Shown in pieces: positions 1 to 33,080 of a DNA stretch of 33,080 bases. Both the position numbers and the translations under genes were made by a program. The stretch's first letter is position 1. Each line of letters opens with the position of its first letter. Source of the stretch: Candidatus Rokuibacteriota bacterium (GTDB lineage Bacteria > Methylomirabilota > Methylomirabilia > Rokubacteriales > CSP1-6); the NCBI GenBank assembly GCA_030647435.1, contig JAUSJX010000111.1:1-33080 (forward strand). The letters run 5' to 3'. The notes beneath the pieces are model-generated. The model did no database searches, was not told the origin of the DNA, and saw only the letters and a list, made by a program, of their open reading frames with translations.

Positions 1-592
1 TGGGTGCGTCACAAGTGGCCGGCAATAAAAAAAAGCGCGAAGACTTGGCGCCCACATCGTATTCCTCGATGAAAGCGGCTTCATGCTCATCCCGACACGT
101 CGCCGGACATGGGGGATCAAGGGACACCCACCGATCGTTCGGTACAACTACAGGCACGACCGAATCTCGGCAATTGCGGCACTCACGGTCGCAGCCCGAC
201 GCGCTCGCATGGGTCTGTACGTCCAGTTTCGGCAGGACAACTTCAAGGCAATCCAGGTGGCGAAATTCCTGCGAACGCTGCTCCGGCACCTGCGTGGCCA
301 TGTCATCCTGCTGTGGGACGGCGGTCAGATTCACAAGGGACCCCATATCAACTCGGTCCGCGATGCCTATCCCAGGCTCCACCTCGAACGGTTTCCAGGC
401 TACGCGCCCAATCTCAACCCGGCTGAGCAAGTCTGGAACGACTTCAAGAGGCACACCGCCAACAGCCTCCTGCGCAACAAACAGGACATTCGACTCAACC
501 TACACGCCAGCACTCGCCGTGTCCGTCGTTCCGGAGATAAGCTCCGCTCCTTCGTGCTTTCGTCGGATCTGCCGTCGGCTCCGTGGCAATGA
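1..592 (+). mobile_element. IS630-family insertion sequence, right part only
   Basis: The window opens inside an IS630-type element. The transposase is continuous to its natural C-terminus at 592, but the left end lies outside the window, so the terminal inverted repeats cannot be paired. Base composition here is visibly more AT-rich than in the rest of the window, which fits a recent arrival. The right boundary is not defined; it probably lies shortly after 592, in the AT-rich stretch 593-625. Confidence 0.75.
29..592 (+). CDS. IS630-family transposase, DDE domain (frame-broken, 5' end outside window)
   Basis: Catalytic half of an IS630/Tc1-mariner-like transposase. Residues typical of the family are all present: FLDESGF with the first Asp at 68-70, WDGGQIHKG with the second Asp at 317-319, and NLNPAEQVW with the Glu at 425-427, 35 residues after the second Asp. 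The N-terminal part continues upstream in frame 1 (WVRHKWPAIKKSA), while the catalytic part is in frame 2, so the frame changes at an A8 tract at 27-34. Frame 1 stops at 70-72 and frame 2 has a stop at 26-28, so the two frames overlap only from 29 to 69. Removing one A restores a single protein. It may be a pseudogene, a homopolymer sequencing error, or an element that uses slippage on the A tract. The Met at 83 lies after the first catalytic Asp, so it cannot start an active protein. Confidence 0.8.
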   Translation, partial: KKARRLGAHIVFLDESGFMLIPTRRRTWGIKGHPPIVRYNYRHDRISAIAALTVAARRARMGLYVQFRQDNFKAIQVAKFLRTLLRHLRGHVILLWDGGQIHKGPHINSVRDAYPRLHLERFPGYAPNLNPAEQVWNDFKRHTANSLLRNKQDIRLNLHASTRRVRRSGDKLRSFVLSSDLPSAPWQ

Positions 593-1445
593 GTGTTCTA
601 TTACTTACGCAAAATTCAATAATGCGGTCGCGGATCGAAATAGCCGGGGCTACGTAAGCGAGGGGTGTTGGGTTACTTCACAAGTTGCCGATGGCCGAGT
701 TCGGCGAACTGCAATGCGGAACGTCGGAGAGCACGGCGGCTCGATCCCACAACTCCAGCACGGTCTGGATCTGCCCGATTGGATCAAGAAGAACTTCCGA
801 GCAGAACCCGGCAAAGAGATCCGGCTAGTGCAGAGCGCCGGCGTGATGGCTGGACCCGGAGATGGCGTGCCGGTCCCGCCACCTGAAGGAGATCCGCGAA
901 GGTTCACGCTGTCTGGCTCGTCAGTCACTGGGATGCTGGGGTCGCCGTCCGGGCAACACTGCGCATCAATCGAGATCGTTCAACTGGAGTGCATCATTAC
1001 GGCGAGACGCAATGAGGAAGTCACAATACCGTTTGCGCAAGTTCAATTCAGCGGCACGCACCCGATCTGCCCGGACTGTCCGAGACCGCTATTCCCCTGG
1101 CCCCCGATCAGCCCAGCGCTTGCCATCGATGGCGCGGGTGTGCCCCGCGGGTGGGAGCACACCGTCGGCCACTGGACCGAGCGCGGCGTACATCACGTCG
1201 AGATACCGCGGTCGAGCCGTGGCATTCGGGGCCTAGCGTTCTTGGGCGACGATGACGAGCTGGTAATCGCGACGGCCTCTGAGAGTCAGTTCGCCTGGGG
1301 GACGTCAGAGGATGGACCGACTGCGATGCTGCAGGCACGTGTCCTCTGGCGCACGCGACTAGACGGCACGCGAGGTGCATAGCTGACATAAAACCCGTTC
1401 TCGGACACGGCGACCCTTGTCAGACAGGGCGGCCCTTATCACAAC
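593..1445. other. 850-bp stretch without a convincing gene
   Basis: I see no recognisable gene here. One plus-strand frame stays open from the transposase region to a stop at 1380-1382, with a possible ATG at 714. Its last 60 residues (including AFLGDDDELVIATASES) read like real protein, but the earlier part has no family signature, is rich in prolines and glycines, and lacks the GC-rich third positions of the flanking genes. It may be the 3' remnant of a gene disrupted by the neighbouring insertion sequence. Short open frames on the other strand look like chance. Confidence 0.4.
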
Positions 1446-1721
1446 TCAGCCGCCATAGCCCCAGTTCCAGCACGGCAGGCGCTCCTTCCAGAACCAGTCG
1501 TCGCAGAGCTGCTGGTCACAGCGCTGCCGGCATACGCCCAGCGTGAGGTCGGCGGTGCAGGAGAGCCGGCCCTCGGCGCGGCAGTAGCACGCGCCGAGGA
1601 ACTCCGGCCGCGCGGGGGAATCGGCGGCGCGCGATTCGGCGGCGGGCGCGCCCGCGAGCAGCGCGACGAGCGCGAGCCGGACGATGCGAGCGACGAAGCG
1701 CGGGTTGCGCATTGACCTCAT
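1446..1721 (-). CDS. small cysteine-rich secreted protein, unknown function
   Basis: 91-residue protein starting with a signal peptide: basic start (MRSMRNPRF), hydrophobic core around residues 14-26, and an Ala-rich cleavage region ending near AESRAA. The mature part of about 58 residues has seven cysteines, including CYC, GVCRQRC and LPCW, and is rich in Trp at the end. That pattern suggests a disulfide-bonded or metal-binding extracytoplasmic peptide. The start is supported by a strong GGGAGGTG ribosome-binding site six bases upstream. It is divergent from the NxxGxxAF repeat gene, with starts only 26 bases apart, so both promoters must sit inside the neighbouring gene or overlap. I do not recognise the family. 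Confidence 0.6.
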   Translation of the reverse strand: MRSMRNPRFVARIVRLALVALLAGAPAAESRAADSPARPEFLGACYCRAEGRLSCTADLTLGVCRQRCDQQLCDDWFWKERLPCWNWGYGG

Positions 1722-1747
1722 TCCAGCACCTCCCTATACTTCGCGCA

Positions 1748-3007
1748 ATGGCTCGTGCCCTTGCCCTCAGCGCGTCGGTGGCCGGCATCTTGCTGGCCGC
1801 GCTCCCGGTCGCGCCCGCGCCCTCCACCGCCGTTCGCGCGGTGGCCGCGATCGGTGATTCGGCTCCCGGCGGCGGGAAATTCGGCGGCTTCACGGTGGAA
1901 TCCCTTCCCGTCTTCGCTCCCACCAATAACCGGGGGCAGGTCGCGTTCTTCGCCACCATTCACCGCGGCCCCGGCGGAGAGGGTTTCTTCCTCCGCTCGC
2001 GGGACCGGGTCACCAAGATCGCGCGAGAAGGCGACGCGGTGCCGGGCGTGGGCGCGCTCTCGGGCTTCGGTCGGCACCCCATCCCGGCGCTCAACGAGTC
2101 CGGCGCGGTGGCCTTTGCTGCCGCGGTCGCCGGCGGCAAGACCGTGGAGGGCATCTTCCTCTCCGCCCGGGGCCGCATCCAGCCCGTGGCGCTCAGCGGC
2201 GGGCCGGCTCCGGGCGTGTCGTCGGGCACGCTCGCCGGCGTCGAGTCCCCCGCCCTCAACGATCGCGGCGACGTGGCGTTCCTCGCCACGGTGAGACGTG
2301 GCCGCGAAAGCCTGGAGGCCATCTACGTGCGCGAGGCGGGCGGGAAGCTCCGCAAGGTGGTCGTCCAGGGTGATCCCGCGCCCGCCGGCGGCAGCTTCGC
2401 GGGCTTCGGCGCGCCGGTGCTGAACAACAAGGGCGTGGTCGGCTTCGCGGCGGCCGTCGAGGGCAAGGCGGTGCCGGGCGGCATCTTTCTCGCCGCGGGC
2501 GACCAGGTCCGGATGCTGGTGGGCGCGGGCGACGACACGCCCGTCGGCGGCATCTTCTTCAAGTTCTCGGAGCGGTTCAGCCTCAACGACGCGGGCACCG
2601 TGGCCTTCAACGCCGTGCTCAAGGACGCGCCCGCCGCGGGGGGGCAATTCGTCATCCAGGCGGGCCGGGTGCTCAAGGTCGCCGTGGTCGGCGATGCCGC
2701 TCCCGGCGGCGGCGCGTTCTCCCACTTCGGCCTCTGGCCCTCCCTCAATGCGCGCGGCAGCCTCGCGTTCGTCGCCTCGGTGGACGGCGGGCCGAGCCCG
2801 ATGGCCGTCTTCGTGGGGGATCCCGTGCTGCTGGAGCGGATCACCGGGATCGGGGACGATTTGCCGGGCGGCCGGCTCCAGTCCTTCGGCCTTTATCCCC
2901 TCGTCGCCATCAACAATGCGGGAGGTGTGACCTTCGCCGCCGCCCCCACCGCCACCGGGGAGGGCGTGGAGGGGATATTCCTGACCGGACCTGACGCGCG
3001 TCCCTGA
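1748..3007 (+). CDS. exported NxxGxxAF tandem-repeat protein
   Basis: 419-residue protein with an N-terminal signal sequence (residues about 1-28, MARALALSASVAGILLAA) followed by seven copies of a repeat of about 55 residues. Each copy contains a GDxxPGGG-like loop, a FxxF-type aromatic strand and the motif NxxGxxAF: NNRGQVAF, NESGAVAF, NDRGDVAF, NNKGVVGF, NDAGTVAF, NARGSLAF and NNAGGVTF. The layout matches the family described as choice-of-anchor tandem repeat NxxGxxAF proteins, probably a beta-propeller-like surface or periplasmic protein of unknown function. I chose ATG 1748 because the signal peptide begins there; the frame is open slightly further upstream, but that would overlap the divergent gene. 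The stop codon lies within an inverted repeat shared with the convergent gene. Confidence 0.75.
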   Translation: MARALALSASVAGILLAALPVAPAPSTAVRAVAAIGDSAPGGGKFGGFTVESLPVFAPTNNRGQVAFFATIHRGPGGEGFFLRSRDRVTKIAREGDAVPGVGALSGFGRHPIPALNESGAVAFAAAVAGGKTVEGIFLSARGRIQPVALSGGPAPGVSSGTLAGVESPALNDRGDVAFLATVRRGRESLEAIYVREAGGKLRKVVVQGDPAPAGGSFAGFGAPVLNNKGVVGFAAAVEGKAVPGGIFLAAGDQVRMLVGAGDDTPVGGIFFKFSERFSLNDAGTVAFNAVLKDAPAAGGQFVIQAGRVLKVAVVGDAAPGGGAFSHFGLWPSLNARGSLAFVASVDGGPSPMAVFVGDPVLLERITGIGDDLPGGRLQSFGLYPLVAINNAGGVTFAAAPTATGEGVEGIFLTGPDARP

Positions 3008-3023
3008 CCAGGGCGCGCGTCAG
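2991..3023. terminator. bidirectional terminator-like hairpin covering both stop codons
   Basis: CTGACGCGCG-t-CCCTG at 2991-3006 pairs with CAGGGCGCGCGTCAG at 3009-3023. This gives a GC-rich stem of about 15 pairs with one bulged T and a very short loop. The TGA of the plus-strand gene (3005-3007) and the stop of the minus-strand gene (3020-3022) both lie inside the stem. There is no U-run on either side, so it is not a textbook intrinsic terminator, but its position between converging genes fits transcription ending. Confidence 0.55.
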
Positions 3024-4066
3024 TTCATGTCGTAGGGCGGATACTCGACGAAGATGTTGGAGGCGGTGATGAGGATATGCCGCGTGGCGGTGCGCGGCGG
3101 TACCGGCTCACCGCGTAGCATCCGAAGGGCGAGGGGGAGAACGTCGTAGCCGTAGCGGTCGAGATAGAACGCCACCGACCCGATCACGATGCTCCCCCGG
3201 TTGTTCGGATCGATCTCCTTCTTGTCGTTGATCCCGCCGTGGATGTTCCGGTCCACGCCATGGCTCGCGATGGCGGTGTCCGAGGTGCGCCCCGCCTGCT
3301 CGAGCGCGCTCTTGGCGGCGAGCGCAGTGGCATCGTCCGTCGCCGCCACCAGCACCTTGGCGCCCGGGTGCGCGGCGAGATACTTGCCCAGGAGCGCCCC
3401 CACCCGCGCGGGATTGCCCTGGGTGTCGAGCGTGGCCGGCTTCACGCCGGGCAGCTTGGCGCGAAGCCCCTCCACCACGCCCTGCACCCGCTCGGGCACG
3501 CGATCGACCTTGGCCTCGACCGGTCCCACGATGACCGCGACCGTCGGCTGGCCCCGCCAGGAGCGCGCGGCGAACTGGCCGAGCGCCTCACCCGCGATAC
3601 GTCCCGCGGCGACATTGTCCGCCGTGTACAGCGGCGCCCCCGGCACGGGATAGTTCACCGCGAGCACGGGGATGCCCGCGGCCTTGAGACGCGCCGCAAT
3701 GGCGGCGTTGGCGTCGGGGTCCTGGGAATACAGGACGTAGAGGTCCACCTTCCGCGCGATGGCGTCCTCGGCATTGGCCTGCGCCTTCTTTCCGTCTCGC
3801 TGGTTGTCGTAGAAGACGAGGTCCACCGGCAACTTCCGGGCCGCGAGGGCGAAGCTCGACCGGATCTCCCCTCCCGTGAAGCCGGTCCCCTCGAGGGTGA
3901 CGCCGGGCTCCTCGGTGAGATTCGCAAAGGCGATCGTGTAGCGTCGATCCTGACCGATGGCGGCGCGCGCGGAGAGGAGCGCGGCGCCGCCGAGCGGCAC
4001 GCCGAGGAGGGTCAGACAGAACCGCCGGCGCCCCTCGCGGAGCGCCGGCGCCGGGTTCTGCGTCAC
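3020..4066 (-). CDS. periplasmic substrate-binding protein, sugar-type (Peripla_BP_4-like)
   Basis: 348-residue type-1 periplasmic binding protein of the sugar ABC transporter class. The N-terminus reads REGRRRFCLTLLG, then a hydrophobic stretch to about residue 38, which resembles a twin-arginine (Tat) signal. After that come the alternating Rossmann-like segments of the family: YTIAFANLTEEPG, KVDLYVLYSQDPDANAAIA, GIPVLAVNYPVPGA, TVAVIVGP, and KVLVAATDDATALAAKSALEQAG. No permease or ATPase of the sugar class lies nearby, so it may be an orphan sensor or transporter component. It starts with GTG 14 bases after the stop of the secreted cyclase and is probably in the same minus-strand operon. 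The ligand cannot be told from sequence. Confidence 0.8.
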   Translation of the reverse strand: MTQNPAPALREGRRRFCLTLLGVPLGGAALLSARAAIGQDRRYTIAFANLTEEPGVTLEGTGFTGGEIRSSFALAARKLPVDLVFYDNQRDGKKAQANAEDAIARKVDLYVLYSQDPDANAAIAARLKAAGIPVLAVNYPVPGAPLYTADNVAAGRIAGEALGQFAARSWRGQPTVAVIVGPVEAKVDRVPERVQGVVEGLRAKLPGVKPATLDTQGNPARVGALLGKYLAAHPGAKVLVAATDDATALAAKSALEQAGRTSDTAIASHGVDRNIHGGINDKKEIDPNNRGSIVIGSVAFYLDRYGYDVLPLALRMLRGEPVPPRTATRHILITASNIFVEYPPYDMN

Positions 4067-4080
4067 GAGCAGTCCCGCGG

Positions 4081-5094
4081 TTAGCGGATGCCCTCGATGG
4101 CGACGAAGTTGCCGGTCATCCCGACGGCCTTGGGCACCGTCATGCTGAAGAAGAACGTGGCCCGCTTGGTCGCGGCGGCCTCAGCGGCGATGAGGTCGGT
4201 GCGCACGTTCTCGATGATGTGGATGCCGTTGTCCGTGAGCAGGATGAGGTGGACGGGGAAGGCTTCCTTCGGGTCCTCACTGGGGATCACCTCGACGACC
4301 CAGGTGTCGGTGCCCACCGCCACGACCTTCTGGGAGGCGAGCCACTTGGCCGCGTCCTTGCCGATGCCAGGCGCGGCGCCGTTGTAGACAGCGTTCTGCT
4401 TCGGGAACTGCTCGAAGAGGTCGCCCCATCCGGTGTGGATGATGACGATATCGCCCTCGCGCAGGGTCACGTTGTACATCCGGAGTCCCGCCTGGATATC
4501 GGCGGCGGTGATGAGCGTCCCCCCGTCGAGGCAGGGCTTCCGGCAGGCGGCGTTGGTCTTGAGCTTGCCGGCGGCCTGGAACACCTTCACCATGTCCAGC
4601 ACCACACCGCGGGTCGCGAACGACTTCAGATGCTCGAGACCCAGGCGGGTCATGTTGTTCTGGTTGATGTACTTACCCATCGCGTTCTGGTTGTAGTAGC
4701 AGTCCTTCCGCCCGATGTGGCCCATCCCGTCCAGGTGGGTTCCCACATGGCTCTGGCTGAGCCAGGTGTCCTCCATGTAGGTGAGCTGGTTCTCGCCGTA
4801 CGCCGCGCCGGGCGCCAGGCTGGTCGCCGTCAGAATGGTCTTGGTGAAGCGGCTCCCGAAGAGCGGGACTCCGTCCACCAATGGGTATGTCATGACGATG
4901 ACCTTCCCCTCCTGGATCTCTGCGGCGGCCGCCTTGGTGACGGCAGGAGTGATGCGGTTGGTCGCGCCGGTCTGGTCATTCGGGCCCCATGGCGACGGGG
5001 GCACCAGGGTCTTGCAGTCGCTCTGCGCGAATGCCAGCGAAGCCGAGGTGAGAAGCAGGACCGCGGACGCGCCGAGGACAGATCGAATCCTCAT
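4081..5094 (-). CDS. secreted cyclase-family metal-dependent hydrolase
   Basis: 337-residue member of the cyclase / kynurenine-formamidase-like family (PF04199). The metal-binding signature HVGTHLDGMGH is present in the first half, and a second conserved block reads REGDIVIIHTGWGD. Later conserved text includes VVAVGTDTWVVEV and FPVHLILLTDNGIHIIENV. It begins with a clear Sec signal peptide (MRIRSVLGASAVLLLTSASLAFA), so it acts outside the cytoplasm. ATG at 5094 is chosen over the frame's earlier Met because AAAGGAG lies eight bases upstream and the signal peptide starts there. First gene of a two-gene minus-strand operon with the periplasmic binding protein; the enzyme may act on the ligand that protein binds. 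The substrate is unknown. Confidence 0.85.
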   Translation of the reverse strand: MRIRSVLGASAVLLLTSASLAFAQSDCKTLVPPSPWGPNDQTGATNRITPAVTKAAAAEIQEGKVIVMTYPLVDGVPLFGSRFTKTILTATSLAPGAAYGENQLTYMEDTWLSQSHVGTHLDGMGHIGRKDCYYNQNAMGKYINQNNMTRLGLEHLKSFATRGVVLDMVKVFQAAGKLKTNAACRKPCLDGGTLITAADIQAGLRMYNVTLREGDIVIIHTGWGDLFEQFPKQNAVYNGAAPGIGKDAAKWLASQKVVAVGTDTWVVEVIPSEDPKEAFPVHLILLTDNGIHIIENVRTDLIAAEAAATKRATFFFSMTVPKAVGMTGNFVAIEGIR

Positions 5095-5187
5095 GCCACA
5101 AACTCCTTTCGGCCTTGAAAGGAACCGCACGGCACGCGCGTGGGCGGTGCCCGACGCCGGCGATTCTGAGCCGACGTCCCGTTGAAG

Positions 5188-5571
5188 TCAAGACCACGAC
5201 CGGAGCCTCGAGGCGGCGAGCGGGCGCCGTCCACCGGGGCGCTCAGCACGGACCTCCGCGGCCGCCCAGGCTGGCGGCACCTGTTCCATGATCATGTCAG
5301 GGAGGGCCTGCTGCTCGGCTCGTGCCGCAGAACCGGAGGACGGGGACGGCGGGCCGGCCCTCGCACCCGGGAGCCCGAGGTGGACGAGGATCCGCTGGAT
5401 AGCGGCAGGGTCATCGATCGTGGCCATCCGCTGCATCCGCCCGGCGCAGCGCGGACAACGCAGGACGTCCAGGTCGAAAGGATGGCGTATCAACTCGAGC
5501 ACACTCTTGCCGCTGTCTTTCGGTCGACCTATGCTTCCGCCACCGGTGCTCCGAGGGGCGGTTCCGCCTTG
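5188..5571 (-). pseudogene. IS91-like transposase, C-terminal remnant
   Basis: The minus strand encodes DVLRCPRCAGRMQRMATIDDPAAIQRILVHLGLPGA, which matches the conserved tail of IS91-like transposases: a CxxC zinc knuckle, then ATIxDPAxIxRILxHLGLP. Only about 100 residues remain; the frame runs back to a stop at 5572-5574 with no transposase core, so this is a truncated relic. The downstream low-complexity tail is also typical of these elements. It marks the start of a 1.2-kb stretch of gene scraps. Confidence 0.65.
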
Positions 5572-5635
5572 CTAGAGGTAGAACGCCGGCTCAACACGAT
5601 GATTGGGAGGGCTCGATCATGGCGCCGGAGAGCGA

Positions 5636-5840
5636 ATGAAAGTCGGTGCGCTTATCCGGGCTATTGGAGAAAGATGGGTGGTGGCTGGTGCGGACTCGGG
5701 GCAGCCACCGTCGGTACAAGAACCCGAACAAACAGTGCACCGCGACCGTGGCCGGCAAGTCGAGCCTGAACGTGCCGGCGGGGACGTTGAACGCGATACT
5801 GAAGCAGGCGGGCCTGAGGAAGGCAGGGGGTGACGGATAA
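5636..5840 (+). pseudogene. hicA: HicA toxin gene with a one-base frame break
   Basis: HicA is a small double-stranded-RNA-binding-fold mRNA interferase, the toxin of hicAB. Frame 3 from 5646 encodes LLEKDGWWLVRTRGSHRRYKN, with the catalytic His in the typical RGSHRRY motif, and ends LNVPAGTLNAILKQAGL. The expected N-terminus MKVGALIR is present from ATG 5636 but in another frame. A single extra G in ATCCGGG (about 5659) separates the two; reading atc cgg then cta ttg restores MKVGALIRLLEKDGWW. GGAGAG at 5627-5632 supports ATG 5636 as the original start. A shorter protein could start at GTG 5646, but no ribosome-binding site is visible for it and its first residues (MRLSG) would be out of register with the family. 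Either the toxin is inactivated or there is a sequence error. Confidence 0.75.
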
Positions 5841-6055
5841 TGCGGTACATGGTCGTAATCGAGCGGGGCGATACGAGCTGGGGAGCGCATGTTCCGGATC
5901 TCCCTGGTTGCGTTGCGGTTGGAGAGACCCGCGCGGAAGTGCTGCGCCTGATTCGTGAGGCGATAGAGCTTCACATCGACGGGTTGAGGCAGGACGGCTT
6001 GCCAGTGCCGGCCCCGAGCTCCGAGGGCGAGATTGTGGAGGTGGGGGCCGCCTAA
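5840..6055 (+). CDS. hicB: HicB-type antitoxin (short form)
   Basis: 71-residue HicB-family antitoxin with the partial RNase-H-like fold: MRYMVVIERGDTSWGAHVPDLPGC followed by the helix segment ETRAEVLRLIREAIELHI and a short PVPAPSS tail. The family normally pairs with HicA, blocks its active site and often represses its own operon. This version ends after the RNase-H-like domain and has no C-terminal DNA-binding domain, so autoregulation by this protein alone is doubtful. Its ATG overlaps the hicA stop by one base (TAATG), so translation is coupled. The start is secure. Confidence 0.85.
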   Translation: MRYMVVIERGDTSWGAHVPDLPGCVAVGETRAEVLRLIREAIELHIDGLRQDGLPVPAPSSEGEIVEVGAA

Positions 6056-6115
6056 CGCGGCATGCATCGAACAGCGCTCCCGGGAGTACGCCGCGCGATT
6101 GCCCCTGCATTCGTA

Positions 6116-6269
6116 TCACTGAATCACACGATCCGCCTTTAGCAGCAGCGATTGGGGGATCGTCAGACCCAGCGCCTTGGCGGTCTTGAGGTTGATGATG
6201 AATTCGAAGAATGTCGGTTGTTGAATCGGGATCTCGCTGGCCTTGGCCCCTCGCAGGATCTTGTCAACA
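6116..6269 (-). pseudogene. ABC substrate-binding protein, C-terminal remnant
   Basis: About 50 residues reading VDKILRGAKASEIPIQQP, then FEFIINLKTAKALGLTIPQ and LLKADRVIQ before the stop. This matches the highly conserved end of the ABC_sub_bind family (PF04392), where full proteins are about 320 residues. The remainder is missing: immediately upstream lies the inverted-repeat element at 6278-6373, suggesting that insertion or recombination at the element removed the rest. Confidence 0.75.
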
Positions 6270-6277
6270 GGGGATCC

Positions 6278-6373
6278 GGGGCCAGATCTCGCATTCATAC
6301 ATTGCCCGCCGGACTCGGGCGGGCCGAGCCATCCTTCGCTGAGGTCTGATGTCGGATTGCAAGACCTGACCCC
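6278..6373. repeat. MITE/REP-like inverted-repeat element, copy A
   Basis: 96-bp element with diverged terminal inverted repeats: left arm starting GGGGCCAGATCTCGCATTC and right arm GATGTCGGATTGCAAGACC followed by TGACCCC. Inside is a GCCCG/CGGGC hairpin. The same two arms are found, in swapped orientation, in the element at 23867-23961, and the right arm alone at 19349-19374. It separates the binding-protein remnant from the SnoaL-like gene. Confidence 0.7.
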
Positions 6374-6377
6374 GGCT

Positions 6378-6809
6378 CTAAGGCCGCGCGGCCGGCATCG
6401 CGCCCACTTGTCTCAGTCCTGTGACATTGTCGATCACGCCCGCCTGGTGCACGACCTTGCCGTCTCGCACGGTCATGATCACGATCTCGTCGAACGCCAC
6501 ATCCTTGCCGGTGCCGGGCAACGGCCCCCACTGCCCGGTGTGCTTTCCCTTGATCGTGAAATGAATGACGACGCGCTCGTCGTCTGCGACGATCGTCTTG
6601 ATCTCTTCGCGAAAGCCTTCGAAGGCCGCGTGGGCGCGCTCGACCGCCTCCTGAATGTGATGGCGCCCGTGCCGCACGACATTGGGCGAATAGTCAGAAA
6701 TGAAGTTCTCCGCGAAGTAGGTCGGAATCTTGTCGAACTGCCGCTCGTTCCAGATCTCGCGATTGATCTTGAGCCCAAGCGCCCGATTGAACCCAGCCGC
6801 CTTGGTCAC
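6378..6809 (-). CDS. SnoaL-like ester cyclase / NTF2-fold protein
   Basis: 143-residue single-domain protein of the SnoaL-like polyketide-cyclase family: NREIWNERQFDKIPTYFAEN, HGRHHIQEAVERAHAAFEGF, ETIVADDERVV-type strand (EEIKTIVADDERVV) and FDEIVIMTVRDGKVVHQAGV. Proteins of this fold form small cone-shaped barrels and act on varied small molecules, so a specific substrate cannot be assigned. GTG at 6809 is chosen because GGGGGAG precedes it, the next upstream gene ends 10 bases before, and homology begins there; the open frame further upstream overlaps the neighbour and has no family similarity. Second gene of a pair with another NTF2-like protein. Confidence 0.8.
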   Translation of the reverse strand: MTKAAGFNRALGLKINREIWNERQFDKIPTYFAENFISDYSPNVVRHGRHHIQEAVERAHAAFEGFREEIKTIVADDERVVIHFTIKGKHTGQWGPLPGTGKDVAFDEIVIMTVRDGKVVHQAGVIDNVTGLRQVGAMPAARP

Positions 6810-6819
6810 TGTCTCCCCC

Positions 6820-7194
6820 TCAGCAGCGGGTGACGTGGGCGGAGACGGCGAGCCAGCGCCCCTGCCGCCGGGCCCACACGTCCGTGTAGCGGCCGGCCGC
6901 CTGCCGACCATCCGGCGCGTTGTAGGTGGTCCGCGCGTGGATGATCGCGAAGTCCCCCATGAGGCGAATGTTGACGTCGTGGGCCTCGAGGCTCGCGATC
7001 TTGACGGGAAGCGCCGTCTGCTTCAGGAAGGCGCTCCGATCGACGAGGGAGCCGTCCGGGTTGCTGCAGAGGAAGTCGTCGGCCAGGATCTCGTCGAACC
7101 GGCGGACATCCGACGTCTGGACCGACCGGATGTAGTCGCGGTTCAGATCGCCCAGCGTGTCGAGATCGGACTTGATGGCGGTGTCGGTGCGCAT
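6820..7194 (-). CDS. NTF2-like protein (DUF4440 / SnoaL-like)
   Basis: 124-residue NTF2-superfamily protein. Family features: N-terminal helix DLNRDYIRSVQTSDVRRFDE, the conserved loop ILADDFLCSNPDGSLVDRSAFL, the strand VNIRLMGDFAIIHARTTY, and the final YTDVWARRQGRWLAVSAHVT typical of DUF4440 proteins. Likely a small cytoplasmic binding or ketosteroid-isomerase-like protein. It starts at ATG 7194 and its stop lies 10 bases before the SnoaL-like gene; both probably form one transcript. No signal peptide. Confidence 0.8.
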   Translation of the reverse strand: MRTDTAIKSDLDTLGDLNRDYIRSVQTSDVRRFDEILADDFLCSNPDGSLVDRSAFLKQTALPVKIASLEAHDVNIRLMGDFAIIHARTTYNAPDGRQAAGRYTDVWARRQGRWLAVSAHVTRC

Positions 7195-7248
7195 GCGGTG
7201 TGCCCTACAGCGCGTAGGGATGCGGTGCGAATAGACGCGAGGGCCACG

Positions 7249-7350
7249 TTACTCTCGCCCGATGAGGTTGTCCAACCAAGGCGGGCCGTAGACGTGGAGG
7301 GCGTCTTCCGGGTCCGAGGTCACCCAGCGCTGACGGCTAGCCTGCGATCT
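7249..7350 (-). pseudogene. possible 3' gene fragment
   Basis: A minus-strand frame reads QRWVTSDPEDALHVYGPPW and then LDNLIGRE before a TAA at 7249-7251. It has no start codon with a ribosome-binding site and is only about 30 residues, yet the composition (DPEDALHVYGPPW) looks like genuine protein rather than GC-driven noise. It may be the tail of a lost gene. I cannot name the family. Confidence 0.25.
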
Positions 7351-9202
7351 TTACGGCTTGAATCGTCTCGCGCACCTTGCTTGCAAGGCCGTCGGGCGTG
7401 AAGGGCTTCTGGAGCACGATCCCGTCCGACACGCCCTCGTGGGCGACGGCGATCTCGGAGTAGCCCGTCATGTAGAGCACCTTCGTCTCCGGGCGGACGG
7501 CGGACAGCCGCCGGGCCAACTCCCACCCGTTGACGTGAGGCATCACGACGTCGGTCAGGAGTAGGTGGAGCGGCCCCGGGTGCCGCGCCGCCACACGCAG
7601 GGCCTTGGTGCCGTCGGCCGCCGCCAGCGTCGCGTAGCCCTCCCCGCGGAGGATCTCGATCGCCAGCGCGCGAACCTCGTCTTCGTCTTCCACCACCAGG
7701 ACGGTCTCGGACCCACCGCCGGATGCCACGCGCGTGGGACCTGCCACGGGCGCTTCGACCACCGCCTCCACGTGTGGCAGGTGGATTTTGAAGGTCGTCC
7801 CCTGACCGGACGCGCTCTCGACGGAGACGAAGCCGCTGTGCTGTTGGACGATGCCGTAAACCGTTGACAACCCGAGGCCCGTGCCCTTGCCCGGCTCCTT
7901 CGTCGTGAAGAAGGGCTCGAAGATGCGCGCCTGGGTCGTTGGGTCCATGCCCACGCCGGTGTCACTCACCGCGAGCACGGCGTAGCCTCCGGCCTGCAGG
8001 CCGGGCTGGCGGGCGGCCGTTGCCGCGTCGAGCTGGACGTTTTCCGTCTTCAGCACGATCTGCCCGCCCTGCGGCATCGCGTCGCGGGCGTTCACCGTCA
8101 GGTTCAGGATAACCTGCTCGAGCTGCCCCGGGTCGGCGTTGACCGGGCCAAGGGCCGGCTCGAACACCGTCAACAACACAATGTCCTCGCCGATGAGCGG
8201 GCGCAGCATCTTCTCCATCTCGACCACGACGCTGTTGAGGTTGAGGACACGCCGCTGGAGGACCTGCTTGCGGCTGAACGCGAGAAGCTGTCGTGTGAGG
8301 GCCGCGGCGCGCTGAGCGGTCATGTCGATGAGCGCGAGCCCCTGGGCGAGCGGGTCGTCGGCCGGCCGGCCCCGCAAGAGCAGCTGCGCGCGGCCCATGA
8401 TGACCGTCAGGAGATTGTTGAAGTCGTGGGCGATGCCGCCCGCGAGCAGCCCGACCGCTTCCATTTTCTGGGCCTGGAACAGCTGCGTGGTGCGCTCCGC
8501 CACCTCGGTCTCGAGCCGGCCGGTCTCGGCGCGCAGCGTGTCCTCCTGGACCTCCTTCCGGTAGACCTGGGTGAGCAGCGGGTGCATCACGAGGTACAGG
8601 AGGAGGGCGCCGGCGAAGGAGATGCTCCAGACGGCGATCCGCCCCCGCCGGATGGTCGCGAGCAGCCGCTCCGGGGTCTTGTAGACCTCCACGACGCCCA
8701 GGACCCGGCCGTCGCCCGAGAAGATAGGGACGTAGATCTCGGCCAGGGTCGTGAACGCGGGCCGCTCGTAGCCGTGCTCCGCCTTCGTGAGCGACTTGAT
8801 CTCGACCTCGAGCTTGCCCTTGAGAGCGTCGCGCAGCTCGTCGTTGTCGAGGAACCGGCGGCCGATCAGGTGCGACTCGTCGGACCACAGGATGGTGGCC
8901 TGGTTGTCCCACACCTTGGCGCGCACGACCTCGGGCAGGCTCGTGAGCAGGCTGGAGAACGTCCGGCCCCAGCGTTCGCGATCCTCGGGGCTGCCCGGAG
9001 CCGCGAAAACACCCTCGAGCCCCGCCATTCGCACCTCGCGGCGGACCAAGGCCGCGGTGTTCTCCCACTCCCACTCGGACGCGGCCTGGGTCAGAAGCGA
9101 CGAGAGGACGAAGCTCATGACGAGCGCCAGCGCGCCGATGCATCCGAGACTCAGCAGCGCAAAGCGCGAAAAGATGATTCGCATCACCCGCCGGGTTTCC
9201 AT
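7337..9202 (-). CDS. membrane hybrid histidine kinase with C-terminal receiver
   Basis: 621-residue sensor kinase. A transmembrane segment at about residues 9-36 and another at about 193-215 flank an extracytoplasmic sensing region (SLPEVVRAKVWDNQATILWSD resembles CHE/dCACHE-type sensors). After a short coiled linker (ETEVAERTTQLFQAQKMEAVG) comes the phosphoacceptor His259 in GGIAHDFNN. The ATPase domain shows the N box (NLTVNARDAM), G1 (DTGVGMD), F box (FEPFFTTK) and G2 (GKGTGLGLS). Residues about 500-621 form a receiver with Asp551 in LLTDVVMPH and the conserved Lys in LQKPF. A self-contained phosphorelay; its output partner is not in the window. The start could also be the second Met at 9184, which has GGCGGGTG upstream. 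Confidence 0.9.
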   Translation of the reverse strand: METRRVMRIIFSRFALLSLGCIGALALVMSFVLSSLLTQAASEWEWENTAALVRREVRMAGLEGVFAAPGSPEDRERWGRTFSSLLTSLPEVVRAKVWDNQATILWSDESHLIGRRFLDNDELRDALKGKLEVEIKSLTKAEHGYERPAFTTLAEIYVPIFSGDGRVLGVVEVYKTPERLLATIRRGRIAVWSISFAGALLLYLVMHPLLTQVYRKEVQEDTLRAETGRLETEVAERTTQLFQAQKMEAVGLLAGGIAHDFNNLLTVIMGRAQLLLRGRPADDPLAQGLALIDMTAQRAAALTRQLLAFSRKQVLQRRVLNLNSVVVEMEKMLRPLIGEDIVLLTVFEPALGPVNADPGQLEQVILNLTVNARDAMPQGGQIVLKTENVQLDAATAARQPGLQAGGYAVLAVSDTGVGMDPTTQARIFEPFFTTKEPGKGTGLGLSTVYGIVQQHSGFVSVESASGQGTTFKIHLPHVEAVVEAPVAGPTRVASGGGSETVLVVEDEDEVRALAIEILRGEGYATLAAADGTKALRVAARHPGPLHLLLTDVVMPHVNGWELARRLSAVRPETKVLYMTGYSEIAVAHEGVSDGIVLQKPFTPDGLASKVRETIQAVKIAG

Positions 9203-9283
9203 GGCAGGTCTAACAGGCAGTATCCATGCCAGCCCGGGTCGGCCCTGCAGGGCGGGGTCAAGCGGGCAGACGGAACTGGGAGC

Positions 9284-9308
9284 GCGTGCTTCGGAGAGCG
9301 AAGCACGC
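9284..9308. other. perfect 10-bp hairpin in intergenic region
   Basis: GCGTGCTTCG, a five-base loop GAGAG, then CGAAGCACGC. It lies between the divergent histidine-kinase and peptide-binding-protein genes, about 130 bases before the latter's start. No T-run follows, so it may be a regulatory or leader structure or an operator rather than a terminator. Confidence 0.4.
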
Positions 9309-9435
9309 CCTGGGACCTATGCGGACGCGCCTCGTCACTCCGGGTGACCCCGGTTGTCTCATCTGTGGCATTCTTCCGGGAACGTCGGGAGGGGGCGGAG
9401 CCCCTGTACGAGGCCTATCACCGGGGGGAGAGAGC

Positions 9436-10980
9436 ATGACTGGCAAACGCGGTCGGGCGCTGGGTTGTCTGATTCTGCCGTGGCTCTTGCTCGCCGGCGC
9501 GCTCGAAGGCGTCTCGGCCCAGACGAAGCCGGAGGGCGAGATGCGCTGGGCCCTCTACGTAACGCTGTCGCCTGTCTGGTTCGATCCGGGCGAGGTGTCG
9601 GGCCAGCTCACGCCGTTCTGGGTCCTGTACGCGCTCCACGACGCCCTCGTGAAGCCGATGCCCGGCAACATGCTGAGCCCGAGCCTGGCGGAGTCGTGGA
9701 CGGTCAGCGCCGACCAGCGGGTCTACGAGTTCAAGTTGCGCGAGGGCCTCAAGTTCCACAACGGCGATCCCTTCACCGCCGACGACGTGAAGTTCAGCTT
9801 TCACCGCGCGAAGGGCTCCAAGACGCTCCACGACAAGGTCCGGGAGGTGGTCGTGGTCGGGCCCTCCCGCGTGCGATTCATTCTTCACGAGCCCTGGCCG
9901 GACTTCATGACCTTCTACGGCTCGATCGTGTCCGGCTCGGGCTGGGTCGTGCCAAAGAAGTACGTCGAGCGAGTGGGCGACGACGGCTTCAAGCGGGCGC
10001 CCGTCGGGCTCGGGCCCTACAAGTTCGTGAGCCACACCCCCGGCATCGAGCTGGTGATGGAGGCGAACGAGGGCTACTGGCGAAAAGTCCCGTCGGTCAA
10101 GCGCCTCGTCTTCAAGAGCGTCCCGGAGAGCACGACACGGATGGCGATGCTGAAGCGGGGCGAAGTGGACATCGCTTATCTCCTCGACGTCCCCCAGGCG
10201 CAGGAGGTCAAGCGCGATCCCAACCTCAAGCTGGCCTTCTCGGGCGGCATCGCCACCTTCTACCTAGACTTCCTCGATCAGTGGGATCCGAAATCTCCGT
10301 GGCACGACCGGCGGGTGCGGCTGGCCGCGAACTACGCCATCGATCGTCAGGCGCTGAGCGACGCGGAGACGCTGGGAGCGTCCAGGCCCGCGGGCAACCA
10401 CGTGCCCCGGACGTTCGAGTTCGCCCTGCCCCTCGAGCCCTACCCCTACGACCCCGCGAAGGCAAAGCAGCTCCTCGCGGAGGCGGGCTACCCGAACGGC
10501 TTCGACGCCGGCGAGCTGCATCAGCTCCCGCCCTACTTCTCGCTGGGCGAGGCGATCGTCGGGTACATGCAGGCGGTCGGGATCCGGCTCAGGATGCGGC
10601 CGATGGAGCGCGGCGCCTACATGGCTCTGATCTCGTCGAAGAAGGCCAAGGGCCTCTGCGTCTGCAGCACCGCGCTCTACGGCAACGCCGCCTCGCGCCT
10701 GTCTGAGATTATCCCCAGCGACGGCGCGTGGGCGTACGGCGGCTATCCCGACATCGACGCGCTCTTCAAGCAACAGTCCGTGGAGACGGACCGCAAGAAG
10801 CGGGAGGCCATGCTGCACCAGATCCAGCGCCTCGTGTACGAGCGCGTCAGGTATGGCCCCATCTACGACTACATCTGGCCCAGCGGGGTGGGCCCGCGCG
10901 TGGCCGAGCCCGCGCTGATGCTGATCAACCCCTACCCGTGGTCGGCACCTCTCGAGGACGTGCGCCTCAAGAAGCCGTGA
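9436..10980 (+). CDS. ABC transporter substrate-binding protein, peptide/opine type (SBP_bac_5)
   Basis: 514-residue periplasmic binding protein of the dipeptide/oligopeptide/nickel class. Signal peptide at residues 1-28 (hydrophobic core LILPWLLLAGALEG, cleavage near VSA-QT). Family blocks are all present: LAESWTVSADQRVYEFKLR, GLKFHNGDPFTADDVKFSF, GLGPYKFV, MLKRGEVDIAYL, RLAANYAIDRQAL and the late YDPAKAKQLLAEAGYPNGF. ATG 9436 is preceded by GGGGGGAGAG; the open frame upstream has no homology. It is followed 17 bases later by the SMP-30 gene and then the LLM oxidoreductase, suggesting a small catabolic operon. No permeases or ATPases are nearby, so they must be encoded elsewhere. Substrate unknown. 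Confidence 0.88.
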   Translation: MTGKRGRALGCLILPWLLLAGALEGVSAQTKPEGEMRWALYVTLSPVWFDPGEVSGQLTPFWVLYALHDALVKPMPGNMLSPSLAESWTVSADQRVYEFKLREGLKFHNGDPFTADDVKFSFHRAKGSKTLHDKVREVVVVGPSRVRFILHEPWPDFMTFYGSIVSGSGWVVPKKYVERVGDDGFKRAPVGLGPYKFVSHTPGIELVMEANEGYWRKVPSVKRLVFKSVPESTTRMAMLKRGEVDIAYLLDVPQAQEVKRDPNLKLAFSGGIATFYLDFLDQWDPKSPWHDRRVRLAANYAIDRQALSDAETLGASRPAGNHVPRTFEFALPLEPYPYDPAKAKQLLAEAGYPNGFDAGELHQLPPYFSLGEAIVGYMQAVGIRLRMRPMERGAYMALISSKKAKGLCVCSTALYGNAASRLSEIIPSDGAWAYGGYPDIDALFKQQSVETDRKKREAMLHQIQRLVYERVRYGPIYDYIWPSGVGPRVAEPALMLINPYPWSAPLEDVRLKKP

Positions 10981-10997
10981 AGGAGGAGTCTCACAGC

Positions 10998-11870
10998 ATG
11001 GCTGATGCGCTCTCTGCGATCCTCGAGACCCGGGAGGCGGAACGTCTCGCCACGGGGTTTGTCTTTACGGAAGGCCCTCTGTGGCATCCCGACGGCTTCT
11101 ACTATTTCGTCGACGTTCGCTCGAGCGTGCTGTACCGGCTGACCCCCGGCCGCGCGCACGAGGTCGTGCGCGACAAAACGGGCGGCGGCAATGGCACGAC
11201 GTTCGACCTCCAGGGGCGGCTCTGCCTCTGCGAGGGCGAGAACCGGCGGGTCACGCGCACCTCCGCCGACGGCCGCATCGAAGTCCTCATGGACCGGTTC
11301 GAAGGCAAACGGCTGAACCGTCCCAATGATCTGGTATGCAAGTCCGACGGGAGTATCTACTTCACCGACCCAGGCCTGCGCGTGCCCCTGGCGGAACGCG
11401 AGCTGACCTACGCCGGGGTCTACCGGATCGCGCCCGACGGAGCGCAGAGCCTCGTGGCGGACTTCGAGTACCCGAACGGCCTGGCGTTCTCGCCCGACGA
11501 GCGCCTGCTCTACGTGGCAAACACGCGCTGGGCGCAGTACATCCACGTGCTCGAGCTCGACGCCGCCGGCGCGGTGGTGCGGCGGCGCATCTTCGCCGAC
11601 ATGTCGTCCGACGAGACGGACGGCGTGCCCGACGGCATGAAGGTCGACGTGGAAGGCCGCGTCTACTGTACGGGGCCGGGGGGCACCTGGGTCTTCGCGC
11701 CCGATGGCACGCGGCTCGGGATCATCCGGACCCCGGAGGTGCCCGCCAACCTCGCCTTCGGGGGCCCCGATCTCAAGACGCTGTTCTTCACCGCGCGCAC
11801 CTCCGTGTACACGCTGCGTGTCAAGGTGCCGGGGCAGCCACAGCCGTACTACAGGGTCCGGTCGAGGTGA
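10998..11870 (+). CDS. SMP-30/gluconolactonase-family lactonase
   Basis: 290-residue six-bladed beta-propeller hydrolase of the SMP-30/gluconolaconase/LRE family. Metal-site residues of the family are visible: Glu25 in FTEGPLWHPDG, Asn in LNRPNDLVC, Asn in YPNGLAFSPDE, and Asp in VPDGMKVDVEG. There is no signal peptide, so it is cytoplasmic. Start ATG 10998 is fixed by AGGAGGAG nine bases upstream. These enzymes open sugar or aromatic lactones; the exact substrate is not readable from sequence. Middle gene of a binding protein - lactonase - LLM oxidoreductase run, with a 7-base gap to the next start. Confidence 0.88.
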   Translation: MADALSAILETREAERLATGFVFTEGPLWHPDGFYYFVDVRSSVLYRLTPGRAHEVVRDKTGGGNGTTFDLQGRLCLCEGENRRVTRTSADGRIEVLMDRFEGKRLNRPNDLVCKSDGSIYFTDPGLRVPLAERELTYAGVYRIAPDGAQSLVADFEYPNGLAFSPDERLLYVANTRWAQYIHVLELDAAGAVVRRRIFADMSSDETDGVPDGMKVDVEGRVYCTGPGGTWVFAPDGTRLGIIRTPEVPANLAFGGPDLKTLFFTARTSVYTLRVKVPGQPQPYYRVRSR

Positions 11871-11877
11871 CGGGAGC

Positions 11878-12909
11878 ATGACCATTCACTTCGGGACGTT
11901 CCTGCTGATGCAATCGCCTTCCGCGCGCCCGTCGCAGGAAATGTACGCGCGGGCGATCGACATCGCCCAGGCGGCCGAGGCGCTCGGCTTCCACAACGTC
12001 TGGCTCGCGGAGCATCACTTCTCGACCTACGGCTATCTCTCGCGGCCGGCCCAGTTCGCGACGTACATCGCGGCGAAGACCACGCGGCTCCGGGTGGGCA
12101 CGGCCGTGATCGTGGTTCCCCTTCACCACCCGCTCGTGATCGCCGAGGAGATCGCGACCCTCGACCTCCTGGCCGGCGGCCGCGTCGACATAGGGCTCGG
12201 GCGCGGCTACCAGCACTACGAGTTCGAGCGGCTCGGGCTCGAGCTGGACAGCGCCCGCGGGCGCTGGGAGGAGTCGGTCGACGTCATTCTCAAGGCGTTC
12301 CGCGGCGAGCCGTTCAGCTACGAGGGAAAGTTCTTCAAGATCCCCGAGACGTCGGTGTTCCCGCAGCCGCTCCAGAAACCGCACCCGCCCATCTGGGTCA
12401 CGGCGCAGAGTCCGGAGTCGGTGGAGGCCGCCGTACGCCGCGGGTTCAACGTGCTCACGGGCGGCTTCGGCGTGCCGATCGAGCGGATGGCGGAGTTCCG
12501 CCGGCTCTTCGACCGCATGGTGGCGGAGGTCCGACCGAAGCACCCGCTGGAGGTCGGCGTCCAGCGCGCCGTCTACGTGACGCACAGCGACGCGGACGCG
12601 CGGGCCGCCGCAGAAGAAGCCCGCTGGAACATGCGGGTGACGCTCAGCCTGCGCAACCACTACGAGCGCGTGGAGCGCGGACGCGCCATCCCGGTGCCCG
12701 CGGCGAAGGAGCCCGACATCGACGACCTGCTGGACCGCTTCCTGGTCATCGGCACGCCGGACACATGCATCCGTCAGATCACGCGCATCCGGGAGCTCGT
12801 GGGCATCACGCACTTCAACTGCAGCTTCTGGTTCGGCGATCTCGAGCAGGCGCGCGTGCTGCGCTCGATGGAGCTGTTCGCGCGCGAGGTCATGCCGGCG
12901 TTCGGCTAG
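11878..12909 (+). CDS. LLM-class (luciferase-like) flavin-dependent oxidoreductase
   Basis: 343-residue bacterial-luciferase-like TIM-barrel flavoprotein. Typical blocks: ALGFHNVWLAEHHF near residue 40, TTRLRVGTAVIVVPLHHP, RVDIGLGRGYQHYEFERLG, and FLVIGTPDTCIRQI near the end. Such enzymes use reduced FMN or F420 to oxidise or cleave organic substrates. ATG 11878 lies seven bases after the SMP-30 stop, with CGGGAG as a ribosome-binding site. Its TAG shares the palindrome CTAG with the stop of the convergent acyl-CoA-dehydrogenase-like gene, so the two coding regions overlap by four bases. Confidence 0.9.
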   Translation: MTIHFGTFLLMQSPSARPSQEMYARAIDIAQAAEALGFHNVWLAEHHFSTYGYLSRPAQFATYIAAKTTRLRVGTAVIVVPLHHPLVIAEEIATLDLLAGGRVDIGLGRGYQHYEFERLGLELDSARGRWEESVDVILKAFRGEPFSYEGKFFKIPETSVFPQPLQKPHPPIWVTAQSPESVEAAVRRGFNVLTGGFGVPIERMAEFRRLFDRMVAEVRPKHPLEVGVQRAVYVTHSDADARAAAEEARWNMRVTLSLRNHYERVERGRAIPVPAAKEPDIDDLLDRFLVIGTPDTCIRQITRIRELVGITHFNCSFWFGDLEQARVLRSMELFAREVMPAFG

Positions 12910-14057
12910 AACCTCTCCTGGTCGACCGGAAGGCCCAGCCAGTGGCGGCCCACCAGCTCGTAATGCGCCATGCGCCCCTGCAGGTGCTGGGTGATCACGT
13001 GGATGTCCTGGAAGTGGCGCTGGATGAGGTGCCCCTCGTAGGCGGCCGTCGCTCCGGCGGCGTTGTAGACGGTGTCGATGACCTGGGCCGCCAGCCGGAT
13101 GCCGTGGGTGGTCGCGAGGCGCAGGATCGCGCGCCGCTCCAGGCCGACCGTGCCGGCCGTCGCCTCGTCCCAGATGTCGCGGACCGTCTCCATGAGGAAG
13201 GCGCGCCCGGAGCGCAGGGCGGCTTCGGCCTGGCCGACGCCGACCTGGACCATGGACTGATCCCGGAGGAGGGCCTGCATGGCCCGCGGCGTCTTGGCGC
13301 CCGCCAGCTCGACGAAGGTGTCCAGGCACGCGCGCGCCATTCCGAGCGCGACCGCGGCGTCACCTGAGGCGAACGCGAGAGTGCGCGGGATCTTGTAGAG
13401 CGGCCCCTCCTCCAGCAGCGGCGCGGTAGCGGACAGCACCGTGCGCTCCGCGGGCACGAAGACGTCGGTAACGGCGAAGTGGTGCGTGCCCGTGCCGCGC
13501 ATGCCCCGCACGTGCCAGGTGTCGAGCAGCTCGGCCTCGGCGACCGGCACGAAAAAGTAGCGCGCCTCGGGCTGGCCGTTCTCGAGCCTGACCTGGCCGT
13601 TCTCGACGACCTGGGCGTGCGCCGCCACCCACGCGGCGTGCCGGCATCCGGTGCTGAAGCCCTGACGGCCGGTGACGCGGTACCCGCCCGGCACCACGAC
13701 GGCCTTCGCGGTCGCGGCCGGCGTGTTCGCGACGACGCTGCGCGGCGTGTCGATCCAGATCGCGCGCGCGACCGCCCGCGGCATCCGGGCCGCGTAGGTG
13801 CCGAAGATCGCGCCCTGGTTGACGGCCCAGCCGGTGCTGGCGTCGGCCTTGCCGATCTCCTCGATCACCTCGACGTACGTCGGGAAGTCGCACTCACCGC
13901 CGCCGATGGCGCGCGGCACCGCCAAGTGGAATAGCCCGGCGTCGGCCAGGGCCTCGAAGAGCGGCCGCGGCAGCTCGCGCGCGGCGTCGATCTCGTCGGC
14001 GGCGGACCGGATCTGCGGCGCCAGCTTTCGCGCGGTGTCGAGGGGGGATGCGCTCAT
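12906..14057 (-). CDS. acyl-CoA-dehydrogenase-like flavin-dependent monooxygenase
   Basis: 383-residue protein with the acyl-CoA dehydrogenase fold: N-terminal helices (RSAADEIDAARELPRPLFEALADAG would be the helical start), a middle beta domain with VTGRQGFSTGCRHAAWVAAHA, RGTGTHHFAVTDVFVPAERT, and a C-terminal helical domain ending AAYEGHLIQRHFQDIHVITQH. The C-terminal type (PF08028-like) and the GTGTH motif resemble HsaA/DszC-type two-component monooxygenases rather than true fatty-acyl dehydrogenases. A partner flavin reductase is not in the window. Its function may link with the convergent LLM oxidoreductase. The promoter-like cassette immediately upstream would place transcription start within a few bases of the ATG. 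Confidence 0.85.
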   Translation of the reverse strand: MSASPLDTARKLAPQIRSAADEIDAARELPRPLFEALADAGLFHLAVPRAIGGGECDFPTYVEVIEEIGKADASTGWAVNQGAIFGTYAARMPRAVARAIWIDTPRSVVANTPAATAKAVVVPGGYRVTGRQGFSTGCRHAAWVAAHAQVVENGQVRLENGQPEARYFFVPVAEAELLDTWHVRGMRGTGTHHFAVTDVFVPAERTVLSATAPLLEEGPLYKIPRTLAFASGDAAVALGMARACLDTFVELAGAKTPRAMQALLRDQSMVQVGVGQAEAALRSGRAFLMETVRDIWDEATAGTVGLERRAILRLATTHGIRLAAQVIDTVYNAAGATAAYEGHLIQRHFQDIHVITQHLQGRMAHYELVGRHWLGLPVDQERF

Positions 14058-14065
14058 GTCAGGCG

Positions 14066-14094
14066 ATCCTGCCAGAGCGCGGCGGAGAGGTCAA
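14066..14094 (-). promoter_or_regulatory. promoter-like cassette copy 1 (TTGACC-N17-CAGGAT)
   Basis: On the minus strand, TTGACC (14094-14089), a 17-base spacer and CAGGAT (14071-14066). The surrounding 39 bases (14064-14102) match 28099-28137 at 35 positions. The -10-like box ends eight bases before the ATG of the acyl-CoA-dehydrogenase-like gene, so a transcript from it would be nearly leaderless. Confidence 0.5.
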
Positions 14095-14234
14095 ACCGGA
14101 GCGACACTCGCGATCAGCCAGAAGAATGAGTCGAATGGCCCATGCCCACAGGGGTGAACGCACGGGTATCCTTGACACGGGTTCCCCCTCTAGAAGGCCG
14201 CGAGGCCGGTCGGCGGGCCCGGTGAGGGCGAAGC

Positions 14235-15140
14235 ATGAGGAGTCCGGGCAGGCGACGGGTGGTTCTGGGGTGCGTGTCGGTTGCGGTGCTGGTCTGTTTC
14301 TACACCGTTGCATCGAACGCCGGCCGGCTCGTTGACCCCGAACTCCTTCCCGAGCCGTTCGCTCGCTTCTTGAGGCCGGACCTCCTGCCGCCGACGCAGG
14401 CCATCTTCAAGGCCCTGGTGAGCCTCGTGACCGGCGAGCTGCCGCCCATGGAAGGCCACCACGCTCATCCGAGCGGGCATGTCAGCCATCTCGTAGAGCA
14501 GCACGTGAGCCTGCAGGGCGCGCTGCTCGTGAGCGTACTCCGGGTGCTGTTCGGCGTGGCCGTCGGGGGACCGCTCGGCATCCTGACGGGCTTCGTTTTG
14601 GGCTGGAACCGGACGGCGGACGACTACCTCCACCCGATCTACGTCCTCCTGCGGTCCATCCCTTCGCTCGCGCTCATCACCTACGTCATGCTGTGGTTCG
14701 GGCACGGCGAGGCCCACCTGCTCATCCCCATCGTGTACGCCGTCTTCACCACGGTGGTGATCCCGACCTACCACGGCGTCCGCGATTTGGCCGACGTGTA
14801 CGTGCGCGCGGCGCGCTCGCTCGGCGCCGGCGGCCGGCTGCTGTTCGCCCGGGTGGTCCTGCCGGCCGCGAGTCCCGCCGTGCTCTCCGCCCTGCGCTAC
14901 TCGCTCATCATCGCGTGGATGACCACGGTCGGCGTCGAGATGCTGATGGGGGACGACGGCATCGGCCACCTGCTCGTGGGCGGCGGGCTCTGGTCCTCCC
15001 GGCTGCAGATCGGAGTGGACCCCGCCGTGATCGTCGTCGGCATCCTGGGGCTCGCGGCAGCGGGATACCTGATGGACACGGCGGCCCGGATCGTGAGCGA
15101 CCGTGTGACGTTCTGGGCCAGGAGGCGGCGGGCGTGGTAG
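14235..15140 (+). CDS. ABC permease (NitT/TauT type) with histidine-rich external loop
   Basis: 301-residue BPD_transp_1 permease. TM1 spans about residues 9-27; five further segments follow from about residue 96. The ATPase-contact EAA loop is HGVRDLADVYVRAARSLGAGG, and the family motif PSLALITYVMLWFG precedes it. Unusual for this class: the extracytoplasmic segment between TM1 and TM2 contains His75, His76, His78, His82, His85 and His90 (MEGHHAHPSGHVSHLVEQH), a likely metal-binding loop. First gene of six with overlaps or short gaps; the second permease starts seven bases before this stop. No substrate-binding protein accompanies it. A perfect TTGACA lies at 14172-14177, but a matching -10 box is not clear. 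Confidence 0.88.
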   Translation: MRSPGRRRVVLGCVSVAVLVCFYTVASNAGRLVDPELLPEPFARFLRPDLLPPTQAIFKALVSLVTGELPPMEGHHAHPSGHVSHLVEQHVSLQGALLVSVLRVLFGVAVGGPLGILTGFVLGWNRTADDYLHPIYVLLRSIPSLALITYVMLWFGHGEAHLLIPIVYAVFTTVVIPTYHGVRDLADVYVRAARSLGAGGRLLFARVVLPAASPAVLSALRYSLIIAWMTTVGVEMLMGDDGIGHLLVGGGLWSSRLQIGVDPAVIVVGILGLAAAGYLMDTAARIVSDRVTFWARRRRAW

Positions 15141-15952
15141 CCGCGCTGCGCTCGATTCGCGTGAGGCGGGGGCTCGTGGGGCTCCTGGCTTTGCTCGCGC
15201 TGTACGGCTTGGCCGCGCAGATCGCCAGCGGCCGTCTCCCGACGAGGGTGTTCCTGGTGATGCACGACATCGAGGGTGTGGAGCTCCTTCCCACCTACTC
15301 TTCGCTCGTGGAGGAGGGCGTGTTCCTGGTGCAGGCGGGCATCCTTCTGAAAGGGGCCGCCGTCAGCACGGGGCGGGTCCTGGCCGGGCTGCTTCTGGGA
15401 TCGGTCGTCGGCATCGCCCTGGGCTTGGCCATGGGGTGGGCGGCCGGGTTCGAGTATGCGCTCGACCCGTGGGTCGTCCTTCTCCGGTTCACCCCCGCCC
15501 TCGCCCTGCTGCCGCTCTACGTGCTGTGGTTCGGCCTGGGCGAGGCCGCCAAGATCGGGCTGATCGCGACGGCGGTGGCCGTGGTGACGCTGCAGGGCGC
15601 CTATCAGGGAGTGCGCGGTATCCCGGCCGTGTACTGGGACGTGGCCGCGGCCCTGGCGGCGCCGCGGAGCCTCGTGCTCCGGCGCATCGTCCTCCCCGCC
15701 GCGCTGCCGCAGATCCTGGCGAGCCTGCGCATCGCCATCGCGCTCGGCTGGGTCACGGTCATCGCGGCGGAGCTGATCAAGCCCTCCATGCCCAGCCTCG
15801 GCTATCTTCTGGCACTCGCCGGCGCCTACCCGCGCGTGCCGACCATCGTGATCGCGCTCGCCGCCATCGCCCTGCTCGTCCTGGTCTCGGACGGGCTCAC
15901 GCTGGCCGCCTACCGCTGGGCGACCCGCTGGATGAGGAGGCGGTATGCCTAG
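15134..15952 (+). CDS. ABC permease (NitT/TauT type), second subunit
   Basis: 272-residue BPD_transp_1 permease. TM1 lies around residues 12-27 (GLLALLALYGLAAQI); then an external stretch, and five more segments including LLLGSVVGIALGLAMGWAAGF and FTPALALLPLYVLWFGLGEAAK. The EAA loop is QGVRGIPAVYWDVAAALAAP. It starts at GTG 15134, overlapping the first permease by seven bases with GGAGGCGGCGG upstream; no better start is available. It overlaps the ATPase gene by eight bases. The two permeases are paralogues and probably form a heterodimer. Confidence 0.87.
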   Translation: MVAALRSIRVRRGLVGLLALLALYGLAAQIASGRLPTRVFLVMHDIEGVELLPTYSSLVEEGVFLVQAGILLKGAAVSTGRVLAGLLLGSVVGIALGLAMGWAAGFEYALDPWVVLLRFTPALALLPLYVLWFGLGEAAKIGLIATAVAVVTLQGAYQGVRGIPAVYWDVAAALAAPRSLVLRRIVLPAALPQILASLRIAIALGWVTVIAAELIKPSMPSLGYLLALAGAYPRVPTIVIALAAIALLVLVSDGLTLAAYRWATRWMRRRYA

Positions 15953-16727
15953 GAACCAGCCCCGGAAGGTCCGGCTCCAGGTCGACGATGTCGCCTACGT
16001 GTATGAGGGGCGCACGCGTACCCACGCGCTCGACGGGCTCACGCTGGTCGTGCACGACAATGAGTTCCTCGCCGTCGTCGGACCCGTGGGCTGCGGCAAG
16101 ACCACGTTCCTCCGCATCGTGGCCGGGTTTCTCACACCGACGCGAGGGATCGTGCTCTGCGATGGAAGCCCCGTGCGCGCGCCGGGGGCCGAGCGCGGGT
16201 TCGTCTTTCAGGAGGACGCGATCTTCCCGTGGATGACGGTGCAGGACAACCTGGAGTTCGGGCTGCGGGCCAAGGGCGCGCCGCCCACGGAGCGCGCGGC
16301 AGTCGCCGCGGAGCTCATCCGGCTCATCGGTCTCCAGGGATACGAGCGGGCCTATCCGGGCGAGCTGTCGGCGGGCATGTCCAAGATGGTCGAGGTGGCG
16401 CGCGTCCTCGCCACGGACCCGTCCATCCTGCTCATGGACGAGCCCTTCGGCTCTCTCGATGCCCAGACCCGCGGGCAGATGCAGGACGAGCTCCACCGGC
16501 TGTGGGAGAAGCGCCTCAAGACCGTCGTGCTGGTCACCCACGACGTGGAGGAGGCCATCTGCCTGGCCGACCGCGTGCTCGTGTTCTCGCCGCGGCCGGG
16601 CCGCGTCAAGGCGGAAGTGGCCGTGCCGCTCCCGCGGCCGCGGCCGCTCGAGCTGCGGCTGTCGCCGGAGTTCTCCGCGATCAAGCGGCGGATCTGGGCC
16701 GAGCTGGGGCTCGCTGAGGTCTCCTAG
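15945..16727 (+). CDS. ABC transporter ATPase (NitT/TauT type) with unusual signature motif
   Basis: 260-residue nucleotide-binding subunit. Walker A is GPVGCGKTT, the Q-loop region is FVFQEDAIFPWMTV, Walker B is ILLMDEPFGSLD, and the switch His lies in LVTHDVEEA. The ABC signature reads LSAGMSKMVEVAR instead of the usual LSGGMxQR: the second Gly of LSGG is Ala and the conserved Arg/Gln positions are changed. GAGGAG precedes ATG 15945. It overlaps the upstream permease and is followed 14 bases later by the CuA-protein gene. It energises the permease pair; the substrate class of the clade is usually small anions or pyrimidine precursors, but the downstream genes suggest a redox or metal connection. 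Confidence 0.9.
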   Translation: MPRNQPRKVRLQVDDVAYVYEGRTRTHALDGLTLVVHDNEFLAVVGPVGCGKTTFLRIVAGFLTPTRGIVLCDGSPVRAPGAERGFVFQEDAIFPWMTVQDNLEFGLRAKGAPPTERAAVAAELIRLIGLQGYERAYPGELSAGMSKMVEVARVLATDPSILLMDEPFGSLDAQTRGQMQDELHRLWEKRLKTVVLVTHDVEEAICLADRVLVFSPRPGRVKAEVAVPLPRPRPLELRLSPEFSAIKRRIWAELGLAEVS

Positions 16728-16741
16728 ACGTGGAGCGGAGG

Positions 16742-17251
16742 ATGGCGCGCTCGCTCGGGCTCACGGTGGCGGCGGTGGCGGCGCTGGGGGCGGCGGTGGT
16801 CTGGGCGGCCTATGGGCTCGCGGGCGTAATCCCGGCGGGCGACGACGTCACTCGCGACGGAGTGCGCCAGGTGACGATATACGGGCACACCTGGGGATTC
16901 AGCCCGAATGTCATCCGCGTCGCACCCGGCGAGACGGTGCAGTTCATCGTGCGGAGCGAAGACCTGCAGCACGGCTTCGCCATCAATGAGCTGGGCCTCA
17001 ATCTCCAGCTCGCCCCAGGCCGGGACATGCGTTCCCCGGCGGTGAAGGTTGACCTGCCCGAGGGCATCTACCCCATCCACTGCAGTGTCTTCTGCGGCAT
17101 CGGCCATCCGTCCATGAAGGCGCGGCTGGTGGTCGGGGCCCCGCCGCCGGCGCCGCCTTCGCGGCTGCCGTGGATCGCCTCAGTGCTGAGCGCCGCCGCG
17201 GCGGTTGGATTCGGAGCCTGGGCCCGCACGGGGCGGAGCGCGCGGGCATGA
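16742..17251 (+). CDS. membrane-anchored CuA cupredoxin (COX2/NosZ-like)
   Basis: 169-residue protein: N-terminal membrane anchor at about residues 5-27, a periplasmic cupredoxin domain at about 40-135, and a second hydrophobic segment near the C-terminus (about 147-163). It carries a full binuclear CuA ligand set with the spacing of cytochrome oxidase subunit II: His77 in LQHGFAI, then Cys114-x3-Cys118-x3-His122-x2-Met125 (CSVFCGIGHPSM). CuA sites accept and pass single electrons. No heme-copper oxidase subunit I or nosZ is in the window, so it is not part of a standard oxidase operon. ATG 16742 has GGAG six bases upstream; GTG 16730 is an alternative. The stop overlaps the next start (ATGA). 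Confidence 0.85.
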   Translation: MARSLGLTVAAVAALGAAVVWAAYGLAGVIPAGDDVTRDGVRQVTIYGHTWGFSPNVIRVAPGETVQFIVRSEDLQHGFAINELGLNLQLAPGRDMRSPAVKVDLPEGIYPIHCSVFCGIGHPSMKARLVVGAPPPAPPSRLPWIASVLSAAAAVGFGAWARTGRSARA

Positions 17252-18693
17252 GCGGGCCGGCCGGCGTAGGACCGCGGGCACCCAGGGGCGATCTCCTTCG
17301 GTTGGCGCCGATCCGGCGCCTCGTGGGGCTGCGGGCCTTTCAGTTTCTTGTCATCCTTCCGACGGCGGCGGTCGGGGGGGTGATCCTGCTCTCGACGGCC
17401 GTCGGCATCGAGCACCCCAGCTTCAACTTCGGCACCGTGTTCACCTGGGTGGTCTGGTGGGGCGCCTTGCTTCTGTCCTTCGTCGCGCTTGGCCGCGCCT
17501 GGTGCCTGGTCTGCCCGCTCGGCGCCCTGGGCGAGTGGGTGCAGCGGCTGAGCTTCTGGCGGCGGGTGCCCTATACGGCCGGCTACCACTTCCGCTGGCC
17601 GAAGCCGCTCAGGAACATGGGGCTCGCCACCACGCTGTTCATCGTCTTCGTCTGGCTCGACAACGGCTACGGCATGTCGAACAGCCCGCGGATGACGGCA
17701 GGCCTCATCGTGGTCATCGCACTGGGCGCCGCGTGGATTAATCTTTTCTTCGAGCGGCGGGCCTTCTGCCGCTACGTCTGCCCGCTGACCGCGTTCATCG
17801 GCCTCTGCTCGCTCTTCTCCGTAGTGGAGCTGCGGCGCCGGGAGGCGGGTACGTGCCGGAGCCAGTGCGCGACCAAGGACTGCTTCAGGGGAAATGACCG
17901 GCAGTACGGCTGTCCCATGGGCGAGTTCCCCGGCGGGGCCATGGACACCAACCTCCACTGCATCCTCTGCACCGAATGCATCAAGGGCTGCCCACACGAC
18001 AATATCGCGCTCCGCTTCAGGCCGCCGGGGCGCGACCTCTGGGCCATGCGGCGCCCGCAGGCCGACGGGGCCGTCGCGGCCGCGGTGATCGTTGGGCTGA
18101 CCACCGTCCTGCCGCTCGTGCTGCTCCTCCTGCTCCCGGGCCTGCGGCGGGCGCTGGCCGGCCTCTTGCCGGCGGGCGCGCCGCCCAATGACTTCCCGCG
18201 CCTGGCGGCGGTGGGCCTGCTCTTTGCCCTCGGCATAGGCCTGGGCCTGGGACTCGTCTGGGGCTTCAGCGCGCTGGCCCGGCTCTCCGTGCGTCAAGCG
18301 GTGCCGACTGCGGGGGCGCTCTTCGCAAGCTTCGCCTACGCCCTCATCCCCATGGCGCTGTTCAAGATGATGGCGGATCTCCTTGACCACGCGCTCCGGA
18401 CCTGGGGCCCGCTCGTGGATGCGACCCGGGCGCTGGCGCTGGACTTCCCGCTGAACCGCGTCGTGCCCGGCCGGGTGACCGTGATGCATCTGCTGGGGCC
18501 GGAGAGCGTGTATGCGCTGCAAAGCGCGCTCGTCCTGGGCGGCCTCGTGTGGAGCCTCTACGCGCTGTGGCGCATCTCGGAGCGCCTCTTCGGCGACCGC
18601 AGGGCCGCCCTTGCGGCCTGGGTGCCGATGGCGGGGCTGAGCCTGGTCCTGACGCTGATGAGCCTGTGGACGCTCGGGATCGGGCTCCTCTGA
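17248..18693 (+). CDS. NapH/NosR-like membrane polyferredoxin
   Basis: 481-residue integral membrane iron-sulfur protein. TM segments surround two paired-Cys motifs: Cys86/Cys89 (WCLVCPLG) and Cys174/Cys178 (FCRYVCPL), as in NapH, NosR and CcoG-type proteins. A cytoplasmic loop then carries Cys203-x3-Cys207-x4-Cys212-x9-Cys222-Pro and a classic 4Fe-4S set Cys238-x2-Cys241-x2-Cys244-x3-Cys248-Pro. Four or more hydrophobic helices follow (residues about 275-480), which is longer than NapH. Relatives move electrons across the membrane between quinol and periplasmic copper or molybdenum enzymes. ATG 17248 overlaps the CuA gene's stop, so the two are made together; this protein is the likely electron partner of that CuA domain. 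Confidence 0.85.
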   Translation: MSGPAGVGPRAPRGDLLRLAPIRRLVGLRAFQFLVILPTAAVGGVILLSTAVGIEHPSFNFGTVFTWVVWWGALLLSFVALGRAWCLVCPLGALGEWVQRLSFWRRVPYTAGYHFRWPKPLRNMGLATTLFIVFVWLDNGYGMSNSPRMTAGLIVVIALGAAWINLFFERRAFCRYVCPLTAFIGLCSLFSVVELRRREAGTCRSQCATKDCFRGNDRQYGCPMGEFPGGAMDTNLHCILCTECIKGCPHDNIALRFRPPGRDLWAMRRPQADGAVAAAVIVGLTTVLPLVLLLLLPGLRRALAGLLPAGAPPNDFPRLAAVGLLFALGIGLGLGLVWGFSALARLSVRQAVPTAGALFASFAYALIPMALFKMMADLLDHALRTWGPLVDATRALALDFPLNRVVPGRVTVMHLLGPESVYALQSALVLGGLVWSLYALWRISERLFGDRRAALAAWVPMAGLSLVLTLMSLWTLGIGLL

Positions 18694-19340
18694 CCGGCCG
18701 TCGGCTTCCGTTGGCCACCGCGGCGGCGCTCCTCGCGCTCACAGCGCTCAGCGTCGCGGCCGGCCTCGCATTCCTCGGCCGGCTTCCGCTCGGGTTCCCG
18801 CAGCGCGCGGGGACCGGCGCGGTCTTCTACGTGGTGCCCTACCAGTACGGCTTCGCCTTCTACGACCGCGACCTCAACGAGATCGAGACGGTCGAGGTCA
18901 AGGCGGGCGAGGCCGTCACGCTGCACATCGTGCCGGCGCACGCGCTGCCGGAGGCCGTCTTCCGCCAGTATGTCGAGCGCTCCATGAAGCGGGCGATCGG
19001 CGGCCTGCCGGCGGCCGATCCCGCGATCCGCCGCAAGCTGTACGAGGATCTGGCCCTGGGCAACGTGGAGCATATCGTGGGCATCGCCGCCCACCCCGTG
19101 TATATGGCCACCGACGTGGCCTCGGTGCTGCGCGGGCGGCCCTTCAGGGAGAACGGCCCTGCCACGCTCCGCGAGGCCGTGAGCCAGGGCGACCCTTCGA
19201 TCAAGTCCGTTACCTTCACCGCCAAGAAGGTCGGCGCCTTCGACGTGATCTGCGTGGACTCGGGCATGGATGGCGCCGGCACCTGCGGCTGGGGCCACAA
19301 TGCGATGTTCGCCAAAGGGGCCTTCGTCGTCCGACCGTGA
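18666..19340 (+). CDS. CuA-like cupredoxin with expanded Cys-Cys loop
   Basis: About 224 residues: an N-terminal anchor (RRLPLATAAALLALTALSVAAG) and a periplasmic cupredoxin-like domain. A probable CuA ligand set is present: His136 in NVEHIVGI, Cys196, Cys207, His211 and Met214 (CGWGHNAM). The second half matches COX2 spacing exactly (Cys-x3-His-x2-Met), but the two cysteines are ten residues apart instead of three. An insert of about 45 residues precedes His136. The start is uncertain: GTG 18666 overlaps the previous gene by 28 bases, CTG 18690 overlaps it by four, and TTG 18711 is also possible; no ATG lies near. Last gene of the six-gene set. Confidence 0.7.
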   Translation: MDARDRAPLTGRRLPLATAAALLALTALSVAAGLAFLGRLPLGFPQRAGTGAVFYVVPYQYGFAFYDRDLNEIETVEVKAGEAVTLHIVPAHALPEAVFRQYVERSMKRAIGGLPAADPAIRRKLYEDLALGNVEHIVGIAAHPVYMATDVASVLRGRPFRENGPATLREAVSQGDPSIKSVTFTAKKVGAFDVICVDSGMDGAGTCGWGHNAMFAKGAFVVRP

Positions 19341-19348
19341 TGGGGCCT

Positions 19349-19374
19349 GATGTCGGATTGCAAGACCTGACCCC
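19349..19374. repeat. inverted-repeat element, lone right arm (copy B)
   Basis: 26 bases identical to the right arm of the element at 6278-6373 (GATGTCGGATTGCAAGACC then TGACCCC). No left arm or inner hairpin is present; only GGGGCC just before it resembles an element edge. It sits nine bases after the stop of the CuA-like gene and directly before the truncated PEP-mutase-family gene. Confidence 0.65.
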
Positions 19375-19405
19375 GTTCTGTATGCTCCCGGGACGGAGGA
19401 ACTTC

Positions 19406-19744
19406 ATGGCGACGAGTCAGAGTGAGAAGGCCGCGCGCTTCCGGGCGCTGCACGAGGCTCCGGGCGCATTCGCGATTCCCAATCCGTGGGATGCGGGCTC
19501 GGCGCACGTCCTGGCCGGGCTCGGCTTCGAGGCGCTGGCCACCTCGAGCGGCGCCTCCGCCGGCATCCTCGGCCGGCGCGACGGCAAGGTGACGCGCGAG
19601 GAGGCGCTGGCGCACGCCCGGGCCATCGTGGCGGCCACCGATCTGCCCGTCTCCGCCGATCTCGAGAAGGGCTTCAAGAGCACATTCGGCTATCTCGACA
19701 GCTCCCTGACGACGCCCGAGTTGAACGCGTTCATGCAGGGCTGA
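19406..19744 (+). pseudogene. PEP mutase / isocitrate lyase family gene with in-frame internal deletion
   Basis: 112 residues against about 270-290 in the family. The N-terminal part is normal: FRALHEAPGAFAIPNPWDAG, then TSSGASAGILGRRDGKVTREE and DLPVSADLEKGF, the usual start of the barrel. Immediately after that the protein jumps to STFGYLDSSLTTPELNAFMQG, which resembles the extreme C-terminus of family members. About 160-170 residues of barrel, with most of the metal and substrate ligands, are missing without a frame change. The start is well supported by GGAGGA five bases before ATG. Full-length relatives cleave or isomerise small 2-hydroxy/oxo acids; this product is very unlikely to be active. 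Confidence 0.7.
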
Positions 19745-19764
19745 TCGCGGGAGGAAAAGCACCC

Positions 19765-20841
19765 ATGAAAATCACGGCCATCGACACGTTCACGCTGCGC
19801 GTCCCGACCGTCACGCCTATCGCGCTGGACCTGCCCGAGCATCGCCTGGTCGTGACCCGCATCCGCAGCGATTCCGGCCCCGAGGGGCTGGGCTATTCGC
19901 TCGTGTTCGGCGGCAGCGGCTCGGAAGCCGTGGAAGCCTACGCCCGCCGCCTCGCGACGCTGCTGATCGGCGAGGACCCGCTGCTGGTCGGCCGGCTCTG
20001 GGACAAGATGTACCGCGCGGACCGCGGCATCCGCCGCGTGGGCATCGCCGGCTATGCGCTCTCCGCGCTCGACATCGCGCTCTGGGATTTCGCCGCCAAG
20101 ACGGCCGGCCTTCCGCTCGCCAAGCTGTGGGGCGCGACGACGGACCGCGTGGCCGCGTACGGCAGCGGCGGCTGGGGCTCGTATTCGATCGAAGATCTCA
20201 TCGGCGAAGGCACGCGGTACGCGGCCGCGGGCTGTCGCTACTACAAGATGAAGGTCCACCACCCGGACCCGCGCGTGAACCGCCGGCGCGTGGAGGCGGT
20301 GCGCAAGGCGCTCGGCGACGGCGTGCGGATGATGGTCGACGTCAACCAGAAGCTCGACGTGCAGAGCGCGATCCGCCAGGCCCAGCTGCTCGAGGACCTC
20401 GATCTCGTCTGGTACGAGGAGCCGGCCCTGGCCGACGACCCCGCGGCCTGCGCGGAGGTGGCGAGGGCCATCCGGATCCCGGTCGCCACCGGTGAAAACA
20501 ACTACACGCGCTTCGAGTTCCGCGAGTTAATAGAGCGGCGGGCCGCCCGCTACCTGATGCCGGACGTCTGCCGCGCCAACGGCTTCACCGAGACGATGCG
20601 CATCGGCCAGCTGGCCGCCGCCCACCAGGTCACCGTATCGCCCCACGTCGTGCACGAGCTGTCCCTGCACGTCGCGGCCGCCCTGCCCAACGCGTTCCTC
20701 GTGGAGTGGATCGACTGGGTCCCGGCCGACCTTTTCGAAGGCATGCCGAAGTGCGAGGACGGCGCGTTCCGGATCTCCGACCGGCCGGGCCACGGGATCA
20801 CCCTGACCGCCGACGCGGAGAAGAAGTACCGGATGGCCTGA
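19765..20841 (+). CDS. mandelate racemase-type enolase-superfamily enzyme
   Basis: 358-residue protein with the capping domain followed by the TIM barrel of the enolase superfamily. Every active-site residue of the mandelate racemase subgroup is in place: Lys161-x-Lys163 (KMK), Asp192, Glu218, Glu244, the Asp267/His294 dyad, and Glu314. These sit at a constant offset of three from the Pseudomonas putida mandelate racemase numbers I recall (K166, D195, E221, E247, D270, H297, E317). It should abstract the alpha-proton of a carboxylate, acting as a racemase or acid-sugar dehydratase. Start ATG 19765 follows GGGAGGAAAA. It lies between the deleted PEP-mutase-family gene and tctCBA, so its substrate may be imported by that transporter. 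Confidence 0.9.
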   Translation: MKITAIDTFTLRVPTVTPIALDLPEHRLVVTRIRSDSGPEGLGYSLVFGGSGSEAVEAYARRLATLLIGEDPLLVGRLWDKMYRADRGIRRVGIAGYALSALDIALWDFAAKTAGLPLAKLWGATTDRVAAYGSGGWGSYSIEDLIGEGTRYAAAGCRYYKMKVHHPDPRVNRRRVEAVRKALGDGVRMMVDVNQKLDVQSAIRQAQLLEDLDLVWYEEPALADDPAACAEVARAIRIPVATGENNYTRFEFRELIERRAARYLMPDVCRANGFTETMRIGQLAAAHQVTVSPHVVHELSLHVAAALPNAFLVEWIDWVPADLFEGMPKCEDGAFRISDRPGHGITLTADAEKKYRMA

Positions 20842-20847
20842 TCGGTC

Positions 20848-20877
20848 TTGATTTCACCCGGGCCGGGTTGCTAGCAT
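20848..20877 (+). promoter_or_regulatory. candidate promoter of the tctCBA operon with palindromic spacer
   Basis: TTGATT (20848-20853), an 18-base spacer and TAGCAT (20872-20877), about 38 bases before the tctC ATG. The spacer contains the perfect palindrome ACCCGG-g-CCGGGT (20856-20868), a plausible repressor site. Both boxes match consensus at four of six positions, so the call is tentative. Confidence 0.35.
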
Positions 20878-20914
20878 GGGGCGCCATCGACCCATTCCCC
20901 TTGGAGGATCACCA

Positions 20915-21865
20915 ATGAAGAAGGCCTTCGTGCTGCTGCTCGCGCTCGTCCTGGCCGGGTCGGCCGCTTCCCTCGTCCTGGCCGCCTACCCCGACCGGCC
21001 CGTGAAGCTGATCGTGCCGTGGGCCGCCGGCGGGGACACCGACAACATCTTCCGCCCATTCGGCCAGGCGCTTCAGAAGCACCTCGGAGCGACCGTGGTC
21101 ATTGCGAACGTGACGGGCGCCTCGGGCACGGTGGGGGCCCGGGAGGCCAAGAACTCGCCGCCCGACGGCTACACGCTGTACGCGATTCACGACTACATCC
21201 ACTCGACCTACTATACCGGCGTCTCCGACGTGAACTATACCGACTTCGAGCCGATCTGCCTCATCACGGCCACGCCGTCGGTGCTCACGGCCAGCCCAAA
21301 GACCAAGTGGTCCTCCTGGCAGGAGCTCCTGAGCGATGCCAGGACGCGCCCCGGCACGATCACGGTCGGGGCCACGCTCGGCTCTACCAGCCACTTCTTC
21401 CCCGCGCTCATCGAGAAGGACGCGAAGATCAAGTTCAAGTACGTGTCATATGAAGGGCTGGCGCCCCGGATGAACGCGATCCTCGGCGGACACATCGACC
21501 TGACCGACGGCAACCTGACGCAGCGGGGCAAGGTGGAGGCCGGCCAGCTCAAGTTCCTTGCGATCGCCACCGAGAAGCGCGACCCGGAGATCCCCACCGT
21601 CCCCACGCTGAAGGAGCTGGGGGTAAACGTGGTCTACTCGGTGTCCCGCGGGATCACGGTGCCGAAGGGGACGCCGGCCGACGTGCTGGCGAAGCTGGAG
21701 GGGGCCTGCGCCCAGGCGGCAAAGGACCCCGCCTTCGCGGACTCGATGAAGAAGCAGGGCACCGATGTCCGCTACCTGGACAGGAAGGCGTACGGCGAGT
21801 TCCTGAAGCAGAACGATGCCGTCAACAAGGAGCTCGCCAGGGACCTGGGGTTGCTGAAGCGCTAG
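20915..21865 (+). CDS. tctC: tripartite tricarboxylate transporter substrate-binding protein (Bug/TctC family)
   Basis: 316-residue periplasmic binding protein. Signal peptide MKKAFVLLLALVLAGSAASLVLAA is followed by the family hallmark YPDRPVKLIVPWAAGGDTDNIFR and NVTGASGTVGAREAKNSPPDGYTL. Later blocks DIDLTDGN-like (GHIDLTDGNLTQRGKVEAGQLKFLAIATE) and GITVPKGTPADVLAKLE are also typical. It would deliver an organic acid to TctA/TctB. Start ATG 20915 has TTGGAGGA upstream. First gene of a complete tctCBA operon, 73 bases after the mandelate-racemase-type gene. Confidence 0.92.
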   Translation: MKKAFVLLLALVLAGSAASLVLAAYPDRPVKLIVPWAAGGDTDNIFRPFGQALQKHLGATVVIANVTGASGTVGAREAKNSPPDGYTLYAIHDYIHSTYYTGVSDVNYTDFEPICLITATPSVLTASPKTKWSSWQELLSDARTRPGTITVGATLGSTSHFFPALIEKDAKIKFKYVSYEGLAPRMNAILGGHIDLTDGNLTQRGKVEAGQLKFLAIATEKRDPEIPTVPTLKELGVNVVYSVSRGITVPKGTPADVLAKLEGACAQAAKDPAFADSMKKQGTDVRYLDRKAYGEFLKQNDAVNKELARDLGLLKR

Positions 21866-21872
21866 GGCCGGA

Positions 21873-22331
21873 GTGCTCAGTCGCGACGGCGTCGCCGGGC
21901 TGGTCTGCCTCGGAGGGAGTCTCTGGTTCCTCGCCCTGACCCGCGGGCTTCCGCATCCGGCCCTCGTCCCCATCGGCCCCGCCTTCTACCCGCGCATCCT
22001 CCTCACGATCACGGCGCTCCTGAGCGCCGCGCTGGTCGTGTCCTATCTCGTGCGTCGCCGCAAGGCGGCGCGGCCTGCGCCGGTGCGGTACGGCTTTGTG
22101 ATCCTGACGTTCGCGATCTTCGGGGCGTACGTGGCGGTTCTGCCTTCCCTCGGCTATCGCGTTGCGACCTTCCTGTTCGTGGGCGGGCTCCAGGCCGCGC
22201 TCGAGCGGCCGCGCGGTCGCCGCTGGGGACTCGTTGTCGCCGTCGCCCTCGTGACAACCCTTGCCACCTACTACGTGTTCGAGGGCTACCTGTCCGTGCT
22301 GCTGCCGCGCGGCCGGCTGAGCGGGTTCTGA
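21873..22331 (+). CDS. tctB: tripartite tricarboxylate transporter small membrane subunit
   Basis: 152-residue protein with four hydrophobic segments (about residues 7-24, 40-60, 72-92 and 113-135), matching the TctB family layout, including the GPAFYPRILLTITALLSAALV block typical of its second helix. It starts with GTG seven bases after tctC, with GGGCCGGA as a weak ribosome-binding site. The stop lies three bases before tctA. TctB sequences vary widely, so identity rests on length, membrane layout and position between tctC and tctA. Confidence 0.88.
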   Translation: MLSRDGVAGLVCLGGSLWFLALTRGLPHPALVPIGPAFYPRILLTITALLSAALVVSYLVRRRKAARPAPVRYGFVILTFAIFGAYVAVLPSLGYRVATFLFVGGLQAALERPRGRRWGLVVAVALVTTLATYYVFEGYLSVLLPRGRLSGF

Positions 22332-22334
22332 GGG

Positions 22335-23858
22335 ATGTTCGCGTCGCTCCTCGGCAGTCTCGGTGACGTGCTCCACCTCCAGTACCTGATCCCGCTCACG
22401 ATCGGGACGCTGGCGGGCCTCATTGGAGGCGCCCTGCCGGGGGTGACGATCACGATGACCATCATCATCGTGCTGCCGTTCACCTTCGGCCTCGACCCCC
22501 TTGCCGGGCTCGCGGCGATGGTGGGGGTGTACGTGGGGGGCGAGTCGGGCGGGCTCGTCACGGCAAGCCTGATCGGGATTCCAGGCACCCCCTCGGCGGT
22601 CGCGACGACGTTCGACGGCTTCCCCATGGCGCGCCGGGGCGAGCCGGGGCGGGCCGTCTGGCTGGGCACCTGGGCGTCGTTCATCGGGGGGCTTCTCGGG
22701 GCCTTCTTCCTGATCCTCACCACCGAACCCCTGGCCCGCTTCGCCCTCCGGTTCGGGCCGTGGGAATACTTCTCGCTCTTCATCTTCGCCCTGGCCATGG
22801 TGGCGGGGCTCACCGAGCGGTCCCTGCTGAAGGGTTTTCTCTCGGGCGCCCTCGGGTTGATCGTGACGGTCATCGGCGCGGATCCCATCATGGCAGTGCC
22901 CCGCCTGACCATGGGGTCCGAGTTCCTGCGCGGCGGCTTCCAGTTCCTGCCCGTCCTGATCGGCATCTTCGCGTTCGCCCAAATCATGACCGATCTCGAA
23001 AAGATGGGCGACGGGGGGCCGCAGGTGCAGGTACAGACGTCGAGTCTCGCCGTCTCCCACCTCGCGATCATCTGGGAAATCCTCAGGCGGCCCTTCCTCC
23101 TGCTGTGGTCGACGCTGATCGGCCTGTGGATCGGCGTGCTGCCTGCGATCGGCGGAAGCGCGGCGAACGTCATGGCGTACGACCAGGCCAAGAAATTCTC
23201 CAAGCATCCCGAAAAGTTCGGCACGGGAATCCCTGAGGGAATCATCGCCGCCGAAGCGTCCAACAACGCCAACGTCGCCGGGTCGCTGGTGACGATCATG
23301 GCCTTCGGCATCCCGGGGGATGCCGTGACGGCAGTGATGCTCGGCGCGATGATCATCCACGGCATCCAGCCGGGCCCGCTGTTCATCGTTCAAGAGCCGC
23401 ACCTGGCGTACGGGATCTTCGCCGCGTACATCCTCGCCCACCCGGTCATGATCGTCCTCCAGTGGCTCCTGGCGCACGTCTATCTCCGGATCGTACAGGT
23501 GTCGAAGGCCATCCTGATCCCTATCATCCTGGTCCTGTGCATCATCGGCGCCTATGCCCTCAACAACACCATGGAAAACGTCTACGCGCTTCTCCTCTTC
23601 GGGGTGATCGGCTACCTCTTCGTCAAGTTCGGGTTTCCCCTGGCGCCGTTCATCCTCGGCGTCATCCTGGGCGACCAGATCGAGATCAACCTGATTCGGG
23701 CGATCATGACCGACGCCGACCCGTGGCTCTTCATCACGCGGCCGATCTCGGGGGTGATGCTCGGGCTGTCCGTCCTCTCGGTCGCGCTCGCGCTCTGGCA
23801 GCACCGCCGCACTGAAGCCCGCCTCGCGGAATCCGCCGAACCGGAAGTGGAATTCTAG
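22335..23858 (+). CDS. tctA: tripartite tricarboxylate transporter large permease
   Basis: 507-residue integral membrane protein with about 11-12 hydrophobic segments. Family signatures are present: GTLAGLIGGALPGVTITMTI near the start, AAMVGVYVGGESGGLVTASLIGIPGTPSAVATTFDG, and the second-half repeat GIIAAEASNNANVAGSLV followed by GIPGDAVTAVMLGAMIIHGI. Na+- or H+-driven uptake of an organic acid delivered by TctC. ATG 22335 follows TGAGGG. The end of the gene carries a direct repeat (GGAATTCTA twice) at the stop codon, next to an inverted-repeat element. Confidence 0.93.
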   Translation: MFASLLGSLGDVLHLQYLIPLTIGTLAGLIGGALPGVTITMTIIIVLPFTFGLDPLAGLAAMVGVYVGGESGGLVTASLIGIPGTPSAVATTFDGFPMARRGEPGRAVWLGTWASFIGGLLGAFFLILTTEPLARFALRFGPWEYFSLFIFALAMVAGLTERSLLKGFLSGALGLIVTVIGADPIMAVPRLTMGSEFLRGGFQFLPVLIGIFAFAQIMTDLEKMGDGGPQVQVQTSSLAVSHLAIIWEILRRPFLLLWSTLIGLWIGVLPAIGGSAANVMAYDQAKKFSKHPEKFGTGIPEGIIAAEASNNANVAGSLVTIMAFGIPGDAVTAVMLGAMIIHGIQPGPLFIVQEPHLAYGIFAAYILAHPVMIVLQWLLAHVYLRIVQVSKAILIPIILVLCIIGAYALNNTMENVYALLLFGVIGYLFVKFGFPLAPFILGVILGDQIEINLIRAIMTDADPWLFITRPISGVMLGLSVLSVALALWQHRRTEARLAESAEPEVEF

Positions 23859-23866
23859 GAATTCTA

Positions 23867-23961
23867 GGGGTCAGGTCTTGCAATGCGACATCTGGTTGCC
23901 GCAGATGATTGCCCGTCGCGGGCGGGGCTGCAGGCAATGTATGAATGCAAGACCTGACCCC
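23867..23961. repeat. MITE/REP-like inverted-repeat element, copy C
   Basis: 95-bp element with a perfect 16-bp terminal inverted repeat, GGGGTCAGGTCTTGCA and TGCAAGACCTGACCCC. The centre carries GCCCG-TCG-CGGGC. It lies between the convergent tctA and GAF-kinase genes, eight bases after one stop and four before the other, where the folded element could also end transcription in both directions. Its arms are those of the element at 6278-6373 in the opposite orientation. Confidence 0.8.
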
Positions 23962-23965
23962 GATA

Positions 23966-26900
23966 CTAGGTGGGAAGGCGAAACGTAAACGTCGAGCCTG
24001 CCCCGACCGCGCTGGTGACCCAAATCTTGCCGCCGTGGAGCTCGACGAACTTCCGGCAGAGGGCGAGCCCGAGCCCCGTCCCCTCCTGCTTCGCGGCGCT
24101 GGCCCCCACCTGCCGGAACTCCTCGAACACCGCCTCCTGGTCCTCGGGCGCGATGCCGACCCCCGTGTCGCTGACCGACACCTCGACGGCCCCGTCCCTG
24201 AGCGCGGCCCCGACCTCGATCCGGCCGCCCTCGGGCGTGAACTTGATCGCGTTCGACAATAAGTTCAAGAGCACCTGCCGGATCTTCCGCTCGTCCCCCC
24301 GAATCGTGCCGACCTGCTCCTCGACGGCAATTCGCACCGTGATGCCTTTTCGACTGGCCCGTTCCCGGACAAGCGTCACGGCGTTGTCCACTGCCGCGGG
24401 AAGGTCGAAGTCCGTCAGCTCCAGCTCCATCCGCCCCGCCTCGACCTTCGAGAGATCGAGGATGTCGTTGATCAGGGACAGCAGGTGCTGTCCGGAGGCG
24501 TGGATATCCTTCAGATACTCTTCCTGCTTCGGGTTCAGCTCGCCGAACATGCGCTCGTTCAGCACCTCGGAGAAGCCGATGATCGCGTTGAGGGGCGTAC
24601 GCAGCTCGTGCGACATGTTCGCCAAAAACTCGGACTTGTGACGGCTCGCGACCTCGAGCTGCCGGCTCTTGTCCGCGATCTCCCGGAAGAGCCGGGCGTT
24701 CTGGATGGCCAACGCCGACTGCGTGGCGAAAGTTCTCAGGACGTCGATGACCTCGGGAGGGAACTCTCCCGGCGCCTTCCGGTTGAAGGACAGGCTGCCG
24801 ATGATCTGGTCTTCGCGGAGCAGGGGCACGGAGAGGAGCGCCCGGTAACCGAACCGGATGAGCGTGTCCCGGACGCTGCTCTGGTAGGCCCCGGGCTGGG
24901 TGATGTCGGGGATCTGGACAGGCTCGCGCATCTCGGCCGCCCGCCCCATGAGCCCTTCGCCCTTCCGGAGAGGCACCGCCCGGAGGGCCTCGACAAACTC
25001 CGTGTCGTCGTTGTGGGTCGCGCGCAGCTCAAACTGCTCGGCGCTTTCATCGTACTCGTAGATCGAGCAGCCGGCCGCGCCGGCCAGCTGGCTGGCGTGG
25101 GAGACGATCGTGTTGAGCACTGTCTCGACGTCGAGTGTCGAGCTGAGGGCCTGACTGACCTCGCCCAGCGCCGTCAACTGCTCGACGGAGCGGGTCAGCT
25201 CGCCGGTCCGCGCCTGCAGCTCCTTGAACAGGCGCACGTTCTCGACGGCGATGACCGCCTGGTCCGCGAAGGTCTTCAGCAGCTCGATCTCGTTGTCCGA
25301 GAACGGCCCGGGCTCGGCGCGCGCCACCACGATGACGCCGATGGGAGTGCCTTCCCGCAGCATTGGCACCCAGAGGCCGCTTCGAAAGCCGATCGCGCGG
25401 GACAGCGCTTGATACTGGAACTCCGGATCTAGGTCGATATCGGGTATGTGGACAACCGCGCGATCGAGGATCGCCCGTCCTGGCAACAGCGCCCGGGTTG
25501 GGCGCGCAGGATATATGCGATGCAGCTCCTCAAGGGCTTCGGGGGTGTGGTTGTGATGGGCGACAAAATGAATCAGCTCGCCGTCGAACTGCAAGAGCCC
25601 GCTGAAGAGGCCGTCGCACAACCTCACGGCGCTTCTGACGATCGTGTCGAAGACCGGCTGCACATCGGTCCGCGACTGGCTGATCACGCGAAGGATCTCG
25701 CTCGTCGCCGTCTGCTGCTCGAGGGCGACAGTGAGATCGCGGTTGCGTGCCTCCAGCTCCTTGAACAGGCGCACGTTCTCGATCGCGATCACGGCCTGGT
25801 CGGCGAAGGTCTGGACGAGAGCGATCTGCCTGCCCGTGAACGCTCGTACCTCGCGCCGCCACAGGATGATGACCCCCACGAGCGCGCGCTCGCGGAGGAG
25901 CGGTATTGCCAGCACCGTCCGCGCCTGCTCGGTCAGAAGGAGAGTTCGCGACTTAAACGACGGGTCCGACAGAAGGTCGACGACGTGGACGGGGCGGCGC
26001 TCGAATGCAGCCCGACGGGCGGGGCCCTCCGGACTCGGCCGCTGGGGATTGCGCTTGATGAATTCCACGAACTCGGGCGACGCGTTGTGCGCGGCGCCGT
26101 GGACAAGGTACTCGCCGTCGTAGCGCCACAGCGCGGCAAGGTTAGCCTCGCAGAGTGTCGTCGCATTCGACAAGATCGCGCTGAACACCGGCTCCAGGCT
26201 CGTGTGCGAGCTTGAGATCACCCGCAGGATCTCGCTCGTCGCCGTCTGCTGCTCCAGCGCCTCGGTCAGCTCGCCGTTGCGGGTTTGCAGTTCCTTGAAC
26301 AGGCGGGCGTTCTCGATGGCGATGACGGCCTGGTTGGCGAAGGTCTGGAGCAGGGCGACCTGCCTCTCAGTGAAAGGCTGAACCTCGGCGCGGCGGAGGC
26401 TGATCGAGCCGATGGCCACGCTTCCTCGCATCAACGGAACGCTCAGCGCCGTCCGGTGGCCAAAGTGCCGTGCGACCTCGCTGCCCTCTGGGAACTGATC
26501 GACCTCGGCCTGGAGGTCAGCCACATGGATGGTCCGCGCGTCGAGCACCGAGCGACCATTGACCGTCCCGCGGACGACCGGGAGAGAGGTCTCGCCGACG
26601 GGACCAAAGGGGATCGGACCGTGATGGGCGACGAGCAGGAGCCGGTCGCCGTCGCGGCGGAGGATGCTGGCGTCCTGGGCCTCGCAGAGGCGGGCGGCAC
26701 TCTCCGCCACGGTGTCGAACACCGGCTGCACGTCTGTCGGAGAGCTGCTGATCACCCGCAAGATCTCGCTCGTCGCCGTCTGCTGCTCCAGCGCCTCGCT
26801 TAGGTCCGCGTTGCGCGCCTCCAACGTCTGAGACAGGCGGGCGTTCTCGATGGCGATGGCGGCCTGATCGGCGAAGGTCTTGAGCAGGGCGATCTGCTTG

Positions 26901-27295
26901 GGCGTGAAGGGGCGCACCTTGGTGCGGCGAATGGCGATCGCCCCGATCGCGACGCCGTCGCGCAGGAGCGGCGTCGCGAGCACGGTTCTCACGCCAAGGG
27001 GAGTCAGGGCCGCCCTGCTATCCACGAACCCGGCCCGGGCGGTCTTGGTGAGGTCACGGACGTGGATCGTCCGCCGTTCGAGAATCGCACGGTGCGAAAC
27101 CGTGTCGAGAGTGAGCGGATTCACCTCACCCAGCTTCCGGAGCGCCCGAAGCCGCCCGTACCTCCCGACCAGCCGCGACTGGTCGCCCTCGACGAGGAGA
27201 ATCAGGGCGTCGTTGGCCTCGCAGAGGCGGGCCGCCGTCTTTGCGATGGCGGCCAGCATCGGTTGGGGGTCACCGAGCTGGGTGGAACGCTTCAT
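23966..27295 (-). CDS. soluble histidine kinase with five tandem GAF domains
   Basis: 1109 residues with no membrane segment. Five GAF domains (about residues 10-155, 190-335, 368-512, 545-690, 722-870) repeat with a period of about 178 residues. Each ends in a version of LxTFADQAxIAIENxRLFKEL, and the first three linkers repeat [16 protein letters not shown]. The kinase core follows: His896 in [19 protein letters not shown] box [10 protein letters not shown]1 [10 protein letters not shown] and G2 [12 protein letters not shown]. There is no receiver domain, so its response regulator is elsewhere. GAF domains bind small molecules, heme or redox ligands; several have a Cys in CEA/CDG positions but no confirmed chromophore motif. 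ATG 27295 has GGAGG seven bases upstream. Confidence 0.92.
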
Positions 27296-27345
27296 CCGAG
27301 GGCCTCCGAGCGAGCCGGGACGGGAACGATCGAACAGTAGCGGCG

Positions 27346-27374
27346 AGCTTAGCCGCAGGCCGCCAGAGGGTCAA
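27346..27374 (-). promoter_or_regulatory. candidate promoter of the five-GAF kinase gene
   Basis: On the minus strand, TTGACC (27374-27369), a 17-base spacer and TAAGCT (27351-27346), about 50 bases upstream of the ATG. The -35 box is identical to that of the cassettes at 14089-14094 and 28124-28129. Confidence 0.45.
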
Positions 27375-27408
27375 GGATGACGTAAGCGGCTCGATCAGCG
27401 CCCGCCCC

Positions 27409-28068
27409 TCAGCGAAGCTTGCAAGGATTGAGATTGGGATACATCTTCCGGCACTTGATCTCCTGGAGGCGCTCATAGACCTTCCGCTCCGACAACAACT
27501 CGGCGTTTGGTCCAAGCGCTCTCACGCCGCGCTCCGAGCCCCACAGGATGTCCATGCCCGTGCCGTCAGGCGTGACAAGAAAGTAGACGTTCGCCGTCGG
27601 ACAGGCGTGGGCTCTACACCCTTCGAAAAGAACCCGGCTCCCCTCGTCCGGATAGATCACGATCGAATCCGCCGGAAACTCCACCTCCGAGTCACCGTTG
27701 ATTGCCTTGGCCTCCTGCCCCATCGTCTTCGCGGCCAGCGCCTTGATCGGATCGTTCCATTCATCCCTGTAGCAGGTCCGCTCCCCTTTGAGCCTCTCAG
27801 TCTCGGCGCAGATGCGCGGAAGCAAGGGCGCAACCGACTGCTGTCGAATGACGAAGTCGCGCCTGGGTTCGGGCGCTCTCCCTCCCGGGTACGCCTGGAG
27901 CAGGCTCCCGGCTACGATGAGGCCCAAGCCGGCCCAACCGAGAAGGGCGTACTTGCGTGCCGCGCTGACCGTGCCTCCCGTTCGGAGGCGGTACGGCATC
28001 CCAAAGGCGAACAGGAGGAGGATTCCGGCCAAGGTGAGGAGAAGACCGAGGACGCCGGAAGGAGGCAT
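27409..28068 (-). CDS. membrane-anchored protein with an Ivy-like CxxHxC loop
   Basis: 219-residue protein with two N-terminal hydrophobic segments (about residues 5-24 and 40-60) and an extracytoplasmic domain. The domain contains ICAETERLKGERTCYRDEW, then FEGCRAHACPTANVYFLVTP and ILWGSERG. The CRAHAC loop, preceded by a Gly and followed by a hydrophobic strand and WG, resembles the CKPHDC inhibitory loop of Ivy-type lysozyme inhibitors (PF08816). That resemblance is by eye and the rest is not recognised. It could be a periplasmic lysozyme-inhibitor-like protein or an unrelated disulfide domain. The ATG at 28068 has only a weak ribosome-binding site; a promoter cassette lies upstream. Confidence 0.6.
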   Translation of the reverse strand: MPPSGVLGLLLTLAGILLLFAFGMPYRLRTGGTVSAARKYALLGWAGLGLIVAGSLLQAYPGGRAPEPRRDFVIRQQSVAPLLPRICAETERLKGERTCYRDEWNDPIKALAAKTMGQEAKAINGDSEVEFPADSIVIYPDEGSRVLFEGCRAHACPTANVYFLVTPDGTGMDILWGSERGVRALGPNAELLSERKVYERLQEIKCRKMYPNLNPCKLR

Positions 28069-28100
28069 GGTGATCAGATGAACCGTGGCATTTCGCGCCG

Positions 28101-28129
28101 ATCCTGACAGAGCGCGGGTGCGAGGTCAA
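28101..28129 (-). promoter_or_regulatory. promoter-like cassette copy 2 (TTGACC-N17-CAGGAT)
   Basis: On the minus strand, TTGACC (28129-28124), 17 bases and CAGGAT (28106-28101), upstream of the Ivy-like gene. The 39 bases at 28099-28137 match 14064-14102 at 35 positions, with the differences concentrated in the spacer. An ATG nine bases after the -10 box opens a five-codon frame (MPRFI, stop) before the real start. Confidence 0.5.
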
Positions 28130-28137
28130 ACCGGAGC

Positions 28138-28344
28138 CCCGGCGCAAAGGGCGGGAGCCGTTCACGGGGGCCAAGGCCGGCGTGGGGCTGGGCCTTCGAC
28201 GCCTACCCAAAGGTGCGCCAGATAAGGGCCTTGTTCGGCCGGCGGCTGGCCGAGAGCCCCGTCAACGGCCGTATCAGGGGGACAAGCCGACCCCGGCCAG
28301 GCCCCCAAGGATTTGAGGAGTGCTTCGGAAGTATTGAAGTAGTC
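28138..28344. other. intergenic stretch upstream of ffh promoter, nothing recognised
   Basis: GC-rich, with many short GGCC-rich inverted repeats but no open frame with a start signal, no tRNA-like fold that I can draw and no GGAAGCAG-type SRP RNA tip. Direct repeats GAAGTATT/GAAGTAGT at 28328-28343 sit just upstream of the -35 box and might bind a regulator. Confidence 0.3.
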
Positions 28345-28373
28345 TTGACTTTTCCCCTCTCCATCAGTATCCT
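28345..28373 (+). promoter_or_regulatory. sigma70-type promoter of the ffh operon
   Basis: TTGACT (28345-28350), a 17-base spacer and TATCCT (28368-28373), with AT-rich sequence around an otherwise GC-rich area. Transcription would begin near 28380, about 30 bases before the ffh ATG. Confidence 0.7.
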
Positions 28374-28382
28374 TTGGCGTTT

Positions 28383-28400
28383 CCTGAAGGCTACTTCAGG
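28383..28400 (+). promoter_or_regulatory. leader hairpin in front of ffh
   Basis: CCTGAAG, loop GCTA, CTTCAGG: a perfect seven-base stem within the predicted ffh leader. The right arm contains the only ribosome-binding-site-like sequence (CAGGG), eight bases before the ATG, so folding would hide it. It may control translation of the operon, or serve as an operator in DNA form. Confidence 0.45.
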
Positions 28401-28408
28401 GCGACCCC

Positions 28409-29749
<1,341 letters not shown>

Positions 29750-29752
<3 letters not shown>

Positions 29753-29801
29753 CAGGCGTGGCCCGATAACAGGCTTGGCTCGATAACAGGCATGGCCTCG
29801 A
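29750..29801 (+). repeat. three-copy tandem repeat starting at the ffh stop codon
   Basis: Units TAACAGGCGTGGCCCGA, TAACAGGCTTGGCTCGA and TAACAGGCATGGCCTCGA (17, 17 and 18 bases), followed by a partial fourth unit starting TAAC. The first TAA is the ffh stop. The array fills most of the 73-base ffh-rpsP gap. Confidence 0.75.
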
Positions 29802-29825
29802 TAACCACACGAAAGAGGTGAACAG

Positions 29826-30077
29826 GTGGCGGTACACATCCGACTGAGAAGGACCGGGACGACACGGAAGCCGGCCTACCGCGTGGTGGTGGCCGACTCG
29901 CGCGCGGCGCGCGACGGGCGCTTCATCGAGGTCATCGGGCACTACAACCCGCTGACCAAGCCGCCCACTATCAAGATCTCCACGGAGAAGGCGGCGGAGT
30001 GGATCAAGAAGGGCGCTCAGCCGTCGAACACCGTGAAGCACCTCCTGGCGCACGCCGCGAAGGCCGCCAAGGCGTAG
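29826..30077 (+). CDS. rpsP: 30S ribosomal protein bS16
   Basis: 83-residue bS16. Conserved text: [41 protein letters not shown], then the usual [19 protein letters not shown]. It starts at GTG 29826 with AAAGAGGTGA upstream. Standard position between ffh and rimM. The KH-domain gene (khpA) that many bacteria carry between rpsP and rimM is absent; only six bases separate the two genes here. Confidence 0.97.
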
Positions 30078-30083
30078 CGACGG

Positions 30084-30608
30084 GTGGCGCCCGGGGCACT
30101 CGTCGCGGTGGGAGAGGTGCTCCGGCCCTGGGGGCTCCAGGGCGAGGTGCGCGTCAAGCCGCTCACGGATCACCCGAAGGAGCGCTTCAGGGCTCTCTCC
30201 GAGTGCGTGCTGTGGGAGCCCGTGCCCGACCGGCGGGAGCCCTGCCGCATCGCCTCCTGCCGCTTCGAGGGGCAGACGGTGCTGGTCAGGATGGAGGGCG
30301 TGACCTCGCCGGAAGACGCCCGGCGGTTCACGGGACGGCTGCTCGCGGTAGCGCAGGAGGACGTGCTGCCCGCGCCCGAGGGGCACTTTTACCCCTGGGA
30401 GATGGCCGGCGCCGCGGTGGAGACGCGTGACGGGCGGCGCGTCGGAGAGTTCGTGCGGGTGGAGGGCAGCGAAGGTCAGCCGCTGTGGGTGGTGGCCGAC
30501 GGCGGCCGCGAGCACCTGGTGCCGGCGGTGCCCGAGATCGTGGTGGAAGTGAACGTGGCGGAGCGGCGGATCGTCATCGACCCGCCGGAGGGGCTCCTGG
30601 AGCTGTGA
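30084..30608 (+). CDS. rimM: 16S rRNA processing protein RimM
   Basis: 174-residue RimM. N-terminal barrel block [29 protein letters not shown], central [26 protein letters not shown] (family PRC barrel) and the closing [31 protein letters not shown] are all canonical. It binds uS19 and helps mature the 30S head. GTG start six bases after rpsP; its TGA overlaps the trmD GTG (GTGA), so the two are coupled. Confidence 0.96.
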
Positions 30609-31351
30609 GAATCGACATCGTCACGCTGTTCCCCGGGATGGTGGAGCCGGCGCTCAGCGACTCCATCGTCGGTCGCGCGCGCACGCGCGGGATCGTGGAC
30701 ATCCGCGTCCATAACCTGCGCGACTCCGCCCCGGGGAAGCACCGCGTGACCGACGACACGCCCTTCGGGGGCGGCGGCGGGATGATCATGAAGCCCGAGC
30801 CGCTCGCGGCGTGCATCGAGACGCTCAGGGCGCCGGGAGCGCGTGTCATTCTGCTCGACCCGGCGGGGCGCCGGTTCACGCAAGAGGTGGCGGCCGAGTA
30901 CGCCACGCTGCCTCACCTGGTGCTGGTGTGCGGGCGCTACGAGGGCGTGGACGAGCGGGTGCGCGAGCGCCTGGTAGACGAGGAGCTGTCCATCGGCGAC
31001 TACGTGCTGTCGGGCGGCGAGGCGGCGGCGCTGGTGGTCAGCGAAGCGGTGACACGGCTCCTGCCCGGCGCCTTGGGTGACGAGGGAGCGCCGGCGCGGG
31101 ATTCGTTCTCGCGGGGGCTGCTCGAGCATCCGCAGTACACGCGCCCCGAGGTGTTCAGGGAGTGGGCCGTGCCGGAAGTGCTGCGCTCGGGTGACCACGC
31201 CCGGATCGAACGGTGGAAGCGCGTCATGTCCGTCTGGCGGACGTGGCAGCGTCGGCGGGATCTGCTGGAGACGGCGGAACTCTCGCCTGAAGAGCAGAAG
31301 TGGGTGGCGGGCTTCAGCCAGGGCCGGCCGCCCGAGGACTATATCGAGTAA
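30605..31351 (+). CDS. trmD: tRNA (guanine37-N1)-methyltransferase TrmD
   Basis: 248-residue SPOUT methyltransferase. [12 protein letters not shown] at the start, the trefoil-knot SAM site in [13 protein letters not shown] and [29 protein letters not shown], and the C-terminal [13 protein letters not shown] and [12 protein letters not shown] blocks. Methylates G37 of tRNAs reading CNN codons, which limits +1 frameshifting. GTG start overlaps rimM; 13 bases separate it from rplS. Confidence 0.97.
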
Positions 31352-31364
31352 GGAGCCACGAATC

Positions 31365-31739
31365 ATGCAAGCCATTCGCATCGTCGAAGCGGGACAGCTG
31401 AAGAAGGACCGGGCGGGCCTCGCGCCCGGCGACACGGTCCGGGTGTCGGTCAAGGTGATCGAGGGCGAGAAGGAGCGGATCCAGGTCTTCGAAGGCGTGG
31501 TGATCCGCAAGCGCGGCGACGGGGTCAGCGCCTCGTTCACCGTGCGGCGCATCTCGTACGGCGTGGGGGTGGAGCGCACATTCCCGCTGCACTCGCCGCG
31601 GATCGACAAGATCCAGGTGATGAAGCGCGCTACCGTGCGGCGCTCGAAGCTCTACTACCTGCGGGACCTCGCCGGCAAGGCGGCGCGCCTGAAGGAGAAG
31701 CGCATCGTCCAGGTGCCGGCCTCGGGCGGGTCGGAGTAG
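31365..31739 (+). CDS. rplS: 50S ribosomal protein bL19
   Basis: 124-residue bL19: [61 protein letters not shown] and [17 protein letters not shown] are typical. ATG 31365 follows AAGGAG with nine-base spacing. It sits between trmD and rnhB as in many bacteria and contacts the 30S subunit at the interface. Confidence 0.97.
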
Positions 31740-31754
31740 CGGGAGACATCGGCC

Positions 31755-32387
31755 ACGGGCGCGCCCTATCGCTTCGAGCTGGCGGCGTGGCGGCGCGGCC
31801 TCACGCGTGTCGCCGGGCTCGACGAGGCGGGGCGGGGCCCGCTGGCGGGGCCGGTGGTGGCGGCGGTGGTGGTGTTGAAACCGGGCACGCGGATCGACGG
31901 CGTGGACGACTCGAAGCGGCTGACGCGGGCCGGTCGGGAGGAGCTGGACGCCGCCATTCGCGCCCGCGCGATGGCGGTGGCGGTCGGGCTGGTGGACGCG
32001 GCGACCATCGACCGGGTCAACGTGCTCGAGGCGACGCGGCGGGCCATGGGGCGGGCGCTCGCGGCGCTCGATGTCGAGCCGGAGCTGGTGCTGACGGACT
32101 TCGTGAAGCTCGAGGGGCTGCGCTGCCCGCAGCGCAACCTGGTCAGGGGAGACCAGCGGTCGGCCACGGTGGCCGCCGCATCGATCATAGCCAAGGTGGC
32201 GAGGGACAGAATGATGGCAGAGGCGGACCGGGAGTACCCGCAGTACGGCTTCGGGCGGCACAAGGGCTACCCGACTGCCGACCACAGGGCCGCGCTGCTG
32301 GCTCACGGGCCGTGTCCCCTGCACCGCCGGAGCTTTACGGGCGTCGCACAACCGGATCTGTTCGGATCCGCGCAAGGCAAGGAGTGA
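31755..32387 (+). CDS. rnhB: ribonuclease HII with no canonical start codon
   Basis: About 210 residues. The catalytic motif GLDEAGRGPLAGPVVAA (Asp23, Glu24 from the assumed start) and later TDFVKLEG, ATVAAASIIAKVARDRMM and GYPTADHRAALLAHGPCPLHR are all intact. The enzyme nicks RNA in RNA/DNA hybrids. Between the rplS stop (31739) and the catalytic motif the frame has no ATG, GTG or TTG. The first canonical start, GTG 31854, lies after the DE motif and would give a dead enzyme. ACG 31755 is the best guess: GGGAG ends nine bases before it, and the N-terminus it gives (GAPYRFELAAW) fits the family length. CTG 31779 is an alternative. It could also be an ATG mutated to ACG. Confidence 0.85.
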   Translation, partial: TGAPYRFELAAWRRGLTRVAGLDEAGRGPLAGPVVAAVVVLKPGTRIDGVDDSKRLTRAGREELDAAIRARAMAVAVGLVDAATIDRVNVLEATRRAMGRALAALDVEPELVLTDFVKLEGLRCPQRNLVRGDQRSATVAAASIIAKVARDRMMAEADREYPQYGFGRHKGYPTADHRAALLAHGPCPLHRRSFTGVAQPDLFGSAQGKE

Positions 32388-32390
32388 ACC

Positions 32391-32774
32391 GTGCCGATTG
32401 ACACGAGGAAAGCCACAGGCATCAAGGGTGAAGAGGAGGCGGCCCGCTTCCTGACGCGCTGCGGGTACGCCATCCTCGAGAAGAACGTCCGCACGCGCGT
32501 CGGCGAGATCGATCTCGTCGCGAAGCATGGCAAGACCCTCGTCTTCGTCGAGGTCAAGACGCGCAAGGACATCGAGAACGCGCCACCGCCCCAGGCCGGC
32601 GTCCACACGCGCAAGCAGAACAAGCTCGGCAAGCTGGCGCAGAGCTACCTCCGGTCCAAGCGCCTGCGCGAGCAACCCTGCCGCTTCGACGTGGTGGCGG
32701 TGGTGGTGAACGACGAGGGCGGCGTCAAGGCCATCCGCCACATCCCGAACGCCTTTTCTGTAGCCGCCTGGTAA
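32391..32774 (+). CDS. yraN: YraN/UPF0102-family endonuclease-like protein
   Basis: 127-residue protein with the PD-(D/E)xK-like core: GEEEAARFLTRCGYAILEKN, then GEIDLVAKHGKTLVFVEVKTR (Asp and Glu-x-Lys), and KLAQSYLRSKR with FDVVAV. UPF0102 proteins resemble Holliday-junction resolvases and usually follow rnhB, as here, with three bases between. GTG start at 32391 with AAGGAG upstream. Last gene of the ffh operon, as far as gap sizes show. Confidence 0.93.
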   Translation: MPIDTRKATGIKGEEEAARFLTRCGYAILEKNVRTRVGEIDLVAKHGKTLVFVEVKTRKDIENAPPPQAGVHTRKQNKLGKLAQSYLRSKRLREQPCRFDVVAVVVNDEGGVKAIRHIPNAFSVAAW

Positions 32775-32783
32775 CGCGGGCGA

Positions 32784-32800
32784 CGGTCCAAAGTGGACCG
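32784..32800 (+). promoter_or_regulatory. hairpin overlapping the isochorismatase-family start
   Basis: CGGTCCA, loop AAG, TGGACCG: a perfect seven-base inverted repeat. The candidate GTG start at 32793 is inside it, so the hairpin could limit initiation or end the preceding transcript. No T-run follows. Confidence 0.35.
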
Positions 32801-33080
32801 CGCAGAAGTTTTTGAAGAGGCTCTGAAGCTGGTGCCGGGGAAGACGGCGCTGGTCGTGGTGGACATGCAGCGCGGCTTTCTCGACCCGGGCGAGGCGATG
32901 GAAGTGCCGCCTGCCCGTGACATCATTCCCCGGATCCGCACCCTCCTCGATCTCTTCCGCGAGAAACGCCTGCCCGTCCTCTTTACCGAGTTCACATATT
33001 CCGAGCGGGCGTCTCTCCTGGTGGGCGAGCTGCATCCCGAGCATCGTAAGGCTGCCCCGGGCGCTCCCCGCGGGTTCGGC
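32793..33080 (+). CDS. isochorismatase-family cysteine hydrolase (3' end outside window)
   Basis: 96 codons are open to the window edge. The family start is clear: TALVVVDMQRGFLDPGEAMEV with the catalytic Asp in VVDMQ, then RIRTLLDLFREKRLPVLFTEFTYSER. The Lys and Cys of the catalytic triad would be downstream, outside the window. Members hydrolyse amides or vinyl ethers such as nicotinamide, N-carbamoyl compounds or isochorismate. GTG 32793 is the first start in the frame that covers the motif. It lies 18 bases after yraN and may be read through from the ffh operon. Confidence 0.8.
   Translation, partial: MDRAEVFEEALKLVPGKTALVVVDMQRGFLDPGEAMEVPPARDIIPRIRTLLDLFREKRLPVLFTEFTYSERASLLVGELHPEHRKAAPGAPRGFG

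Follow-up and report, generated by a model that had tools for sequence, protein, structure and literature searches.

Gene content of the locus

The window analysed here (the whole stretch of 33,080 nucleotides of contig JAUSJX010000111.1 from a Candidatus Rokuibacteriota bacterium) carries an overlapping six-gene operon, with no real gaps, which encodes two permeases (perm1 and perm2), an ATPase, a CuA protein, a NapH/CcoG-like Fe-S protein and a second CuA-like protein (Table 1). The two permease genes overlap, with the GTG of perm2 at 15134 and the stop codon of perm1 at 15138-15140.

Table 1. Window coordinates of the operon genes and of the residues discussed in the text
Feature	Position	Strand	Remarks
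perm1, NitT/TauT-type ABC permease bearing the His loop	14235..15140	+	301 aa
His-rich stretch M72-H90 of perm1	14448..14504	+	within 23-24-residue insertion, TM1 region-TM2, periplasmic
Conserved core H78-x3-H82 of perm1	14466..14480	+	invariant in 5/5 orthologs
Met152 of perm1	14688..14690	+	invariant in orthologs, 7% of outgroup; periplasmic end of TM3
Second invariant H-x3-H of perm1 (H157-H161)	14703..14717	+	GHGEAH, TM3-TM4 periplasmic loop
Met238 of perm1	14946..14948	+	invariant in orthologs, 0% of outgroup; periplasmic end of TM5
perm2, NitT/TauT-type permease without insertion	15134..15952	+	GTG start overlaps perm1 stop
H43-x2-E46-x2-E49 of perm2	15263..15283	+	clade-specific, invariant; predicted periplasmic segment after TM1; numbering from 15137
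ABC ATPase, NitT/TauT type	15945..16727	+	without fused substrate-binding domain
P0003, membrane-anchored CuA protein	16730..17251	+	ba3 COX2 / NosZ C-domain type
P0002, NapH/CcoG-like multi-TM 4Fe-4S membrane protein	17248..18693	+	CxxCP, CxxxCP, CxxCxxCxxxC motifs
P0004, second anchored CuA-like protein	18690..19340	+	H128...C188-x10-C199-x3-H203-x2-M206

Perm1 belongs to the BPD_transp_1 family (Pfam PF00528, 2.3e-25), SsuC, SaoP, TauC and NrtB profiles match it at 1e-27 to 1e-21, and the nearest solved structures found in a PDB search were NrtB (8w9m) and CmpB (9u9z). By its BPD_transp_1 fold, its EAA loop and its similarity to SsuC, TauC and NrtB it is a NitT/TauT permease, as an earlier note made from the sequence had called it, and it scores far under the curated equivalog cut-offs for nitrate, taurine and sulfonate transport (95 versus 347, 91 versus 342 and 76 versus 209 bits). 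The EAA or coupling loop (residues 183-211) is cytoplasmic by definition and fixes the parity of the transmembrane helices, and the basic termini (RRR at the N-terminus, RRRR at the C-terminus) agree with this, so that residues 27-97 and 154-162 are placed in the periplasm, where alignment to NrtB places them too. An AF2 model of perm1, built from a 4-row alignment of relatives, reached a pLDDT of 45 and no geometry was taken from it.

P0003 has the full set of CuA ligands (H81, C118, C122, H126 and M129), all invariant in its orthologs, and its profile matches the Thermus ba3 CuA domain (2cua and 1ehk) across the whole domain, with 3e-14 for 2cua. P0002 has Fer4_5 domains and Cys motifs that are conserved in its orthologs, and matches NapH and NosR profiles at sub-threshold level only. 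P0004 matched no Pfam or NCBIfam profile, and AF2 run on it alone gave a pLDDT of 51; its ligand-like H...C-x10-C-x3-H-x2-M pattern is invariant in orthologs. The start of P0004 is ambiguous, as there is no ATG, GTG or TTG at 18690 and an in-frame GTG lies at 18549. Two PDB matches, an antifreeze protein for A5 and PsaK for A2, were dismissed as spurious. Beyond the operon, an ORF of 112 amino acids at 19406-19744 is a truncated member of the methylisocitrate lyase/PEP-mutase family, covering positions 4-90 of a 294-residue model, and is probably what remains of a gene; on its other side lies a gene of the enolase superfamily.

The histidine-rich loop and conserved residues of perm1

The earlier note had singled out six histidines of perm1 (75, 76, 78, 82, 85 and 90) lying within 16 residues in an extracytoplasmic loop between TM1 and TM2, and the translation of 14235-15140 agrees with it. 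The stretch reads P71, M72, E73, Gly, H75, H76, Ala, H78, Pro-Ser-Gly, H82, Val-Ser, H85, Leu-Val-Glu-Gln, H90, and its coordinates were given exactly, with the codon of M72 at 14448-14450 and that of H90 at 14502-14504; the topology described above likewise puts it in the periplasm. Perm1 is itself unusually rich in histidine (11 in total), and six in 16 residues nevertheless exceeds chance, being reached in 8 of 20,000 shuffles of the perm1 sequence, while the most found per 16 residues among 57 related permeases is three.

Perm1 was aligned with its orthologs (five, including that of the window), with the five orthologs of perm2 and with a further 57 permeases of NitT/TauT type, this outgroup being drawn nearly all from one phylum. 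The region 62-98 of perm1 comprises 37-39 residues in its orthologs, against a median of 14 and a maximum of 24 in the other permeases, and the insertion of 23-24 residues is missing from all 57 outgroup permeases and from perm2, bearing out the view that such a loop is atypical of ordinary NitT/TauT permeases. The loop sequences of the five orthologs are GHHAHPSGHVSHLVEQH (window), GGHVHPTDHVGGLLAQG (G015), GADLHPGDHIGGLVEQR (G089), GAYVHTGDHIGGLVEQR (G031) and LHAHHGLDHLSGLIKEG (G090), with 6, 2, 2, 3 and 4 histidines among them. Comparison of the loop between homologues had been set beforehand as the test of the six-His loop as a metal site, and it divides the six histidines: His78 and His82 are kept as H-x3-H in all five orthologs, and His75, His76, His85 and His90 are not conserved. 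Together with G74 and L86, His78 and His82 are the only invariant residues in the centre of the insertion. A conserved site of six histidines is thus ruled out by the orthologs and only the H-x3-H core of the loop survives, and M72 and E73, which had been pointed out as adjacent residues of note, are not conserved either.

Several features that the earlier reading missed lie elsewhere on the two permeases. A second H-x3-H (H157 and H161) falls in the other periplasmic loop of perm1, at positions that hold His in none of the 57 outgroup permeases and usually have Ile and Ser; Met152 and Met238 stand at periplasmic helix ends, Met238 being found in 0 of 57 outgroup permeases, and Met280 is also invariant in perm1 and present in 5% of the outgroup. 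The sole clade-specific His of perm2 belongs to its invariant H43-x2-E46-x2-E49. At the opposite face, the cytoplasmic end of TM3 carries the invariant His133 of perm1 (14631-14633), which could be an exit-side ligand; other permeases have His there in 2% of cases and usually Asp or Glu.

Histidine makes up 5 of the 27 perm1-specific invariant sites compared to 2 of 155 in six pooled control clades (Fisher test, P = 0.0009), a test which takes the alignment as given and treats sites as independent. For perm2, from the same genomes, the share is 1 of 34, and perm1 against perm2 alone gives P = 0.055 under the same assumptions. The two H-x3-H pairs, Met152, Met238 and the perm2 motif are predicted to provide conserved, clade-specific ligands of metal type on the periplasmic side of the two permeases, and the second invariant H-x3-H and the HxxExxE of perm2 make metal handling likelier than the loop alone would.

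Distribution and decay of the operon

True orthologs of perm1, besides that of the window, were found in 4 of 95 genomes of the phylum (G089, G031, G015 and G090) at 62-70% identity, and the permeases that come next are far less similar, at about 30-37%. Among 388 genomes of 297 genera perm1 is present in five (E ≤ 1e-40) and has no relative outside the order at that threshold; the second CuA-like protein is present in nine of the same 388 genomes (E ≤ 1e-3), all of them Rokubacteriales, again with none outside the order. Plasmids gave only 4Fe-4S proteins and generic permeases (<60% identity, about 31-35% at best among the matches listed). A peptide scan of genome contigs, which is insensitive to diverged homologs, returned one relative, in the G089 genome.

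The order of the operon genes is identical in G089, G031 and G090, and the same in G015 as far as a truncated NapH-like gene. No binding-protein gene of the NMT1/SsuA type was recognised by inspection in the operon or among the genes beside the five loci, in agreement with the earlier note, which had found none encoded here, and the CuA proteins, which it had named as possible donors of metal to the loop should the loop not capture the substrate directly, are indeed encoded in the same operon as perm1. A radical SAM gene (TIGR04053, AhbD-like) lies directly upstream of the operon in G089 and G031; in G010, where the operon has been lost, it lies next to citrate synthase as well, and so we regard it as a neighbour rather than a part.

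The operon has decayed repeatedly, with remnants or truncations in G025, G034, G010 and G015, some of which could be assembly errors of metagenome bins. In G025 (L132, 8686-9105) the His-loop segment of perm1, GHLHPSDQIAHLL, and the C-terminus of the NapH-like protein form one fused reading frame, which adjoins an intact second CuA-like gene; either part of the operon has been deleted internally or the fusion is a join made in assembly. In G015 (L024, 5648-6720) foreign sequence cuts the NapH-like gene after about 107 residues, and the foreign ORF resembles, by eye, a DUF2384/MbcA-type antitoxin.

Related redox genes also occur apart from the transporter. On a short contig of G037 (L030) a CuA-NapH-CuA-like set is bordered by another NapH gene, not an ATPase gene, and in G094 (L074, 4540-6824) two CuA-like genes flank a NapH-like gene with Rieske, CcdA-, CcmF- and ResA-like genes downstream. 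In many Rokubacteria (L057, 9784-12189, and similar loci) NapH-like paralogs that bear an additional N-terminal domain of periplasmic type adjoin genes for multihaem cytochromes c and cytochrome b, in what looks like an undescribed electron-transfer cluster.

Comparison with known systems

No description of this gene set was found in the open-access literature, and it was compared with known systems that resemble it in part. With the NitT/TauT importers (SsuBC, TauBC, NrtBCD/CmpBCD) it shares the permease and ATPase family, the EAA loop and the transmembrane plan, and it differs from them in the 23-residue His insertion, the two H-x3-H pairs, the CuA and Fe-S partners and the lack of a binding protein in the operon. 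P0003 has all the CuA ligands of ba3 oxidase subunit II and of NosZ, but it is not followed by oxidase subunit I or a NosZ catalytic domain and stands instead with ABC and Fe-S genes. P0002 is likened by its sequence motifs to CcoG/RdxA/FixG and NapH/NosR, having Fer4_5, Cys-x(2,3)-Cys-Pro, a 4Fe-4S motif and multiple transmembrane helices; it is longer than these, with extra C-terminal helices, and as an Fe-S membrane protein with CxxxCP motifs it fits the sequence pattern of a CcoG-type cupric reductase.

CcoG, a membrane protein with Fe-S clusters, is a cupric reductase, and CcoA imports copper at the inner membrane and has an MxxxM/HxxxM site (PMC7558416). The window system resembles CcoA (CalT family) in its proposed function and in Met/His metal sites spaced by three residues, but CcoA has the MFS fold, no ATPase and a site inside its transmembrane helices, and there is no homology between them. 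In the Fet cluster, iron uptake requires an ABC heterodimer of unknown substrate together with redox partners (PMC10783030). FetMP-FetABCDEF (P19) likewise has an ABC permease heterodimer whose metal-uptake operon also encodes redox proteins of the membrane and the periplasm; it differs in having the FetM permease, the thioredoxin-like FetE/F and the accessory membrane protein FetA, and no CuA protein has been described for it.

Candidate function of the transporter

Our best explanation, which we hold tentatively, is that perm1 and perm2 form the heterodimer of a type I ABC importer that apparently has no binding protein and has been adapted to a transition metal of soft or borderline character, copper being the likeliest. 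Because the outer-face His pairs are absent from ordinary relatives, the system may import a metal rather than nitrate or sulfonates, and copper is favoured over Fe, Zn, Ni or a small molecule mainly because of the gene neighbours, and also by the type of ligand. In favour of metal import are the six clade-specific invariant residues H78, H82, H157, H161, M152 and M238, set against 57 outgroup permeases, and an operon whose gene order is kept in relatives and beside which no binding protein was recognised; against it are the variability of four of the six loop histidines and the small sample of five orthologs, all from one bacterial order.

From conservation, predicted topology and gene order we infer the metal, the direction of transport and the role of each partner as follows. 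The Fe-S protein would pass electrons from quinol or the cytoplasm to the periplasmic CuA proteins or straight to Cu(II), the CuA cupredoxins would relay electrons or metal, a His/Met vestibule of the permease pair would capture the reduced metal and ATP hydrolysis would drive it inward. The extra histidines of the window species (75, 76, 85 and 90) might add only local avidity, or might have arisen by neutral drift, the linker being loose. Type I importers ordinarily depend on a binding protein, and that of perm1 and perm2 could be encoded elsewhere in the genome; perhaps the anchored cupredoxins hand the metal over and stand in for it. CuA sites normally transfer electrons rather than donate metal. 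More doubtful than this explanation is the fuller proposal of a new class of ABC copper importer derived from NitT/TauT permeases, in which anchored CuA cupredoxins would take the place of the soluble binding protein, reducing power would come from a NapH/CcoG-like Fe-S protein dedicated to the system and Cu(I) would pass to a His/Met vestibule made of the two H-x3-H pairs of perm1 and the HxxExxE of perm2.

The main rival to metal import is that the ABC genes belong to a redox or biogenesis module, carrying a non-metal (a thiol, a sulfur compound or a haem- or cofactor-like molecule) with which the two CuA proteins would be built or re-reduced, the His pairs holding a regulatory or structural metal or docking the cupredoxins. 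We think this rather unlikely, although the ABC genes do travel with the CuA-NapH-CuA-like genes, a CuA-NapH-CuA-like module in G037 adjoins a further NapH gene instead of an ATPase gene, and CuA-NapH pairs recur with ResA/CcmF-type maturation genes (L074). The accessory ABC transporters of Nos and Fet may act in such a way, and the substrate of the Fet ABC is likewise unknown though Fet takes up iron (PMC10783030). Such a role gives no special reason for two H-x3-H pairs, clade-specific Met residues and the HxxExxE of perm2 on the entry side, and NosZ is missing from every operon carrier. NosZ (TIGR04246) occurs in 1 of 60 genomes of the order, and its absence from all the carriers makes an accessory role for nitrous-oxide reductase in particular unlikely. 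A link to haem-copper oxidases was also rejected; COX1 is present in 58 of 60 genomes and so does not discriminate the carriers.

Next in rank, and improbable in our judgement, comes an ordinary NitT/TauT importer of an organic compound or oxyanion (sulfonate, nitrate, pyrimidine or similar) served by an orphan binding protein, with the insertion as a docking or structural element and its histidines incidental or pH-sensing. In its fold, its ATPase and its EAA loop the system is a typical one, and the many NitT/TauT systems of these genomes could lend such a protein; the lack of a recognised binding-protein gene at all five loci, the tight operon with CuA and Fe-S genes and a clade-specific His enrichment not seen in the control clades argue against it. 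That the six-His stretch is lineage-specific drift, or a low-complexity expansion in a weakly constrained linker, would fit the four freely varying histidines and the uneven counts between orthologs, but leaves the invariant H78/H82 in an otherwise fast-changing loop, and H157/H161, unexplained, and we regard it as very unlikely.

Significance

Rokubacteria are soil and groundwater bacteria of an uncultured phylum known mainly from metagenomes, and NitT/TauT transporters are a large family, routinely annotated as nitrate, sulfonate or taurine systems. Few copper importers of bacteria are known; CcoA has been described as the first to be identified, and others are believed to exist (PMC7558416). 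If metal import is correct, a NitT/TauT transporter has switched to metal and uses cupredoxins where others use a binding protein, an unusual change of substrate. The perm1 system, confined to one lineage, is an unusual form of a known kind of transporter; it offers a clear, testable prediction at residue level, and it supplies specific residues for mutation and an operon signature for searching.
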